64,000 nt of DNA from Pedobacter rhodius (lineage in GTDB: Bacteria; Bacteroidota; Bacteroidia; Sphingobacteriales; Sphingobacteriaceae). Of the stretch, positions 1 through 64,000 are shown piece after piece. Both the position numbers and the translations under genes were made by a program. Each line of letters begins with the position of its first letter. Within the stretch, counting starts at the first letter, position 1. The notes under the pieces were generated by a model, which searched no databases, was not told where the DNA came from, and worked only from the letters and a program-made list of their open reading frames with translations. The stretch spans positions 682,001-746,000 of the forward strand of contig NZ_JAPWGL010000002.1 of the NCBI RefSeq assembly GCF_027213645.1, read 5' to 3'.

Positions 1-3000
1 AGCAATACCGTAATTAACTTTAATGGTAATGATGGTATCGCTTTACTGGATGCAAATAACAATATTATAGATGCATTTGGTCAGGGCGTAAATGCAAAAG
101 ATGTATCCTATGTAAGAAGCTTAAATGTAACAGCACCCAGCCCTACCTATACTGATAGCGATTGGACACGAACAACCTTAGCTATTGTTCAAAATGCAAT
201 TGATGATGATGATGTAAACAGATTGGGCGTTCATTTTCCTCCAAACTTACCTGTATGTGCTGCGCCATCCGTTCCGGCAACAGCATTAACCTTCAGCAAT
301 GTAACAACCAATAGCATCTCAGCCGGCTTTACAAAGTCTACTGATGCAAATGAATATTTAATCATCAGGAGCTTAAATTCGACGCTAAATGCGTTACCTG
401 TTGATGGAACAGCCTACGCCGTTGGTTCTTCATTTGGTGGCGGCACGGTTATCAATAAAATTGTGAGCAATACATTTACTGATAACGGTTTAAATAGCTC
501 TACAAATTATTTTTATTTTATAATCCCGCTCAATAACCTTTCCTGTACTGGTGGACCAAAATATTTAAACACCAATATTTTAACTGCTTCGCAAACTACA
601 AATACACTATTGCCTTGTTCAGTTCCTGCAGCACAACCTACGGCATTTAACATTACTTCATCAAACTACAATTTTGTACAAGCCGCATTTACACCGGTTA
701 CAGGGGTAGATGAATACCTGGTTGTAATGAGTACTAGTAATAGTTTAACGGCAAATCCGACTAACCAAACGCTTTATAATGTTGGCGACCAGTTAGGTGG
801 TGGTATTGTTGTAAAAAGAGGCTCGGGCGGCACCTTTATCAGAAATGGACTGACCCAGAATACAAATTATTATTTTTACGTTTTTTCAGTTAACAGCAGT
901 TGCAGTGGCGGTCCGATTTATTTAACCAATCAGCCACTTACCGGAAATTTCAAAACGGGGGTATTAGATGTAAACAAACTCAATTTTTACTATGGAAACC
1001 TACATAGTCACAGCAGTTATTCTGATGGAAACAAAGATGATTTAACCAAGAAACCAGAGGACGATTATGCTTTTGCTAAAAACTCGATGAATCTTGATTT
1101 CCTGGGCATATCAGAACACAATCATACCCAGGCCGGCATGTCTTTAGCGAACTGGCAACCAGGAATTGATGCAGCAAAAAAAGCAACTACCTCTAATTTT
1201 GTAGCCATGCATGGTATGGAATGGGGTGTAATTAGTGGTGGCGGGCACGTTATCGTTTATGGTATCGATTCATTAATTGGATGGGAATCAGGCGAAAATC
1301 AAATTTATGTTCCAAAAAGCACTTATACCGGTTCTACAGGATTGTTTAGAATTATTAACAGACATGGTTTGAATGCCGTGGCAACGTTAGCGCATCCGAA
1401 TACAACCGATTACAATAACATATCGGCAACTTATGATTTAAGTGCTGATAGTGCAATTGTGGGAACTGCTTTAGAAAGTGGCCCTGCCTTTTCAACGAAT
1501 ATCACTTACTCAGATCCGGCAAGTTCAATGAGTTATCTAAGCTATTACAACCGTATGCTGGCGAAAGGTTATCACCTGGGCGCAAGCATAGACCACGATA
1601 ACCATAACTTAACTTTCGGTCGCCATACACGGGCAAGGTTAGTGGTGCTCGCCCCTGCCCTCACCGAAAATGATTTGCTGGATGCCATTAAGAAAATGCG
1701 CTTTTATGCTTCACAAGATTCAGCAGCTAAAATTGTTTTCACCATTAATAAACAACCTGTCGGTAGCGTATTTAAAACCGCAGGTGCGCCTCAAATTGAA
1801 GTAAGTTCGATTACAACAAGCCCTGTTACCAGCATTAAAATCCTATACGGAACGCCTGGTAGCGGTGTAAATCCGGTAGAATTAACTACAGGCACATCAT
1901 CAAGTTTAACGTATATCGATAATGCTTTAGCCAATCTATCAACAGGTTATTATTATGCAGATATTGTAGAAGCAGATGGAAGTCGGATTATTACCTCCCC
2001 AATCTGGTACTCACGTGATGATGCAACCGTTAAAAAAGACCAGACTATTACCTTTGCAGCAACCAGAACAGCAACATACGGTGACCCGGACTTGGTAGCT
2101 GGTGCAACCAGTGATAACACAGGCATAAACATTACCTACACGAGTAGCGATACTAATATCGCCACCATCAGCAATAATGATATCCATATTGTTAAAGCCG
2201 GAACGGTTACCATAACCGCAAATCAGGTTGGAGATACCTTTTATAATCCCGCAGTTGCCAAACAACAGGTATTAACCATTGCACCAAAAACCATTACGGT
2301 TACTGCTGACGCTAAAACCAAAGTAGAAAGTACGGTTGATCCAATGTTTACCTATACTTCTGCTCCTGCACTAATTGGTGCAGATGCTTTTACAGGTGCA
2401 TTAACCAGAAACCCCGGAGAAACTGCAGGAGATTACCCGATAACACAGGGGACTTTGGCTTTAAGTACAAACTATGCAATTAACTACAAAGCAGCCAATC
2501 TAAAAATTTACGCAAAGCCTGCAGCTGCTTTAAGTGCAAACGTATCCGTCCCTTTAAATGCTGCTGCTCCTGTAATTACCTTCACGGCATCAGCCGGAAC
2601 CGCCCCATTTACCTTTACCTATAACATTAATGGTGGTACAAATCAAACTCTAACAGCTACAACAAATACAGCAACGGTAAATGCATCTACTGCAACTGTT
2701 GGCACATTCACCTACACAGTAACCAGTATTAGCGATGCTTACAGCACACAAACGCAAAACATTTCTACGACAGTAAGAGTTAATCCGATTCCAGTTGCAA
2801 CAATTTCGGGAACAACTGCATTGTGTTTAAATGGCACATCACCAACGGTAACTTTTACAGGTGGCAATGGTACAGGCCCTTACGTTTTCACTTATAATGT
2901 TAATGGAGGCACTAGTCAAACCATCAGCACTACAGGTACAAATACGAGTGCCACTTTAACCGCAGCAACAAATGTGGCAGGAACATTCAATTATAATTTA

Positions 3001-4119
3001 TTGAATGTTGCAGATGTTAATGCGGCTCAAAATCAAACCGGAACAGCAACGGTAACCATTAGGACTTTAGCAACGGCTTCTATTTCGGGCTCAACGGCTG
3101 CCCCGCAAAACAGCACCGCGCCAACAGTAACTTTTACGGGCGCTAACGGAACGGCTCCGTATACTTTTACCTATAACATCAACGGCGGACAAAACTTAAC
3201 AATAACTTCTACCGGAAATACGGCAACGGTAGCTGCGCCAACAACTGCAGCAGGCACTTTTGTGTATAATCTAGTTAGCGTGGCAGATGTAAACTGTGGT
3301 CAGGCGCAAACAGGTACTGCAAGCATATTAATTCGTCCTTTACCGGTTGCAACGATTTCCGGAACAACTGCTGTTTGTAATTTCAGCACATCGCCCGTGG
3401 TCACTTTTACCGGTTCAGCGGGTACGGCACCGTATACCTTTACGTATACGGTAAATGGCGGCAACAACAGAACGGTTACCACAAATTCGACTACCGCAAC
3501 AGTCAGTGCGCCAACCAATGCCGCAGGCACATTTGTATATGCCCTGGTAAGTGTAACAGATGCATATGCCACCCAGGCGCAAACCGGAACTGCTACGGTT
3601 ATGGTAAATCCATTGCCGGTAATTACCATCAACAGCAATAAAGGTTTGTCAATTTCGAAAGGTGATGCACTAATTTTGACCGCAACAGGCGGAGCACAAT
3701 ACAGCTGGACGGGTGCTGAAATTATTGCCGGGCAAAATACCGCAGCCGTAACCATCAGGCCAAAACAGAACGGAACCTATAAAGTGGTGGTAACCAATGC
3801 AAATGGTTGTACCGCTGAACAAAGTGTGGTTATTACCGTAATTGATGATTATAAATTAGAAGCAAGCACTGTCGTTACACCAAATGGCGACGGCTACAAT
3901 GATAAATTCATTATCAAAAACATTGATTATTACCCGAACAATACCTTGAAAATTTTTGATAAGGCTGGCCGGATTTTATATACCAAAAAATCTTATGCCA
4001 ACGATTGGGATGGGATGGTTAACGGAAGTCCGCTTGGTGAAGGGACCTATTATTACATCATCGACTTAGGAAGCGGCATCGGTACTTTTAAAGGATTCAT
4101 TAACATCATCAGAGACTAA
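1..4119 (+). CDS. Secreted multidomain PHP protein with T9SS C-terminal domain (5'-truncated)
   Basis: The frame is open from base 1 without a stop, so the gene starts upstream of the window; an internal TTG at 223 is unlikely to be the true start. The first ~75 codons (GNDGIALLDANNNIIDAFGQ) look like the end of a lamin-tail domain. Two fibronectin-like segments follow (about 240-950). A PHP-type metal-dependent phosphoesterase domain (about 985-1760) shows NLHSHSSYSDG, GISEHNH, HGMEWG, LAHP and DHDNH. An MBG/Ig-like segment (about 2030-2510) precedes four ~90-residue repeats with the core VTFTG-NGTAPYTFTYNINGG. The end (VVTPNGDGYNDKF, WDG, GTYYYIIDLG) is a CHU_C/gliding-motility type B sorting domain, which in Bacteroidota directs export by the type IX secretion system. 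A PorP/SprF-like gene follows 8 bp downstream, the usual partner arrangement. The substrate of the PHP domain is unknown. Confidence 0.85.
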   Translation, partial: SNTVINFNGNDGIALLDANNNIIDAFGQGVNAKDVSYVRSLNVTAPSPTYTDSDWTRTTLAIVQNAIDDDDVNRLGVHFPPNLPVCAAPSVPATALTFSNVTTNSISAGFTKSTDANEYLIIRSLNSTLNALPVDGTAYAVGSSFGGGTVINKIVSNTFTDNGLNSSTNYFYFIIPLNNLSCTGGPKYLNTNILTASQTTNTLLPCSVPAAQPTAFNITSSNYNFVQAAFTPVTGVDEYLVVMSTSNSLTANPTNQTLYNVGDQLGGGIVVKRGSGGTFIRNGLTQNTNYYFYVFSVNSSCSGGPIYLTNQPLTGNFKTGVLDVNKLNFYYGNLHSHSSYSDGNKDDLTKKPEDDYAFAKNSMNLDFLGISEHNHTQAGMSLANWQPGIDAAKKATTSNFVAMHGMEWGVISGGGHVIVYGIDSLIGWESGENQIYVPKSTYTGSTGLFRIINRHGLNAVATLAHPNTTDYNNISATYDLSADSAIVGTALESGPAFSTNITYSDPASSMSYLSYYNRMLAKGYHLGASIDHDNHNLTFGRHTRARLVVLAPALTENDLLDAIKKMRFYASQDSAAKIVFTINKQPVGSVFKTAGAPQIEVSSITTSPVTSIKILYGTPGSGVNPVELTTGTSSSLTYIDNALANLSTGYYYADIVEADGSRIITSPIWYSRDDATVKKDQTITFAATRTATYGDPDLVAGATSDNTGINITYTSSDTNIATISNNDIHIVKAGTVTITANQVGDTFYNPAVAKQQVLTIAPKTITVTADAKTKVESTVDPMFTYTSAPALIGADAFTGALTRNPGETAGDYPITQGTLALSTNYAINYKAANLKIYAKPAAALSANVSVPLNAAAPVITFTASAGTAPFTFTYNINGGTNQTLTATTNTATVNASTATVGTFTYTVTSISDAYSTQTQNISTTVRVNPIPVATISGTTALCLNGTSPTVTFTGGNGTGPYVFTYNVNGGTSQTISTTGTNTSATLTAATNVAGTFNYNLLNVADVNAAQNQTGTATVTIRTLATASISGSTAAPQNSTAPTVTFTGANGTAPYTFTYNINGGQNLTITSTGNTATVAAPTTAAGTFVYNLVSVADVNCGQAQTGTASILIRPLPVATISGTTAVCNFSTSPVVTFTGSAGTAPYTFTYTVNGGNNRTVTTNSTTATVSAPTNAAGTFVYALVSVTDAYATQAQTGTATVMVNPLPVITINSNKGLSISKGDALILTATGGAQYSWTGAEIIAGQNTAAVTIRPKQNGTYKVVVTNANGCTAEQSVVITVIDDYKLEASTVVTPNGDGYNDKFIIKNIDYYPNNTLKIFDKAGRILYTKKSYANDWDGMVNGSPLGEGTYYYIIDLGSGIGTFKGFINIIRD

Positions 4120-4127
4120 TTACAGGC

Positions 4128-5048
4128 ATGAAAGCAATTACAAAAAATATAAAGCAAATAAGTCGCGTAACGTTTCTATTTGCAGCAGGTACCTTATTCT
4201 TTAATTCGGTAAAAGCACAAATTTTACCATTAAATGCGCAGTATTTTCAGAACCGATACCTGGTTAACCCATCTATGGCGGGTATAAACGAGGGGTTTAA
4301 CATCAATGGTAGTTTCCGTAAACAATGGTCGAACATTCCCGGTGCACCGATTACACAAAGCGTAACCTTAGATCAGCAGGTGGGCAAAGTTGGCTGGGGC
4401 GCCAACATTTATAATGAAAAATCAGGCGGCATTCAGCGAACGAAAATGGTTGGGACCTTTGCTTACCATTTACCGTTGAACAATGATGAACAGAAACTAA
4501 GTTTCGGCATCTCCTTTGGTGCGAGTCAGGATAAACTGGATTTAAGCAGTGTCAGAAACAGCGACATCAACGATCCATCTATTGCCCGTTTTAACGACAG
4601 AGGGTATTATTTTGACGGTGATTTTGGTGTTTCCTATACCTCGAAAGGGTTAACCCTTGAAGGTGCCCTCCCTAACATGCGCTCTGTTTTCAGGAGCGAC
4701 GATTTAAACTTTGCGGATAAACCGACTTTTTATTCAGCTATAGGCTATAAATTCAATTTAGGGAGCGGATTAAGCGGAATCAGCCTGGAGCCCAAAGGCG
4801 TTTTCAGAGGCATTAAAAATTACAAAAATTTATGGGATGCCGGTGTAAATGCCAACTTCGCAAATGATAGGTTATATGTAATGGCGATGTACCACAATAC
4901 TCAAAATGCAACTGTTGGTTTCGGCATGAACTATAAATCGACCTTGTATTTTATGGCTTATTACAATACGGCCACATCAGCAATTAGCGGGTATACGGAT
5001 GGCGATTTTGAAGTCAATATCAGGGTGAATATTGGTAAGAAGCCATAG
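4128..5048 (+). CDS. PorP/SprF family type IX secretion outer-membrane protein
   Basis: The 306-residue product has a signal peptide ending near VKAQ and then the family hallmark ILPLNAQYFQNRYLVNPSMAG, i.e. a conserved Y..N..L.NPA/SxAG region, followed by many alternating beta-strands ending in a typical outer-membrane C-terminus (FEVNIRVNIGK). PorP/SprF-like proteins are outer-membrane beta-barrels that bind C-terminal type B T9SS cargo and are often encoded directly downstream of it. Here the start lies 8 bp after the stop of the large CHU_C-domain protein, so the two are probably co-transcribed and functionally paired. Which specific paralogue (PorP, SprF or a cargo-dedicated relative) cannot be decided from sequence alone. 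Confidence 0.88.
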   Translation: MKAITKNIKQISRVTFLFAAGTLFFNSVKAQILPLNAQYFQNRYLVNPSMAGINEGFNINGSFRKQWSNIPGAPITQSVTLDQQVGKVGWGANIYNEKSGGIQRTKMVGTFAYHLPLNNDEQKLSFGISFGASQDKLDLSSVRNSDINDPSIARFNDRGYYFDGDFGVSYTSKGLTLEGALPNMRSVFRSDDLNFADKPTFYSAIGYKFNLGSGLSGISLEPKGVFRGIKNYKNLWDAGVNANFANDRLYVMAMYHNTQNATVGFGMNYKSTLYFMAYYNTATSAISGYTDGDFEVNIRVNIGKKP

Positions 5049-5162
5049 CGGGCCTGGTCAAGCTTTGTTCAGCCACATATTCGCAGATTTTTAATTTGCA
5101 ATTTGTTGTGATTTAATTCGCCACGGAAACACGGAAAATGTCGCATCTGGAGCGGATGGTAT

Positions 5163-6100
5163 GGGCGTTTCGTCATTCCCAACCTGATTGGGAATCTTAA
5201 AGCATTAAGCGCTGGCATTAAGATTCCCGCATGCGCGAGAATGACGTAATCGATGGAACTTACGGTCTTTAGGCGTTTCGTCATTCCCAACCTGATTGGG
5301 AATCTTTAAGCATTAAGCGCTGGCATTAAGATTCCCGCATGCGCGAGAATGACGTAGTCATTGGAACCTACAGTCTTGGGCGTTTCGTCATTCCCAACCT
5401 GATTGGGAAGCTTAAAGCATTAAGCGCTGGCATTAAGATTCCCGCATGCGCGAGAATGACGTAGTCGTTGGAAACTACCGTCTTTGGGCGTTTCGTCATT
5501 CCCAACCTGATTGGGAAGCTTAAAGCATTAAACACCGGCATTAAGATTCCCGCATGCGCGAGAATGACGTAATCGTTGGAACTTACCGTCTTTGGGCGTT
5601 TCATCATTCCCAACCTGATTGGGAATCTTAAAGCATTAAGCGCCGGAATTAAGATTCCCGCATGCGCGAGAATAACGTATTCGTTGCACCTATACTCTTT
5701 GGGCGTTTCGTCATTCCCAACCTGATTGGGAATCTTAAAGCGTTAAACGCTGGCATTAAAATTCCCGTCTGCGCAGGAAAGACGTAGTCGTTGGAACCTA
5801 CCGTCTTTAGGCGTTTCGTCATTCCCAACCTGATTGGGAATCTTAAAGTATTAAGCGCGGGCATTAAGATTCCCGCTTGTGCGAGAATGACGTAGTCGTT
5901 GGAAACTACAGTCTTTGGGTGTTTCGTCATTCCTAACCTGATAGGGAATCTTAAAGCATTAAACACCGGCATTAAGATTCCCGCATGCGCGAGAATGACG
6001 TAGTCGTTGGAATCTACAGTCTTTGTGCGTTTCGTCATTCCCAAACTGATTGGGAATCTTAAAGCATTAAACACCTGCATTAAGATTTCCGCTTGTACCT
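5163..6100. repeat. Nine-copy 108-bp tandem repeat array with nested inverted repeats
   Basis: Units start near 5163, 5271, 5378, 5486, 5594, 5701, 5809, 5918 and 6025; the ninth is truncated. Each unit carries ATTCCCAACCTGATTGGGAA, itself a short inverted repeat, then TTAAAGCATTAA, then TTAAGATTCCCGC and GCGAGAATGACG. The outer arms CGTCATTC and GAATGACG are also complementary, so a unit can fold into a nested cruciform or hairpin. Copies differ by scattered substitutions only. Open frames on the minus strand through the array are repeat artefacts. Imperfect copies of a flanking sequence (GCCACA-ATTCGCAGATTTTT) occur on both sides, near 5073 and 6530. A solitary arm-like copy lies at 19869-19895. 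Confidence 0.9.
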
Positions 6101-6528
6101 ATTTGAAAGGTTTTTTTAGGCATTTTGCTGACTGACTTACATAACCAACAGGTTTTTCCGAAGAACGCCGTCAATCCCAAGGGCCGGGAGAATCAAAAAA
6201 CAGTTGCAGAATAGAACAAATAGTAGAATCAAACCTAAAACGCAGTGGTTTTTGTGTTCAGGTTTAGCAAAATCATTCAATCAGCACTAACGAACAAAAC
6301 CCCGAAGGGCTCAATCAGACAAATAAAATTATAACCACAACTGATTAAATTAAGTGCCGCTGTTTTTTGATGTGTGAGGGCTTGCGCGAAAGGCACCTAG
6401 CTGGATTGACAAAGCGCTTTGGGTACTTTGGCGCCCCAAAGTACCATGCCCCGCGGCATAGAGCGATAAAAATAATTTAAATATTTGTGTCCACACAATA
6501 GGCATACGGGAATGACGATATTTTTAAC
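6101..6528. other. Non-coding stretch between repeat array and nhaA
   Basis: No convincing gene is present. A perfect hairpin, GGTACTTTGG-CGCC-CCAAAGTACC, lies at 6422-6445. It has the same style as the stem-loops in the 20-22 kb repeats (a pyrimidine-rich 10-bp stem and a short loop). A single arm-like fragment GGGAATGACG occurs near 6510. Confidence 0.5.
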
Positions 6529-6694
6529 AGCCACAGATTCGCAGATTTTTAGCTAATAATTTTGTCGTGATTTAAGTTCAGGAAAACTTAGAAACCAATG
6601 AAAACCATTTGATTGCTGTGTCCATCTGTGTTCCCATGGCATTTTCTTAAACAAAATACAATCTTTATTAAAAATAGTACGCAAATCTGTGGCT
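6529..6694. repeat. Inverted repeat upstream of nhaA
   Basis: AGCCACAGATT at 6529-6539 is the exact reverse complement of AATCTGTGGCT at 6684-6694, and the similarity continues imperfectly inward (CGCAGATTTTTA against TAAAAATAGTACGC). The ~165-bp palindromic segment ends about 30 bp before the nhaA start and could be a decayed MITE-like element or part of the nhaA leader. No transposase is nearby. Confidence 0.55.
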
Positions 6695-6723
6695 ATCCCC
6701 TCGTTTTTGTTATTTTTACAACC

Positions 6724-7893
6724 ATGCCAAAAATCATCAACCTCGAAGTATTTCAGCGCTTTTTTCGTTCAGGACAAGTTGGTGGATTTTTACTTCTAAT
6801 ATTCGTTGCCATTTCCCTGCTTATTGCAAACACCGCATCGAAAGAAAGTTTCGAAGCCTTTTTAGCAACTAAACTTGGATTTGGAACTGTAAACTACAGT
6901 TTACTCGCCTGGATAAACGATGCCTTAATGGCTGTATTTTTTCTGCTCGTTGGTCTGGAAATTAAACGCGAATTACTGGAGGGCGAGTTATCTTCCGTTA
7001 AAAGCGCTGCATTGCCTGTAATTGCAGCCCTGGGCGGAATGCTTGTCCCGGCATTGATTTATGCTCTATTTAATAAAGGAACTGAAACTGCTGATGGCTG
7101 GGGCATCCCCATGGCTACAGATATTGCCTTTGCAATAGCCATTATTGCAATGCTTGGCAAAAATGTGCCGGCAAGTTTAAAAATATTTCTGGCGGCGCTG
7201 GCCATAGTAGATGATTTAGGGGCAATCCTCGTCATCGCTATATTTTACACCAACCAGATTCATTTTGAATACCTGGCGATGGCCGGCGGAATTTTAATAC
7301 TGCTCAGTTTAATGAATTATTTCGGCGTTAAGAATTTGGTTTTTTACCTTATTCCAGGTCTATTCCTTTGGTATTTCATTCACCATTCCGGCATTCATGC
7401 CACCCTAGCGGGTGTACTTTTAGCCTTCACCATTCCAACCAATGAAACGGATGTTTTATCTCCTCTGGAAAAACTGGAACATGCGCTAACTGTTCCTGTA
7501 AACTACCTCATCATGCCGGTTTTTGCCTTAGCCAACACGAACATCACTTTCAAAAAAGAAATGATTTCCGGCTTGGTTACGCCTTTAGGATTAGGCATCA
7601 TCGTTGGACTCTTTGCCGGAAAAACACTTGGCGTAACACTCTTCAGCTGGCTCGCCGTGAAACTGAAATGGGCTGATTTACCAACAGGCGCAGGCTGGAA
7701 ACATGTTTTGGGTTTAGGCATGCTGGCGGGCATCGGCTTTACGATGTCGATATTTATTGCTTTGCTTTCCTTTAGCGATGAAATTCATATTTTAGAAGCA
7801 AAGTTTGCGATATTAACCGCATCGGTTTTATCGGGTGTGGTGGGTTTTGTGTTTTTGAAATCGGTGAAGAAGGTTAAGTATTCTAAAAATTAA
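6724..7893 (+). CDS. nhaA: Na+/H+ antiporter NhaA
   Basis: Inner-membrane antiporter that exchanges cytoplasmic Na+ (or Li+) for periplasmic protons in pH and sodium homeostasis. The 389-residue product has about 12 hydrophobic segments, the family core GLEIKRELLEGELS, PMATDIAFAIA and the adjacent aspartates of LAIVDDLGAI that form the ion-binding site in E. coli NhaA. The frame is open upstream to 6613, but the ATG at 6724 (MPKIINLEVFQRFF) gives the normal family N-terminus; the extra 37 codons run through the inverted repeat. Its stop overlaps by 4 bp the stop of the convergent small gene at 7890. Confidence 0.93.
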   Translation: MPKIINLEVFQRFFRSGQVGGFLLLIFVAISLLIANTASKESFEAFLATKLGFGTVNYSLLAWINDALMAVFFLLVGLEIKRELLEGELSSVKSAALPVIAALGGMLVPALIYALFNKGTETADGWGIPMATDIAFAIAIIAMLGKNVPASLKIFLAALAIVDDLGAILVIAIFYTNQIHFEYLAMAGGILILLSLMNYFGVKNLVFYLIPGLFLWYFIHHSGIHATLAGVLLAFTIPTNETDVLSPLEKLEHALTVPVNYLIMPVFALANTNITFKKEMISGLVTPLGLGIIVGLFAGKTLGVTLFSWLAVKLKWADLPTGAGWKHVLGLGMLAGIGFTMSIFIALLSFSDEIHILEAKFAILTASVLSGVVGFVFLKSVKKVKYSKN

Positions 7894-8105
7894 AACCAAT
7901 AATCAACAACAATAATATCATTCTTTACTACTTTAAAGTTAAGTATTAACTCATTACCAGTAATCTCGTGTGCGGAACTATGTTGCCGCAAGCCATTTAA
8001 AAATACTTTAGCTTTTTCATCAAAAACTCGGTGTATCAATTTTATTGATTCATTTGGCAAAACATTTTGGAAAATAACAAATTCTTCGGTTATATAATTG
8101 TCCAT
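7890..8105 (-). CDS. Small hypothetical protein at the end of the defence operon
   Basis: A 71-residue product, acidic and beta-strand-rich (EFVIFQNVLP, KVFLNGL, ELILNFKVVKNDIIVVDYWF), with no signal peptide or membrane segment. I do not recognise a family. It begins 49 bp after the TIR gene stop in the same orientation and its stop overlaps convergent nhaA. Its position suggests a partner of the TIR protein (sensor, inhibitor or structural subunit), but this is inference; it could also be a spurious frame. Confidence 0.5.
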   Translation of the reverse strand: MDNYITEEFVIFQNVLPNESIKLIHRVFDEKAKVFLNGLRQHSSAHEITGNELILNFKVVKNDIIVVDYWF

Positions 8106-8154
8106 TTGAAATATGCATGATCAAGTTAAAACTTTTAATATTCCCGTAGTTTAA

Positions 8155-8661
8155 TTAATATTTAAATCTGAAACCATTACCATTTATCAGTTCGATAAAC
8201 TCATTAACTTGTTTGTGATAATTCGATTGCTTAATTCTACGCCCTTCATAAAGCTCATCATGATCATCTTGAAACTTAAATAAATCATCAGCGCTATTAA
8301 GTTTCAGAAGCTGTGTTGTATTGTGAATAAACCCAACATTATCAAATCTTATCCCATCCAAAATGAATGGAATAACATTATCGGACAAAACCCATGCAGC
8401 GCCCATTTCATTTAAACAAATTTCGCTTTCTTTATAGTTACTGGTGATAATCTGTATAACGGCTACCGCATTCTTCATATTATCTTTGATAGCAGCCTTA
8501 AAATCTGAGCCACTTTTTATACCAGTATCTTTTGCTGATGTGTAAAATATCTTTTCCCGACTTATACCTAAGCCAACGGTAAGAATCTTATCAATAAAAG
8601 CAGATACAATCGGCTCATCTTTACTTGAATGACTAATAAATATTGTTCCCTCTTGTATCAT
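8155..8661 (-). CDS. TIR domain protein (putative NADase, anti-phage)
   Basis: A 168-residue protein consisting almost entirely of a TIR domain. The N-terminal strand and box 1 are TIFISHSSKDE (residues 6-16). The region SEICLNEMGAAW (79-90) contains C82 and E85, where E85 sits in the position of the catalytic glutamate of NAD-cleaving TIR domains. The C-terminal helix is QVNEFIELINGNG. TIR domains in bacterial defence usually deplete NAD+ or make cyclic ADP-ribose signals. There is no fused sensor domain, so activation would need a partner. The gene starts 98 bp after hsdR on the same strand and is followed by a 71-residue unknown protein. NADase activity is inferred from family knowledge. 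Confidence 0.82.
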   Translation of the reverse strand: MIQEGTIFISHSSKDEPIVSAFIDKILTVGLGISREKIFYTSAKDTGIKSGSDFKAAIKDNMKNAVAVIQIITSNYKESEICLNEMGAAWVLSDNVIPFILDGIRFDNVGFIHNTTQLLKLNSADDLFKFQDDHDELYEGRRIKQSNYHKQVNEFIELINGNGFRFKY

Positions 8662-8759
8662 ATTATCTTTTTGTAAATTTAATAGTTAAAACTGAATATG
8701 TTAACAGACTGTTTTGACAATGTTAAACTTATTTTCAACAAAAAATTTATTTATTCGCT

Positions 8760-11700
8760 TTAATTACTCTTATTATACTTCTTAAAATTCTCCGCTTGCT
8801 CAAAAATCTCTTTATAAACCTCATCCCTATCAATAGGCGGATAATCATTTTCAGCGAGCAGGATAATTAAATCAACTTTTAATTCTGCTTTAATATCCTC
8901 CCTTTTACTCCAATCGGTGTATTTGGCTTTATCATCAACCACATCTTTTACCTCTTGGGCTAAATGAATTAATTTATCCTCTGGATAGACAAAATCGTAT
9001 TTAATGGCTAAGGCTTTTAATATATCGTAAAATGCCTTTTCTTCGAAATCAATTCCCAGGTCTTTGAAAGAATCTTTTTCCTTTTTAAGAGCGTAATACA
9101 AGTCGATAATTTCGTCTGTAAAATCTTCTAAAACATTACTTACCAAAGTATCTTCTTTACGCTCATTGTATTTATCAACAATAAACTGTAAGCGCTTGGA
9201 GAAATCTATCCCTGTAATCTTATTTATTTTTTTAACATTATCAATGGCCTTAGCTAATAGCTTTTGCAGTAATTTAATCTTTGTGTTAGGCAGCTTAATT
9301 TTATCAATTTTTGCCATGTAATCATCAGAGAAAATATCTACTTCTGTTTCATTAGCATCTCCAAGTTTAAATATCTCTTCAACGCCTTCGCTTTCTATTG
9401 CATCTTGAAGCATTTGGCGGACTTTATTATTCATTTGGGCCGCATCTGGTGCCACCCCCTTTGTTAACTTGTAAATAATAGCTCTGATAGCCAAGTAAAA
9501 ATGAATTAGATCCCGTTCCTCGTTTTTGAAAACACCACTACCCGAACAAATATCATAAGCAGACTTTAATCGTTTTACGATGTACATAAAACGCTTTTCG
9601 AGTTCTTGAGTGAGTTGCACAAATTCGGCAGACTCATTTAAACACTTAAGTTGTTCTACCGGCGTTCCATGAAAATATTTTGAAGAATCGAATTTATGAA
9701 ACAGCTTATTCAAAAGGTCAAGTTGATCTTTTACAACCACAATTGATTGTTCAATATCTTCAATATTTTGCGAATCCCCTTTATCGTATTGCGCTAAGGC
9801 TAGATTTAGTTGTTTCTTGATTCCAATGTAATCGACAACCAGACCCTTATTTTTTCCTTCAAATTTCCGATTAACCCTGGAAATGGTTTGAATTAAATTG
9901 TGTCTTTGAATGGGTTTGTCAATATACATAGTATCTAAAAACGGAACATCGAAACCTGTGAGCCACATATCTACAACAATGGCTATTTTAAAGTTGGATT
10001 TTTCGTTTTTAAACTGACGATCAAATTCTTTGCGATCGTCTTTTGTGCCTAATAACTTATATAATGCTTCATCATCATCCTTACCTCTGGTCATCACCAT
10101 TTTTAGGCGTTCCATCGGTTTAATTTCTTTTTGCTCTTTTTCCGATAGCACAACATCATCTGGGGCAATTTTTACTTCAGCCCAATCAGGGCGTATGGCT
10201 AAGATATTTTTGTATAACTCAAAAGCGATTTGTCTACTACTACAAACAAACATGGCTTTGCCTTTTACTGTTGCGCCCTCAACAATTCTGTTTTCATAGT
10301 GGCGGACAAAATCTTCGGCAATGGCTTGTAAACGTTTCGGATCTCCGATAATGGCATTCATTTGTGCCATTGCCTTTTTGCTTTCTTCTATCTGATTTTC
10401 ATTACTTCCATCCTCGGCACATTGGGCATAATAAGCTTCTATTTCTTCGAGCTTATGGTTATTAAGCAAAACCTTTGCAGCTCGCCCTTCATAAACTATC
10501 CTAACCGTGATTTCATCGTTAACCGATTCAGTCATGGTATAGGCATCAACAATATCGCCAAATACATCAATTGTTGCATCAATTGGCGTACCTGTAAAGC
10601 CAACATAAGTGGCATTTGGCAAGGAGTCATGTAAGTACTTCGCAAAGCCGTAAGTTTTAGTAACGCCTTTTTCAGTGATACTTACTTTCTGATCTAAATT
10701 GGTTTGACTTCTGTGGGCTTCATCTGAAATACAAATCACATTAGTCCGATCGGTAAGTAGTTTTGTATCTTCCGTAAACTTGTGTATGGTGGTTAAAAAA
10801 ACACCACCGCTATTTCTGCCTTGCAATAGTTCTCTTAAATTACTCCTGCTTTCTACGCTAACAACAGTCTCATCACCAATAAAACCTTTGGCGTTGGTGA
10901 ATTGACCAGATAGCTGATCATCTAAATCGGTTCTATCCGTAATTAAAATTATAGTTGGACTACCAAAGTATGTGCTTTTCATCAGCAGCCTACTTAAAAA
11001 AAGCATAGTATAACTTTTACCACAACCTGTTGTACCGAAATAGGTGCCACCCTTTCCATCACCACGAGGGCGCTGGTGTAACTTTATATTTTCAAAAAGT
11101 TTAACTGTAGCATAGTATTGAGGATAACGACAAACAATCTTTTCATTTTTCTTCGAACTGTCTGGCAGGTAAATAAAATTGCGGATTATATCCCTCAACC
11201 TGGTTCGGTTAAACATACCTTGCACTAAGGTAAACATAGCATCAATGCCATCAACCTCCGTTTTCATTCCCTCAATTTTTCGCCATGCGTAAAAGAATTC
11301 ATAGGGTACAAAGAATGAACCAGCCTTGGTATTCACCCCATCACTAATCACACAAAATGCATTGTATTTGAATAATTCGGGAATATCTCTTTTATAGCGT
11401 ACCGTCAATTGCTCATAGGCATTGTGTATGGTCGTATCTTCTTTAATTGCAGATTTAAATTCAAACACGACTAATGGCAAACCGTTGATATACAATATCA
11501 AATCTGGAATGCGCATCTCATAGCCCCTAATGGCCAATTGATTTACAATTTTATATGTATTTTGATCTGATACTGAATAATCAATTAGTTGAATAAAGAT
11601 GTCTTTTTTGAGGCGATCTTCCCGCTTAAGCAAAAAACCATCTGACACCATTCTCATAAAAGTTTTATTGCTCTCGTACAAATCGGAAGAGGGTAAACGG

Positions 11701-11951
11701 TCTAAATCCCGAAGAATAGATTCAATTTCATTTTCTGTAATTGCATCGGCTTGATACTGCCTACGCAGATAGGCTTTCAAGTCATCATCAATTAGCACTT
11801 TATCGCTAACGATATTACCATAAACTACAACAGGTTCTTCAACCAAATCTGTGGTGGCTTGACGGACTACATTGCCTGCTTGATGAACCATTTGTTCATC
11901 TTCAAGTAAGTTAATAAATGCATGCTCTAATTGCGATTCGGTAAATTTCAT
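8760..11951 (-). CDS. hsdR: Type I restriction enzyme R subunit
   Basis: Motor and nuclease subunit of a type I restriction-modification complex (R2M2S), which translocates unmethylated DNA and cuts it at a distance. The 1063-residue length is normal. The N-terminal PD-(D/E)xK nuclease shows D150, E164 and K166 in IPDLILYINGLPLVVFEFKS. The SF2 helicase core follows: Walker A GTTGCGKS near residue 310, DEAHRSQ, GFTGTP and, further on, the arginine-finger region ISRVNR. It is the last of the five tightly packed genes hsdM-hsdS-OLD-AlbA_2-hsdR; the start lies 1 bp after the stop of the AlbA_2 gene, so translation is probably coupled. All catalytic motifs are intact. Confidence 0.95.
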   Translation of the reverse strand: MKFTESQLEHAFINLLEDEQMVHQAGNVVRQATTDLVEEPVVVYGNIVSDKVLIDDDLKAYLRRQYQADAITENEIESILRDLDRLPSSDLYESNKTFMRMVSDGFLLKREDRLKKDIFIQLIDYSVSDQNTYKIVNQLAIRGYEMRIPDLILYINGLPLVVFEFKSAIKEDTTIHNAYEQLTVRYKRDIPELFKYNAFCVISDGVNTKAGSFFVPYEFFYAWRKIEGMKTEVDGIDAMFTLVQGMFNRTRLRDIIRNFIYLPDSSKKNEKIVCRYPQYYATVKLFENIKLHQRPRGDGKGGTYFGTTGCGKSYTMLFLSRLLMKSTYFGSPTIILITDRTDLDDQLSGQFTNAKGFIGDETVVSVESRSNLRELLQGRNSGGVFLTTIHKFTEDTKLLTDRTNVICISDEAHRSQTNLDQKVSITEKGVTKTYGFAKYLHDSLPNATYVGFTGTPIDATIDVFGDIVDAYTMTESVNDEITVRIVYEGRAAKVLLNNHKLEEIEAYYAQCAEDGSNENQIEESKKAMAQMNAIIGDPKRLQAIAEDFVRHYENRIVEGATVKGKAMFVCSSRQIAFELYKNILAIRPDWAEVKIAPDDVVLSEKEQKEIKPMERLKMVMTRGKDDDEALYKLLGTKDDRKEFDRQFKNEKSNFKIAIVVDMWLTGFDVPFLDTMYIDKPIQRHNLIQTISRVNRKFEGKNKGLVVDYIGIKKQLNLALAQYDKGDSQNIEDIEQSIVVVKDQLDLLNKLFHKFDSSKYFHGTPVEQLKCLNESAEFVQLTQELEKRFMYIVKRLKSAYDICSGSGVFKNEERDLIHFYLAIRAIIYKLTKGVAPDAAQMNNKVRQMLQDAIESEGVEEIFKLGDANETEVDIFSDDYMAKIDKIKLPNTKIKLLQKLLAKAIDNVKKINKITGIDFSKRLQFIVDKYNERKEDTLVSNVLEDFTDEIIDLYYALKKEKDSFKDLGIDFEEKAFYDILKALAIKYDFVYPEDKLIHLAQEVKDVVDDKAKYTDWSKREDIKAELKVDLIILLAENDYPPIDRDEVYKEIFEQAENFKKYNKSN

Positions 11952-11952
11952 G

Positions 11953-13449
11953 CTATTTATAATCGTTAATCAACAATATGATATTGCCAATTTCTGTTGT
12001 ATAATATTTTTGTTGGGGGCTATTCGGAACATTCGGTAACGTCCTATTTAATAACTTCAAGTTTATTAAAGGTTCTATGTATCGTTTAAAGTTATCGTTA
12101 TGCCTTTTTAAACCTAAACAGTCTTCCTGGATTTCTTTATTTGATTTTGGCTTTCCGGAAAACTTTAAGATTTCAAGTTGTTCTGCCGTAAGGTGCGCTG
12201 CTAACTTGGCATATTTTTCTACCTGCTTTTCAGTTGGCATTTTGAGTTCAACCATCAGGTCGCGTTTTACCGTACCCAGGCTATCCAAACTAGCTTTCAG
12301 ATGTTCCATCAAGTCTTTTGCTTTAGCTTGGTCGTTAACTTGGTCGTTAACTTGGTCGTTAGCTTGGTCGTTAGCTTGGTCGTTAACAGGGAGGGACATT
12401 CGTAAGAAATTATCAGAAAATTTGAAACAATCTTTTGAATAGCTTTCTAAAATGCGGGGAATACCCGATCCCAATTGTTCTACCAGATCCAAATCTTTAT
12501 AAATCCGCATAATCTCTTTATTCCTTGGCACCGAAAAGCCCTCGAAAAATTCATCCTGACTCAACCCATCCGGTAAACCACCAGTTGAAGTGATTTCGAT
12601 ACGATCATCAAATAACTCAAATTTTGGTGGTACCTCGGTCGTATAATCATTATGTACAAATGCATTAATGATCGCCTCACGTAACGCAATCGCATCCCAA
12701 TACCTGGTTTCTTTTCTTTCTTTAGAAGTGATTTGGGTAAAAGTTTTATTTTCTAAATTAACCTTATCTAAAACCTGCTTGGTAGCTTTAATTAACGATT
12801 CATAACCATACTCATTATTTTCTACCAAATTAGCCCTGGTTAAACCATTGTACCTGGCTAACTTGATGGAGGTACTGTTTTTATCGGAAATTAAATAAGC
12901 CAAATAATTATATTGCTCCTCTGCATTGAGTAGCTCTAAGTTGGCAGCAAAATTATTGTTCAAGCTTTTACCTACGCCCTCGTAGTAGATTTTTAACTGC
13001 TCAAAACTTAAATTTTGTTGGTTAGATCTAATTTTGCTGATGGAGTTTCTGGTACGCTTGGCAAACAGCGCATCAATCATTTTTTGAGGCATAGGCTCTG
13101 ATGCCGTACCAATTCTGATAAAAGCACCTTTCTCTGTCATGCCATATTTCTTCAAAAAATAAGGCTTTTCACTACCACTCGCTACTATAATTTTAATAAT
13201 ATCCAAGCCATCTTTATGCTCACTAATTACATCAAACAAGCCTAAGCAAGAAGGAGAGATATTATGTTTTAAGCGGTCTTTTATTTTGAGCTGATCGCCA
13301 TCGCTATCTGTAACGCCTGCAGTTTTGCCTACTTTATCGATTCCAATATAAATTAAACCACCGGCTGCATAATTTAAAAAAGCAATCACTTCCTTTTCTA
13401 ACGAATCGGTAAGTTCTTGTTTGTATTCTATGCGGTTGGTTTCGGCCAT
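11953..13449 (-). CDS. AlbA_2 (Schlafen-type) ATP-binding protein inside RM operon
   Basis: A 498-residue protein with an N-terminal AlbA_2/Schlafen-core domain (NRIEYKQELTDSLEKEVIAF, then GGLIYIGIDKVGK) and a RecG-like ATP-binding C-terminal domain (REAIINAFVHNDY, DRIEITSTGGLPDG, QLGSGIPRI). A linker of five NDQ(A/V) repeats and a winged-helix-like tail (KSNKEIQEDCLGLKRHNDNFKRY) follow. Proteins of this type are commonly called putative transcriptional regulators or ATP-dependent DNA helicases and are frequent passengers in type I RM loci. The gene lies 3 bp after the OLD-like gene and 1 bp before hsdR, so it is an integral part of the operon. Its actual role (regulation, nucleic-acid binding or extra defence) is not known. 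Confidence 0.8.
   Translation of the reverse strand: MAETNRIEYKQELTDSLEKEVIAFLNYAAGGLIYIGIDKVGKTAGVTDSDGDQLKIKDRLKHNISPSCLGLFDVISEHKDGLDIIKIIVASGSEKPYFLKKYGMTEKGAFIRIGTASEPMPQKMIDALFAKRTRNSISKIRSNQQNLSFEQLKIYYEGVGKSLNNNFAANLELLNAEEQYNYLAYLISDKNSTSIKLARYNGLTRANLVENNEYGYESLIKATKQVLDKVNLENKTFTQITSKERKETRYWDAIALREAIINAFVHNDYTTEVPPKFELFDDRIEITSTGGLPDGLSQDEFFEGFSVPRNKEIMRIYKDLDLVEQLGSGIPRILESYSKDCFKFSDNFLRMSLPVNDQANDQANDQVNDQVNDQAKAKDLMEHLKASLDSLGTVKRDLMVELKMPTEKQVEKYAKLAAHLTAEQLEILKFSGKPKSNKEIQEDCLGLKRHNDNFKRYIEPLINLKLLNRTLPNVPNSPQQKYYTTEIGNIILLINDYK
12325..12384. repeat. In-frame 12-bp tandem repeat (5 units)
   Basis: Five units of (AGC/AAC)TTGGTCGTT on the plus strand encode NDQA, NDQA, NDQV, NDQV, NDQA on the minus strand within the linker of the AlbA_2 protein. 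The 12-bp period keeps the reading frame, so slippage would only lengthen or shorten the linker by four residues at a time. Confidence 0.92.
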
Positions 13450-13452
13450 AGG

Positions 13453-15255
13453 TCAAAATGGTAAATCTTGATCTGCTGGTGGAGCAACTACAACATTGTT
13501 ATTTTCGATTACAGCTAATTTATTGATCTCTAAAAAATTATTTAATGTCTCCGGATAAAGCTCATCAATGATAACAAAAGCAGGGTTTTGAATCAATTGC
13601 CATATTTTCAAACCACTTTTATCATTTGAAACATAACCAATTACTTCCTCAAGCCTTTTAACATTAAAATGAATTTTATCAGGGGCCGCCAAATCTATTA
13701 ACATCCTATTCGTGGTTAACATACCTTTTCTGTTTGGACTCGAAATTATATATAATTGATCAGCTTTTAAAGCTGCTAAATCATTAAATCCTTGCAAGCT
13801 AGCGAGAGGAACATCAAGTGCTTCAAAATCCCAATCATTAATAACATAGTAGTCTACATTGAAATGTTTACAAAGCTCAACAATATACAGCGCAGTTGCT
13901 TTTCCGTGATGACAGACGAAAGATATATTTTCAAAGTTCAAATAGGTATCAGCAAATTTATTCTTGTTGATAATATCAGCTCTTTGAGCTATAGCTTCCA
14001 ATACCTTTCTTCGAATTACTTCCTTGTATACTAAAATATCATTTGGCCCTTCTACTAAAATAACTTTTTTGCTAAAAAGCATCCTATTTAAGTTGGGCTC
14101 AACTGTTTTAACATACTCATTGAAACGATTTACATTTATAGGCTCTTCAAAGTCTTGCTGTAGCGCACGTGCAAAAGGATCTACGAATTCACCAACATTA
14201 TTATAAGCTTTTACTGTTTGATTGTTTTCATCCATTTCCAAACGGATGATGCCTTTAGTATCGAATGCATCAATCATCCTATCTGAGTGAGTCGTATAAA
14301 TTACTTGATGGCCCTTTTCAGCTAAACCACATAACACCATTTTGTAAAAGTATTCTTGATGATTTTCATGTAAAAAACTTTCAGGCTCTTCAAACAAAAA
14401 TAGGTATCGATCATCGTTGTTCGTTTCAGTAATTGATTGAATGACGGCCATTACAAACATTGAAATAAAACCATCTCCAAAATGCTCAATTGGTATTAAA
14501 TTATCTGTATTTCCATTTAAACCAACTTTAAAGAGCATTTTTAAAAAAATATCTTCGTAACTAGGTAAACCAAAATCTACAACACAATTATTATTTCGAA
14601 GATTAGCTTTATAATTCTTTTGAATTTTCTCGATGAATGTTGTTAACGAAGATCCTTCCAAAACCTTATCGGTTGCTATTTTTACTTCATCTTCAAAAAC
14701 TGCTTTTTTTGCTTTCATAGCATTGTCAGTTTCAACAAGTTTTTGAATATGCTTCGCAAGGAAAGATTTTAAGTTACCCCAACTTGTCCTTTGGGTAGAG
14801 ATCTCTTCCTTAATGTTATGGAAATTAATATAATATATTGGAGCTTTTTGCTTGATAGCCCATTTCTTCCCATACGCACTGTTCACTCCATAACAACTAC
14901 ATACATCACTTACAGAAACAACCCTCGATTCAGCAACATTAACTATTGCTAAATTTTGATATTCCTGATTGGCTACTATACGATCCTCATTTATATCTGC
15001 TCGAAACTTTAATGCAAAACAAGGTGTATTTTCCCAACTGCAATTATGAAAATCTTTTAAATCAAAACTATCTTCTCTAATTGATTCATACAATCCATAT
15101 TTAATGGCGTTTAACAAATTACTCTTACCAGAATTATTATACCCGATAATTGCAACAGGCCTTGTGTAATCAACATTAGGAAAAACAAAGTCTTGTCTTT
15201 CACCAAATGAACGATAATTCTTTACAGATAAGCTTGTAATTTTAATGCTGGACAT
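13453..15255 (-). CDS. OLD-like ATP-dependent nuclease (AAA ATPase plus TOPRIM)
   Basis: A 600-residue protein with an N-terminal ABC/SMC-type ATPase (KNYRSFGERQDF, Walker A GYNNSGKS at residues 38-45, the Walker B region YLFLFEEPESFLH, and YTTHSDRMID with the switch histidine). A C-terminal TOPRIM domain follows (VILVEGPNDILVY, with the metal-binding glutamate, then VINDWDFEALD in the DxD position). This architecture is that of OLD-family nucleases, several of which act in phage defence alone or with a helicase partner. Here it lies between hsdS (17-bp gap) and the AlbA_2 gene (3-bp gap), inside the RM operon. It may form an extra effector layer; direct interaction with the Hsd complex is inference. 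Confidence 0.85.
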   Translation of the reverse strand: MSSIKITSLSVKNYRSFGERQDFVFPNVDYTRPVAIIGYNNSGKSNLLNAIKYGLYESIREDSFDLKDFHNCSWENTPCFALKFRADINEDRIVANQEYQNLAIVNVAESRVVSVSDVCSCYGVNSAYGKKWAIKQKAPIYYINFHNIKEEISTQRTSWGNLKSFLAKHIQKLVETDNAMKAKKAVFEDEVKIATDKVLEGSSLTTFIEKIQKNYKANLRNNNCVVDFGLPSYEDIFLKMLFKVGLNGNTDNLIPIEHFGDGFISMFVMAVIQSITETNNDDRYLFLFEEPESFLHENHQEYFYKMVLCGLAEKGHQVIYTTHSDRMIDAFDTKGIIRLEMDENNQTVKAYNNVGEFVDPFARALQQDFEEPINVNRFNEYVKTVEPNLNRMLFSKKVILVEGPNDILVYKEVIRRKVLEAIAQRADIINKNKFADTYLNFENISFVCHHGKATALYIVELCKHFNVDYYVINDWDFEALDVPLASLQGFNDLAALKADQLYIISSPNRKGMLTTNRMLIDLAAPDKIHFNVKRLEEVIGYVSNDKSGLKIWQLIQNPAFVIIDELYPETLNNFLEINKLAVIENNNVVVAPPADQDLPF

Positions 15256-15272
15256 TTACTTATTAGTAATTA

Positions 15273-16514
15273 TTAATAAGCAACTTCTTCCATTTCAATT
15301 TTAGTCATTTTTGCTAATATTAAATTTTCAATTCTAGACAACACATCATTTTCCTTAAATCTTAAATGGATTTTTTTAATAATTTTTGCTGCAACTTTTT
15401 CGAAGTTATTTAAAATATGAGTATGAGGTAGAACAATAGGCATTTCTCTTAAAAAATTAAGTGTTACATAATTTTGCGTGCTTCCTTTGGGATTTGATGA
15501 AAGATATAATTTCATATATTCACTTTTAAGAAAAAACAGGACATATTCACCAATACCTTTTAGCTTTGAAGTTCTAAATAACGCAACATTTTTTATAGCA
15601 AAATTTACTTCATCATACAAAACATAACTCGTCAGTCCTACTGTGCCAATCATACTAAACAGTATATCATGTTTTTCAACTCTGCTTCTCTTGTTGATAT
15701 TTATAAAATCCTCTAGACTTATATTATAAGTTTCATTTATAGAAATGCTGTAACTTTTTAAGTGGGTAGACGTAACTAATGGAAAACCAATTTTCACAGG
15801 CACTGGAGAATCATGAGTACCATCTCTAACATCTATTATATTTGAAATGCTCTTTATTTTCCATTCTTTAGGCAATAAAGAACTTTCATTTTTATCATAT
15901 ACCATTTCCCCTCCATTACTTTTATAAGGCAGCCCATTTTCATCAGGAAATTCAAAATCTACAAACCATTGTTTATAAATGGCTTGCGCAGTTTCTTCTA
16001 ACTTGTTAATGAGTTGGTTATTTAATTGAATTCGGTTTTGTATGATTTTGTATTCGCTTACAATTTCTAATTGTTTTTCTGGAGAAGGGATTGGTAGCAA
16101 AGTATCGCACATTTCAGCCCAAGAAAATATTTCTCTAGCACTACCATGAGACATGAAACGGGCATAACGATCAAACTCTGCTCTTTTAAACCACATCATT
16201 AAATATTCAGGATGTAATTCATTTTTATCCACGACTTCAAAAACAGTATAGGCTTGAGATAATAAAGCATTTTCATATTTTTCTGCTAATGCTATAGAGA
16301 TTTTATCACCATTTCTGGAAGTCACTGGCCCATAAGCAAATTGATTTTTCTTAATCAATTTATAGGTTGACATGTCTGTACCAATAATATTCGCGATAGA
16401 TGGCATCAAAACTTTCTTAATGCTCACACCCAATAAAGGGTAATTATTCAGATCTCTATTTCGAATGTTAACTTCCTTTATATAATCTCCTAATCGCTTA
16501 TAGTTCGATTGCAT
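15273..16514 (-). CDS. hsdS: Type I restriction enzyme S (specificity) subunit
   Basis: The DNA-recognition subunit, of 413 residues, with two target-recognition domains. The first runs to about residue 150 and ends in the coiled-coil spacer (PSPEKQLEIVSEYKIIQNRI, then LNNQLINKLEETAQAIYKQW). The second begins LPKEWKIKSISNIIDVRDG and ends with a second helix. The repeat organisation is typical of HsdS. The start codon lies 17 bp inside the 3' end of hsdM, implying translational coupling. The predicted target is two half-sites separated by a fixed spacer; the sequence itself cannot be predicted. Confidence 0.93.
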   Translation of the reverse strand: MQSNYKRLGDYIKEVNIRNRDLNNYPLLGVSIKKVLMPSIANIIGTDMSTYKLIKKNQFAYGPVTSRNGDKISIALAEKYENALLSQAYTVFEVVDKNELHPEYLMMWFKRAEFDRYARFMSHGSAREIFSWAEMCDTLLPIPSPEKQLEIVSEYKIIQNRIQLNNQLINKLEETAQAIYKQWFVDFEFPDENGLPYKSNGGEMVYDKNESSLLPKEWKIKSISNIIDVRDGTHDSPVPVKIGFPLVTSTHLKSYSISINETYNISLEDFININKRSRVEKHDILFSMIGTVGLTSYVLYDEVNFAIKNVALFRTSKLKGIGEYVLFFLKSEYMKLYLSSNPKGSTQNYVTLNFLREMPIVLPHTHILNNFEKVAAKIIKKIHLRFKENDVLSRIENLILAKMTKIEMEEVAY

Positions 16515-18060
16515 AACCTAGTTCTTTAAAAACATTCAATAAATCTTCTTTAGATTGTTGTTCGCTTTGAAATAAAGTTTTAAACTCCGCTTGCAAACTC
16601 TTCATTTTTTCATCAAAATCTATATTTTCATCCCTATTTACAAATTCAATATATTTGCTAGGAACCAAAGAATAATCTTTTGCCACAACTTCCTCTTTAT
16701 TGGCCGAGTAACAGAATTCTGCAATGTTTTGGTAATTACTTAAATCACTTTGCCAATTATGATAGGCTTTTGTGATTTCTAATATATTTTCTTCAGAGAA
16801 CTGTGTATATTTCTTTTCAAAGGGTATACCTCTTTCACGTAAATCCATAAACAAGATTTCATTCTTGCGGCTACGGTAATTTTTAATGCCATCATTTACT
16901 ACTAAGCTTCTTTCTGTTTTATTTTTATTTAAAATCCAAAGGGTAACACTAATATCAGTCGTATAAAACATATTTCTTGGCAGAATTACAATGGCTTCTA
17001 CCAAATCATTTTCAATCAGTTTCCTGCGTATTTTGTGTTCTTCGCCTCCTCCACTTAAAGCGCCATTTGCCAAGATAAATCCAGCTACGCCATTTTCAGA
17101 AAGTTTGCTCACCATGTTTAAAATCCAAGCATAATTGGCATTGCTGGTTGGCGGCACTTCATAACCACGCCAGCGTGGGTCGTCTACCAATTCGTTGCTT
17201 GCCCTCCAATCTTTTTGGTTAAAAGGCGGGTTAGCCATAATGTAGTCGGCTTTTAGATCCGGGTGCTGGTCACGCCCAAAGGTATCAGCAGGTACATCGC
17301 CAAGGTTAGCGGCTATACCCCTAATGGCTAGGTTCATTTTAGCCAGTTTGTAAGTCGTTGCCGTATATTCTTGGCCGTAAATGGAAATTTCCTTTTTATC
17401 GCCATGGTGGTTCTCTATAAATTTAATAGACTGTACAAACATACCACCAGAACCACAAGCAGGGTCATAGATTACCCCTTTGTAAGGCTCAATCATTTCG
17501 GCAATGAGGTTTACAATAGATTTTGGGGTATAGAACTCGCCTTTCCCTTTTCCTTCAGCTAAGGCAAACTTACTTAAGAAATATTCATACACACGCCCAA
17601 CGATGTCTTGTTGTTTGTCTTTTATGGTATCAATATTATTAATCGTATCGAGCAGGGCAGAAAGCTTGCTCACATCCATGTTTAAACGAGAAAAGTAATT
17701 ATCTGGCAATGCGCCTTTTAGTGCAGGGTTATTCTTTTCAACGGTATGTAAAGCGGTATCGATAATTAAGGCAATATCATTCTGTTTCGAGTTTTTGATT
17801 ACGGTACTCCAACGAGATTCTTCAGGCAGAAAGAAGATATTCTTCATGTTGTAGAACTCCTTCATTTCCAGATATTTCTCTTTTCCTTCTTTTTTCAATT
17901 CCGCTCTTCGCTCTTCAAACTTATCGCTGGCAAACTTCAAAAAGATTAAGCCTAAAACAACGTGTTTATATTCTGATGATTCTACTGTTCCACGAAGTTT
18001 ATTTGCAGAATCCCATAAAATCTCTTCTATACTCTTAGTCTGCTTTGCTATTTTGGCCAT
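16498..18060 (-). CDS. hsdM: Type I restriction enzyme M (methyltransferase) subunit
   Basis: N6-adenine methyltransferase of the type I system, 520 residues. It has the N-terminal helical HsdM_N region (SIEEILWDSANKLRGTVESS), the SAM-binding motif I DPACGSGGMF near residue 198 and the catalytic motif NPPF near residue 275, all intact. It is the first gene of the operon hsdM-hsdS-OLD-AlbA_2-hsdR. No neighbouring gene reads into it, so its promoter should lie in the AT-rich 18061-18343 interval. Confidence 0.95.
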   Translation of the reverse strand: MAKIAKQTKSIEEILWDSANKLRGTVESSEYKHVVLGLIFLKFASDKFEERRAELKKEGKEKYLEMKEFYNMKNIFFLPEESRWSTVIKNSKQNDIALIIDTALHTVEKNNPALKGALPDNYFSRLNMDVSKLSALLDTINNIDTIKDKQQDIVGRVYEYFLSKFALAEGKGKGEFYTPKSIVNLIAEMIEPYKGVIYDPACGSGGMFVQSIKFIENHHGDKKEISIYGQEYTATTYKLAKMNLAIRGIAANLGDVPADTFGRDQHPDLKADYIMANPPFNQKDWRASNELVDDPRWRGYEVPPTSNANYAWILNMVSKLSENGVAGFILANGALSGGGEEHKIRRKLIENDLVEAIVILPRNMFYTTDISVTLWILNKNKTERSLVVNDGIKNYRSRKNEILFMDLRERGIPFEKKYTQFSEENILEITKAYHNWQSDLSNYQNIAEFCYSANKEEVVAKDYSLVPSKYIEFVNRDENIDFDEKMKSLQAEFKTLFQSEQQSKEDLLNVFKELGYAIEL

Positions 18061-18297
18061 ATTATAAAGTAGTAATAGTTATTCTGCTAAATTAGCAAAT
18101 ACCCTAATTGTTAGTCTAAATTGTTAGAAAATAAAGGGAATGTTATAGTCCTAAACAATAGAACTACATCTTAGACGATAGAATTTGAGTGCACGATAAT
18201 TTATTTAGTTGTCTAATGTAATCATAAGGAACCATAACAAAAAACGAGATAAATCTCTATCAAATATATTTTGACTTATTTAAACCAGGAATGACCC

Positions 18298-18326
18298 TAA
18301 AGCAGCAACTTTTCGCCGCTGCTTTA
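18298..18326 (-). terminator. Hairpin downstream of the small Cys-rich gene
   Basis: TAAAGCAGC at 18298-18306 pairs with GCTGCTTTA at 18318-18326, leaving an 11-nt loop. It lies just after the stop at 18344 on the minus strand but lacks a strong T-run, so it is a weak terminator candidate. The rest of 18061-18343 shows no gene. Confidence 0.4.
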
Positions 18327-18343
18327 ACACCTTTACAATCTAA

Positions 18344-18553
18344 TTAACTCGTGTGGCAAGGATTCGAACAATACTTACACCCGTTAATTTTCTTGAAAGC
18401 ATGTTTCCGCTTTGCCTCAGCAACCGCCGGCGTGCAAGAACTAAACAGCCCTAAGTAATCGTAATTTTGTGAAGGATAATATACGCAATCATCCTTGTGA
18501 ACCTCGTAATCACCATTGTTTTGTTGGTTCAAATTTAATCGGTAACTGGCCAT
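18344..18553 (-). CDS. Small conserved Cys-rich hypothetical protein
   Basis: A 69-residue product starting MASYRLNLNQQNNGDYEVHK; an alternative start 10 codons upstream (18583) is less typical. The pattern N-x-Q-N-NGDYEVH, then Y-P-Y-LG-FSSC-AV-EAK, then GCKYCSNPCHTS is, from memory, that of a small family widespread in Bacteroidota. The terminal C-x2-C-x3-CH cluster suggests metal binding. No function is established. It is monocistronic, between the RM operon and another hypothetical gene. Confidence 0.7.
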   Translation of the reverse strand: MASYRLNLNQQNNGDYEVHKDDCVYYPSQNYDYLGLFSSCTPAVAEAKRKHAFKKINGCKYCSNPCHTS

Positions 18554-18666
18554 AAGATTTGGTTTTAAATTTAATTGTACCAAACCTATTTAATGCGATA
18601 CACAATTTTATACGGTTAACCGTAAACATAAAAGAACGGCTTAAACGTATAATTCAAAGCTCAAAC

Positions 18667-19485
18667 TCAACCTTCATCTACCGCCCAGCTTAACCTATCC
18701 TCTTGCTCCACGACCTCGCTTTCTACTTCAGGTTGCGCCACAAAATCGACAATTACACCATCCTTTAGATGCAGGGCATGAATAATTTTACAGGCATAAT
18801 AACGCCGGTCGCCAAAGCGGGCCGTACCGGAAAAGAAGGAAATGCCCATCGCGAAGATTAAAGCTTTATCGCCTTTGTGATCCAGATTTAAGGCTAAAGC
18901 TATTTTCGGAAAATGGCAGTTGCTTAATGGTATCACCAGGTCATTTACTTCAATAATTTCGTAGCCGCCGGTATCATCCAGGTCGAAATGAAAGCCCATG
19001 ACCTGCAAACGGGCTTCGGTCGCTTTAGGATGCGGTTTCAGGAGGGCTTTTATTTCGCCCTTAGGCAGAATAAGTTTTACTAATCCATTGGTTTCGATGT
19101 GCAAAACCGTTTCGCTACGCCATAAAGTTTCGAGGGGCTTGCTGGTATTAAACTCGAAACCCTTAAGCAAAGCCAGGTTACCATCTATCAGCCTTTTATG
19201 GCCTGCCTGTTCCGCCGGGATGCTTTTAAAGATTTCAATAAAACGCTTGTTCAGGCGGTTAAGTAGATCGTCATAGGCATAAAGCTTCACCAGCGGGGCA
19301 AAAGCTTTCCGGATGTAAGCGGCATTTCGGCTGGCCGTGCCAAAATCGCGACTGCTTTTCTTACTTGCTTCGGTTTGCTGTATCTGAACCGGTTTTTGTC
19401 GAACAACAGCCGTATTGCCGCGTTTGTAAAAGACGAGATCGCCCAGTTGTCCGTTAATTTTGAGTACGCCGTTTTGGATAGCCAT
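18667..19485 (-). CDS. Conserved hypothetical protein
   Basis: A 272-residue soluble protein. The N-terminus (GVLKINGQLGDLVFYKRGNT, then VVRQKPV, QTEASKKSSRDFGTASRNAA) is a pattern I have seen in uncharacterised Sphingobacteriaceae proteins. The C-terminal half is beta-rich and ends with an acidic tail (EVESEVVEQEDRL). No signal peptide, membrane segment or catalytic motif is visible. GC content is higher than in the neighbouring RM genes, so it is probably a resident gene beside an acquired defence island. Function unknown. Confidence 0.7.
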   Translation of the reverse strand: MAIQNGVLKINGQLGDLVFYKRGNTAVVRQKPVQIQQTEASKKSSRDFGTASRNAAYIRKAFAPLVKLYAYDDLLNRLNKRFIEIFKSIPAEQAGHKRLIDGNLALLKGFEFNTSKPLETLWRSETVLHIETNGLVKLILPKGEIKALLKPHPKATEARLQVMGFHFDLDDTGGYEIIEVNDLVIPLSNCHFPKIALALNLDHKGDKALIFAMGISFFSGTARFGDRRYYACKIIHALHLKDGVIVDFVAQPEVESEVVEQEDRLSWAVDEG

Positions 19486-19960
19486 AATTTTTGTATATTA
19501 GGGTAGTCAAAAGGATGATGTTTCAATTTAATCAATCTGATTAAAAAATCCAAAATAAAAATCTTCTCAAGTCCACCTTCAGGCCACATTTAGTCCACGT
19601 TTACGCCACCTTCCGGCCAGGTTTGCCTGCACCCTGCCGTATACCTGCTTGCCTGCAGCTTTACACTTGCTTCGGTTGAGGTTGTGCAATGCTTTACATC
19701 AGCCTTACCAAAGGTTTGCCTCGCTTTCGGGCAGCGGGTTAACGAAGGATGAGGAATAAGTTACCTTTGGGTTAATTTGGTGTAGGGCAGCGTCGGTATT
19801 GGGTTATGGGAAATGGTACCGGAGCTGAACTTATGAAAAGCCGGACTATTGGCAGCAGCTTAGGTTTTAAGAATCCCGCCTGCGCAGGAATGACGGCCAA
19901 TTTTTTAAAAATAGCGATTATTTGGAGAAAAGCAAAGCATGAGTAGAGCAATACTGGAGT
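19486..19960. other. Gene-free stretch before the repeat array
   Basis: No supported gene. 19869-19895 holds a single hairpin-like fragment (GAATCCCGCCTGCGCAGGAA then TGACG) related to the arm of the 5.2-6.1 kb tandem repeats. Confidence 0.5.
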
Positions 19961-20597
19961 GCAACGGAATGTCTGCCGGCGTAAGGCAGTGGAGCGATCT
20001 TTGAAATAATTATTAAAGTGAAATTAAAAAGATCTCTCCACTGCGATCGAGATGACGACGCAACGTACCCTCAGAATTTAAAAGCACATACCGCGACGGA
20101 TGCCTGTCTCTGCGCCATGCTATCTGCACCATGCTATCCGGCATAGCAGATTTTCGCAGGAAAAAGCACGGAAATCTTTGCAGTCCGTTCATTAAACCAC
20201 AAGCCAAGGCAGAATCAAGTGGGTGCGATGGGATACGCAAGGGTAAAAGCCTGGAGGCTGCCGCTAACAAGATTTCCATAGGTTTTTACAAGAAAAGATG
20301 CAAGCCTTGATGGTTTGTTTCTTTATCATCAAGGATAAAGAAAGAGCCCCTCGGCGGCGGTGAGCCGAGGCAAGACCAAGCAAGGGCAAGAATCATAGTT
20401 CCAACCACCCCCCAACCCCTCCTTGAAAATAAGGAGGGGAGCTCCGTTCATAGTTTCAAAAAATAACCATATAAAAAATATAAGGTTCATAAGCTTAGCG
20501 CCTAATGTTCTTATATTTCTTATATGGTTAAAATTCGTTTTACTAATAACACTCCTCTGCGGATCGTCATCTCGAACCGATAGCTATCAGATGGGGT
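19961..20597. repeat. Long repeat copy A (with three hairpins)
   Basis: The copy runs from GCAACGGAAT to the GATAGCTATC palindrome. It contains the shared core (GGCATAGCAGATTTTCGCAG, then GGGTGCGATGGGATACGCAA), a 10-bp stem with hexamer loop ATCAAG at 20318-20343, a GC-rich hairpin CCTCGGC/GCCGAGG at 20349-20370, a CCCCTCCTT/AAGGAGGGG hairpin near 20417, and a 20-bp inverted repeat (20465-20484 against 20510-20529, one mismatch). Open frames inside are present in several copies but are not supported as genes. Confidence 0.85.
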
Positions 20598-21261
20598 GCA
20601 ACGGAATGGAGCGATATTTAAAGCAATTATTAAAGTAAAACTAAATAGATCTCTCCGCTACGGTCGAGAGGACGACGCAACGTACCCTCAGAATTTCAAA
20701 GCACATACCGCGACGGATGCCTGTCTCTGCGCCATGCTATCTGCGCCATGCTATCCGGCATAGCAGATTTTCGCAGGAAAAAGCACGGAAATCTTTGCAG
20801 TCCATTCATTAAACCACAAGCCAAGGCAGAATCAAGCGGGTGCGATGGGATACGCAAGGGTAAAAGCCTGGAGGCTGCCGCTAATAAGATTTTCGTAGCT
20901 TTTTACAAGAAAGGATGCAAGCCTTGGGTTTTTGTTTCTTTTGGGCCAAGCCAACCTGCGAAGCAAGCTTGACGACCTTTAAAAACATATACACAACTGA
21001 AAAAAGAAAGAGCCCCTCGGCGGCGGTGAGCCGAGGCAAGACTGAGCTAGGGCAAGAATCATAGTTCCAACCACCCCCAACCCCTACTTGAAATAAGGAG
21101 GGGAGTTCCCCTCATAGTTTCAAAAAATAACCATATAAGAAATATAAGGTTCATAAGCTTAGCGCCTAATGTTCTTATATTTCTTATATGGTTAAAATTC
21201 GTTTTACTAATAACACTCCTCTGCGGATCGTCATCTCGATCCGATAGCTATCGGATGGGGT
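20598..21261. repeat. Long repeat copy B
   Basis: This is the most complete copy. The variable stem is TTTCTTTTGG (20935-20944) with loop GCCAAG. Its 3' arm is interrupted by about 46 bp, so that CCAA and AAGAAA now lie apart (20951 and about 21004). The 20-bp inverted repeat (21129-21148 against 21174-21193) is perfect here: AACCATATAAGAAATATAAG and its complement, with a 25-nt loop. Confidence 0.85.
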
Positions 21262-21740
21262 GCAACGGAATGGAGCGATATTTAAACAGGAGTATTACTT
21301 AAAAAGATTTCTCGGCTTCGCTCGAAAGGACGATAATTATTCATCGAGAGGACGACGCAACGTACCCTCAGAATTTCAAAGCACATACCGCGACGGATGC
21401 CTGTCTCTGCGCCATGCTATCCGGCATAGCAGATTTTCGCAGGAAAAAGCACGGAAATCTTTGCAGTCCATTCATTAAACCACAAGCCAAGGCAGAATCA
21501 AGCGGGTGCGATGGGATATGCAAGGGTAAAAGCCTGGGGGCTGCCGCTAATAAGATTTTCGTAGGTTTTTACAAGAAAAGATGCAAGCCTTGATTGTTTG
21601 TTTCTTTATCATCAAGGATAAAGAAAGAGCCCCTCGGCGGCGGTGAGCCGAGGCAAGACTGAGCAAGGGCAAGAATCATAGTTCCAACCACCACCAACCC
21701 CTCCTTGAAATAAGGAGGGGAGCTCCGCTCATAATTTCAA
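21262..21740. repeat. Long repeat copy C
   Basis: This copy carries a short insertion near its start (an extra TTCTCGGCTTCGCTCGAAAG segment) and the same variable stem as copy A at 21601-21626. It lacks the AT-rich 20-bp inverted-repeat module at the end. Confidence 0.83.
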
Positions 21741-21753
21741 ATCAAGCGTCTAG

Positions 21754-22064
21754 GAATACCAGTCTATGCGCCATGCTGTCTGCACCCTGCTACCGGCATA
21801 GCAGATTTTCGCAGGAAAAAGCACGGAAATCTTTGCAATTCCTTCAATTACCGCACGAGCCAAGGCAGAATCAAGCGGGTGCGATGGGATACGCAAGGGT
21901 AAAAGCCTGGAGGCTGCCGCTATCAAGATTTCCGTAGCTTTTTACAACAAAAGATGCAAGCCTTGATTTTTGGTTACCTTTTTATCAAGAAAAAGGTAAG
22001 AGCCCCTCGGCGGCGGTGAGCCGAGGCAAGCCCCAGCCAAGGGCAGAATCATGTTTTCAAAAAG
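21754..22064. repeat. Long repeat copy D (partial)
   Basis: A 5'-truncated copy keeping the core, the GC-rich hairpin and a variable stem TTACCTTTTT-ATCAAG-AAAAAGGTAA at 21974-21999. The stem sequence differs from copies A and C on both arms while pairing and loop are kept. It ends just before the efflux operon stop at 22077. Confidence 0.83.
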
Positions 22065-22076
22065 AATAAATAATTT

Positions 22077-23486
22077 TTAATTCCAGCCCCCACCTAACGA
22101 TCTATACAAACCAACCACCGCATTTAACTGCTCGATTTTGATGGTGGTCAGTTCCAGTTCGCTTTGCAATAAATTTCCTTGCGCGGTAATGACTTCTAAG
22201 TAATTCGCCATACCGCTTTTGAACAACAAATTCGCATTTCTGGATGCCTGTTGTAAAGTCTGCGCTCTTTTCGCTGCAATGCTGTACTGGGTTTTCAGTT
22301 TCTCAAACTTTGTTAATTCATCAGAAACTTCGCCTACGGCATTAATAACCGACTGGCGAAACTGGATAACCGTTTTCTCCCGGTCGATTTTCGCCAGCGC
22401 TAAATTGCTTTTCAGCTGTCCCCTTTGGAAAATCGGCTGGGTAATGCCGCCGGAAACCAAACCAAATAAGGATGCCGGTACATTAAACCAGTTGCTGGCT
22501 TTGAAGGAATTGACACCACCGCTTGCCGTAATCACCAGTGAAGGATATAGGCTGGCTTTCGCCACGCCCACTCTTGCATTGGCTACATTTAAAGCGAGTT
22601 CAGCCGATTTAATATCCGGTCTGCGACTTAGCAAAGCCGAAGGAAAACCTGCATTCAAATCCTGCGGAATTACCATTTTATCGAGGCGGTTGCTCCGGTT
22701 AATCGATTGCGGCAAAGTACCGATCAAAACACTTAAAGCATTTTCCTGCAAGATTACATTCTGCTCCAAACGGGGCACCAGTTGCGCCGCATTTAATTGC
22801 TGGGCCTGGGCCTGTTGTATGGCCAGCGAAGTCACCTGACCGGCATCGAACTGTAAATTGATGATCCTCAGCGTGCTGTCGTTTAGCTTCAGGTTTTTCC
22901 TGGCGATGTCCAGCTGTGCATCCAGCATTAACAGATTGTAATAGCCTTGTGCAACGTTGGACACCAAACGGGTTTGAACCGCTTTACGCGCTTCTTCTGT
23001 TTGTAAATAACTGGCCAAAGCACCTGCTTTCTGGTTGCGGATTTTGCCCCAGATGTCGGCCTCCCAGAATACGCCAAGGTTAGCCGTATAATCTTCGATA
23101 TGGGTGGAACCGGTAAACTGGTTCAGGCTTAATCCGTTTAAACTGTTATCAGAGGGGCGGCTTGAACTCGCCGCCACCTGTAATTTTAACTCAGGTAGGT
23201 AACCCAATTTCGACTGTTTAAACAAGACTTCAGCCGCATCGATATTTTTCAATGCAATTTGCATATCGTAATTCCGAACCAATGCCGTATCAATTAAATT
23301 CTGTACGGTAAGGTCGTTGATAAAACTTTTCAGCGGCAAATCGCCAATGTTTGAAGAGTCTTTTGGTGTTGAATTCCTGAACATTTTTGGCGCCAGACTT
23401 TCGGGAAGGGCCAAATCTTTCGAAACCGAACATCCGCTCCAGATGAATACAAGGAGCAGGATGGTAATGATATTAAACCGTTTCAT
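22077..23486 (-). CDS. RND efflux outer-membrane lipoprotein (NodT/OprM family)
   Basis: The outer-membrane channel of a tripartite efflux pump, 469 residues. It has a lipoprotein signal (LLLVFIWSGC; C19 is the lipidation site) and the two-fold OEP repeat with long helical hairpins. Typical stretches are EADIWGKIRNQKAGALASY, VAQGYYNLLMLDAQL, LLSRRPDIKSAELAL and ASLYPSLVITASGG. Its start overlaps the end of the RND pump gene by 14 bp, so it is the last gene of the operon (tetR)-MFP-RND-OMF. Confidence 0.93.
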   Translation of the reverse strand: MKRFNIITILLLVFIWSGCSVSKDLALPESLAPKMFRNSTPKDSSNIGDLPLKSFINDLTVQNLIDTALVRNYDMQIALKNIDAAEVLFKQSKLGYLPELKLQVAASSSRPSDNSLNGLSLNQFTGSTHIEDYTANLGVFWEADIWGKIRNQKAGALASYLQTEEARKAVQTRLVSNVAQGYYNLLMLDAQLDIARKNLKLNDSTLRIINLQFDAGQVTSLAIQQAQAQQLNAAQLVPRLEQNVILQENALSVLIGTLPQSINRSNRLDKMVIPQDLNAGFPSALLSRRPDIKSAELALNVANARVGVAKASLYPSLVITASGGVNSFKASNWFNVPASLFGLVSGGITQPIFQRGQLKSNLALAKIDREKTVIQFRQSVINAVGEVSDELTKFEKLKTQYSIAAKRAQTLQQASRNANLLFKSGMANYLEVITAQGNLLQSELELTTIKIEQLNAVVGLYRSLGGGWN

Positions 23487-26400
23487 AAACTATATGATTA
23501 TTATTTACAGGTTCTTCATGATGGCGAACTACCTGTTTTGATGATTTTTTTGATATTTTTTCCTGTAAAGCCTGGAAGATGACAAAGAGTACCGGGATAA
23601 TGAATAAACCTAATAGTACACCGGATACCATACCACCTGCGGCACCGATACTGATGGAGTGGTTACCTTGTGCCGAAGGACCTGTTGCAATACTCATCGG
23701 GAATAAACCAAACACAAAGGCCAGTGAGGTCATGATAATCGGTCTTATCCTTAATCGCGCGGCTTCTATCGCCGAATCCACCAGACTCAATCCGGCCTTT
23801 CGTCGCTGCACAGCAAATTCTACAATCAGGATGGCATTTTTAGCCAGCAAACCGATCAGCATAATCAGCGCCACCTGTACATAAATGTTGTTTTCGATAC
23901 CGGTTAAACCCAATACGGCAAACACACCGAATACACCTGTAGGGATGGAAAGGATGACCGCCAATGGCAGGATGTAACTCTCGTACTGTGCAGATAATAG
24001 GAAGTACACAAAAACCAGGCAAAGCAGGAATATCACGGTTGATTGTCCGCCGGAAGAAATTTCCTCGCGTGTTTGTCCGGAGAATTCGTAAGCATAGCCG
24101 GTTGGCAATTGTTCTTTCGCCGTTTCTTCAATCGCTTTAATCGCGTCGCCGGAACTGAAGCCTGGTTTAGGAATTGCATTCACCTCGATGGAGTTAAACA
24201 GGTTGTAACGCGAAGCCGTTTCCGAACCATACACCCGGGTCAATTTAACCAGCGTACTGATGGGCACACTTTCCCCAGCTTTATTTTTAACAAATACCCT
24301 ATCGATACTTGCAGGGTCGGTCCGGTCAGCAACATCGGCCTGAACCACCACGCGGTAATATTTACCAAAGCGGTTAAAATCGGATGCCTGTGCCGTACCG
24401 AAATACGTCTGCATGGTTTGTAAGATGTCTTTCTTACTTACGCCCAGCTGATCGGCTTTTTCGTCGTTCACATCCAGTTGTAACTGCGGATAATCTGCTT
24501 TATAAGAAGTAAAAGCATAAGCAATAGCCGGTTTCGTCATTAACTTTGCGATAAAGTTATTCGCCACACCACTAAATTTGTCCAGGCGGCCATTCGTTTT
24601 ATCCTGTAACATCACGTTCATGGCTTCCACATTGCTAAAGCCCGGAACGGTTGGAAAACTGAATACAAAGAAGGTACCGGCAGATATGGCTGCCATTTTT
24701 GCCCTTACGATGTTTTGTATTTCATCGATGTTTTTAACCGCCCCTCTTTCCTCATTTGGTTTTAACAATAAGAAAATCTGACCGGCTGATGGACTGTTGG
24801 ATGCGGTTAAGAAGTTATAACCCGCCAGCGACATCACGAACCTTGCAGATGGCATTGCACGCAACTCGGCTTCAGCCTGTTTTAACATTTTATTGGTATT
24901 GGCTAGGGAGGTTCCCGACGGACTGGCCACCGCAATCGCCACGAAGCCCTGATCTTCTGTCGGGATAAAGCCTGTTTTGGTTCGGCTCACCATAAAAACG
25001 GTAAGCAAAACAACTAAGGCAAGCCCGGCCATGCTGATCCATTTATGGCGCACAAGCACTTTTAAGCCGCCAACATAACGGTTGGTCATGTAATTAAAGC
25101 CGCCGTTAAAGCCGGCATAAAACTTTTCGACAAAGCCTTTTTTAGGTGCGTTATGGCCACCTTCGGCATGTTTGTTTTTTAAGAATAAGGCTGCCAGTGC
25201 AGGACTTAAAGTTAAAGCGTTAACCGCTGATATAATGATGGCTATCGCCATGGTTAAGGCGAACTGTTTGTAAAATATTCCGGTTGAGCCGGTCATAAAA
25301 CCAACAGGTAAAAATACGGCTGCCATCACCAGGGTAATCGATATAATGGCCCCGGTAATTTCGTTCATTGCCTGGGTGGTTGCCGCCCTCGGACTTAGCG
25401 AAGGGTTCTCTTCCATTTTGGCATGCACCGCTTCCACCACTACGATCGCATCATCCACCACAATACCAATGGCTAACACCAGCGCGAACAGGGTTAAGAG
25501 GTTAATGGAGAAACCGAAAAGCTGCATAAAAAAGAAAGTACCGATAATGGCAACCGGAACGGCTATCGCCGGGATTAAAGTCGATCTGAAATCCTGAAGG
25601 AAGATGAATACCACGATAAATACCAGTATAAAGGCCTCTATCAAAGTATGCTGTACCTGGCTGATGGATTCGTCGAGGTCGGTTTTAGTGCGGTAAAACT
25701 GGTTGAATTTGATGCCTGCCGGGAAATCTTTTGAAAGTTTCACCAACAGCTTGTCAATGGCAATCTGGATTTCGTTGGCATTTGAGCCGGATAACTGGAT
25801 CACACCGATGGTAATGCCATCTTTTCCATTTAAACGATTCACACTACCATAGCTGTACGCACCCAGTTCCACACGGGCCACGTCTTTCAAACGTAAGATG
25901 GAGCCATCTGAATTGGAACGGATGGCGATGTTTTGATATTCTTCCGGTTTGGTGAGTTTACCTTTATATTTAATGATGTATTCAAAGGCTTCACTACTGC
26001 GCTCGCCTAAACGGCCTGGCGCCGCTTCCAGGTTTTTGTCCTGCACAGCCGCAATCACTTCATTAGGCGTAATTTTATAAGTAGCCAGCTGACTTGGGTT
26101 TAACCAGATGCGCATGGAATAATCTTTAATACCACCAAATACACTGGCTGAACCTACACCGGGGATACGTTTCAATTCGGGAATGATGTTAATCTGTGCG
26201 TAGTTGTTCACGAAAACGGCATCATATTTTTTTGGATCCTCAGAATAGATACCGATGGCCCCAATGAAACTATTTTGCTGTTTGGTGGTGGTGATACCAT
26301 ATTGTACCACCTCTGCAGGCAACTGACTGGTGGCCTGCGAAACCCGGTTTTGTACATTAACAGCGGCCTGATCGGGGTTGGTACCTTGCTGAAAGAAAAC

Positions 26401-26673
26401 CGTGATGGCCAAGGTACCGTCGTTACTGGCGCTGGAGGTCATGTAGGTCATGTTCTCCACACCGTTAATCGCTTCCTCCAATGACGGGGTTACCGAACGC
26501 AAAATGGTTTCGGCATTCGCCCCTGGGTACACGGCAGTAACCAATACCGACGGGGGTGCGATATTTGGAAAGCGCTCTAAGGGCAACTTTGTTAGGCCCA
26601 GTATACCCAATATCACCAATAAGATGGAGATAACGGTTGAAAGTACCGGCCTGTCTATAAATTTCTGAAACAT
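23473..26673 (-). CDS. RND multidrug efflux transporter (HAE1/AcrB family)
   Basis: The inner-membrane proton-driven pump of the tripartite system, 1066 residues, full length. It starts MFQKFIDRPVLSTVISILLV and has 12 membrane segments, with TM4 LALVLAIGIVVDDAIVVVEA carrying the adjacent aspartates that relay protons, and the duplicated porter loops between TM1/2 and TM7/8. HAE1 pumps export hydrophobic and amphiphilic drugs. It lies 24 bp after the MFP gene. Substrate range cannot be predicted. Confidence 0.95.
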   Translation of the reverse strand: MFQKFIDRPVLSTVISILLVILGILGLTKLPLERFPNIAPPSVLVTAVYPGANAETILRSVTPSLEEAINGVENMTYMTSSASNDGTLAITVFFQQGTNPDQAAVNVQNRVSQATSQLPAEVVQYGITTTKQQNSFIGAIGIYSEDPKKYDAVFVNNYAQINIIPELKRIPGVGSASVFGGIKDYSMRIWLNPSQLATYKITPNEVIAAVQDKNLEAAPGRLGERSSEAFEYIIKYKGKLTKPEEYQNIAIRSNSDGSILRLKDVARVELGAYSYGSVNRLNGKDGITIGVIQLSGSNANEIQIAIDKLLVKLSKDFPAGIKFNQFYRTKTDLDESISQVQHTLIEAFILVFIVVFIFLQDFRSTLIPAIAVPVAIIGTFFFMQLFGFSINLLTLFALVLAIGIVVDDAIVVVEAVHAKMEENPSLSPRAATTQAMNEITGAIISITLVMAAVFLPVGFMTGSTGIFYKQFALTMAIAIIISAVNALTLSPALAALFLKNKHAEGGHNAPKKGFVEKFYAGFNGGFNYMTNRYVGGLKVLVRHKWISMAGLALVVLLTVFMVSRTKTGFIPTEDQGFVAIAVASPSGTSLANTNKMLKQAEAELRAMPSARFVMSLAGYNFLTASNSPSAGQIFLLLKPNEERGAVKNIDEIQNIVRAKMAAISAGTFFVFSFPTVPGFSNVEAMNVMLQDKTNGRLDKFSGVANNFIAKLMTKPAIAYAFTSYKADYPQLQLDVNDEKADQLGVSKKDILQTMQTYFGTAQASDFNRFGKYYRVVVQADVADRTDPASIDRVFVKNKAGESVPISTLVKLTRVYGSETASRYNLFNSIEVNAIPKPGFSSGDAIKAIEETAKEQLPTGYAYEFSGQTREEISSGGQSTVIFLLCLVFVYFLLSAQYESYILPLAVILSIPTGVFGVFAVLGLTGIENNIYVQVALIMLIGLLAKNAILIVEFAVQRRKAGLSLVDSAIEAARLRIRPIIMTSLAFVFGLFPMSIATGPSAQGNHSISIGAAGGMVSGVLLGLFIIPVLFVIFQALQEKISKKSSKQVVRHHEEPVNNNHIVYETV

Positions 26674-26697
26674 GATTCCTTAAACTTTAATAATTTA

Positions 26698-27876
26698 TTA
26701 TTTTTCTGTTTTAGCAACCGCTACTTTATCTGTTGCTATCTGAGGCTGGATAACCATACCCTCCTGTAATTTATCAACCCCGCTTAACACAATCTGGTCG
26801 CCAGCTTTTACGCCGTCTTTCACCAGGTAATTTTCGCCGGCTTTACCCACAATGGTTATGGCTTGTTTTTTCACCTTGCTGCTATCGCCTACGGTAAATA
26901 CAAATACTTTATCCTGCATTTCTACCGTCGACGCCTGAGGAACCAGAATGGCATCATCATGTTGTAAGCCTAAACGAATCTTACCTGTATTACCCGAGCG
27001 CAGGATGCCGTTGGCATTAGGAAAACTTGCCCTGAGCGTGATGGCACCGGTGTTTTTATCGAACTGACCATCAATCATATCAATCTTACCTTTAACTGGG
27101 TAAGCCGAATTATCGGATAATAAAAGTTCTACTGCCGGCAAATGTCTAATCCGATCGGCAGGGGTTTTACCAGGGTAGTTTGCATTAAAGTTGTTGAAAT
27201 CGTTTTCAGCCAGGGAGAAATAAACATGTACTTCGTGGATATCTGATAATTGGGTTAAGGCAACCTGATCGGTCGGCGAAACCAGACTTCCCTGTTTCTT
27301 CGGAATACGGCCAATATAACCGCTTACCGTTGCTTTAACATTGGTGTACCCCAGATTAATCTGAGCGGATGCTACACTTGCCCTTGCCTGTTCGGCATTG
27401 GCCTGGGCAATTTTGTAAGCGGTTTTAGCTGTTTTTAACTGAAAATCAGAAACCACTTTATTTTGAACCAGTGGCGTTAACTTATCAACTTCCAATTGGG
27501 CATTTAAGATGGCAGCTTCCGCAGCATGTAAGCTTGCTTTGGCATTGTTTAAAGCTTCGCGGTATGGATTATCATTGATTTTGAAAAGTGTTTGTCCGGC
27601 AGTTACATAAGCACCTTCGTTAACCAGAACACTTTGTAAATAACCACTCACCTGCGGGCGGACATCAATATCAACAGCACCCTGAATGGAAGCCGGATAT
27701 TCAATGTAGGTTGTTTCTGTGCTGGCATTAATGGCGCTTACCGGCAAGGCGGGTGGCGGAGGTGCAGCCGACGATTGCTCCGGCGATGACTTACAGCTTA
27801 GCAGAAATGCAGAAAGTGTCAGTACAATTAACACTGACTTAACCTTATTAAACTGTTTAACAGTGTTAAGTGACAT
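26698..27876 (-). CDS. RND efflux periplasmic adaptor (membrane fusion protein)
   Basis: An AcrA-like adaptor linking the pump to the outer-membrane channel. It has a lipoprotein signal (LIVLTLSAFLLSCKSS), the biotinyl-lipoyl halves (DVRPQVSGYLQSVLVNEGAY and VKATVSGYIGRIPKKQG), a helical hairpin between them, and a C-terminal beta-barrel and membrane-proximal domain. The ATG at 27876 gives a normal-length signal peptide; an ATG at 27900 adds 8 residues and cannot be excluded. Candidate TetR operators lie upstream (27942-27954) and just inside the gene (27857-27869). Confidence 0.92.
   Translation of the reverse strand: MSLNTVKQFNKVKSVLIVLTLSAFLLSCKSSPEQSSAAPPPPALPVSAINASTETTYIEYPASIQGAVDIDVRPQVSGYLQSVLVNEGAYVTAGQTLFKINDNPYREALNNAKASLHAAEAAILNAQLEVDKLTPLVQNKVVSDFQLKTAKTAYKIAQANAEQARASVASAQINLGYTNVKATVSGYIGRIPKKQGSLVSPTDQVALTQLSDIHEVHVYFSLAENDFNNFNANYPGKTPADRIRHLPAVELLLSDNSAYPVKGKIDMIDGQFDKNTGAITLRASFPNANGILRSGNTGKIRLGLQHDDAILVPQASTVEMQDKVFVFTVGDSSKVKKQAITIVGKAGENYLVKDGVKAGDQIVLSGVDKLQEGMVIQPQIATDKVAVAKTEK
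27857..27869. promoter_or_regulatory. Third TetR-like palindrome, inside MFP 5' end
   Basis: TTAACAGTGTTAA is a perfect palindrome around a central base. It matches the core of the sites at 27942 and 28605 but lies in the coding region, so it may be an auxiliary operator or chance. Confidence 0.4.
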
Positions 27877-27941
27877 GAACAAGTAGTGGATGGCATTCAT
27901 ATATAATATAATTTATTGTGGATTTAAAGGGTATAAATAAT

Positions 27942-27954
27942 CTAACAGTGTTAA
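27942..27954. promoter_or_regulatory. Candidate TetR operator before efflux operon
   Basis: CTAACAGTGTTAA within TAAATAATCTAACAGTGTTA. The same left context, TAAATAATCTAACA, precedes the site in front of tetR at 28605, which makes an operator for the adjacent TetR regulator likely. Confidence 0.6.
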
Positions 27955-27972
27955 ATTATCGTTTAAAAAAAT

Positions 27973-28578
27973 TTAGCTGTTAATAGACAGTGTAATGCCT
28001 TTAATGGCATCTTTTAAAATTTGCTGGTTAAGTTCATCTGTTGTTCTTCCATTCGGACGTACCAGGTTAATTGAAATCAAACCATGAATGATGGACCAAT
28101 AGGTGTAGTATTTCATACAAATATCGTCTTCAGAAACGGGTTTCTTTTTGAATAAAGATTCAATGACATCGCCTAACATATTTGAAACCGTTTCAGCTTC
28201 AGTTAATGAATTCTTTACGGTACAACAAACCATATCCACACCGTACATTAATTGATAAAATTCTTTATTGGCAAATGCGAAGTTCCAATAAGCAACCCAC
28301 ATGGCTTCCATTTTATCTTCCGGAGTTTCATATTTATCGCGGGCCGCACGAATATCCTTCGCCAGAATCTGGTAACCTCTTCTGGTTAGTTCCAGTAAAA
28401 TACCGTCTTTATTAGGAAAATATTCATAAATAATCGGTGCAGTATATTCAATCTGGTCGGCAATTTTACGCATACTCAAAGCCTGCCAACCTTCTGTTTG
28501 AACAATGTTCAAGGCTGCATCCAGAATACTGGTCCTGGTTTCATCTTTTAAACGTAGAATTCTCTCTTTGCTTCCCAT
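27973..28578 (-). CDS. TetR/AcrR family transcriptional regulator
   Basis: A probable repressor of the downstream efflux operon and of itself. The 201-residue product starts MGSKERILRLKDETR at an ATG (28578); a GTG 11 codons upstream (28611) lies in the operator and is rejected. The N-terminal helix-turn-helix is ILDAALNIVQTEGWQALSMR then KIADQIEYTAPIIYEYFPNK, the TetR signature. The C-terminal ligand domain has cysteines (YGVDMVCCTV). It is followed after 72 bp by MFP-RND-OMF in the same direction. Confidence 0.92.
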   Translation of the reverse strand: MGSKERILRLKDETRTSILDAALNIVQTEGWQALSMRKIADQIEYTAPIIYEYFPNKDGILLELTRRGYQILAKDIRAARDKYETPEDKMEAMWVAYWNFAFANKEFYQLMYGVDMVCCTVKNSLTEAETVSNMLGDVIESLFKKKPVSEDDICMKYYTYWSIIHGLISINLVRPNGRTTDELNQQILKDAIKGITLSINS

Positions 28579-28604
28579 GACGGAATTTATTAAGTGTAAA
28601 TAAT

Positions 28605-28626
28605 CTAACACCGTTAAGCAAATGTA
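28605..28626 (-). promoter_or_regulatory. tetR promoter element and overlapping operator
   Basis: TACATTTG on the minus strand (28626 down to 28619) matches the Bacteroidota -7 consensus TAnnTTTG. The degenerate palindrome CTAACACCGTTAA (28605-28617) begins 2 bp downstream, over the expected transcription start. That is the arrangement expected for self-repression. The -33 element is imperfect (TTC instead of TTG at the 19-bp spacing). Confidence 0.55.
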
Positions 28627-28832
28627 GAACCATTTCAGAAACTAAGAATCATTGAATTGTCAAATGAAATTTGAACGGCTGAAATATGCACTTAAATAGG
28701 TTTAAACGAAGTTTTTAGGAATTAATAATTATTCCGTCTATTCCGGTAATCCGAAAAAAATCATGACAAGCAGGCATTTTTTTTTTGGAAAGCAAAGCTT
28801 GTGGTTCTTTTGAAACGGCTTCCTGCGCTTTT
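28627..28832. other. Non-coding upstream of tetR
   Basis: This AT-rich region shows no gene. It is followed directly by the tandem duplication at 28833. Confidence 0.5.
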
Positions 28833-29076
28833 CATCTATCGGTTGGTGTCTCACCGACCGAAACGCTAATTTTAAAGAAAACAGTTATAGAGAGATGCGG
28901 CGACTAGTGTAAGTATAATGGAACCACCCCCAACCCTTAATGTCATTAACTTAAGGAGAAAATGAAAAACGTTGTCATCCTGAGCTGGTCGAAGGACAAA
29001 CGTTTTTTATTATCGACTGTAAAATGGTCTTCGACAAGCTCAGACTGACAGGGATTTCTCTTAAGTTAATGACATT
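28833..29076. repeat. 244-bp tandem duplication, copy 1, with MITE-like element
   Basis: The copy begins CATCTATCGGTTGGTGTC and contains, at 28939-29076, a 138-bp segment bounded by near-perfect inverted repeats (AATGTCATTAACTTAAG with GAGA inside, and TCTCTTAAGTTAATGACATT). Inside the segment is a second inverted pair (TCCTGAGCTGGTCGAAGGAC and GTCTTCGACAAGCTCAGACT). No coding capacity. Confidence 0.88.
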
Positions 29077-29319
29077 CATCTATCGGTTGGTGTCTCACCG
29101 ACCGAAACGCTAATTTTAAAGAAACAGTTATAGAGAGACGCAGCGACTAGTGTAAGTATAATGGAACCACCCCCAACCCTTAATATCATTAACTTAAGGA
29201 GAAAATGAAAAACGTTGTCATCCTGAGCTGGTCGAAGGACAAACGTTTTTTATTATCGACTGTAAAATGGTCTTCGACAAGCTCAGACTGACAGGGATTT
29301 CTCTTAAGTTAATGACATT
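29077..29319. repeat. 244-bp tandem duplication, copy 2
   Basis: Nearly identical to the preceding unit (one A fewer, a few substitutions). The inverted-repeat segment is at 29182-29319. The near-identity suggests a recent duplication of both the MITE-like segment and ~106 bp of its flank. Confidence 0.88.
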
Positions 29320-29552
29320 GTCCTACCCCCTTATAGTAAGGAGGGAGTTTTCCCCTCAAATTACGATAATGAGATGGTCAAAAACAAAAGTCGTAGCGGG
29401 AGGCTACGACTAGTGTAGTTTAAAAGATTTAGCTTCGCTGAGCACTTCGTGGTTCTCCGCTACGGTCGAAATGACGACTTATCGCAATGGACGAAAAACG
29501 AATTACACTTAGCGTTCTTTGCGAAAGAATTGCTTGCTTTGGGGTTAAAATT
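29320..29552. other. Non-coding region downstream of trpA
   Basis: It holds the hairpin GTCGTAGC-GGGAG-GCTACGAC at 29390-29410. A shared GCGACTAGTGTA-like tail links it to the preceding duplication. No T-rich terminator was recognised for the trp operon. Confidence 0.5.
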
Positions 29553-30320
29553 CTAAGACTTAAACTTCTTCATAAAAGCACTTACACTTTCCTCAATATT
29601 CCCATGCTCAATTGCCTTAACGAAAGCGGTTCCGATAATTGCTCCATTGGCATACGCACAAGCTTTGTCAAACGTCTGTTTATCACTAATACCAAAACCA
29701 ATCATTGTTGGGTTCTTCAGGTTCATGTTTTTAATCCTGCTGAAATAAGTTTCCGTGGTATCGCCAACCTCCAGGTTTTTTCCGGTTGTTGCTGAAGAAG
29801 AAAGCAGGTAAATAAATCCGTTTGTTAAGCCATCAATTTTATGAATGCGTTCTTCAGCCGTTTGAGGCGTAATTAAAAACACGTTACTTAAATTGTGTTC
29901 TTCGAAACAGCCCTTATAAAATTCTTCATATTCAACCATTGGTAAATCCGGAACGATACAACCATCAACACCCACTTCGGCACAGGCTTTACAAAAATTC
30001 TCTACACCAAATTGCAGAACAGGGTTTACATAGCCCATCAGTAAAACAGGTATGGTTACTTTTTTCCGCAAATCTTTCAATTGTTCGAAGAGCAGGTTAA
30101 GTGTCATGCCCTGGTCTAAAGCCTGTTTGCTGCTTGCCTGAATCACAGGTCCGTCAGCAACAGGATCTGAATAGGGAAACCCGATTTCCAGCATGTCTGC
30201 GCCCGATTTTTCCAATGCTTCGGCAATTTGTATGGTATCGCCGGTATTCGGATAACCGGCTGTATAATAAATTGATAATATATTTTTCTTCTCCTGGAAG
30301 AGTTGTTTGATTCTGTTCAT
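29553..30320 (-). CDS. trpA: Tryptophan synthase alpha subunit
   Basis: Cleaves indole-3-glycerol phosphate to indole and glyceraldehyde 3-phosphate, passing indole to TrpB. The 255-residue TIM barrel has the catalytic glutamate and aspartate in MLEIGFPYSDPVADGP, the phosphate-binding region near the C-terminus (MIGFGISDKQTF, GAIIGTAFVKAI) and the normal family length. It is the last gene of trpD-trpF-trpB-trpA; 76 bp containing a short GC hairpin (CCCCTAAAGGGG) separate it from trpB. Confidence 0.96.
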   Translation of the reverse strand: MNRIKQLFQEKKNILSIYYTAGYPNTGDTIQIAEALEKSGADMLEIGFPYSDPVADGPVIQASSKQALDQGMTLNLLFEQLKDLRKKVTIPVLLMGYVNPVLQFGVENFCKACAEVGVDGCIVPDLPMVEYEEFYKGCFEEHNLSNVFLITPQTAEERIHKIDGLTNGFIYLLSSSATTGKNLEVGDTTETYFSRIKNMNLKNPTMIGFGISDKQTFDKACAYANGAIIGTAFVKAIEHGNIEESVSAFMKKFKS

Positions 30321-30396
30321 ACCCCAAACCCCTAAAGGGGCTTCATTAATTGTGTAAAAAAATTAACCTCCAATTCCCCTTCAGGGGATTTAGGGT

Positions 30397-31578
30397 TTAT
30401 AAATTAAAATATTTAATATATGTATCTAAATCCTTATCGCCCCTGCCCGATAAGCAAATTACCACATTTTCACCGCCTTTAAATTCCATTTTCTCCAGGT
30501 ATGCTAAGGCGTGTGCACTTTCAATTGCAGGAATAATGCCTTCTAATTGCGTCAATAACAATCCTGCATCTAAACTCTCTTCATCGGTAATGGAAACATA
30601 TTGCCCGCGACCGGTTTTAAATAAATGTGCGTGTTGAGGACCAATCCCAGGGTAATCCAAACCTGCTGAAACCGAATGTGGCTCTACCACTTGTCCATCT
30701 TCAGTTTGCATTAAGATACTTCTGCTGCCATGTAGCACGCCTTCTTTGCCAAGAAAGGTAGTTGCGGCAGAAAAACCGCTGGAAACGCCTTTACCGGCAG
30801 CCTCAACCGCAATCAATTTTACATTTTCATCATCCATGAAATGGTAAAACATACCCATGGCATTACTGCCGCCGCCAACGCAAGCCAAAACATAATCCGG
30901 CTGGTCGCTACCGGTTTGTTCCAGCAGCTGTTTTTTGGTTTCTTCGGAAATGATGGATTGGAAAATCGCCACCATGTCCGGGTAAGGATGCGGGCCAACT
31001 ACCGAGCCAATAATGTAATGCGTATCTACGGGATTGTTAATCCAGTCGCGCATGGCCTCGTTGGTGGCATCTTTAAGTGTTTTACTACCAGAACTTGCCG
31101 GAACAACTTTTGCGCCTAACATTTTCATGCGGGCCACGTTTGGTGCTTGACGTTCGATATCAACCTCTCCCATGTAAATCACACATTCCAGGTTACGCAA
31201 AGCACAAACGGTGGCGGTTGCCACACCATGCTGACCGGCACCTGTCTCCGCAATGATTCTTTTTTTCCCGAGTTTTTCGGCTAGCAGAATCTGGCCGATG
31301 GTATTGTTAATTTTATGTGCACCGGTATGGTTTAAATCTTCCCTTTTCAGGAAAATATTTGCGCCATAACGCTCAGAATATCTTTTAGCTAAATACAACG
31401 GCGACGGGCGACCAACATAATCTTTTAATAATTGATGAAATTCTTTCTGAAAACCGGCATCATCAATAATCTTTAAATAGTTTTGGCGCAATTCTTCTAC
31501 GTTTGGGTAAAGCATTTCAGGGATGTACGCCCCACCAAAATCTCCGTAATATCCTTTTTCGTTTACTTTGTATTTCAT
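30397..31578 (-). CDS. trpB: Tryptophan synthase beta subunit
   Basis: PLP-dependent condensation of indole with serine. The PLP lysine lies in [14 protein letters not shown] and the phosphate-binding loop is [12 protein letters not shown]. The N-terminus [20 protein letters not shown] is typical. The ATG at 31578 ([16 protein letters not shown]) is preferred over one six codons upstream, which lies in a repetitive element. Forms the alpha2beta2 complex with TrpA. Confidence 0.96.
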
Positions 31579-31590
31579 ATCTGTAAATTT

Positions 31591-31673
31591 TGTCATTCTG
31601 AGGAACGAAGAATCTATTGAATATCGGCAGCAGTTCTTCGTCGCTTGCAGATACTTCGTTCCTCAGTATGACA
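31591..31673. repeat. REP-like palindromic element between trpB and trpF
   Basis: TGTCATTCTGAGGAACGAAG (31591-31610, continuing AATCT) pairs with AGATACTTCGTTCCTCAGTA (31649-31668, continuing TGACA) with a few mismatches. It lies inside the trp operon and would form a large hairpin in the mRNA, possibly affecting relative expression or stability. Confidence 0.8.
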
Positions 31674-31675
31674 TT

Positions 31676-32311
31676 CTATTTTTCCATTTCTTTAATAAAT
31701 CCTTTAATCTTCTCCTTATCCTTAACACCAGGCTCAACTTCAAACCTGCTATTGATATCCAACGCATATAACCGTGAATCTTCAATTGCTTTTATTACTC
31801 CCGCATGTTCCAAATCAATTCCGCCACTTAAAAAATAAGGTTTATCAAGGGTATAACGTTCTAAAATCTTCCAATCAAAAGTCTTTCCTGAACCACCATG
31901 CGCTTTAGTTTTGGTATCAAACAAAAAGTAATCAACCACAGCTGCATAATTATTCAATATTGCAAAGTCAAAATCTTCATCAACGCCAAAAGCTTTAATT
32001 ACTTCTAAGCTATTAAAACCAGATTTCAATTCTTCGCAATATTCACTTGATTCATTTCCATGTAACTGAACAGCTTTTAACTGATAAAGATTTACCTTTT
32101 TCTTAACAACTTCTACATCTTCATTTACGAAAACACCAACGGTTTTAATTTCTGAAGGAATGTATTTAATTAATTCAGCAGAAACATCACTGATAAACCT
32201 CGGCGATTTTTCATAAAAAATAAAGCCTAAATAGTCAGGTTGCAGCCCGGCAACCGCAGCAATATTTGCCGCGAACTTCATTCCGCAAACTTTTAATTTT
32301 AATCCTTCCAT
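31676..32311 (-). CDS. trpF: Phosphoribosylanthranilate isomerase
   Basis: Amadori isomerisation of N-(5-phosphoribosyl)anthranilate, third step of tryptophan synthesis. The 211-residue TIM barrel begins LKLKVCGMK, where the cysteine is the catalytic base, and contains DYLGFIFYEKSPRF, VQLHGNES and FFLSGGIDLEHA. Its ATG overlaps the trpD stop by one base (ATGA), so translation is coupled. No trpC gene lies between trpD and trpF, unlike many trp operons. Confidence 0.95.
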   Translation of the reverse strand: MEGLKLKVCGMKFAANIAAVAGLQPDYLGFIFYEKSPRFISDVSAELIKYIPSEIKTVGVFVNEDVEVVKKKVNLYQLKAVQLHGNESSEYCEELKSGFNSLEVIKAFGVDEDFDFAILNNYAAVVDYFLFDTKTKAHGGSGKTFDWKILERYTLDKPYFLSGGIDLEHAGVIKAIEDSRLYALDINSRFEVEPGVKDKEKIKGFIKEMEK

Positions 32312-33297
32312 CAGGCGACCAATTTTTTGAAGCTTGCTAATGCTTTCTTACTTGTTAAGGATTCCTCAGCCTCATAAAAACAATCTGCAAAACTTGCTGT
32401 CGGTTTTATGGTTTTAATTGCCAATGCCGAATTGCAAAGCACCACATTATTTTGAACATCAGTAGCCTCGCCATTCAGCACATCCATAAATATTTTCGCA
32501 GAAGATTCTACGGTATCGCCACCTTTGATATCATGCACAGAAACCTTTTCAAAGCCCATATCGTTTAAGGTTAAAATGCTTTCGCCCTTGTTATTGAAGG
32601 TTTTAACATCGCAGGTAAGCGAAATTTCATCGTAACCTTCAAGCGCATGAACAATGGTGTAATTTTTAGTCGTATCCTGATATAAGTAATTGTATAAACG
32701 AGCCAGCTCCAGGCTGAACACACCAACCATTTGATATTTGGGTTGAGACGGATTAACCATCGGTCCCAACATATTGAAAAACGTTTTGATACCCAAATCT
32801 TTACGAATAGGTGCTACAATTTTCATAGCCGGGTTAAACAATGGTGCATGTAAAAAGCAAATGCCTGCAGCATCAAGATTGCGTTTCAAAACAGCCTGGT
32901 CATTTGTAAAATTATAACCCAGGTATTCCATTACATTCGATGAGCCACAGCCCGAAGAAACACCGTAGTTACCATGTTTCGCCACCTTATGGCCAGCACC
33001 TGCCACAACGAAAGATGAAAGGGTAGAAATATTAAAAGTATCTTTGCCATCGCCACCTGTACCACAAAGATCTATTAATTCGAAATCTGAAAAATCGGCT
33101 TTGACACCTAAATCGAGCATGGCATCGCGGAAACCCTGCAACTCATCTACTGTAATATTGCGCATAGCATAAGCGGTGATAAAAGCCGCAATCTGCGAAG
33201 CGTTGAATTCGCCTTGCGTAATGGAAATCAGGATGTTCTTTGCTTCTTCCCTGCTGAAACTCTTATTTTCAAATAAATGGTTTAATATCTTTTTCAT
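32311..33297 (-). CDS. trpD: Anthranilate phosphoribosyltransferase
   Basis: Transfers phosphoribose from PRPP to anthranilate. The 328-residue product has the diagnostic DLCGTGGDGKDTFNISTLSS, AKHGNYGVSSGCGSSNVMEY and NMLGPMVNPSQPKYQMVGVF. The ATG at 33297 (MKKILNHLFENKSFSREEAK) is the family-typical start; the upstream extension to 33363 runs through a hairpin. This is the first structural gene of the operon. trpE, trpG and trpC are not in the window. Preceded by a leader peptide and terminator (see 33405-33528). Confidence 0.95.
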   Translation of the reverse strand: MKKILNHLFENKSFSREEAKNILISITQGEFNASQIAAFITAYAMRNITVDELQGFRDAMLDLGVKADFSDFELIDLCGTGGDGKDTFNISTLSSFVVAGAGHKVAKHGNYGVSSGCGSSNVMEYLGYNFTNDQAVLKRNLDAAGICFLHAPLFNPAMKIVAPIRKDLGIKTFFNMLGPMVNPSQPKYQMVGVFSLELARLYNYLYQDTTKNYTIVHALEGYDEISLTCDVKTFNNKGESILTLNDMGFEKVSVHDIKGGDTVESSAKIFMDVLNGEATDVQNNVVLCNSALAIKTIKPTASFADCFYEAEESLTSKKALASFKKLVA

Positions 33298-33404
33298 ATT
33301 AATGTTTTCAAGCCCTGGTTCGTGTCGCCACGAATCAATTAATATTTCGTTTCGTGAAGACACGAACCGAGGTTATAGCGTTATTTAAAAAAAGTCATAA
33401 AAAA

Positions 33405-33427
33405 AGGATTGCTTTTTGGGCAATCCT
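33405..33427 (-). terminator. trp attenuator terminator
   Basis: On the minus strand AGGATTGC (33427-33420), loop CCAAAAA, GCAATCCT (33412-33405), then TTTTTT. A strong intrinsic terminator placed between the leader peptide and trpD. The upstream gene is divergent, so nothing but the trp leader transcript would reach it. Confidence 0.85.
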
Positions 33428-33474
33428 CTTCATCGTTTATAAAATATTTTAAAATATATAACAACAGAATTTGC

Positions 33475-33528
33475 CTAACGAATTTCGTTATGCCACCACC
33501 AATTGTTATTTAAGTTTTTAATTATCAT
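33475..33528 (-). CDS. trpL: trp operon leader peptide with three tandem Trp codons
   Basis: ATG at 33528 and TAG at 33475-33477 give MIIKNLNNNWWWHNEIR, 17 residues with three consecutive TGG codons. A small hairpin (AACGA/TCGTT) overlaps its end and the intrinsic terminator follows 48 bp later, with trpD beyond. This is the classical layout of transcription attenuation: tryptophan starvation stalls the ribosome at the Trp codons and should favour readthrough. A short open frame alone would be weak evidence; the combination of WWW, position and terminator makes it convincing. Confidence 0.82.
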   Translation of the reverse strand: MIIKNLNNNWWWHNEIR

Positions 33529-33540
33529 GTTTGTACAGAA

Positions 33541-33570
33541 CAAATATTGATATAATTTTTACAATTCCAA
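33541..33570 (-). promoter_or_regulatory. Probable trp operon promoter
   Basis: On the minus strand TTG (33570-33568), N19, AATATTTG (33548-33541). This differs from the TTG-N19-TAnnTTTG consensus only in the first T of the -7 element. Transcription would begin only about 10-15 nt before the leader-peptide ATG. Confidence 0.6.
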
Positions 33571-33586
33571 AATCTTTCTAAAATAT

Positions 33587-34534
33587 ATGGCTTTTTTTAA
33601 GCGAAAAGTACAGTTTAATGATGATTTAGGTTTCGGTTCGGCTCCGGTTATCAAAAATCAACGTGTTTTAAATACCGATGGAACACCAAATATCGAGCGA
33701 ACAGGTTTGCCATGGTTCAAATTCGATGATACCTATACGCGATTGGTAACGATGAGCTGGCCGAGGTTTTTCTTCATCATATTAATTGCCTATCTTATTG
33801 TAAATACACTTTTCGCAATTGCTTATAATGTTATTGGAATCGAAAATTTAAATGGCGCCAAAGGCACAACGCTCCGCGACCAATTTTTTGATGCCTTTTT
33901 CTTTTCTGCACAAACCATATCGACCGTTGGTTACGGACACATTTCCCCGCAGGGTTTCATAACGAGTATTCTTGCTGCTTTTGAAAGTATGCTGGGTTTA
34001 TTGGCATTTGCTTTGGCCACCGGGTTACTTTACGGCCGATTTAGCCGGCCAACTTCTAAAGTTTCTTTTAGTAAAAAAATGGTTGTGGCACCTTATCAAA
34101 ATCATAAAGGCTTAATGTGCCGTTTGGTAAACATGAGGAGAAATTCTCTTATTGATGTTGAAGTGCAAATGGTTATAACTTTTAACGAAACCGTTAATGG
34201 CAAACTGAAAAGAAGTTTTTACCCCCTTAAACTGGAGCGGAGTAAAATCAGTGTGCTGTCTTTAAACTGGACACTGGTTCACCCGATTGATGAAGATAGC
34301 CCGATTTTTGAAAAAACTTTAGATGAATTGAAAGTTGCTGAAGTTGAGATATTCGTTATTTTAAGGGCCTTTGACGATACGTTTGCGCAAACCATTCATA
34401 CCAGAACGAGTTACCAGGATGAAGACATCGAATGGGATGCAAAATTTACAGTCATGCACCACCATAACGAGGCCGGCAAAACGGTGATGGATTACAGTTT
34501 ATTTGATAGTACTGAAAAGGTATTTGTTGATTAA
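33587..34534 (+). CDS. Inward-rectifier potassium channel (KirBac type)
   Basis: A 315-residue channel subunit with two membrane segments (FFFIILIAYLIVNTLFAIAY and SILAAFESMLGLLAFALATG), a pore helix and the selectivity filter TVGYGH (in QTISTVGYGHISP), then the cytoplasmic Ig-like IRK domain (RLVNMRRNSLIDVEVQMVIT onward). Family members form tetrameric K+ channels gated by lipids and pH. Divergent from the trp leader; the two promoter regions share about 60 bp. Confidence 0.92.
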   Translation: MAFFKRKVQFNDDLGFGSAPVIKNQRVLNTDGTPNIERTGLPWFKFDDTYTRLVTMSWPRFFFIILIAYLIVNTLFAIAYNVIGIENLNGAKGTTLRDQFFDAFFFSAQTISTVGYGHISPQGFITSILAAFESMLGLLAFALATGLLYGRFSRPTSKVSFSKKMVVAPYQNHKGLMCRLVNMRRNSLIDVEVQMVITFNETVNGKLKRSFYPLKLERSKISVLSLNWTLVHPIDEDSPIFEKTLDELKVAEVEIFVILRAFDDTFAQTIHTRTSYQDEDIEWDAKFTVMHHHNEAGKTVMDYSLFDSTEKVFVD

Positions 34535-34925
34535 ATAGGAAGCTTATCAAGTGGTGGGTATCGAGTAGCAAGTAGTGAGTAGCAAGTATCAAGTAGCAAG
34601 TAGTGAGTAGTGAGTAGCGAGTAGCGAGTATCAAGTAGTGAGTATTAAGATTGATCGACAAATAATCTGCCCCATCCAAAGGGGATAGCATAGCGTGAAT
34701 GCAATGCGATAATTTTAGAAGACAAAAAAATTATGAGCGATGGAACAGTCACAATGCTTTTCCACCCAACTTAGCCTTACCATTATATCTTCGTACTACT
34801 TCCAATCCGGCTTAACATCCTGATAGCTATCGGGATTCGGAATGCATTATTAAAGTCCAGCCACTCAACCAAGACAAAAAAATCGTACTTCTTACCAGAA
34901 CTATTAAAGTTCTAAATCATCAGGT
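34535..34925. other. Intergenic region with period-7 microsatellite
   Basis: No gene is supported. It contains the heptamer tract at 34564-34647 and a GATAGCTATC palindrome at 34822-34831 (also at 20579 and 21243). The remainder is featureless. Confidence 0.5.
34564..34647. repeat. Heptanucleotide microsatellite, 12 units of AGTA(G/T)NN
   Basis: Units read AGTAGCA, AGTAGTG, AGTAGCA, AGTATCA, AGTAGCA, AGTAGTG, AGTAGTG, AGTAGCG, AGTAGCG, AGTATCA, AGTAGTG, AGTATTA without a break. The same heptamer family recurs at 36765-36813. Confidence 0.88.
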
Positions 34926-35762
34926 TTAACTATACTTTTTAATAAAAGCCACAATATCATCATATAAATCATTGCCGCCAAATATCATCTGGCTAATCAT
35001 TGGCACATGGCTTTTACCCTTTATTTCCTTGATTTCTACAGGAATATGATTGGCTTTTAATTTTTCGTATAACCTTGGTGTTTGTATTTTAATGGCGCCG
35101 TAAGTTTTGCCCCCGTAAAAAAGCAAATGCGGGTTTTTAATGTTATTTACATAATCTAAGGGAGATGCCAATTTCCAAACGGCCGGCTTATCGGTAAAAG
35201 TCCGGATGAAATCATAATAAAAATCGTCTTTCTCAGCCGTAGTTAAATACTCATATAAATCGAGTCCGAAGGGGTCATTCAGGATTAAGCCTTTTATTGG
35301 ATTTTTAATTCCGGCATGTTTAAAGTATTTCGGATCAGCATTTATTAATTCGCCAAGATGTGCACCGGCAGAATGCCCCATTACAAAAATCTTTTCGGGA
35401 CTTGCGGTATAGTTTAAAATATTAGCCTGTACCCACTTTACAGCGATTGCACAATCATCAGCCATTTTTTCATATTGAGTCTGGGGTGCCAGCGGATAAT
35501 TCAGGATAACGGTTACAATGCCTTTACGGGCGAAGTTTCTGCCTAACCACCAATAGGTTTCTTTCTTTCCGCTACTCCATGAACCACCATGAATAAAAAT
35601 CAAAACGGGCTTATTTTTTACAGAATCGTTTTTATAGAAAATATTGAGGGTATTTTTCTCATCAGTATTTCCCGCATAATTGATGTTTTTTACTGTTTTT
35701 ACCTGTGCTGAGGCTATGATGGTTTGAAAAAAGAGCATTACTAAAACAAAATTTTTAAGCAT
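34926..35762 (-). CDS. Secreted alpha/beta hydrolase (esterase/lipase-like)
   Basis: A 278-residue protein with a signal peptide (MLKNFVLVMLFFQTIIASAQ). The oxyanion region is FIHGGSW, the nucleophile elbow is GHSAG in IFVMGHSAGAHLGEL, an acidic residue lies in NDPFGLDLYEY, and the late histidine is in GKSHVPM. It resembles the BD-FAE/carboxylesterase families. The ATG at 35762 starts the signal peptide; an upstream ATG adds eight residues. Substrate unknown. Confidence 0.85.
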   Translation of the reverse strand: MLKNFVLVMLFFQTIIASAQVKTVKNINYAGNTDEKNTLNIFYKNDSVKNKPVLIFIHGGSWSSGKKETYWWLGRNFARKGIVTVILNYPLAPQTQYEKMADDCAIAVKWVQANILNYTASPEKIFVMGHSAGAHLGELINADPKYFKHAGIKNPIKGLILNDPFGLDLYEYLTTAEKDDFYYDFIRTFTDKPAVWKLASPLDYVNNIKNPHLLFYGGKTYGAIKIQTPRLYEKLKANHIPVEIKEIKGKSHVPMISQMIFGGNDLYDDIVAFIKKYS

Positions 35763-35822
35763 ATAAAAGTTTTTCAATCTGAACACCAGATAAACGAAAT
35801 TGTTGGGTTGGTGGATTTATTG

Positions 35823-35944
35823 AGGATGGAAGATGTATTATGGAAAATGGATGATGGCTCAAAATGCCCGTAGACTTTCGATGAAATTACATCTTCTCTC
35901 TCCCATTTTACATTTCACATTTTCCATCATCCATTTAACATTTT
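35823..35944. repeat. Two opposed heptamer tracts
   Basis: 35823-35857 reads AGGATGG, AAGATGT, ATTATGG, AAAATGG, ATGATGG; 35903-35944 reads CCATTTT, ACATTTC, ACATTTT, CCATCAT, CCATTTA, ACATTTT. The second tract is the reverse-complement type of the first, so the pair forms an imperfect inverted repeat between the hydrolase and SDR genes. Confidence 0.75.
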
Positions 35945-36761
35945 ACTTTTCTATCAATGGGTTCTTTTCTTTCGCGAACAAATCAAAAACCTTTTTATCT
36001 ACAAAAGCCGGGAACAACTTATTCATCCAAACGGCTAATTTTCCCTGACCTGTCATGACCAGCGTACGTTTGCGCTTTTCAATGCCATCGGCAATAATAA
36101 CAGCCACTTCTTCAGAGGTCATCATTTTACCCTCATCCATACTGGTTTCGCCATGGGCGGCGCCATCTTTTGACAGTGCTGTAACCCGAATGTTCGATGC
36201 TGTAAATCCCGGACAAGCAACTAAAACATTTACACCTGTTTTTAGAAGTTCGGTACGTAACGATTCCATAAAACCATTCATTGCAAACTTCGATGCCGAA
36301 TAACCGGTTCTGCCGGGTAAGCCACGATAACCTGCAATTGAAGAAACTCCTACAATAGTTCCCTTGGTTTTAAGAATTTCCGGCAGGGCATATTTTGTAC
36401 AGTAAACCGTTCCCCAGAAATTCACATCCATCAGGTTTTTCAATACGGATAAATCCAAATCATTGAATAAGGCACGCATGGATAAACCTGCATTGTTAAC
36501 CAGAATATCAATTTTATTAAAGGAAATTAAAGTTTGTTTGATGATCAGTTCGCAGTCTGCTTCTTTGCTTACATCGGCTTGTACGGCAACGGCTCTGATG
36601 CCGTATTTCTTTTCTAAATCGGCAGTGATTTCGCAAAGGGTAACATACTGACGGGCGGCGAGCACGACATTTGCGCCACGTTTAGCGAATTCTTCGGCAC
36701 ATGCCTTTCCGATTCCGCTTGATGCGCCTGTGATGATGATAACTTTGTTTTTTAAGTTCAT
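35943..36761 (-). CDS. Short-chain dehydrogenase/reductase
   Basis: A 272-residue NAD(P)-dependent oxidoreductase. The Rossmann motif is VIIITGASSGIGKACAEE, the NAG motif is LVNNAGLSM, and the catalytic Ser, Tyr and Lys lie in VSSIAGYRGLPGRTGYSASK. The C-terminal part (VMTGQGKLAVWMNKLFPAFV) is typical of the DHRS7B-like/classical SDR group. The ATG at 36761 is used; the apparent extension upstream translates the heptamer microsatellite. The recR gene lies upstream on the same strand. Confidence 0.92.
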   Translation of the reverse strand: MNLKNKVIIITGASSGIGKACAEEFAKRGANVVLAARQYVTLCEITADLEKKYGIRAVAVQADVSKEADCELIIKQTLISFNKIDILVNNAGLSMRALFNDLDLSVLKNLMDVNFWGTVYCTKYALPEILKTKGTIVGVSSIAGYRGLPGRTGYSASKFAMNGFMESLRTELLKTGVNVLVACPGFTASNIRVTALSKDGAAHGETSMDEGKMMTSEEVAVIIADGIEKRKRTLVMTGQGKLAVWMNKLFPAFVDKKVFDLFAKEKNPLIEK

Positions 36762-36764
36762 ATT

Positions 36765-36813
36765 AGTATTGAGTAGCAAGTATCGAGTAGCAAGTATCAA
36801 GTAGCAAGTATTG
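36765..36813. repeat. Heptanucleotide microsatellite, 7 units
   Basis: AGTATTG, AGTAGCA, AGTATCG, AGTAGCA, AGTATCA, AGTAGCA, AGTATTG. The unit family is the same as at 34564-34647. It fills the gap between recR and the SDR gene, so its length sets the intercistronic spacing. Confidence 0.85.
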
Positions 36814-36816
36814 AGA

Positions 36817-37434
36817 CTATCTCATCATGGCGTTTTCATAAGGCACACGGGTGATTATTGAGCGACCAAGGGTGATTTCATCGGTGTATTCCAACTCGCC
36901 ACCAAAAGCAATGCCCCTGGCAATTGTGGTAATGGGAACATTAAATTCCTTGAGTCTTTTAAAAAGGTAAAACAGGGTGGTATCGCCCTCCATATTCGGG
37001 CTCAATGCTAAAATCACTTCCTTAATATCGCCTGTTGAAACGCGTTGAACCAAACCATCGATGTATAAATCTGCCGGTCCGATGCCATCCATTGGCGAAA
37101 TTAATCCGCCTAAAACATGGTAAACGCCAAAATATTGCCCGGTATTTTCAATCGCCATTACATCCCGCGTATCTTCCACCACACAAATGGTTTCCTTATC
37201 ACGCTTGTGCGAAGTACAGATTTCGCAAATGGTGTGATCGGAAATATTGTAGCAAATGCTGCAGTTTTTTATCTCTTGTTTGAGTTTGATTAAAGTATTT
37301 CCAAACTGGTTAACTTCCTCCTGTTCTTTATTTAAAAGGTGTAAAACCAATCTCAATGCTGTCTTTTGCCCAACACCTGGTAATTTCGAGAATTCGTTTA
37401 CCGCATCTTCAAGCAGTTTGGATGAAAAATTCAT
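36817..37434 (-). CDS. recR: Recombination mediator RecR
   Basis: A 205-residue DNA-repair protein that, with RecO (and RecF), loads RecA on gapped DNA. It has the helix-hairpin-helix [18 protein letters not shown], the four-cysteine zinc finger ([20 protein letters not shown]) and a TOPRIM domain ([20 protein letters not shown], then [11 protein letters not shown]). The ATG at 37434 replaces a TTG two codons earlier. Full length. Confidence 0.96.
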
Positions 37435-37574
37435 ATACAAAAATATGAAATAGTTGTTTGGTTTTTTAGTCGTTTGGTTTTTTAGTTATTTTGCGTCGGT
37501 ACAAAAAAACTAACAATCTAACCAACAAAACAACTAATATTAATTTCTTACATTTAGCAGCTTAAAACAAAACT

Positions 37575-39083
37575 ATGTCGCCAACCGTCCTCCTTTGCTT
37601 TTTAATCGGATACTTCTTAGTGCTGATCATAATTTCTTTTGTAACGTCTAAAGATTCATCGGATAACAATTCCTTTTTTGTAGCCAATAGAAACTCGAAA
37701 TGGTATTTAGTGGCCTTCGGGATGATTGGAACGGCACTTTCGGGTGTAACATTCATTTCCGTTCCGGGCGAAGTTGGCGCACCTGCAGGAAACCAGTTTC
37801 AATATTTCCAGTTTGTTTTAGGGAACGCGGTTGGTTTCATCATTATTTGTACCGTTTTACTGCCCCTGTATTACCGGATGAAGTTAACATCGATATACAG
37901 TTATATTGAACAGCGATTAGGGCATTACAGCTACAAAACTGCCGCATCAATATTTTTGCTAAGTAGAACATTGGGTTCTGCAACCAGGCTGTATTTAGTT
38001 GTGATTGTTTTGCAACGTTTCATCTTCGATAATTATGGCATTCCATTTTGGCTTACCGTGCTCATATCCTTGGCTTTGATTTGGTCGTATACCTTTAAAG
38101 GCGGATTAAAAACCATCATCATTACCGATACGCTGCAAACATTTTTCCTGGTTTTATCGGTTTTCTTAACCATTTATTTTATCTGCAGCAGCCTGAATTT
38201 GAACATCCCTCAAGCATTTGAAACCATCAAAAGCAGCAGTTACTCCAAAATATTTTTCTGGGATGATTTCTTAACCAACAAATGGTATTTCAGCAAACAG
38301 TTTATCGGCGGGATTTTCGTAACCATCGCCATGACCGGTTTAGACCAGGATTTAATGCAGAAGAACCTGAGTATGGGCACCATAAAAGAGGCACAAAAGA
38401 ACATGTTCACTTTTACCGGTGTGTTTGTAGTTTTAAATGTTTTCTTTTTGAGTGTTGGCGCTTTACTTTACATTTTCGCTGCTAAAAACGGTATTGATAT
38501 CCCTTTAGACCATATTACCGGCAAACCAAGAACGGATTTATTGTTCCCGGAAATTGCCTTGAATAATTTGGGTGCGGTACCGGCAATCATCTTTATGCTG
38601 GGCTTAACAGCTGCAACTTTTGCCACTACAGATTCGGCACTTACCGCTTTAACTACTTCCTTTTGTGTTGACTTTTTAGGGATGGCAAAAGCTGAAAATG
38701 TTAACAATAAAGACGCTGTTAAAAAACGTCACACTGTTCACGTAGCGTTCTCAATTTTGATGTTCCTGGTCATCATTGTAATCAATGCGCTGAACAGCTC
38801 ATCGGTGGTAAGTTTAATTTTTACCATTGCTTCTTATACCTACGGGCCGCTTTTAGGTCTCTATAGTTTTGGATTATTTGTAAAAAAACGTGGTTTACAT
38901 GATAAATTAGTGCCGATGATTTGCATATTATCGCCTTTTTTATGTTACTTGCTTTCAAGCTACTCAAAAGAAATATTGGGCGGTTACGTTTTCAGTGTTG
39001 AACTGATTTTGATTAACGGTTTAATCACATTTATCGGCTTGCTTTTCATCAGCAAAAAAACTGATGCGCAAACCAAATTTTAA
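37575..39083 (+). CDS. Sodium:solute symporter family protein
   Basis: A 502-residue inner-membrane protein with about 13 hydrophobic segments. SSS-family features are FFVANRNSKWYLVAFGMIGT, ALSGVTFISVPGEVG and LGLTAATFATTDSALTALTT, the latter being the Na2-site helix. It would couple solute uptake to the sodium gradient. The substrate cannot be read from the sequence. Followed 17 bp downstream by the LOG-family gene, probably co-transcribed. Confidence 0.92.
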   Translation: MSPTVLLCFLIGYFLVLIIISFVTSKDSSDNNSFFVANRNSKWYLVAFGMIGTALSGVTFISVPGEVGAPAGNQFQYFQFVLGNAVGFIIICTVLLPLYYRMKLTSIYSYIEQRLGHYSYKTAASIFLLSRTLGSATRLYLVVIVLQRFIFDNYGIPFWLTVLISLALIWSYTFKGGLKTIIITDTLQTFFLVLSVFLTIYFICSSLNLNIPQAFETIKSSSYSKIFFWDDFLTNKWYFSKQFIGGIFVTIAMTGLDQDLMQKNLSMGTIKEAQKNMFTFTGVFVVLNVFFLSVGALLYIFAAKNGIDIPLDHITGKPRTDLLFPEIALNNLGAVPAIIFMLGLTAATFATTDSALTALTTSFCVDFLGMAKAENVNNKDAVKKRHTVHVAFSILMFLVIIVINALNSSSVVSLIFTIASYTYGPLLGLYSFGLFVKKRGLHDKLVPMICILSPFLCYLLSSYSKEILGGYVFSVELILINGLITFIGLLFISKKTDAQTKF

Positions 39084-39100
39084 TATTTAGTATACAGTAT

Positions 39101-39808
39101 ATGACGAGTGAAGAAAAAATCAGAAGTGCTTTTGAAAATAAAGACTGGCAGGAAATTAAAGTAACCGATTCCTGGCAGATTTTTAAAATAATGGCCGAGT
39201 TTGTTGATGGTTTTGAGAAACTGGCAAAAATTGGCCCCTGCGTTACCATTTACGGTTCTGCGCGCACCGCGCAAACAAACCGGTATTATCAACTGGCCGA
39301 ACAATGCGGTAAATTACTAACTGATCGCGGTTATGGTGTAATTACAGGTGGTGGCCCAGGTATTATGGAAGCCGGAAACAAAGGTGCCCATACCAACGGC
39401 GGTAAATCTGTTGGTTTAAATATCGAATTACCTTTTGAGCAATTTCACAATAAATACATCGACCATAACAAGCTTTTAGAGTTCGATTATTTCTTCGTTC
39501 GTAAGGTAATGTTTATGAAATACAGTCAGGGTTTTGTGGTTCTTCCAGGCGGTTTTGGAACGATGGACGAACTTTTCGAGGCTTTAACATTAATTCAAAC
39601 CGGTAAGATTGCGCGTTTTCCGATCGTATTGCTGGGTAAAGATTATTGGAGTGGATTAATCGACTGGATTAAAGGAACAATGCTACAAAAAGAACATAAC
39701 ATTCACGAAGAGGATTTGAATTTATTCCGTTTGGTAGATACTGCAGAAGAAGCCGCAGAACACATTTTCAGGTTCTATAATAAATATGTACTGAAACCTA
39801 ACTTTTAA
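39101..39808 (+). CDS. LOG family protein (nucleotide 5'-monophosphate phosphoribohydrolase-like)
   Basis: A 235-residue Rossmann-fold protein with the two diagnostic motifs GGGPGIMEAGNKGA and PGGFGTMDELFE, which bind nucleoside monophosphate and hold the catalytic residues in LOG (Lonely Guy) enzymes. Bacterial relatives hydrolyse purine nucleotides or cytokinin ribotides to base and ribose phosphate. The activity here is inferred from family membership. Confidence 0.9.
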   Translation: MTSEEKIRSAFENKDWQEIKVTDSWQIFKIMAEFVDGFEKLAKIGPCVTIYGSARTAQTNRYYQLAEQCGKLLTDRGYGVITGGGPGIMEAGNKGAHTNGGKSVGLNIELPFEQFHNKYIDHNKLLEFDYFFVRKVMFMKYSQGFVVLPGGFGTMDELFEALTLIQTGKIARFPIVLLGKDYWSGLIDWIKGTMLQKEHNIHEEDLNLFRLVDTAEEAAEHIFRFYNKYVLKPNF

Positions 39809-39890
39809 CCAGGATTAACCAGGATTGCCAGGATTAAAGGATTAACCAGGATTAACCAGGATTAAAGGATTACCAGGATTAAAGGATTAT
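39807..39890. repeat. Short imperfect direct repeats (ACCAGGATTA)
   Basis: GGATT recurs every 8-10 bp nine times (AACCAGGATT, GCCAGGATT, AAAGGATT variants), starting at the stop codon of the LOG gene. Irregular slippage-type repeat, non-coding. Confidence 0.8.
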
Positions 39891-39967
39891 ATGATTTTGG
39901 CGGTTAAAAGAAGTTAAATCAAAATTACAGGATTGGGTATTTCGATAATTCAAAATTCAATAATTCC

Positions 39968-39997
39968 AAAAAGTGCTTGTTTTCATGAGCACTTTTT
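39968..39997 (+). terminator. Intrinsic terminator
   Basis: AAAAAGTGCT (39968-39977), 10-nt loop, AGCACTTTTT (39988-39997) followed by further Ts. Probably ends the symporter-LOG transcript; the A/T symmetry would also allow use on the other strand. Confidence 0.75.
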
Positions 39998-40117
39998 TTG
40001 TACCCCATATTTTGGCTGTAACATGTTATGGATACGGAACTCTAATCTTTACAAAACAAAATCGCTCTTTTTTGTTTATTAAGCATTTAATCAGCATAAA
40101 AATTACTAATACCGAAT

Positions 40118-40612
40118 ATGGAGCAAATATTAAATTGGAGAAAAGGTTTATTTGATAGCAATTATCAGGTATTTGGCAACGCATTGCTGAAATTTTCTGT
40201 CAATTTTAGTTCGCTTAAAAACTCTGCAATCGCAACCACGCAGCAAGGAATTTATCTCTTAAAAAGTGAGGGCTATACCAACCCTGAAACAAAAATCCTC
40301 GATAATAAGAATGAAGTTCTGGCCATTATCCGTTACGACTGGTTAGGTTTTAAGGCAAAAATATTTTTTACGTCAGGAGAAGAATTTGACTGGAGCTTTC
40401 AAAATAGCTGGCTGAGCCGATGGACATTAAATAACCATAAAGACAAACAAGTTATTTATAATTCTTCCACCGGAAACGGGCTAATTCATAGCAATACTGA
40501 TGATGATTTATTGATTTTGACAGGCTTATTTATCAGAGAATACTATGTGCGAATACTTTTTGCTTTTATAATTCTGGTATTTATTTTATTTACAGGACGG
40601 GGTATTTTCTAA
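40118..40612 (+). CDS. Hypothetical protein with C-terminal membrane segment
   Basis: A 164-residue protein with a predicted beta-rich body (TKILDNKNEVLAIIRYDWLG, KAKIFFTSGEEFDWSFQNSW) and one strongly hydrophobic C-terminal helix (YVRILFAFIILVFILFTGRG), i.e. tail-anchored. The body faintly recalls LURP-one/Tubby-like folds, but I cannot confirm this. No operon partner. Function unknown. Confidence 0.65.
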   Translation: MEQILNWRKGLFDSNYQVFGNALLKFSVNFSSLKNSAIATTQQGIYLLKSEGYTNPETKILDNKNEVLAIIRYDWLGFKAKIFFTSGEEFDWSFQNSWLSRWTLNNHKDKQVIYNSSTGNGLIHSNTDDDLLILTGLFIREYYVRILFAFIILVFILFTGRGIF

Positions 40613-40876
40613 AACTATTCGGGCGTTGTCATTCTGAATGCAATGAAGAATTATCTGTTTAACTGGTCGTAACTCGAATTTTCATTTAGTATTGTGTTTT
40701 TATTGGCATCCAAGAGGGCTAAGCCGTTCATTTCAGAATCTTGATTAAGAGGAGATGCTAAAATGAATTCATGACGTACGGACTTTAAAAATCTTCGAAT
40801 CTATGGCAAGCCTAAACAATGATTTCGATTAGTTAGGACAAGAACCTATGCATTTTTTGCCGAAGATTACTTTGTA
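40613..40876. other. Intergenic, no feature recognised
   Basis: Fragments such as GTCATTCTGAATGCAATGAA recall REP-like arms, but no partner arm is present. No gene. Confidence 0.45.
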
Positions 40877-41269
40877 TTACAAATCAAAAGGGTTTATAAA
40901 TTTGAGATTTTTAATTTTGACAAAATCTTTAGAATTTCTGCTTAGTAATGTGAAATTGTTTACCAAGGCTGTAGCAGCAATAATTGCATCAGGTAATTTG
41001 ATATTAAAGTCTTTACGAAGTTCTACTGTTTTATCTTTCACATCACTATATAATTCATAAACAAACGAGTCATTTATGAAATTATTCAAAACCGTAATAT
41101 CATCTTGTGTAGCCGCTTTCCAACAACGTAGTTCTATTTCAGTAATTGCAGAAATTGCCGGCCTTGAACCAGATAATATTTCATCAATGAACTTTTCGGC
41201 AGGAAGAGGTAGTTGGCGTTGAAGATAATAAATAACAGTATTAGTGTCCCAAAGAAAGTTTACACCCAT
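40877..41269 (-). CDS. PIN-domain toxin (VapC-like)
   Basis: A 130-residue PIN nuclease with the acidic residues in the right order: D in FLWDTNTVIYYL, E in AITEIELRC, D in KLPDAIIAATA, and a late acidic residue in LSRNSKDF. VapC toxins cleave tRNA or rRNA. Its start overlaps the small upstream gene by 10 bp, the usual antitoxin-toxin coupling. Confidence 0.88.
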   Translation of the reverse strand: MGVNFLWDTNTVIYYLQRQLPLPAEKFIDEILSGSRPAISAITEIELRCWKAATQDDITVLNNFINDSFVYELYSDVKDKTVELRKDFNIKLPDAIIAATALVNNFTLLSRNSKDFVKIKNLKFINPFDL

Positions 41270-41472
41270 TCGTTTCGTAAATTTTCCAACTGGTTATCTA
41301 TTTCATCTTTACTTTGAGAAACCATGCTGCCTTTATACTTTTTTACTAAATTTTCTGATAAAGAGATTTCAGGTTGATCATCTCTTCGTAATCGAATAAC
41401 TTTAAGCAACTCTAAATCCTTAAGTAAATTTAAAGCATTATCGTCCAAGATATCTAATGTAACTGTTCTCAT
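41260..41472 (-). CDS. Antitoxin partner of the VapC-like toxin
   Basis: A 70-residue protein: an N-terminal MRTVTLDILDDNALNLLKDL followed by a charged C-terminal helix (SKDEIDNQLENLRNEWV) suited to blocking a PIN active site. Members of this kind are common upstream of PIN toxins in Bacteroidota. It overlaps the toxin by 10 bp. The assignment rests mainly on context. Confidence 0.78.
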   Translation of the reverse strand: MRTVTLDILDDNALNLLKDLELLKVIRLRRDDQPEISLSENLVKKYKGSMVSQSKDEIDNQLENLRNEWV

Positions 41473-41745
41473 ATAACAAATATAATAAAAAATAATCTGC
41501 GAATCAGCGACAAAACCTTAACAATCATTTCGATTCATGAAAATACAAACCTGGGCTTTTCATTTAAGGACGACCATCGCCCAGAACTACTGATCGCCGC
41601 AGACAAGGATTTCAAGGTCATAATGAAGAAATGCTGGAATAAATTACCTTAGGGGAGCTCGCTTTATTTGGTAGCTTTCAACTTCGCTTACATGTCAGCA
41701 CGAGGTAATCTGGCAGGAATCTGTATGTATCTGCCGACCGGGACG
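41473..41745. other. Intergenic, possible remnant
   Basis: GC and codon-like texture around 41570-41660 suggest a decayed coding fragment, but no frame or family can be supported. Confidence 0.35.
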
Positions 41746-42336
41746 CTAAAGCCCGCTTACGCCACCACTAACCACCAATTTCATGGCATCTGCAGCGCTC
41801 ATATTTAAATCTTTAACTTTATCTCTTTTCACAATGCAAAGCTGACCGGCAAAGGAATAAGAAAGCGGAAAATACACGGCTACTTCTTCAGGTAAATCCA
41901 GTTTATGCAAATCATTTTGGGTAAGGAAACCAATCTTTTTCAAGCCACCTTCTACTTCAACGATAACCGGATGATTAAATTTCTTTTCGTCGCCAACGAA
42001 AGCTTCTGTTAAATCCTTAATGGAAGAATAAATAAAATTCAGCAAAGGTAAACGCTGCATTATTCTTTGAAACCAATTATACATTGGTTCGGTAACCAAA
42101 TTAGTTACAAAAATTCCAGCCAGCAAAATGATGGTTAACACGGTAAGTAAACCTAAACCGGGTATGTTTCTGCTTTCACCTGTCAATGGATTAACACCCA
42201 GTATGTTATTAACGTTTAACCAGCTATCTACCGTTGTAACAGCCCAAACTACAATAAAAATGCTAACGGCAATGGGCACCACAATCAATAAACCTTTAAT
42301 TAAATAGTTTAAAATAGCTTTCCCGACTTTGTTCAT
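41746..42336 (-). CDS. DUF502 family membrane protein
   Basis: A 196-residue inner-membrane protein with two N-terminal hydrophobic segments (LLIVVPIAVSIFIVVWAVTT and GLLTVLTIILLAGIFVTNLV) and the DUF502 signatures PLLNFIYSSIKDLTEAFVGD and VYFPLSYSFAGQLCIV. Function unknown; the family is widespread in bacteria and plants. It follows murF-alr on the same strand at 138 bp. Confidence 0.9.
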   Translation of the reverse strand: MNKVGKAILNYLIKGLLIVVPIAVSIFIVVWAVTTVDSWLNVNNILGVNPLTGESRNIPGLGLLTVLTIILLAGIFVTNLVTEPMYNWFQRIMQRLPLLNFIYSSIKDLTEAFVGDEKKFNHPVIVEVEGGLKKIGFLTQNDLHKLDLPEEVAVYFPLSYSFAGQLCIVKRDKVKDLNMSAADAMKLVVSGGVSGL

Positions 42337-42474
42337 GCTGCAAACTTATGAAAAATAAGGCTAATAGATTAGAATTGCTAAATTGTTTGATGGCTTCAAT
42401 TGTTTACTATTCAAATGCCGATAAATTCCAAGAACATCAGTGCAATTCAGCAATATGAAAATTTAGCAATTGTT

Positions 42475-44934
42475 TTATTCATAAAAATAAACCCTTTTTA
42501 CGCGTTGGGATATATTGGTCAGAATTTCGTATGGAATGGTATTAATTTGTTTAGCCAGTTCGATAATGCTGTGTTCCTGATTAAAAACGATGGCTTCGTC
42601 ACCTGGTTTTACATCAATTCCGGTAATATCGAGCATAGTCATATCCATGCAAATGGAACCAATCGTTGGCACCAAATAACCGTTAATCAGCATTTTACCT
42701 ATACCATTACCGAAAGCACGACTATAACCATCGGCATAGCCAATTTTTACCGTGGCAATTTTGCCGCCATTAGGCATTACACCGCTTCTGCTATAGCCGA
42801 CAGTTTCGCCGGCATCGAGTGTTTTTATCTGTGTAACCGTAGTCTTTAGTACCATCGTGGTTTGCAATCCGCGATTATTTGAAAGTGCCGAATCGAAACC
42901 GTACAAACCAATTCCTAAACGTACCATATCCATTTGTGCATCAGGCCAGCGACTTATACCCGATGTATTTGCGATGTGAAGTAATGGTTTGCAACTCAAA
43001 ATGGCGGTTAATTTGTTAGCAATCAGGTTGAACTTATCGATTTGCTGTTGCGTAAAGCCATCGTGTTCGGACGCTCCACTCGCCACCAAATGAGAAAATA
43101 TACTTTGAACTTTAATTTGCTGGGCATCTTTCAATAATTCTGACAGCTTATCAATATCTTGCTCATCAAAGCCCAAACGGTGCATACCACTGTCTATCTT
43201 CAGATGTATCGGGTAATCGTAATTTTGATCAGAAAGGGCTTTTAAAAAGCTATTGAAAATCTCCAGGCTATAAATCTCCGGTTCTAAATTGTGTTTAATA
43301 ATTGCTTCAAAAGCAGATTCTTCAGGGCTCATAACCATAATAGGCAAGGTTATGCCTGCTTTGCGTAAAGCGATGCCCTCGTCTGCATAGGCTACGGCCA
43401 GGTAATCAACCTTGTGAAACTGCAGTAAATTGGCAATTTCGAAACTTCCGCTTCCGTAAGAAAAAGCCTTAACCATGGCCATAATTTTTACACCGGGTTT
43501 AATTTTCGAACGATAGAATTGCAGGTTCCCAACCATGGCATTCAAATCGATTTCCAAAACGGTATCATGAATTTTTTGTGTTAAAAGCTTGCTAATTCTG
43601 CCGAATTCAAATCGCCGGGCGCCTTTAACCAATATGGTTTCGTGGTTAAAATGCAAAGCCGGAAAAGCATCGATAAAAGCATTGGTATCTTCAAAAAACT
43701 GAGTTTCAAATTTAAAGCGTTGCGCATATTTAGCGATATGCGTTCCAATACCTATCAATCGGTTTACTTTCTTCTGTGCCAGTAAATCGGCAATTTCGGA
43801 GTATAAGTCCAAATCATCCCGGCCGGTTTCAAATAATTCAGATAGAATGACGGTTTTCTTTGGATGTTGATTTTGCTGATTCAGGAAATCTAAGGCAATT
43901 GCCAGTGAAGAAATATCTGCACTGTAAGAATCGTCGATAATGGAACATTGGTTAATGCCGTTTTTAAGTTCTAAGCGCATACTTACATGACTCAGTTTCT
44001 CCAAACGCAAATCTGCCTGTTCAGCTGAATAACCTAAAGCAAGCAGGGTCGCCCAGCAAATCGTACCATTTTCAATAGATGCCCTGTCGTTAAAGGGCAG
44101 CATACATGCTATTTCCCGATCTTGATAAATTGCCCGTAAACGACAATTGCCTTCAAGGGATTCAACGGCAATAATTCTCAAATCTGCACTTTGAGTACTG
44201 CTCCAGCTGAATTGTTTTTTACCTGGTAAATCTTGAAAATTAATTTCGCTAACGTAATCGGGCGAATAGATAAACAATTCAGCAGCTGCAAATAATTTTA
44301 ATTTCTCTTTCAGCTTTTCTCCTTTAGAACTGAAACCCTCTGCATGTGCTTCGCCGATGTTGGTTAAAATGCCAATCTGCGGTTGAATAATTTCTGCCAG
44401 GGTTTCCATTTCATTTACAGCGGAAATACCAGCCTCGAAAATCCCTAAGGTATTATCAGTATCGATTTGCCAGACAGAAAGCGGAACGCCAATCTGCGAA
44501 TTATAACTTTTCGGACTGCGAACAATGTTATAATCTGCAGCCAAAAGTTGATACAACCATTCTTTAACAATCGTTTTTCCATTACTTCCGGTTATTCCAA
44601 TGGTTTTTAAATCGAATTGATTACGATGATAAACGGTTAAATTTTGGAGTGCTTTTAAAGCATCATCAACCCGAATAAAATTGCAGTCAGGATATTCGTT
44701 AATGTATTTTTCTTCTGTAATGACAAAATTCCGAATCTGTTTATGGTAAGCATCTTTAATAAACCCGTGTCCGTCGCGGTGCGATGACAAAGCAAAAAAC
44801 AAAGAATTTTCCGGCACCAGAACCGAGCGACTATCAATTACCAGGTATTGGATAAAGGCTTGTTTATCAACCAATCTGGCATCAGCATTTAATATTTCTG
44901 CAATTCTGGAAATGGTATAAATCGGGTTCTGCAT
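42475..44934 (-). CDS. murF-alr: Bifunctional UDP-MurNAc-tripeptide:D-Ala-D-Ala ligase / alanine racemase
   Basis: An 819-residue fusion typical of Bacteroidota. The N-terminal ~450 residues are a MurF ligase (ATP loop GITGSNGKTIVKEWLYQL, GIFEAGISAVNEM), which adds D-Ala-D-Ala to the peptidoglycan precursor. The C-terminal half is a PLP-dependent alanine racemase with the PLP lysine in IMAMVKAFSYGSG, the region LKIDSGMHRLGF and the second-subunit tyrosine context VGYSRSG. The fusion couples D-Ala production and use. It is divergent from recX with a 61-bp spacer. Confidence 0.95.
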   Translation of the reverse strand: MQNPIYTISRIAEILNADARLVDKQAFIQYLVIDSRSVLVPENSLFFALSSHRDGHGFIKDAYHKQIRNFVITEEKYINEYPDCNFIRVDDALKALQNLTVYHRNQFDLKTIGITGSNGKTIVKEWLYQLLAADYNIVRSPKSYNSQIGVPLSVWQIDTDNTLGIFEAGISAVNEMETLAEIIQPQIGILTNIGEAHAEGFSSKGEKLKEKLKLFAAAELFIYSPDYVSEINFQDLPGKKQFSWSSTQSADLRIIAVESLEGNCRLRAIYQDREIACMLPFNDRASIENGTICWATLLALGYSAEQADLRLEKLSHVSMRLELKNGINQCSIIDDSYSADISSLAIALDFLNQQNQHPKKTVILSELFETGRDDLDLYSEIADLLAQKKVNRLIGIGTHIAKYAQRFKFETQFFEDTNAFIDAFPALHFNHETILVKGARRFEFGRISKLLTQKIHDTVLEIDLNAMVGNLQFYRSKIKPGVKIMAMVKAFSYGSGSFEIANLLQFHKVDYLAVAYADEGIALRKAGITLPIMVMSPEESAFEAIIKHNLEPEIYSLEIFNSFLKALSDQNYDYPIHLKIDSGMHRLGFDEQDIDKLSELLKDAQQIKVQSIFSHLVASGASEHDGFTQQQIDKFNLIANKLTAILSCKPLLHIANTSGISRWPDAQMDMVRLGIGLYGFDSALSNNRGLQTTMVLKTTVTQIKTLDAGETVGYSRSGVMPNGGKIATVKIGYADGYSRAFGNGIGKMLINGYLVPTIGSICMDMTMLDITGIDVKPGDEAIVFNQEHSIIELAKQINTIPYEILTNISQRVKRVYFYE

Positions 44935-44995
44935 GGTATTATATTCAGAAAAATACGGTAATCGTTTTTATTTTTACGAATTTCAGTAATTAATT

Positions 44996-45484
44996 ATGAA
45001 AAGCGGTAAACAAGAGGCAGCAATATTAGATAAAAAACAGGCACTCGCCAAAGCGGAAAGTTTTTGTGTTTACCAGGAACGTTCGCAAAAGGAAGTTCGG
45101 TATAAACTGGTGGAATGGGGCATGCGTGGCGATGAACTGGAAGAGATTTTATCTGACTTGATCATGAACAACTTTCTCAACGAAGAACGTTTCGCAAAAT
45201 CGTACGCCTCCGGAAAATTCAACATCAAAAAATGGGGCCGCGTAAAGATTAAACAAGGCTTAAAGTTAAAAGGTGTTCCCGATAAAATTTTGCAAAAGGC
45301 TTTGTACAGCATAGATGATGAGGATTATATGCAAACTTTGGAAAATTTAGCGGTTAAAAAAGCGGGTACTTTAACGGAATCAAATCCTTTAAAAAGAAAA
45401 ATTAAGCTGATGACCTATCTTCAGGGAAGAGGATTTGAAAGTGATTTAATTTTACTTGCACTGAAAGCCAGCAATTTAAACTAA
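44996..45484 (+). CDS. recX: Regulatory protein RecX
   Basis: A 162-residue RecA modulator, built almost wholly of helical three-helix repeats: CVYQERSQKEVRYKLVEWGM, IMNNFLNEERFAKSYASGKF and KKWGRVKIKQGLKLKGVPDK. RecX binds RecA filaments and limits recombinase activity. No recA gene is adjacent, which is normal in this phylum. Confidence 0.92.
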   Translation: MKSGKQEAAILDKKQALAKAESFCVYQERSQKEVRYKLVEWGMRGDELEEILSDLIMNNFLNEERFAKSYASGKFNIKKWGRVKIKQGLKLKGVPDKILQKALYSIDDEDYMQTLENLAVKKAGTLTESNPLKRKIKLMTYLQGRGFESDLILLALKASNLN

Positions 45485-45510
45485 ATATTAAAATTTTAAC
45501 AAGAAATTTC

Positions 45511-45540
45511 TTGACAGAAATATAAAACTCTCTATATTTG
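45511..45540 (+). promoter_or_regulatory. Promoter of first tRNA-Gly/Leu cluster
   Basis: TTG (45511-45513), exactly 19 bp, then TATATTTG (45533-45540). A perfect Bacteroidota TTG-N19-TAnnTTTG promoter, 37 bp before the tRNA. Confidence 0.85.
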
Positions 45541-45577
45541 CATCACCAAAACAAAATGGTTTATCTGTATTGTTTAT

Positions 45578-45650
<73 letters not shown>

Positions 45651-45652
45651 CT

Positions 45653-45678
45653 AAATGCTTTCCTACCAGAAAGCATTT
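45653..45678 (+). other. Hairpin between tRNA-Gly and tRNA-Leu
   Basis: AAATGCTTTC, loop CTACCA, GAAAGCATTT. The second cluster has an equivalent stem (AATGCCTT..CC with GG..AAGGCATT, 49296-49320) in which both arms have changed together, indicating a selected RNA structure, such as a processing signal or terminator. Confidence 0.65.
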
Positions 45679-45722
45679 ATTTTAAAAGGTTAACCTACCG
45701 AAGGATTTCGGAAAAGGCTAAT

Positions 45723-45806
45723 GCTCGGGTGGTGGAACTGGTAGACACGCAGGACTTAAAATCCTGTGCTTTCAAAGGCGTGCGGGTTCGATTCCCGCCC
45801 CGAGTA
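45723..45806 (+). tRNA. tRNA-Leu(UAA)
   Basis: An 84-nt class II tRNA with long variable arm: acceptor GCTCGGG/CCCGAGT, anticodon loop CTTAAAA with anticodon TAA, variable arm TGCTTTCAAAGGCGT, T-loop GGTTCGATTCC. CCA is not encoded. Confidence 0.97.
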
Positions 45807-45825
45807 CTTCAAAAAAATCGAATAC

Positions 45826-45860
45826 AAAAAAGGTTGCTCCAAAACAGAGCAACCTTTTTT
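45826..45860 (+). terminator. Terminator after first tRNA cluster
   Basis: AAAAAAGGTTGCTC (45826-45839) pairs with GAGCAACCTTTTTT (45847-45860): a 14-bp stem with a terminal T-run. Confidence 0.88.
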
Positions 45861-45972
45861 GTTTAAAAACCATTAAATTATAATTTATCGAATTGTTCGA
45901 CATGCATTTTTATATTTAGGTGCCATCCTGTTTGAACGACTTAAGAGATAAGGAATCTTGTTCTAAGCTACA

Positions 45973-46881
45973 TCAGCTCAGGCTCCTGTATTCAGCAGGG
46001 GTTGTCCCTGTTTTGCTTTTAAACAGTTTACTGAAATATTGCGGATACTCGAAACCAAGGTTGTAAGCAACTTCGCTTATTGTAGCATTCGTGTTTAACA
46101 GATTATTTTTGGCTTCTTCAATCAAATAGTAATGTATGTGGTCTTGGGCATTTTTACCTGTTTCTTTTTTTAATAAGTCGCTTAAATAATTGGGAGATAA
46201 GAATAACTGGTCTGCACAATACTTTACACTCGGCAAACCATTATTTTTTAGTTTGTCGGATTTAAAATAGTTTGTTAACATATTTTCAAATTTCGCCAGC
46301 GTATCTTTATTACTGTTTTTCCGGGTAATAAACTGCCTGTCGTAAAATCGAATACAATAGTTTAAAAGTAATTCAATATTTGATACAATTAAGTTCTGAC
46401 TGTGCTGGTCTATGTTTTGCGAAAGTTCATTTTCAATTTTTGTGACGCAGTCGTTCAAAGTCTGTTTTTCCTTATCAGATAAATGCAATGCTTCGTTAAC
46501 TTCATAAAAAAAAAAATTGTAGTCTTTCATTTTACTACCCAATGAAGTTCCTCTGATTAAATCAGGATGAAAGAACAAACCCCAGCCCGATACATCATTT
46601 TGTTGGTCGCTTTCATTTTCGATAGCAGCAACCTGCTTTGGTGCAATGCAGATTAAAGTACCCTCCTGAAAATCGAAATATTCCCTTCCATATTTTAACT
46701 TTCCACAGTGATTGTTTTTAAGCATTATTGAGTAGAAGCCTAAAGTTGTTTTTACATTATTTTCGCCGAAACTTTCAACTTTTGAAAAATCAACTACAGA
46801 AACCAAAGGATGTTTTGGCTTTTCCTGATTGAGTATATTATTCAATTCGCTTATGGTTTCAATATGATATACTTCTTTCAT
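45973..46881 (-). CDS. AraC family transcriptional regulator
   Basis: A 302-residue protein with an N-terminal cupin-like sensor region (ESFGENNVKTTLGFYSIMLK, FQEGTLICIAPKQV) and a C-terminal double helix-turn-helix (LPSVKYCADQLFLSPNYLSD, then ATISEVAYNLGFEYPQYFSK and KTGTTPAEYR). It is the last gene of a minus-strand cluster (START-like protein, SDR, membrane protein, AraC) and probably regulates it. Confidence 0.92.
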   Translation of the reverse strand: MKEVYHIETISELNNILNQEKPKHPLVSVVDFSKVESFGENNVKTTLGFYSIMLKNNHCGKLKYGREYFDFQEGTLICIAPKQVAAIENESDQQNDVSGWGLFFHPDLIRGTSLGSKMKDYNFFFYEVNEALHLSDKEKQTLNDCVTKIENELSQNIDQHSQNLIVSNIELLLNYCIRFYDRQFITRKNSNKDTLAKFENMLTNYFKSDKLKNNGLPSVKYCADQLFLSPNYLSDLLKKETGKNAQDHIHYYLIEEAKNNLLNTNATISEVAYNLGFEYPQYFSKLFKSKTGTTPAEYRSLS

Positions 46882-46901
46882 TCTGATAGTTTTTTTATAA
46901 G

Positions 46902-47387
46902 TTATTGTTGTAAGAATGATAAAAACGCGTCAGAGCGGGTCACAAATCCGTTATCAATAACAAATGTAGAAATAAATAAGAGGGTAAACCCCAAGGCCAT
47001 TCCTTTATGATAATGAGTAGAGGCAAGTGGCAATGCAATTACTGATAAAATCATTAAAAACGGATAAATACGCATAAGTAGTTTTCCGGCTTTATTATCA
47101 TTTAAATGCTTTGTTATCTCTTTTTTAATTGCTTCATCAGGCGATTTCTGGTATAAACCAATTATTTCTTTAGCATGTGCAGGTCTGCTATATAGGATAA
47201 AACTGCCGTAGCCTAATAGAATTGCCAGCATTAAACCCAGGGGGACTAAGCTACCTTTTAAGAACACATTTTCACTACGATAAATTCCGGTAAAAATCAA
47301 AGCCAAAAAAATGCCCGCTGTAATCATCATTTTCCCTTGAAGCACTTCGCTCTTTGCCCAGGCATTTGTGTATGCTGCAAATTCCAT
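46902..47387 (-). CDS. Hypothetical integral membrane protein
   Basis: A 161-residue protein with four hydrophobic segments (MMITAGIFLALIFTGIY, LVPLGLMLAILLGYGSFILY, IYPFLMILSVIALPLA, GMALGFTLLFISTFVI) separated by a charged cytoplasmic-type loop. Family not recognised. It lies between the SDR and the AraC gene with gaps of 27 and 20 bp, so co-transcription is likely. Confidence 0.75.
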   Translation of the reverse strand: MEFAAYTNAWAKSEVLQGKMMITAGIFLALIFTGIYRSENVFLKGSLVPLGLMLAILLGYGSFILYSRPAHAKEIIGLYQKSPDEAIKKEITKHLNDNKAGKLLMRIYPFLMILSVIALPLASTHYHKGMALGFTLLFISTFVIDNGFVTRSDAFLSFLQQ

Positions 47388-47414
47388 TGATTTAAATTAT
47401 TAAATATTTATGCT

Positions 47415-48221
47415 TTATTTTACCTGGCTCATTATTATTTTGTCATATAGTTTGTCGCCTAAATACATACGCATCCAAACCATCGGTTTAGCCCAATTTC
47501 CAATCCTGTATCGTGTTTTTGGCTTATCGGCATTTACAATTTTAGAAATTGTATCGGCAATAACAGATGAAGGCGACATTTTTGTACGCCCTGTCGACTT
47601 TGTAATTGAATTTACCAGGTCAGCATAAGTACCATGTCCTGAATATTTTATCATTGGCCCTGTTAATACATCTGCAAACTCGGTTTGAATTAACCCCGGT
47701 TCCAGGATTACAACATTAATGTTAAATGCTTTTAATTCTAAACGCAGGCAATCGCTCCAACCTTCCAGGGCATGTTTTGATGCATGATACCAGGCGCCCA
47801 GCGGTGTATACATTTTGCCACCCATAGAGGAGGTATTAATAATTACACCTGATTTAGCTTTTCGCATAAATGGAATTACTTTTTGCGTTAAACTTGCTAA
47901 ACCAAAGAGATTGACTTCAAATTGATTTTTGGCCGCATTTATTTCAATGTCTTCAACCGCTCCATATAGGCCATAGCCTGCATTATTCCACAAAATATCA
48001 ATTTTTCTTTCTTTTTGAATAATTGCATCAACCACTTTTTGGATATCGGCTTCGTTTGTTATATCCATCTGGATAGGAAAGCCCCCCAGTTGCTTTAAGT
48101 CGTTCATATTATCAATGCGCCTTGCCACCGTATAAACGGTGTGACCTTCTTTGATTAATTGTTGCGCGGTTTCTTTGCCCATGCCTGATGAAGCACCTGT
48201 TATTAAAATTACTTTCGTCAT
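47415..48221 (-). CDS. Short-chain dehydrogenase/reductase
   Basis: A 268-residue SDR with the cofactor motif VILITGASSGMGKETAQQL, ILWNNAGYGLYG, and the catalytic Ser/Tyr/Lys in INTSSMGGKMYTPLGAWYHA then SKHALEGWSD. It resembles the oxidoreductases that often accompany an AraC regulator. Substrate unknown. Confidence 0.92.
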   Translation of the reverse strand: MTKVILITGASSGMGKETAQQLIKEGHTVYTVARRIDNMNDLKQLGGFPIQMDITNEADIQKVVDAIIQKERKIDILWNNAGYGLYGAVEDIEINAAKNQFEVNLFGLASLTQKVIPFMRKAKSGVIINTSSMGGKMYTPLGAWYHASKHALEGWSDCLRLELKAFNINVVILEPGLIQTEFADVLTGPMIKYSGHGTYADLVNSITKSTGRTKMSPSSVIADTISKIVNADKPKTRYRIGNWAKPMVWMRMYLGDKLYDKIIMSQVK

Positions 48222-48264
48222 TTTGCTTATAAGTTATTATTGATGATGAAAATTCTACAGCTGT

Positions 48265-48882
48265 TTATTTAGAAATTGATTCTACCAAACGACTTATAAT
48301 TCGTTCGGGTCCGTTTGGAAGCCAACTGTTCATCAGAACTTTGGGGATAGCGCCTGTTGGGGAAAAAACAGCATCTATACTTACCTTTATTTTTTTATCT
48401 GCAATTTGTTCAAATTTGTAGACCACATCATATAAGTTTATGCGCTCAACTTTTTTTACTTCAAATTCGGTTGGTGCTGCTTTCCCTGAAATATAAAATC
48501 CATTGTTTGTTTTTACGAACTCGAATTTCTGAACACAATCATTATCCGACACTGGCCATGAGTTATCAAAATAGATGTAAGTGAGCCATGCATTAGCAGA
48601 TATTTTTTTCAGCTCGCTGGTTGCCCCCATGTTTTCCAGAAATTTCTTATAGTTAGCCGAATTTCTCATAAATGTTTCTGCCTTACCCAGGTTAACATCT
48701 ACAACTGTTTCAACGACATAGTAAAAGACATTCTTCTCTTTGTTATTAACTTTTTGTGTTACGATTTTACTTTTAACGTTTACCTTACCGTCTTTTAAAG
48801 TAGCTGTCTTCCAATTTCCATCCTGCGCAAATCCATTGACGGATATCAGGAGGCCAATTATTAATGTGAAATACTTTTTCAT
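48265..48882 (-). CDS. Secreted START/SRPBCC-like protein
   Basis: A 205-residue product with a signal peptide (MKKYFTLIIGLLISVNGFAQ). The body has the alternating helix-grip features of START domains (VFYYVVETVVDVNLGKAETF, AWLTYIYFDNSWPVSDNDCV, LMNSWLPNGPERIISRLVES). The ATG at 48882 starts the signal peptide; a longer frame upstream is not used. First gene of the SDR-AraC cluster. A periplasmic lipid- or steroid-binding role is inference. Confidence 0.75.
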   Translation of the reverse strand: MKKYFTLIIGLLISVNGFAQDGNWKTATLKDGKVNVKSKIVTQKVNNKEKNVFYYVVETVVDVNLGKAETFMRNSANYKKFLENMGATSELKKISANAWLTYIYFDNSWPVSDNDCVQKFEFVKTNNGFYISGKAAPTEFEVKKVERINLYDVVYKFEQIADKKIKVSIDAVFSPTGAIPKVLMNSWLPNGPERIISRLVESISK

Positions 48883-49154
48883 TTTTATTATTTTTTGTTT
48901 ATCCAAAGGTCGGTTGGCTTTGCACCAGGCTGATAACACGAATTACTGATTGTTGTATACTAATTCCTTATTTGATGAAAAACCAAAAAACACCTAACCT
49001 TTGCCAATAAGAATAAATCGGAGGATTTATATAAATCATGCATTAAAGGCCAACAGTACTGAGATTGTTAGCCTTTTAGATTTGGATATCTACAATATTT
49101 TAAGTTGTTAAAATGGAATTACGTATAACAGGTTTAAATTATTTTAAATATTTT

Positions 49155-49184
49155 TTGAAACAGAAACTTAAATTTCTATATTTG
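49155..49184 (+). promoter_or_regulatory. Promoter of second tRNA-Gly/Leu cluster
   Basis: TTG (49155-49157), 19 bp, TATATTTG (49177-49184), followed at 36 bp by the tRNA. Same architecture as at 45511. Confidence 0.85.
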
Positions 49185-49219
49185 CAACCCCAAAGGGAAT
49201 ACAGCGATTGTATTATTAT

Positions 49220-49292
<73 letters not shown>

Positions 49293-49359
49293 CTGAATGC
49301 CTTTCCTACCGGAAGGCATTTATTTTAACATCAATCTATCATAATTCGGATAGACTAAT

Positions 49360-49443
49360 GCTCGGGTGGTGGAACTGGTAGACACGCAGGACTTAAAATC
49401 CTGTGCTTTCAAAGGCGTGCGGGTTCGATTCCCGCCCCGAGTA
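49360..49443 (+). tRNA. tRNA-Leu(UAA), second copy
   Basis: Identical to 45723-45806: 84 nt with long variable arm and anticodon TAA. Confidence 0.97.
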
Positions 49444-49444
49444 C

Positions 49445-49475
49445 AAACCCTTTTTACAGCAGGTAAAGAGGGTTT
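49445..49475 (+). terminator. Terminator after second tRNA cluster
   Basis: AAACCCTTTTTAC, loop AGCAG, GTAAAGAGGGTTT: a 13-bp stem with one G-U pair, then CTTATTTTT. Unrelated in sequence to the terminator after the first cluster. Confidence 0.75.
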
Positions 49476-49593
49476 CTTATTTTTAATACATTTCTAATGT
49501 GTATTTAAATTCACGTAAAAGCGGTTAATATTTTAGTGTTATATGCTAATATTTCCAAATCCTTAAATTTACTTTTTAATCTTAACCTGAAGC

Positions 49594-50451
49594 ATGAAGT
49601 GGATCACCCGTGAACGACCAAAAATTGACAGAATAGCCTGTCCGTGGTTAATACTGCGATTTATTGATCCACAAGCAGAGATCATCTATGTGCCATACGA
49701 AGAAGTATTGGAAAAGGCTGCAGAACTCGGAGCTGTACCATTTGACCTACCAGATGTTGAATATTCCCATTATGAAGACCGTTGCACCTTTGATTACTTT
49801 ATCAAAAAGCATAAACTGAAAGATGAGGCCCTTGAACGGATTGCTGCTATTGTACGTGGTGCCGACACGGATAGACACGATTTTGCTCCACAGGCCGCTG
49901 GTCTTGAGGCCATATTTTCCGGGCTTACTTCCCAAATCAAAGATGACCAGGAGCTATTAAAGTTTGGCCTTACTATATACGACGGATTGTATGTTTGGGC
50001 ACAGCGTTTATACAACCTAAGGCACACACAGGCAGGACCTGTAGAACAGTTGCTGTTACAGGTGTACCAACAATATTTAAAAACAGACAAAGGAAAGAGA
50101 GCACCAATTTGGGCAAATGCGTTAAAAGAAATGATTCAGGACCAGCTGGACACGAACATGACGCTTAGTTTGCAACAAGCATCAGAAGAACTGGAAATTA
50201 ATCCAACCTATCTGTCACGTGAATTTTCTAAATATTTTGATAACCTGTCATTTGGTGAATATATGCGCAAACTTCGTATTGACAAAGCAATCCAGCTGAT
50301 GGAAAATGAAAATTACACGCTCACCGAAGTAGCTTATTTGACCGGATTTTCAGATCAGAGTCACTTTAATCGCACCTTCAAAAAACAAATGGGTTATAAT
50401 CCGTCAAACTATCGCAAAAACATACTGCGGGGTAAAAAAGATACAAATTAG
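49594..50451 (+). CDS. ChrB-type chromate resistance domain fused to AraC-type HTH
   Basis: A 285-residue fusion. Residues 1-~150 carry the chromate-resistance (ChrB) domain: MKWITRERPKIDRIACPWLI, LRFIDPQAEIIYVP, then HDFAPQAAGLEAIFSGL. Residues ~190-280 carry an AraC double helix-turn-helix (SLQQASEELEINPTYLSREF, YTLTEVAYLTGFSDQSHFNR, KQMGYNPSNYRK). Classical ChrB regulators combine this domain with a different N-terminal DNA-binding region; here the HTH is C-terminal and AraC-like. It is the first gene of an operon ending in chrA and is probably its chromate-responsive activator. Confidence 0.87.
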   Translation: MKWITRERPKIDRIACPWLILRFIDPQAEIIYVPYEEVLEKAAELGAVPFDLPDVEYSHYEDRCTFDYFIKKHKLKDEALERIAAIVRGADTDRHDFAPQAAGLEAIFSGLTSQIKDDQELLKFGLTIYDGLYVWAQRLYNLRHTQAGPVEQLLLQVYQQYLKTDKGKRAPIWANALKEMIQDQLDTNMTLSLQQASEELEINPTYLSREFSKYFDNLSFGEYMRKLRIDKAIQLMENENYTLTEVAYLTGFSDQSHFNRTFKKQMGYNPSNYRKNILRGKKDTN

Positions 50452-50498
50452 TCAAATGCGTTCTATTTTACAGGTTTATTAAGGCTTAAAATTGCCTT

Positions 50499-51011
50499 AT
50501 GAACTTAAATAGAACACTTTCTTTTTTATTGGCAATTATTTCCACGGCCACATATGCGCAGAACAGCAACAATCTGCAGACCTATCCAAAACTTGCCGGC
50601 TATGTAGGCATCTTGCATCCCATTGCGACATTCAGTAGTGCTGGTACCGAGAGTAATTTTAATCACTATTATGCTGTGGGCATGCCAACGGGTATTAATA
50701 TCTGGAAAAGTTCGAAGATTGGTTTCTCGGCTGAATTTGTTCCTACCATCAGAGTGGAAAACGGCACGAGCAAAATGAGCAATTTTCTTTTCCACCCGGG
50801 TGTGTTGGTTGCCCTAGGCAATGGGTTTACTTTTGCAGGAAGAGCCGCTTTTGAAACTTCGGGGCGATATGGACTGACACCTGTTCTGAATAAAACCGTT
50901 ATTAAGGGAAAAAGCACGAATATGTTCGCGGCTTTGCCATTGCCTATTCGATTTGGTAATGATAGACCGGCAACGCTCGGCATTGGTTTCCAATTTGGCA
51001 TTTCATTCTGA
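50499..51011 (+). CDS. Hypothetical secreted, probably outer-membrane protein in chromate operon
   Basis: A 170-residue product with a signal peptide (RTLSFLLAIISTATYAQ) and alternating beta-strands ending in a phenylalanine-terminated strand (ATLGIGFQFGISF), as in small outer-membrane barrels. It begins 47 bp after the ChrB-AraC gene and ends 2 bp before chrA. Family not recognised; a role in the envelope part of chromate handling is inferred only from position. Confidence 0.75.
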   Translation: MNLNRTLSFLLAIISTATYAQNSNNLQTYPKLAGYVGILHPIATFSSAGTESNFNHYYAVGMPTGINIWKSSKIGFSAEFVPTIRVENGTSKMSNFLFHPGVLVALGNGFTFAGRAAFETSGRYGLTPVLNKTVIKGKSTNMFAALPLPIRFGNDRPATLGIGFQFGISF

Positions 51012-51013
51012 TC

Positions 51014-52189
51014 ATGGAACCGAAACGCTACACCTTGAAAGATATTACCCTATATTTTCTGAAGCTGGGTACTTTGGGCTTCGGTGGGCCTGTTGCGCTG
51101 GTTGGTTACATGCACCGCGACCTGGTTGAACAAAAAAAATGGCTGACCGAGGAGGAATATAAAGAGGGACTGGCATTAGCCCAGTTAGCCCCCGGGCCAT
51201 TAGCCGCACAACTGGGGATTTATATCGGGTTTGTCCATAACGGCTTAATTGGAGCAATATTGACAGGTCTGGCTTTTGTGCTCCCTTCATTTATTATGGT
51301 TGTGCTCTTAGGCATAATTTATCAACTTTACAGCGGCCTTTTCTGGATGCGGGATGTATTTTATGGCGTCGGTGCTGCTGTTATCGGCATCATAACGATC
51401 AGTGCCTATAAACTGACGTTAAAATCCGTAGGCAAAATAAATCTGCAGGCAATCGGTACTAACTGGCTGTTATGGCTTTTCTACCTTACGGCCGTAATAA
51501 TCACAGTTATCATGCAAAAGGAACAAATATCGCTTTTTATTATATGTGGGCTAATCTATATGGTGGTTAAAGCACCGCCAAGATGGATGAAAAGACCGAC
51601 AACAATACCCGTCGTTTTTCTGATTGCCGGAATAGGTTTTTGGCAATATTCGAAGGATCGGTTGTTAGAATTAGGGTTGTTTTTTCTAAAAGCGGGCGCG
51701 TTTGTATTTGGCAGTGGTCTTGCTATTGTACCTTTTTTACATTCGGGTGTAGTTGAGGAACATCGCTGGCTGAGCGAGAACCAGTTTCTGGACGCCGTAG
51801 CAGTTGCAATGATTACTCCTGGACCGGTCGTGATTACGGTAGGCTTTATCGGTTATCTTGTTGACGGTTTTGCCGGTGCTTCGGTAGCCGCATTGGCCAC
51901 ATTTCTTCCGTGCTTTCTATTCACAGTTTTATTAGCACCATTTTTTAAGAAGATTGCCAGAAACTCCAGTATTAAAGCCTTTGTAGAAGGCATTACTGCC
52001 GCTGTAATCGGTGCTTTGGTTGGATCGGTCATAATTATCGCAATGCGTTCAATCATTGACATTCCCACCGGGCTTATTGCGCTTGGTAGTGGCTTAGCCT
52101 TAATCTATATAAAAAAAATACAGGAACCACACCTGATCGCTATTGCAGCAATTTTAGGCATTTTTATCAAGAATATCTTGAATGCATAA
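51014..52189 (+). CDS. chrA: Chromate transporter ChrA
   Basis: A 391-residue CHR-family efflux protein with the two homologous halves, each starting with the signature FLKLGTLGFGGPVALVGYMH and FLKAGAFVFGSGLAIVPFLH, followed by LAQLAPGPLAAQLGIYIGF and AMITPGPVVITVGFIGYLV. It exports chromate from the cytoplasm. Translation is likely coupled to the preceding gene (2-bp gap). Confidence 0.95.
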   Translation: MEPKRYTLKDITLYFLKLGTLGFGGPVALVGYMHRDLVEQKKWLTEEEYKEGLALAQLAPGPLAAQLGIYIGFVHNGLIGAILTGLAFVLPSFIMVVLLGIIYQLYSGLFWMRDVFYGVGAAVIGIITISAYKLTLKSVGKINLQAIGTNWLLWLFYLTAVIITVIMQKEQISLFIICGLIYMVVKAPPRWMKRPTTIPVVFLIAGIGFWQYSKDRLLELGLFFLKAGAFVFGSGLAIVPFLHSGVVEEHRWLSENQFLDAVAVAMITPGPVVITVGFIGYLVDGFAGASVAALATFLPCFLFTVLLAPFFKKIARNSSIKAFVEGITAAVIGALVGSVIIIAMRSIIDIPTGLIALGSGLALIYIKKIQEPHLIAIAAILGIFIKNILNA

Positions 52190-52462
52190 ATGTTATTCCC
52201 AACCATTAAAACATTTGGGTATATTTCCCGTCATCTTATTCTAAAAATGTCTTTTGGGCCTGTAAGCGCAATAAAAGTTCTAAATCTTTATCAAAGTGTT
52301 TGGAAATTAGAACCTTTGCGCATACGAAATCGTGATCAGGATGCACCAGTTCCAACACCACTTTTTTTATGTTACCCGGCCACATAAGTGTTATACCAAA
52401 AAAGCCGGAACGGGCATGCCCACCCGCTTATCAACTGGTAATTTCCCGGTCTTTTTTAATGA
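52190..52462. other. Convergent intergenic region
   Basis: No gene. An inverted repeat, AACTGGTAAT (52434-52443) and ATTACCAGTT (52462-52471), overlaps the stop of the LRR gene and could terminate one or both convergent transcripts. Confidence 0.5.
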
Positions 52463-53221
52463 TTACCAGTTCAGGTTAACCAATTTTTCGGCTCCGCTTA
52501 AATTCAATGTCTTGATGTTACAGTAAAGACATGAAAATGATTCAAGTTTGGACAAGCCAAGAATATTTACTGAAGACAACTTATTGTAATCAGCCGCAAA
52601 ATATTTCAGCTCAGGGAACTTACTAAGATCAAGATTCTGGCCTATCTTGTTTTTACTTATTATTAACGAGCTCAGTCTCGGGCACATACTGATTCTGAAA
52701 TCTGCTATGTTGTTATTCGAAACATCTACCTCTTGCAAACCGGGTTGGTTACCGATAATCAAACTGCTAAATTGATTATACGCTAAGTGAAGTTTGGTGA
52801 GTTTTTTGAATGGCGACAGGTCAATTGTTTTCAGGTTATTGCCAATCAAAGATAAATGTTCCAGGTTAATACATCCCTTTAAATTAACCGTTTCCATACC
52901 ACCGCCAATAAGATACAGGCGTTTTAAGCTCAACATTCCCTGAAGATCAACACTGCTGACCTGATTTTTATAAGTTCCGAATTCTTCTAGGTTGGAAAAC
53001 TGCTTTATACCTTCCATCGAAGAAAAAGGGGTATCTTCAAGGTAAAGTTTAGTTATCTTTTTAGCTTCTGATACATCTATTTCCCCATCATTGTTCGCAT
53101 CTACTTTTTTCTGTATTAGTGCGCGTTTAAAATTTGGATCCGGAAACTTTATTGTCTGTGCAAATGAAAAGGACAAGGAAAACAGCATTGCTGCCGAACA
53201 TGAAAATAGCCTAATGAACAT
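52463..53221 (-). CDS. Secreted leucine-rich-repeat protein
   Basis: A 252-residue protein with a signal peptide (AAMLFSLSFSFAQ), an EF-hand-like/dockerin-type segment (DANNDGEIDVSEAKKITKLY) and about seven bacterial LRRs of ~21 residues (LKRLYLIGGGMETVNLKGC, LEHLSLIGNNLKTIDLSP, LTKLHLAYNQFSSLIIGN and so on). No sorting domain or anchor is visible at the C-terminus. Likely an exported binding protein. It is 11 bp downstream of the gene at 53233 on the same strand, so co-transcribed with it. Confidence 0.85.
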   Translation of the reverse strand: MFIRLFSCSAAMLFSLSFSFAQTIKFPDPNFKRALIQKKVDANNDGEIDVSEAKKITKLYLEDTPFSSMEGIKQFSNLEEFGTYKNQVSSVDLQGMLSLKRLYLIGGGMETVNLKGCINLEHLSLIGNNLKTIDLSPFKKLTKLHLAYNQFSSLIIGNQPGLQEVDVSNNNIADFRISMCPRLSSLIISKNKIGQNLDLSKFPELKYFAADYNKLSSVNILGLSKLESFSCLYCNIKTLNLSGAEKLVNLNW

Positions 53222-53232
53222 ACGCTTTACAT

Positions 53233-53826
53233 TTATAATTTTACTTGGATAGTCTGGCCCTCAGCTGTAATTTCAACGATCTTTTTCACCAGATCGCTTG
53301 TATTATAAAATAATTTAAAATCTTCATAAATGGGTTCAGTAAATGAACTCACCTGCTGCCCGTGAACATTATAGCCAACAGTGGTTGATGTACCAATCTC
53401 TCTGGACCTTTTTTCCATCTTTCCCTGCTGCACGATGGTTTGCAAGTAATATTTCCCGGGCTTTAAGTTTCGGAATTCAAAGCTGCCATCTTCATCCGAA
53501 GCTTTTGCAAGTACACGGTACGAATATGCCTCCGGCGACATCATGGCTAACGTTTTTCCGTTTTTCTTCTGCAGGTCGTACCACTCATTAAAATAGGCGG
53601 TACATGGGAAAAGCGTTACGATGATACCTAAAAAAGTATTGTTTAGGTTTTTCTGTTTTTTTGCCACTACACCTTTTATTACGCTGGTACCACTATTAAG
53701 CATATTTCCGGCTTGCATCTTATCAAAAACTGCAGTGGGAAATACCGGAGTACTTTTTTCCTGGGCTTTTACTACAGCACATAGTAATAAGTGTAAAATA
53801 ATACAAACCGTTAGTTTCGATTTCAT
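53233..53826 (-). CDS. Secreted protein with carboxypeptidase-regulatory-like domain
   Basis: A 197-residue product with a signal peptide (TVCIILHLLLCAVVKAQ), then a region typical of carboxypeptidase-regulatory/prealbumin-like beta-sandwiches (DEDGSFEFRNLKPGKYYLQT). Function unknown; probably envelope-located. It lies between the LRR gene and the lipoprotein gene, all on the minus strand. Confidence 0.75.
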   Translation of the reverse strand: MKSKLTVCIILHLLLCAVVKAQEKSTPVFPTAVFDKMQAGNMLNSGTSVIKGVVAKKQKNLNNTFLGIIVTLFPCTAYFNEWYDLQKKNGKTLAMMSPEAYSYRVLAKASDEDGSFEFRNLKPGKYYLQTIVQQGKMEKRSREIGTSTTVGYNVHGQQVSSFTEPIYEDFKLFYNTSDLVKKIVEITAEGQTIQVKL

Positions 53827-53916
53827 AAAATAATGAATACGTTTTCTTGTGAATTTAAGCTTTTGTGAAATATTACAATTACTAATTGGTAATAAATAAT
53901 AAAATACCTTTACCTG

Positions 53917-54378
53917 CTAATAAGTATATGATTGAGTGTAAGCATTTGCATAAGTTAGTGTTGCACTTATATCGGGTTTCACTTCACCATTAATTACCGG
54001 TTTTACAATAAATGAAAATGTATGAGATGCTGTACTAGAATAACCGCTCACGTTCATAACCACGGTGGATAAAGGAGTTGTAGTTTCAACGGTTACACCC
54101 TCTTTAAGTTGCGCATAACTTAGTTGTAAATTTATTTTATTGGCCTGTTCTACGCCATTAATCTTAAATATTGTTTTAGCTTGTCCTTGTGCTTGTGCAC
54201 CCGTAAAAAGTACATTAAAATTATCACTCGATAAAAGGTTTGAAGTTGTGATGGTAAATTTTGCACTTTTCAATTTATTGTAATCATCTAAGTTGTCTCC
54301 ATCACTTTTCTTTTTACAACCGTTGAGGCTTATGGCTAAAGCAGCAAATAAACATAGAATTAAATTAAACTTTTTCAT
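53917..54378 (-). CDS. Putative lipoprotein
   Basis: A 153-residue protein with a lipoprotein signal ending LAISLNGC (C21) and KKKSDGDN behind it, then a beta-rich domain (KLKSAKFTITTSNLLSSDNF, SYAQLKEGVTVETTTPLST). Family not recognised. A perfect AATGACTG-N4-CAGTCATT palindrome lies about 105 bp upstream, with a promoter element at the spacing seen again before the gene at 60045. Confidence 0.75.
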   Translation of the reverse strand: MKKFNLILCLFAALAISLNGCKKKSDGDNLDDYNKLKSAKFTITTSNLLSSDNFNVLFTGAQAQGQAKTIFKINGVEQANKINLQLSYAQLKEGVTVETTTPLSTVVMNVSGYSSTASHTFSFIVKPVINGEVKPDISATLTYANAYTQSYTY

Positions 54379-54452
54379 AGATAAATTTTATTATGTAAGC
54401 CTACTCTTTTTGATTACAGTTTTCGGCACCCCTGTTCAAAAATATGATGATT

Positions 54453-54460
54453 CAAAATTA
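54453..54460 (-). promoter_or_regulatory. -7 element TAATTTTG of lipoprotein gene
   Basis: Minus-strand TAATTTTG fits TAnnTTTG. The TTG at 54483-54481 is 20 bp upstream and overlaps the end of the palindrome. The operator centre is 31.5 bp from the first base, exactly as at 60088-60095. Confidence 0.6.
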
Positions 54461-54481
54461 GGGCTAGCCAAATCGCCAGAC

Positions 54482-54501
54482 AATGACTGGTAACAGTCAT
54501 T
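54482..54501. promoter_or_regulatory. Palindromic operator, site 1
   Basis: AATGACTG-GTAA-CAGTCATT, arms perfectly complementary. Upstream of the lipoprotein gene (start 54378). Confidence 0.75.
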
Positions 54502-54715
54502 TTTCCGATTTCTTTTTCCTTTTCGCCAGGAACCTTTAATGCCCGGCCGGGAACAGGGCTGAGTTGATGAGCAGACGACTGCGTGTAATCTACAACATTC
54601 TTTTACCTCAAAACCACGATGGCTCATCGATCAAAATGCTTTAATCCATTAACTAAGGTAGATTGTAGCTTACAATATATTGTAATCTGTCTCTTCTATA
54701 ATTTAGGCGCTGGCC
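54502..54715. other. Divergent intergenic region
   Basis: No gene is supported. It contains the 16-bp palindrome TTACAATATATTGTAA at 54670-54685, unrelated to the AATGACTG sites and possibly a second regulator site. Confidence 0.5.
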
Positions 54716-54735
54716 AATGACTGAAACCAGTCATT
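54716..54735. promoter_or_regulatory. Palindromic operator, site 2
   Basis: AATGACTG-AAAC-CAGTCATT, perfect arms. It lies 49 bp before the histidine-kinase start. An AAAATTTG element at 54772-54779 lies 46.5 bp from its centre, as at site 4. Confidence 0.75.
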
Positions 54736-54784
54736 TTTAACATAAATTTTTAAAAAAGAGATTTTATCACTAAAATTTGTAGAT

Positions 54785-56737
54785 ATGATGAAATTAATAC
54801 TTTGTTCAGTTTTCTTTTTTGTTGTATTTAAGAATGAGATACATGCTCAAAGAAAAGCTGATACTAAGTATCGGGACAGCTTGGCGCTAACTTTGAAAAG
54901 TGATGTTTCGAACGCAGCCAAAGCAAAAATTTGTTTCCTGTTAGCCGACGACTGGGCCTACACAGATTCAATTAAGGCAAAATCTTTCCTTAACCAAGGC
55001 AAAAATTACGGAAAAGGAGACAAATTTATTGAAACACTTGCCATTTACTATTCAGCACGATTATTAGCAAGCAATAATCCGGTATTAGCAACCCGAATGT
55101 ATATGCTTGCAGAGCAGAAATTAGCACCTTATCATACAACTGAAGCCTTTATAGCCCGTTCAAAGTGCTGGCATGATTACTCCAAATTGTTGCATCATGA
55201 AAAAGATGATGCTGAAAGTTACATAAATATCTTATTGAACAAGTCAATTCCCCTGGCAATTAAAGCAAATGACAGTACCTATATCGGTAAAAATTACCTC
55301 GATGTAGCCATCGGATTTAAAAACCTGACGGAATTCAAAAAAGCTAAATATTATTTAATTAAAGCGGTTGATATTTTAGAAAAAACAAAAGGTTCTGTCG
55401 AATACCTGGCATCTGCTTATCATACGCTGTCTGAGAATTACTCTTTATCAGGCGAATCACAAAATGCGGCTTTAATGTTAGAACGGATGCGAAAAATATT
55501 GACACCCTATCCTGATTCTGAATTATGGCTGGATTATTATGCAGGTGAAGCCATGCGGCTAACCATTGCAGAACAATTTGATAAGTCGCTTAGTGTTGCG
55601 AATAAAGGGATAGCATTAGCTCAAAAATTAAAAGAAGTTTACCCTGAACAAAGGCTTTTATTGCAAAAATTTTATGCCCTGTATAACAAAAAGGATTTTT
55701 CGCAAGCTAAAGATGTTGCTATTGATCTGACGAAAAGAAAGCCGTTTATGAATATTTCTGTCAATAGGATACAAATATTTTATGCCTTAGCAAAAACATT
55801 TGAGGAGTTGAAAGATAGCGACGGAGCCTACGAATGGTTAGAGAAATACAGCAAACTAAATGATAGCCTGGCAAAAAGCAACCTCGAAACAAAAGTGAAT
55901 GCTTTGGAAATTAGGTTTCGAAATGCTGAAAGCCGGAAAAAAATAGCTGCCTTGAATGCGGCAAATGAAAAAGCAAACCTGGATGCAAAAAATAGCCGGT
56001 TAATCAATTGGCTGTTAGGCTCTATCAGCTTATTTATGTTTATTGTTTTTGCTTTAACTTTCTTTTTTTATCAGAACAGGAAAAAGCTGGAAGCTCAAAA
56101 AGAACAGGTTAGAGTTAGCCGGGCGATGTTGCTTGGCCAGGAAAATGAGCGTGTCAGGCTAGCCCGTGACCTGCACGATGGATTAGGCGGCATGTTAGCT
56201 TCAATCAAAATCAACCTTTCCGATTTTGCCAGTGAGAAAAAAATAAGTGACGCTGATTTAAATCAAATTATTAAACGTTTAGATAGTTCAATTAAAGAAC
56301 TTCGGCGTATTGCGCATAACATGATGCCGGAAATGCTATTGAAATTCGGCCTGGAATCTTCATTAAGAGATTTGTGTGCATCATTGATATCCGAAACGCT
56401 ACAGATCAATTTTCAATGCTTGGGTATCAGTCCTAATCTTATCATTCAGGAACAAATTGCGATATACCGAATTGTGCAAGAACTGCTTAGTAACGTTGTT
56501 AAGCATTCAAATGCAAAAAATGCGTTGTTGCAATGCTCACAAGATGACCAGGTTTTCTTTATTACTATAGAAGATGATGGCAAAGGATTTAATCCCGATG
56601 GTTTAGCCGAACAACCCGGCATCGGTTTAAATAATATCAAAAGCCGTGTTGCTTACTTAAATGGTACATTGGAAATACTATCAAAAGATAGTCAGCCCGG
56701 AACGTCTATTAATATTGAATTGCATGTTAAATCCTAA
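54785..56737 (+). CDS. TPR-containing sensor histidine kinase (HisKA_3 type)
   Basis: A 650-residue kinase of a two-component system. It has a signal peptide (LILCSVFFFVVFKNEIHAQ), a periplasmic helical TPR-like domain to about residue 390, one membrane segment (LINWLLGSISLFMFIVFALT) and a cytoplasmic coiled coil. The HisKA_3 dimerisation region has the phospho-acceptor histidine in RLARDLHDGLGGMLASIK (about residue 464) and the HATPase domain has EDDGKGF and GIGLNNIKSRV. Its 3' end overlaps the response-regulator gene by 14 bp. The ligand is unknown. Site 2 upstream suggests autoregulation. Confidence 0.92.
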   Translation: MMKLILCSVFFFVVFKNEIHAQRKADTKYRDSLALTLKSDVSNAAKAKICFLLADDWAYTDSIKAKSFLNQGKNYGKGDKFIETLAIYYSARLLASNNPVLATRMYMLAEQKLAPYHTTEAFIARSKCWHDYSKLLHHEKDDAESYINILLNKSIPLAIKANDSTYIGKNYLDVAIGFKNLTEFKKAKYYLIKAVDILEKTKGSVEYLASAYHTLSENYSLSGESQNAALMLERMRKILTPYPDSELWLDYYAGEAMRLTIAEQFDKSLSVANKGIALAQKLKEVYPEQRLLLQKFYALYNKKDFSQAKDVAIDLTKRKPFMNISVNRIQIFYALAKTFEELKDSDGAYEWLEKYSKLNDSLAKSNLETKVNALEIRFRNAESRKKIAALNAANEKANLDAKNSRLINWLLGSISLFMFIVFALTFFFYQNRKKLEAQKEQVRVSRAMLLGQENERVRLARDLHDGLGGMLASIKINLSDFASEKKISDADLNQIIKRLDSSIKELRRIAHNMMPEMLLKFGLESSLRDLCASLISETLQINFQCLGISPNLIIQEQIAIYRIVQELLSNVVKHSNAKNALLQCSQDDQVFFITIEDDGKGFNPDGLAEQPGIGLNNIKSRVAYLNGTLEILSKDSQPGTSINIELHVKS

Positions 56738-57356
56738 AACTAAACTTGCCATCGTTGATGACCACCCGATAGTTATTGAGGGGCTTTTAAAGCTCCTGAG
56801 CAGAAAAAACGAATTCGAAATTGCCGGAACGTTTACTAATGGAAATGATTTTGTTGAATTTTTAAAGTTGAATGAGCTTGACATTGTTCTTTTAGACATC
56901 ATTCTACCCGATATCAACGGGATTGATTTGTGTAAGAAGATAAAAGAAATATCGGCTTCGACAGTAGTGCTAGCTTTAAGCAACCATGAAGAACGCAGTG
57001 CTATCATGAAAATGATTGAAAACGGCGCAAGTGGCTATCTTCTTAAAAATGCATCTGTTGAGGAGTTAATGCATTGTATTAGTGAAGCTTTAAACGGCCG
57101 TAAAAGCTTTAGCAAAGCCGTTACAGAAATTATTGCAAAACCCGAATTATACACCACTTCTTACACTAAATTAACCAGAAGGGAAATAGAGATATTAAAA
57201 TTAATAGCTTCTGGAATAACGACACCAAATATTGCCAGGCAGCTGTTTTTAAGCAAGTTTACGGTTGAGAATCACAGAAAAAATTTACTCCAAAAACTCA
57301 ACGCTAAAAATGTTGCAGAATTAATAAGTACGGCTTCACAGCATAACTTATTATAA
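56724..57356 (+). CDS. NarL/LuxR-family response regulator
   Basis: A 210-residue regulator: receiver domain with the acidic pair in AIVDDHPIVIEG, the phospho-acceptor aspartate in DIVLLDIILPDINGIDL and the lysine in GYLLKNASVEELM, then a LuxR-type HTH (LTRREIEILKLIASGITTPN, IARQLFLSKFTVENHRKNLL). The ATG at 56724 is preferred; the frame is open upstream inside the kinase gene. It is the natural candidate to bind the AATGACTG-N4-CAGTCATT sites found around this cluster; this is inference. Confidence 0.93.
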   Translation: MLNPKTKLAIVDDHPIVIEGLLKLLSRKNEFEIAGTFTNGNDFVEFLKLNELDIVLLDIILPDINGIDLCKKIKEISASTVVLALSNHEERSAIMKMIENGASGYLLKNASVEELMHCISEALNGRKSFSKAVTEIIAKPELYTTSYTKLTRREIEILKLIASGITTPNIARQLFLSKFTVENHRKNLLQKLNAKNVAELISTASQHNLL

Positions 57357-57670
57357 ATTAATTATTTCCGGAATAGCTGCATCCCATTAATCGCCAAAAT
57401 GTTGAGATATGCAAATGTCTGGGTATATTAATTTGTCTCGGCGACTTTTGATTACCATTTTTGGAGGTCAGGAAAGAAAAAGTATTAACGAAAAATCCTT
57501 TTCATTTGTAAACAATGCCAATCCATAACGTAAGAATAGCAGCGGATTTTAAAATACTTATTTTTTTAAAACACAGACCTTTTTATATTCGATAGTTTCT
57601 TGTTAGCAATAAACCACTATTATTTTATACACCGTTACCTGCAGCCGTTGGTTTTTGATAAATCAATTTC
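57357..57670. other. Intergenic between convergent genes, no feature recognised
   Basis: The 314-bp AT-rich stretch lies after the response regulator. No gene, repeat or clear terminator was seen. Confidence 0.4.
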
Positions 57671-59365
57671 CTATTTCAGGACAGGAATACTTATAGAACT
57701 ATCGGAATACCACCTTATTTTCATTGGTATTTCAGCATCTTTTATGGTTTCGCTACCGACGTTTTTTCCTGTACCATAGTTAATTTCATCGTACGGGTTT
57801 TTATTAACATTTAAAATAATAATCAATCTACTCCCTTTATTAATTTGTTTGCTTACCATTCGAGTATTATTAAATGGGATTATTTCTTTCAAATTGGGTC
57901 TTAGTAATTTCCTCTTACTGTTGTCGTTTGCGTAACTGGCACGGCCTAAATAGCGTGTAAGATAAAAGTATTTTCCATTGGGCATTAATTCGTAAAGCGC
58001 AACCGAAACATCCACATCCTTTTTGTTAACAGCCAATTTTAAACTACCTGAAAAAGAACCGTTAATGCTGAATGATTGCTCAAACGGGCGTGTGATAAAC
58101 ACCAGCCCGTTGCCCGAATCTAATGAGTCATTTACAATATTGGGTGTGTAATAACTGTTTTGTGCATTCCTGTTTTTATAATCGACAATTTGAGCCAGAA
58201 AGTCTTTAGAATCAGGTTTTTTATCTGTTAATGAATACAAAGTTTTAATTTTGTTATTACCCAGATAAAAGGTGAGTGTGTCGTTGTTCATTTTATCAAA
58301 GGAAGAAACATGTTTCCATTTATTTAATCCCATTACCTCATAGTTAATTCTATCCTTCAGCAAATCAGGCTTCTTTCCATTTTTTAAAACATAATCAAAC
58401 CACTGATAAACCAGGCCATTAATGTCAATATTTGCAACACTGTCTATTTTGTAGCCTTGAAGGATAGGTGATGGTTTGCTGCGCCCGCCTCTATGGTCGT
58501 AGGGACCAATTACTGCATATAATTCATTATTTGTATTGTATTTGTAATACGCTTTTACATACTGTAAATCTCCGATTTGATCTCCGTCATAATATCCCGT
58601 TGTGGTAAGAATAGGAATATTAATTTTTTGATATTCTTTAGGCGTAGGAACTAATGATTTCCAATAAGAATCATAAAAAGGATGTTGAAGCCATTTTTGA
58701 AAAATGCGGTTAGGTCGTTTGGCAAGACTATCCAGCGAGCGAAAAGATGTGCCAAGCTTATACCAATTGTCATACAGATCATTGGGCAATGGTTCATTTC
58801 CCAAAATACTATTGCTCCAATTTAAAGAAAGCGGGGTGGAATATACATTGTTTTCCATTGGGGTATCGTAGCCTGGCATTAGAGCTACCTGCGGAACAAT
58901 CGTTTTTAATGCCGGATGTATATTTTTTACGGCCGACCATTGTACAAAGCCAGTATAACTACCGCCATACATGCCAACACTACCATTGCACCATTTCTGT
59001 TTACTTATCCAGTCTACAACATCATAAACATCATTACTTTCGTTTTCATAAGGCGTATAGTTTTTTAAATCGCTACGAATACCACGGCTGTAAGCAACAA
59101 TACCCACATAATCTCTGTCAACGGAATTCTTTGCGAAAATGGCATCTCCAGTGCCCTGGGAATATGTCGTAAAGAATAATATAGCAGGAAGTTTTTGTGT
59201 TTCTCCTTTTTTTCGAACTATTGTAGCTGAAATTGGAAATCCACTTCTTGTTGGAATTAACACGCTGTCTTGTATGGTGTAATTAAGGTTCTGAGAATTT
59301 GTTTGTTGAGCAAAAATTACCCCACTAACAAATATTAATACTATAAGTACATTGAATTTTTTCAT
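57671..59365 (-). CDS. CocE/NonD family hydrolase (X-Pro dipeptidyl-peptidase-like)
   Basis: A 564-residue secreted serine hydrolase with a signal peptide (NVLIVLIFVSGVIFAQ). The alpha/beta-hydrolase core has the nucleophile motif GMYGGSYTGFVQWS, an acidic residue in TTGYYDGDQIGDLQY and the histidine in IGPYDHRGG. The C-terminal jelly-roll domain is typical of PepX_C (FSGSLKLAVNKKDVDVSVAL, GSRLIIILNVNKNPY). The family cleaves acyl esters, X-Pro peptides or cephalosporins; substrate unknown. The ATG at 59365 starts the signal peptide. Confidence 0.9.
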   Translation of the reverse strand: MKKFNVLIVLIFVSGVIFAQQTNSQNLNYTIQDSVLIPTRSGFPISATIVRKKGETQKLPAILFFTTYSQGTGDAIFAKNSVDRDYVGIVAYSRGIRSDLKNYTPYENESNDVYDVVDWISKQKWCNGSVGMYGGSYTGFVQWSAVKNIHPALKTIVPQVALMPGYDTPMENNVYSTPLSLNWSNSILGNEPLPNDLYDNWYKLGTSFRSLDSLAKRPNRIFQKWLQHPFYDSYWKSLVPTPKEYQKINIPILTTTGYYDGDQIGDLQYVKAYYKYNTNNELYAVIGPYDHRGGRSKPSPILQGYKIDSVANIDINGLVYQWFDYVLKNGKKPDLLKDRINYEVMGLNKWKHVSSFDKMNNDTLTFYLGNNKIKTLYSLTDKKPDSKDFLAQIVDYKNRNAQNSYYTPNIVNDSLDSGNGLVFITRPFEQSFSINGSFSGSLKLAVNKKDVDVSVALYELMPNGKYFYLTRYLGRASYANDNSKRKLLRPNLKEIIPFNNTRMVSKQINKGSRLIIILNVNKNPYDEINYGTGKNVGSETIKDAEIPMKIRWYSDSSISIPVLK

Positions 59366-59541
59366 ATTAGAGTTCATCTTTAGCTTACAGGTTAACTTTA
59401 TCATAAATTAAAGTCAGATTCGATTAAAATTACATTTTCTGATTTATTCAAAAGATTATCCGGCTAATGCATCAACTTAAATCATATTGACAAAAAGGTT
59501 TACTGGTTATCCGGTAAGCTTTTCCAAAAAAATCAGCTCTG

Positions 59542-60045
59542 TTAGTTTTCTTTTTTTGGTTCTGGACTTATATTTTCTTCTTCAACGGAAAAAATAACGC
59601 TGGTTATTTTCCACAGCCCCTTAGTTTTTATTAAGCCCCAACTTTCCGATCCCCAGTTCTGTTTCTTCCCGTCTATCCAAAAACTGTAATCAAAAGTTAC
59701 CGAGGCAATAAAACCATCTTCGTTAATTTTTACATTATAAAACTTTTCTTCGTATTTCGATGCATCATACATACTGCGTATAAAGCTACGGTAATCGCTT
59801 AAAAATAAATCTCCGGCTTTGGGATTCTTTTTCAAATCCTGTAAATGGCTTTTTTCCTTTACGACCCCAACCCATACAATTGGATCTTTGTGAAAGAGTG
59901 GATAAAAAGCAACACTATCTTTTTTTATTACACAATTCATAAAAGTATTCAATACATTTTGTATCTGCACTTTTTCTGATAGTTGTTGGCTGTATGCTAT
60001 TTGTGCTGCGTTTAAAAGGAGTAAAAATGAAAGTATCTTTTTCAT
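59542..60045 (-). CDS. Secreted NTF2-like (SnoaL/DUF4440-type) protein
   Basis: A 167-residue protein with a signal peptide (ILSFLLLLNAAQIAYSQ) and an NTF2-like fold (VQIQNVLNTFMNCVIKKDSV, FYPLFHKDPIVWVGV, SWGLIKTKGLWKITSVIFSV). A perfect palindrome (site 3, 60117-60136) lies 72 bp upstream with a TAATTTTG -7 element at the same offset as site 1. Function unknown. Confidence 0.85.
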   Translation of the reverse strand: MKKILSFLLLLNAAQIAYSQQLSEKVQIQNVLNTFMNCVIKKDSVAFYPLFHKDPIVWVGVVKEKSHLQDLKKNPKAGDLFLSDYRSFIRSMYDASKYEEKFYNVKINEDGFIASVTFDYSFWIDGKKQNWGSESWGLIKTKGLWKITSVIFSVEEENISPEPKKEN

Positions 60046-60087
60046 CAGTAAATAAATTTAAGCGTATCGGTATGTGATGGATCGTTC

Positions 60088-60095
60088 CAAAATTA
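60088..60095 (-). promoter_or_regulatory. -7 element TAATTTTG of the NTF2-like gene
   Basis: Minus-strand TAATTTTG, with TTG at 60118-60116 (N20) overlapping the operator end and 31.5 bp between its first base and the operator centre; identical geometry to 54453-54460. Confidence 0.6.
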
Positions 60096-60116
60096 AGATT
60101 GGCCCCGCCGCCACAC

Positions 60117-60136
60117 AATGACTGTAAACAGTCATT
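60117..60136. promoter_or_regulatory. Palindromic operator, site 3
   Basis: AATGACTG-TAAA-CAGTCATT, perfect arms. Upstream of the NTF2-like gene. Confidence 0.75.
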
Positions 60137-60172
60137 TTCACTGAACGATTATCACTAATATATTGCTTAAAT

Positions 60173-60192
60173 GCTAACTGAAACCAGTCATT
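60173..60192. promoter_or_regulatory. Palindromic operator, site 4 (left arm degenerate)
   Basis: GCTAACTG-AAAC-CAGTCATT. The right arm and spacer are identical to site 2, and GACATTTG (60229-60236) lies 46.5 bp from the centre, the same distance as AAAATTTG from site 2. Directed at the serine-hydrolase gene at 60362. Confidence 0.6.
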
Positions 60193-60361
60193 TTTAAGAA
60201 AAATGCGATTTAAAGCGTATTTATAACTGACATTTGTGGTTATAACAGAATCAGTTCTTCTGTTTCTCTTTCTGTTTCATGCATTTCTGTACGGGATGCA
60301 TAATTAAAAACATTGCTTAAAAAGAAGTTAGCCTAAACAGCTTCTGATAAAAACTTTATAA

Positions 60362-61561
60362 ATGCAAAAAATAAATATAAGCAGTTATTCCGGGAACAGC
60401 AATAACGATGCAAAGGTAGGCACGAATAGACCTAAGCTTTTCTTTTTATTTAAAAAGAAAGTATTCAACCGTAGATCTTTCACCTGTCTCTACATCATTT
60501 TACAAATAACATTTAGCTTTGCTCTACAGGCTCAGCCGAAGCGTGCTCAAGCTATTTTACTGGCCGGTAAATTTGCGGATAGCCTGATGAAAGCCCAACA
60601 TATACCTGGCCTGTCTGTCGCCATCGCTTTAAAAGGTAATCTCATCTGGAAAGAAGCATTCGGCTACGCTGATTTGGATAACCAGGTAAAAGTGACTACT
60701 GATTCGCGTTTTCGTGTAGGCAGCGTATCGAAATCCATTACATCAGTTGCCCTTGCTAAAATGAAGGATGAGGGAAAGATCGACATCGAAGAGACCGTTG
60801 GACACTACTTACCAGTGTTTGCTAAGAAAAAATATCCTGTTACTTTAAAGCAACTGGCAGGGCACCTGGGCGGCATCCGTCATTATAAGGATAACGATCC
60901 CAGTGATTATATACACCAAGAACATTATACCGACGTCCCTTCAAGCCTCGACATATTTAAGAACGACAGTCTGCTGTTTGAACCAGGTACTAAATATTAC
61001 TATTCCTCCTATGGCTTTGTGTTGTTGAGTGCTGCGATGGAGAAAGCTGCCGGCCATAATTTTCCTGACCTTATGCAAAAGGAACTTTTTTACCCCCTGC
61101 ATATGACCAAAACTATGCCAGACTATCAGGATAGCATTATCAGCGGCAGAACCGCTTACTACCAATGGAGTAAGGAAGACCAGAAGGTTGTACGCTCACC
61201 ATTTGAAGACTTAAGTTATAAATGGGCGGGTGGCGGCTTTTTGTCTACTCCAACCGACCTGGCATTGATGGGATCGGCTTTACTTTCCGGCAAATTTATC
61301 AAACCGGCTACGGCCGAATTGATGATGACCAGTCAACAACTAAAAAACGGCAAGAACAGCGGGTATGGGATGGGTTTCAGAATAGGTACAGATAGTAAAG
61401 GCAGGAAGATAGTTCATCATGGCGGGGTAGCCCTGGGCGGGCGTGCCTTTCTATTGCTTTATCCGGATCAGAACCTGGTTATAGCGGTAACTACGAATCA
61501 AGGCGATGCTCAATTTGGTGAAAGGCATTTAGAAAAATTGGCAAACCTCTTTATCGAATAA
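60362..61561 (+). CDS. Beta-lactamase-fold serine hydrolase
   Basis: A 399-residue class C beta-lactamase-like/penicillin-binding hydrolase. It has an atypical ~50-residue N-terminus with a hydrophobic segment (FTCLYIILQITFSFALQAQ), the SxxK motif in VGSVSKSITS, the YxN-position motif YYYSSYGFVLLS (YSS here) and the HxG-position motif KIVHHGGVALGG. Probably acts on D-Ala-D-Ala-containing peptides or esters in the periplasm. The start ATG at 60362 is the first in frame; the long N-terminus may mean a later start is used. Confidence 0.87.
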   Translation: MQKINISSYSGNSNNDAKVGTNRPKLFFLFKKKVFNRRSFTCLYIILQITFSFALQAQPKRAQAILLAGKFADSLMKAQHIPGLSVAIALKGNLIWKEAFGYADLDNQVKVTTDSRFRVGSVSKSITSVALAKMKDEGKIDIEETVGHYLPVFAKKKYPVTLKQLAGHLGGIRHYKDNDPSDYIHQEHYTDVPSSLDIFKNDSLLFEPGTKYYYSSYGFVLLSAAMEKAAGHNFPDLMQKELFYPLHMTKTMPDYQDSIISGRTAYYQWSKEDQKVVRSPFEDLSYKWAGGGFLSTPTDLALMGSALLSGKFIKPATAELMMTSQQLKNGKNSGYGMGFRIGTDSKGRKIVHHGGVALGGRAFLLLYPDQNLVIAVTTNQGDAQFGERHLEKLANLFIE

Positions 61562-61608
61562 AACAATTCTGATAAATCGGCATTAAAGCAATTTAACAAC
61601 TAAAAAAA

Positions 61609-62697
61609 TTATTTTTTATTGCCGTATTGAGTTTTTAACATGCGCATTAACAACCTTGCGCCGTTTATGGTTTCTTCAGTAAAGGAATTTGTAAAAATAA
61701 CATAACCGATAAACGCTTTTCTATCTATATGCACTAACGAATAATACGTTCCGGCCGTGCCCGAATGTGTTGATAAGCTTTTATTGTCTTCATAAATATT
61801 GAACCATCCTAAAGAATAATTGGGTATCCCTTCGTGTATAAATTTATAGGTAGATGCTTTCAGGTAATTATTTTGCCCTTCAAGTCCCCTCAAATTCATT
61901 TGGATAAATTTAACATAGTCCGGTAATTCGATATTGATATCACCGGCAGGCTCTGTGTAATCTAAATGAAAACCGGTATTTGATGGAACGGGCGTTAATT
62001 TGCCGTTTTCATATGAATGTCCCCACGTATCTTTTTCTGACTGATTATCAGGCCAGGAAAGTTTTACGTTTAATTTCAGATCCTTATTAAAAACCTGGTT
62101 TACGAGTTGTTCCCAGGTCAGATTTGTAACCCTTTCCAACATCAAAGCCGCAAGCGTGTAGCCTGCGTTTGAATATACAAACTTGTTATTTGAGTCAATT
62201 TTTGCTGGTTCAAGGGTCAAAACAAACTTTCCGAATGCTGCTCTCTTTTGTTGTCTGCTACCTTTAAAATCAGGCACAGTGGTATCCCCTTCTCCCTGGA
62301 AAGGTTGTATAAATGCCTTGTGCGATAATAAATCCTGAAGCGTTATACCGTCATATGCCTTTTTTGAACTTTTTTGCCATTCGGGGTATATATCAAAAAA
62401 TCTTGTATCCCATTTTAATTTTCCCTTTTCTACATATTTTGCAATGATAAAAGCAGTCATCGCTTTAGTGTTGGATCCGATATGAAACCTATCATTTAAC
62501 GTTGCTGTATCATTTAAAAGGATTGAATGATAGCCAATTGCAGCGGCGGTTATTACCGACCGGTCAGTTACAACGGCGTAAGCCAGTTCCGGAATATGAT
62601 TTGCTTTCCGTAAAGAATCGGCATATCTTATCTCTGGCTGAGCAAAGCTATTTATAGAAAGAAAAGCGATTAAGGCAACTATCGTTATTTTTATCAT
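61609..62697 (-). CDS. Beta-lactamase-fold serine hydrolase
   Basis: A 362-residue secreted enzyme with a signal peptide (IVALIAFLSINSFAQ), the SxxK motif in HIGSNTKAMTAFIIAKY, the YSN motif in FVYSNAGYTLAALM and the HxG-type motif STHSGTAGTYYSL. Divergent in sequence from the hydrolase at 60362 and convergent with it. Imperfect operator site 5 lies 110 bp upstream. Substrate unknown. Confidence 0.88.
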   Translation of the reverse strand: MIKITIVALIAFLSINSFAQPEIRYADSLRKANHIPELAYAVVTDRSVITAAAIGYHSILLNDTATLNDRFHIGSNTKAMTAFIIAKYVEKGKLKWDTRFFDIYPEWQKSSKKAYDGITLQDLLSHKAFIQPFQGEGDTTVPDFKGSRQQKRAAFGKFVLTLEPAKIDSNNKFVYSNAGYTLAALMLERVTNLTWEQLVNQVFNKDLKLNVKLSWPDNQSEKDTWGHSYENGKLTPVPSNTGFHLDYTEPAGDINIELPDYVKFIQMNLRGLEGQNNYLKASTYKFIHEGIPNYSLGWFNIYEDNKSLSTHSGTAGTYYSLVHIDRKAFIGYVIFTNSFTEETINGARLLMRMLKTQYGNKK

Positions 62698-63003
62698 GGT
62701 TTTTAATACTATAATTACTACAGACTAATTCTCTTTGGAAACATATCGAACTTGTCATAATTGCAAATTTCAGGGAAAAAAATATAGCGAGCACATGTAA
62801 TTGAAAAATGACTGCTTCCAGTTATTGATTGATTTAACGGCCCACGACCCCGGACTGATTCTCCTGTTAAACCTTCGCGAAGCCATAATAGTCATTCATG
62901 CACATCTCTATACATACAATTTTTTTTTACCTCATTTCTCTTTTACGCAACACTTTTTAGTAAAAAATATTTTCTAAAAATATAATAATTTAGCAATTAA
63001 TTA
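62698..63003. other. Intergenic with operator site 5
   Basis: No gene. Besides site 5, an AT-rich run leads to the DUF2975 promoter. Confidence 0.5.
62807..62826. promoter_or_regulatory. Palindromic operator, site 5 (one mismatch)
   Basis: AATGACTG-CTTC-CAGTTATT: same spacer length, one substitution in the right arm. A TATATTTT element on the minus strand lies 30.5 bp away, close to the offset at sites 1 and 3. Confidence 0.55.
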
Positions 63004-63033
63004 TTGTTTTACAATAATTAATTATTAATTTTG
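63004..63033 (+). promoter_or_regulatory. Promoter of DUF2975-XRE operon
   Basis: TTG (63004-63006), exactly 19 bp, TAATTTTG (63026-63033). Perfect TTG-N19-TAnnTTTG, 23 bp before the start codon. Confidence 0.8.
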
Positions 63034-63056
63034 GTTTTAAATTTAATGTTTACCAT

Positions 63057-63572
63057 ATGAAATTAATCCGAATTATCTCTACATTCTTATTCTACATAGC
63101 CCGGGTTTTCTCTGGTGGTTATATTTTAACCGCCCTGCATGTGCTATTATCCGTATCACTTAAACTTTCAACTCTGGAAATACTGAAAACCGGTCGCTTC
63201 ATTATTTATTATCCATTCACAAACAAACGTTTTCTATTAGGCTCTTCCTATACGAAAAACTACATTGCCGAGATGATCCTATTAATTACCTTTTACGGTA
63301 CCTTTTTCTGGTTATTGAGCGATGTGTTTAAAACGTTCAGGCAAAAAAAATTATTTACCATAGCCGGGATTGCCAGGCTCAGATTATTTTACGTCACGAA
63401 TCTGATTATATGCCCGCTTCTTTTTTACATTTTAAGCTTATTTTCTGTTGAAGATTACCCCTATCTTGTAATGGTAACTGCACATTTCATAATGGGCGTA
63501 TTTGCACTATTTATCGGTGCAATATTTCAACAGGGGGTAAATTTGCAAAAGGACCAGGACTTATTTATTTGA
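63057..63572 (+). CDS. DUF2975 family membrane protein
   Basis: A 171-residue protein with four hydrophobic segments (ISTFLFYIARVFSGGYILTA, MILLITFYGTFFWLLSDVF, FYVTNLIICPLLFYILSLF, MVTAHFIMGVFALFIGAIFQ) and the conserved ending GAIFQQGVNLQKDQDLFI. This family is regularly paired with a small XRE-type regulator, as here (2-bp gap). Function unknown; a membrane signal receiver for the regulator is possible. Confidence 0.88.
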   Translation: MKLIRIISTFLFYIARVFSGGYILTALHVLLSVSLKLSTLEILKTGRFIIYYPFTNKRFLLGSSYTKNYIAEMILLITFYGTFFWLLSDVFKTFRQKKLFTIAGIARLRLFYVTNLIICPLLFYILSLFSVEDYPYLVMVTAHFIMGVFALFIGAIFQQGVNLQKDQDLFI

Positions 63573-63574
63573 CC

Positions 63575-63781
63575 ATGCCAATAGTAATTAATGTAGACGT
63601 AATGCTGGCCAAACGAAAAATGCAAAGTAAAGATTTGGCAGAACAACTGGATATTACACCAGCTAATTTATCCATTTTAAAAACAGGTAAAGCCAAGGGT
63701 ATCCGGTTTGATACGCTGGAAGCAATCTGCCGTATATTAAATTGCCAGCCAGGCGATGTATTAGAATATGTAGCAGACTAA
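63575..63781 (+). CDS. Small XRE-family helix-turn-helix regulator (YozG-like)
   Basis: A 68-residue Cro/CI-type HTH protein: VINVDVMLAKRKMQSKDLAE, LDITPANLSILKTGKAKGIR, FDTLEAICRILNCQPGDVLE. The ATG at 63575 follows the DUF2975 stop by 2 bp; a TTG two codons earlier is not needed. Likely regulates its own operon with the DUF2975 partner, and possibly the ABC transporter that follows. Confidence 0.93.
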   Translation: MPIVINVDVMLAKRKMQSKDLAEQLDITPANLSILKTGKAKGIRFDTLEAICRILNCQPGDVLEYVAD

Positions 63782-63859
63782 ATCCATATCATATTTAATA
63801 ATTTGAAAACGCTTTAAAACAAGGCAGTGCATTGTATTGCCTAAAATTTACGAAACAAA

Positions 63860-64000
63860 ATGAATCATTTATCCATTAAAAACATCAGCAAAACCTACAA
63901 TACGGGTTTAAAGGTCATCAATAACATCTCGCTTGATATTAAGAACGGGGTTTTTGGATTATTAGGGCCGAATGGCGCGGGCAAATCATCACTAATGAAA
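63860..64000 (+). CDS. ABC transporter ATP-binding protein (3'-truncated)
   Basis: The first 47 codons are in the window, open to the last base: MNHLSIKNISKTYNTGLKVI, then a Walker A GPNGAGKSSL. Type of transporter and partner permease lie beyond the window. It starts 78 bp after the XRE gene and may belong to the same operon. Confidence 0.85.
   Translation, partial: MNHLSIKNISKTYNTGLKVINNISLDIKNGVFGLLGPNGAGKSSLMK

Follow-up and report, generated by a model that had tools for sequence, protein, structure and literature searches.

A tandem array of a dispersed non-coding element with a predicted pseudoknot in Pedobacter rhodius, and its patchy recurrence in the Bacteroidota

Introduction

Type III toxin-antitoxin RNAs such as ToxI are tandem pseudoknot RNAs, with a unit of about 36 nt and an adjoining toxin gene. 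Telomerase- and MALAT1-type pseudoknots contain U.A-U triples of parallel-strand geometry. Such triples need a third strand parallel to the A strand. The STAXI motif is described in the part of Weinberg et al. 2010 (PMC2864571) used here as a motif of Enterobacteriales, usually present as two or three repeats near DNA-handling genes. The REP element of a REP-associated transposase is given as a palindrome of 20–40 bp in the part of PMC3733652 used here.

The DNA studied (the window) is a stretch of 64,000 nucleotides of the genome of Pedobacter rhodius. It contains a tandem array of a non-coding element with a predicted pseudoknot. The array, its relatives in other genomes and the possible nature of the element are described below.

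Array and copies in the window

Four copies (A–D) of a non-coding element of about 290 nt are present at 20096–22059 (nhmmer; Table 1). The array is located between a restriction-modification/defence block and a minus-strand OEP/RND efflux operon. A sequence-only reading of the window had reported four tandem copies of a 300–660-bp repeat, and all four are recovered by the profile. The repeated unit is real; its length was overestimated. Successive copies are spaced by 617, 666 and 373 bp because other repeats are caught between them. These inter-copy stretches contain other dispersed repeats, so the longer unit is the element of about 290 nt plus hitch-hikers. One of them, a 67-bp palindromic unit, is a passenger outside the element proper; its two places within the array are nearly identical. 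Part of the inverted-repeat stretch upstream of copy A has matches elsewhere in the genome.

The stems and hexamer loops are as first described, including the split 3' arm of copy B. Hairpin P3 reads TTTCTTTATC ATCAAG GATAAAGAAA in copies A and C, TTACCTTTTT ATCAAG AAAAAGGTAA in copy D, and TTTCTTTTGG GCCAAG CCAA in copy B, where it is followed by an insert of about 47 nt and then by AAAAGAAA. The CCTCGGC/GCCGAGG hairpin (P4) reported downstream of P3 is likewise found in all four copies.

The copy B insert is found at the same place in other species (by eye). Its near reverse complement is located upstream of P3 in many copies, and some copies have both (by eye). The insert region (query 970–1054) is matched at 78–80% in several parts of the own genome (G000 C5:169360, C5:309670, C7:339256, C7:12397, C1:1072877, C4:599529 and others), with no full element there; the insert therefore seems to be a dispersed unit in its own right.

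The sole closed ORF of at least 80 aa inside the array is an 88-aa frame (20013–20279, minus strand), which has no Pfam match at E 0.001. This agrees with the earlier statement that the repeat core is not an evident gene, and argues against descent from a coding gene. One frame of the 3' part is open in some copies (e.g. a 62-aa frame), as a decayed gene would allow; stem length differs by single bases between alleles, which a coding relic does not explain. The probability of such an origin is negligible.

Two other regions of the window were recorded. The defence block (8155–18060) contains a TIR protein, type I restriction HsdM and HsdS, an OLD-like AAA/TOPRIM protein and Schlafen/AlbA; gene content of this locus varies in size and order among Pedobacter species. 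At 5150–6080 tandem GTCATTCCCAACCTGATTGGGAATC units fill the PorP/SprF–NhaA gap, where relatives have the element (by eye).

Table 1. Positions of the array features in the window and of further copies in the same genome (G000).
Feature	Position	Strand	Basis and remarks
Element copy A	20096–20402	+	nhmmer E 3e-89; 5' TGCTATCTGCACC repeats, P1, pseudoknot, P4
Element copy B	20713–21068	+	nhmmer E 5.5e-89 and sequence; P3 3' strand split by insert
Element copy C	21400–21685	+	nhmmer E 4.6e-83
Element copy D	21752–22059	+	nhmmer E 3.1e-96
P1 of copy A, long imperfect hairpin	20140–20306	+	closed by GGC 20140–20142 / GCC 20304–20306; fold
P1 of copy D, long imperfect hairpin	21795–21962	+	closed by GGC 21795–21797 / GCC 21960–21962; fold z -2.5
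P3 (= S2) hairpin of copy A	20318–20343	+	loop ATCAAG 20328–20333; sequence, covariation
P3 of copy B: 5' arm, loop GCCAAG, start of 3' arm	20935–20954	+	sequence
Insert of about 47 nt in P3 of copy B	about 20955–21001		sequence
P3 hairpin of copy C	21601–21626	+	loop ATCAAG 21611–21616; sequence
Predicted pseudoknot of copy D	21962–21999	+	sequence, loop/upstream covariation, U-run/A-run rule
S1 5' strand of copy D, CTTGAT	21962–21967
L1 of copy D, TTTTGG	21968–21973
S2 of copy D	21974–21983/21990–21999
S2 loop of copy D (= S1 3' strand)	21984–21989
P4 GC-rich hairpin, copy A	20349–20370	+	sequence, pair counts
P4 GC-rich hairpin, other copies	21015–21036, 21632–21653, 22005–22026	+	sequence, pair counts
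Palindromic passenger, 67 bp, 21-bp inverted ends	20464–20530 (between A and B); second copy 21128–21194	+
Inverted repeat passenger, 22-bp arms	19986–20044 (upstream of copy A)	+
Further copy, own genome	G000:C4 about 651275–651617	plus	profile
Further copy, own genome	G000:C1 about 905364–905716	minus	profile

Predicted fold of the element

The order of the core is P1 closed by GGC/GCC, UUGAU, a U-run plus G, and the hairpin P3 of 10–11 bp. The P3 loop is complementary to the upstream UUGAU. The hairpin noticed in the sequence-only reading is thus probably the second stem (S2) of a pseudoknot, preceded by the long hairpin P1, which had been missed. P1 is imperfect, about 115–205 nt long, and extends from GGC[CA]T to the GCC ahead of UUGAU; P1 and P3 together span about 160–240 nt.

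Compensatory change in P3, proposed from the window, is real and recurs across many Bacteroidota; the hairpins therefore resemble structure under constraint. The four window copies alone are insufficient to show selection; copies from other genomes do show it. A limited set of P3 alleles occurs among copies. Over 74 distinct arm pairs, selected without any 3'-arm condition, Watson-Crick pairing is 82–96% at pairs 1, 2, 6, 7 and 8, where independence predicts 34–61%; pairs 3–5 are nearly invariant and uninformative. In 135 distinct copies, chosen by an anchor without regard to the 3' arm, the paired fraction of the P3 arms is 0.918 vs 0.651 ± 0.010 with permuted 3' arms, distinct copies being treated as independent and phylogeny ignored. 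The stem is absent in 11 of the 135, in some of them because an IS lies directly after the loop. The 80 records listed from a scan that gave at least 120 stretches contain 73 distinct forms, and in 70 of them six or more of the 8 P3 pairs are present.

Alignment A1 comprises 55 of 100 selected copies, hand-picked and mostly Pedobacter forms with P4. Both sides are altered at 17 of its 23 pairs (shuffled 11.5 ± 1.5, reached in 1/500). The covariation score is 0.373; shuffling gives 0.140 and sliding no more than 0.138. The percentage paired is inflated in A1 because copies were preselected with at least 6 of 9 P3 pairs. Altered on both sides are 8 of 10 pairs in S2 and 2 of 6 in S1 (kinship ignored).

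The first helix, S1, is formed by the 6-nt loop and the upstream strand. Combinations found are CTTGAT/ATCAAG, CTTGAA/TTCAAG and CTTGG/CCAAG. Rewritten S1 strands GGCAT, GACAC, GAAAC and AAGCA occur once each, in single copies so far. A scan that fixes only L1 (T{4,6}G) yields 54 distinct structures in 2.16 Mb, consisting mostly of flanks of known copies; controls yield 0 (reversed sequence), 0 (A{4,6}C), 2 (A{4,6}G) and 10 (T{4,6}C). The scan is not one of random DNA or random genomes, since nearly all loci came through CTTGAT patterns or similarity. S1 is CTTGA/TTGAT in 43 of the 54, and one AAAAT case looks like chance. Two crossing helices, S2 and S1, are backed by covariation (phylogeny ignored), as is required of a triple-helix pseudoknot. 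The 6-nt loop is fully paired and has no spare nucleotide; S1 and S2 could therefore not both be complete, and some pairs would have to open. The predicted fold of the element is well supported, and we hold it with high confidence.

In 109 of 124 copies the length of the U-run is one less than the last index of the U-A run, vs 48.3 ± 4.9 copies (maximum 67) by permutation; both runs also correlate with total length, shared ancestry is still in the data, and part of the U-run loci were fetched by TTTT adjoining the loop. In all 55 sequences of A1, S2 pairs 4 and 5 are U-A; the other eight S2 pairs change on both sides. In this knot L1 would be the third strand and lie parallel to the A strand. 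The U-run/A-run match is most simply read as a U.A-U triple helix within a telomerase-like pseudoknot, an interpretation that is plausible and somewhat more likely than not.

P1 halves form their own duplex at -22.5 kcal vs -11.5 with partners swapped from other records. The own half is the best partner in 29 of 54 records, taken from the 80 listed and required to have the GGC[CA]T anchor at 112–205 nt, enough flank and at least 6 of 8 P3 pairs. An earlier swap with badly placed windows gave a mean z of -1.0 and the own half best in 7 of 66. In 86 non-redundant hairpins the mean fold z-score is -4.1, below -2 in 66; copy A reaches merely -1.1. A smaller set of 14 hairpins has z from -0.9 to -7.1, and four more had no anchor. 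P4 is GC-rich, occurs mainly in Pedobacter forms and is missing in most others listed (by eye). One P3 allele occurs together with P1 types I, II and III; P3 alleles are combined with different P1 types, and copies therefore exchange modules.

Short P1 forms (L231, L261, L264, L215, L226) have a common apex, CTGTYTGAGC-hairpin-GCGAGTTT, with small variations (by eye). Tandem G.A pairs are possible in this apical motif (by eye).

Many copies are damaged. P3 of copy B contains an insert, and IS1182-like insertions part the P3 strands in others. In one copy (L025 1546–1566) the IS begins directly after the ATCAAG loop and encodes an IS1182-like transposase (261.6 bits, cut-off 270). Its starting sequence is also found after the loop in another Pedobacter genome, three times (L151 726–746, L125 715–735, L124 316–336). 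The knot thus looks like an insertion target.

Strand preference and gene context

Strand bias of the element is modest and favours one strand, whether RNA or single-stranded DNA. GU outnumber AC combinations in P3 (24 vs 7 in the wider set, 11 vs 5 in an earlier set, 8 vs 0 in A1). P1 is more stable on this strand in 54 of 86 hairpins; the excess persists after dinucleotide control (-2.57 vs -1.11 kcal, p 0.005). Flanked GU pairs of P1 number 167 on this strand and 155 on the other. P4 has no strand bias (GU 29, AC 36).

These data bear on an explanation by inert repeats, in which template switching in replication would keep the palindromes perfect and arms would covary without selection. Several simultaneous arm changes with near-perfect pairing are in line with that process, as are the modest bias of P1 and the lack of one in P4. 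Template switching leaves unexplained the fixed U-A pairs of S2, the length match of U-run and A-run, the loop/upstream pairing and the recurring order GGC-P1-GCC-UUGAU-P3. Covariation that is strand-specific and non-palindromic is contrary to it and has already been partly seen. We consider this explanation improbable.

The element is intergenic (one ORF overlap in 41 records). The consensus promoter motif of Bacteroidota is found upstream of 0 of 197 elements; the -7 box alone is found in 3 vs 5.8 expected. Relative to neighbouring genes the element has no preferred direction (21 of 39 on either side), which speaks against cis-regulation. Absence of the promoter motif, random orientation and the modest strand bias count together against an ordinary RNA gene. 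Passively copied small RNA genes, or mRNA-end elements, that perform regulation for the cell would account for the strand bias and the conserved fold. They do not fit the promoter result, the random orientation, the unrelated neighbours among those scanned or the patchy presence (stricter pattern in 9 of 392 genomes, see below), and are only marginally less improbable than template switching.

Distribution

In the own genome at least two further near-full copies are present outside the array (Table 1), identified by reading twelve similarity-match places with the profile. Both are of another P1 type and have an insert ahead of P3. One P3/P4 piece is also among the twelve. Plain similarity search of this genome gives only short matches outside the array.

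With copy D as query, 26 of 59 genomes give a match, own genome counted. Applied to the window and 24 loci, the profile matches 127 times, and 93 of these matches are near full length. In six Pedobacter genomes (G003, G004, G009, G020, G027, G064) copies are clustered within 25–35 kb. The clusters have a Sua5-type gene of 206 aa on one side and the efflux operon on the other, are of a single orientation each, and occupy gaps around CHU_C/PorP-type, NhaA and KefF-like genes; these genes were scanned in some genomes and elsewhere assigned from size and order. Other copies adjoin unrelated genes (20 neighbours scanned).

Pattern GCCTTGATTTTTN{6,16}ATCAAG matches in 47 of 118 genomes, own counted; the reversed control has no match in any of them. 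One match (G012) is without a stem and probably due to chance. A stricter pattern matches 9 of 392 genomes of the phylum, its reversed control none; in at least one of the nine (G332) the usual spacing is absent. Nearly all loci were obtained via CTTGAT patterns or similarity. Among the 80 records listed from the scan of species representatives, whose loci were fetched by a pattern already requiring TTTT adjoining the loop, most are Bacteroidota. The few non-Bacteroidota records among those listed are metagenome bins and may be contaminated. Plasmids have one 41-nt match and viral contigs two stretches; phages have no match to the element. The element core recurs patchily in the Bacteroidota.

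Presence of the element differs between species at the one locus read in sequence (G020:C9). It is present in G020 and as a damaged copy with inserts in G011. In G064, G075, G004 and G034 different sequence, repetitive by eye, occupies the orthologous gap; in G066 one flank only was matched. Comparison of insertion sites, proposed in the sequence-only reading, thus gives turnover between species and no clean empty site at this locus; for a second locus the comparison used match coordinates alone.

The element at this locus is surrounded by REP-like repeats (by eye), as expected of a large REP relative that a Y1 (REP-associated tyrosine) transposase mobilises in the form of folded single-stranded DNA, with the hairpins as recognition sites. 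Y1_Tnp is present in 38 of 38 sampled Pedobacter genomes with stem-bearing pattern matches vs 6 of 33 others, and the own genome has a 186-aa REP-transposase-like ORF (68.7 bits, cut-off 80) flanked by three P3/P4-like hairpins. The raw association with Y1 is striking. On a recA tree of 58 genomes it is mainly one clade boundary, and the sole transposases of G022 and G078 belong to different groups (22 compared, of 30 loci); Y1 transposase as partner was set aside for these two reasons. P3/P4-like hairpins are found on both sides at 1 of 30 transposase loci (two overlap), with no full element. Three relatives of that transposase come with their own palindromes (by eye). The element does not fall within the REP length of 20–40 bp. 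Origin as a REP relative is unlikely, though it ranks above the rivals considered earlier.

The own-genome REP-transposase-like gene, with its flanking P3/P4-like hairpins and GGTTGGTGGCCCACCAACC palindromes (L203 934–981, 1096–1141, 1228–1788, 1947–1995), is a lead only.

Proposed nature of the element

The reading that we favour, by a narrow preference, is a dispersed, non-autonomous, non-coding element that acts as a folded single strand, is spread in trans and is arrayed in tandem. Selection would act on one folded strand, in which P1, closed by GGC/GCC, is followed directly by the pseudoknot. UUGAU would pair with the P3 loop; the intervening U-run probably lies in the P3 major groove, forming U.A-U triples with the A-run. 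A trans-acting factor may recognise the fold and spread the copies; we lean slightly towards spread of this kind. Tandem arrays could then grow via ordinary duplication and recombination. The folded strand probably works as RNA; single-stranded DNA is a distinctly weaker candidate.

Structured RNA or mobile element, the choice offered by the sequence-only reading, is the right pair of candidates, with the reservation that neither a promoter motif (0/197) nor, at the one locus read in sequence, a clean empty site was found. The turnover between species and the module exchange would fit a mobile element with functional hairpins.

A more specific possibility is a SINE-like bacterial parasite. It would consist of a small non-coding RNA in which a triple-helix pseudoknot of the telomerase type lies close to the 3' end. 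A reverse transcriptase or nuclease, either of the host or itself mobile, would copy it and insert it in trans, and it would have spread through the Bacteroidota keeping little but shape. This version is speculative and rather unlikely.

The Rfam search suggested for the hairpins gave nothing over the element at gathering score in the loci tested. In Rfam 15 window positions 19400–22600 have five matches at E up to 5, all far below gathering scores; in 23 other loci (15 + 8 sources) the matches that overlap the element are all below gathering scores. No description of the element was found in a library of open-licence papers. If the favoured reading is right, the element represents an undescribed family of structured elements scattered through a phylum and absent from Rfam 15 for the loci tested. 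Its stems would be rewritten to such a degree that relatives escape sequence searches. It would provide a predicted telomerase-type triple helix in bacteria, together with numerous naturally occurring compensatory variants on which the rules of triple helices could be tested. It would also raise the question of what machinery recognises and spreads such a shape.

Comparison with described systems

Flavo-1 RNA (RF01705) is, like the element, a structured RNA of Bacteroidota. Its matches lie a few hundred bases from the element at three loci (L113 290–388, L111 298–364, L264 6277–6439; L111 below gathering score). They do not overlap the element at any of the three, and are on the opposite strand in L113 and L111.

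ToxI shares the tandem pseudoknot arrangement. Unlike ToxI, the element is about 290 nt long, and no ToxN-like toxin gene is present among the neighbours scanned, which are a minority of all neighbours.

STAXI likewise consists of tandem pseudoknot units, and its authors, in the part of the paper used here, also weigh single-stranded DNA against RNA (PMC2864571). In contrast to STAXI as described there, a long hairpin is located ahead of each knot, and the neighbours scanned are unrelated.

REP and REPIN sequences are, like the element, multi-copy, intergenic and palindromic, in genomes with such transposases, according to the parts used of PMC3733652, PMC6006769 and PMC3116915. The element differs from REP as defined there in size (about 290 nt in Pedobacter vs 20–40 nt), and its link to the transposase is confounded by clade.

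Further systems for comparison are telomerase RNA and MALAT1/ENE-type triple-helix pseudoknots (PMC11411715, PMC5855555). With the element they share a U-rich first loop, S2 with a U-A run, and a parallel orientation that suits U.A-U triples. In the element the lengths of U-run and A-run match. The element differs in being bacterial, repeated and intergenic, in having no template and no poly(A) tail, and in that its triple helix is a prediction. It differs also in its loop: the whole 6-nt loop of S2 serves as a strand of S1.
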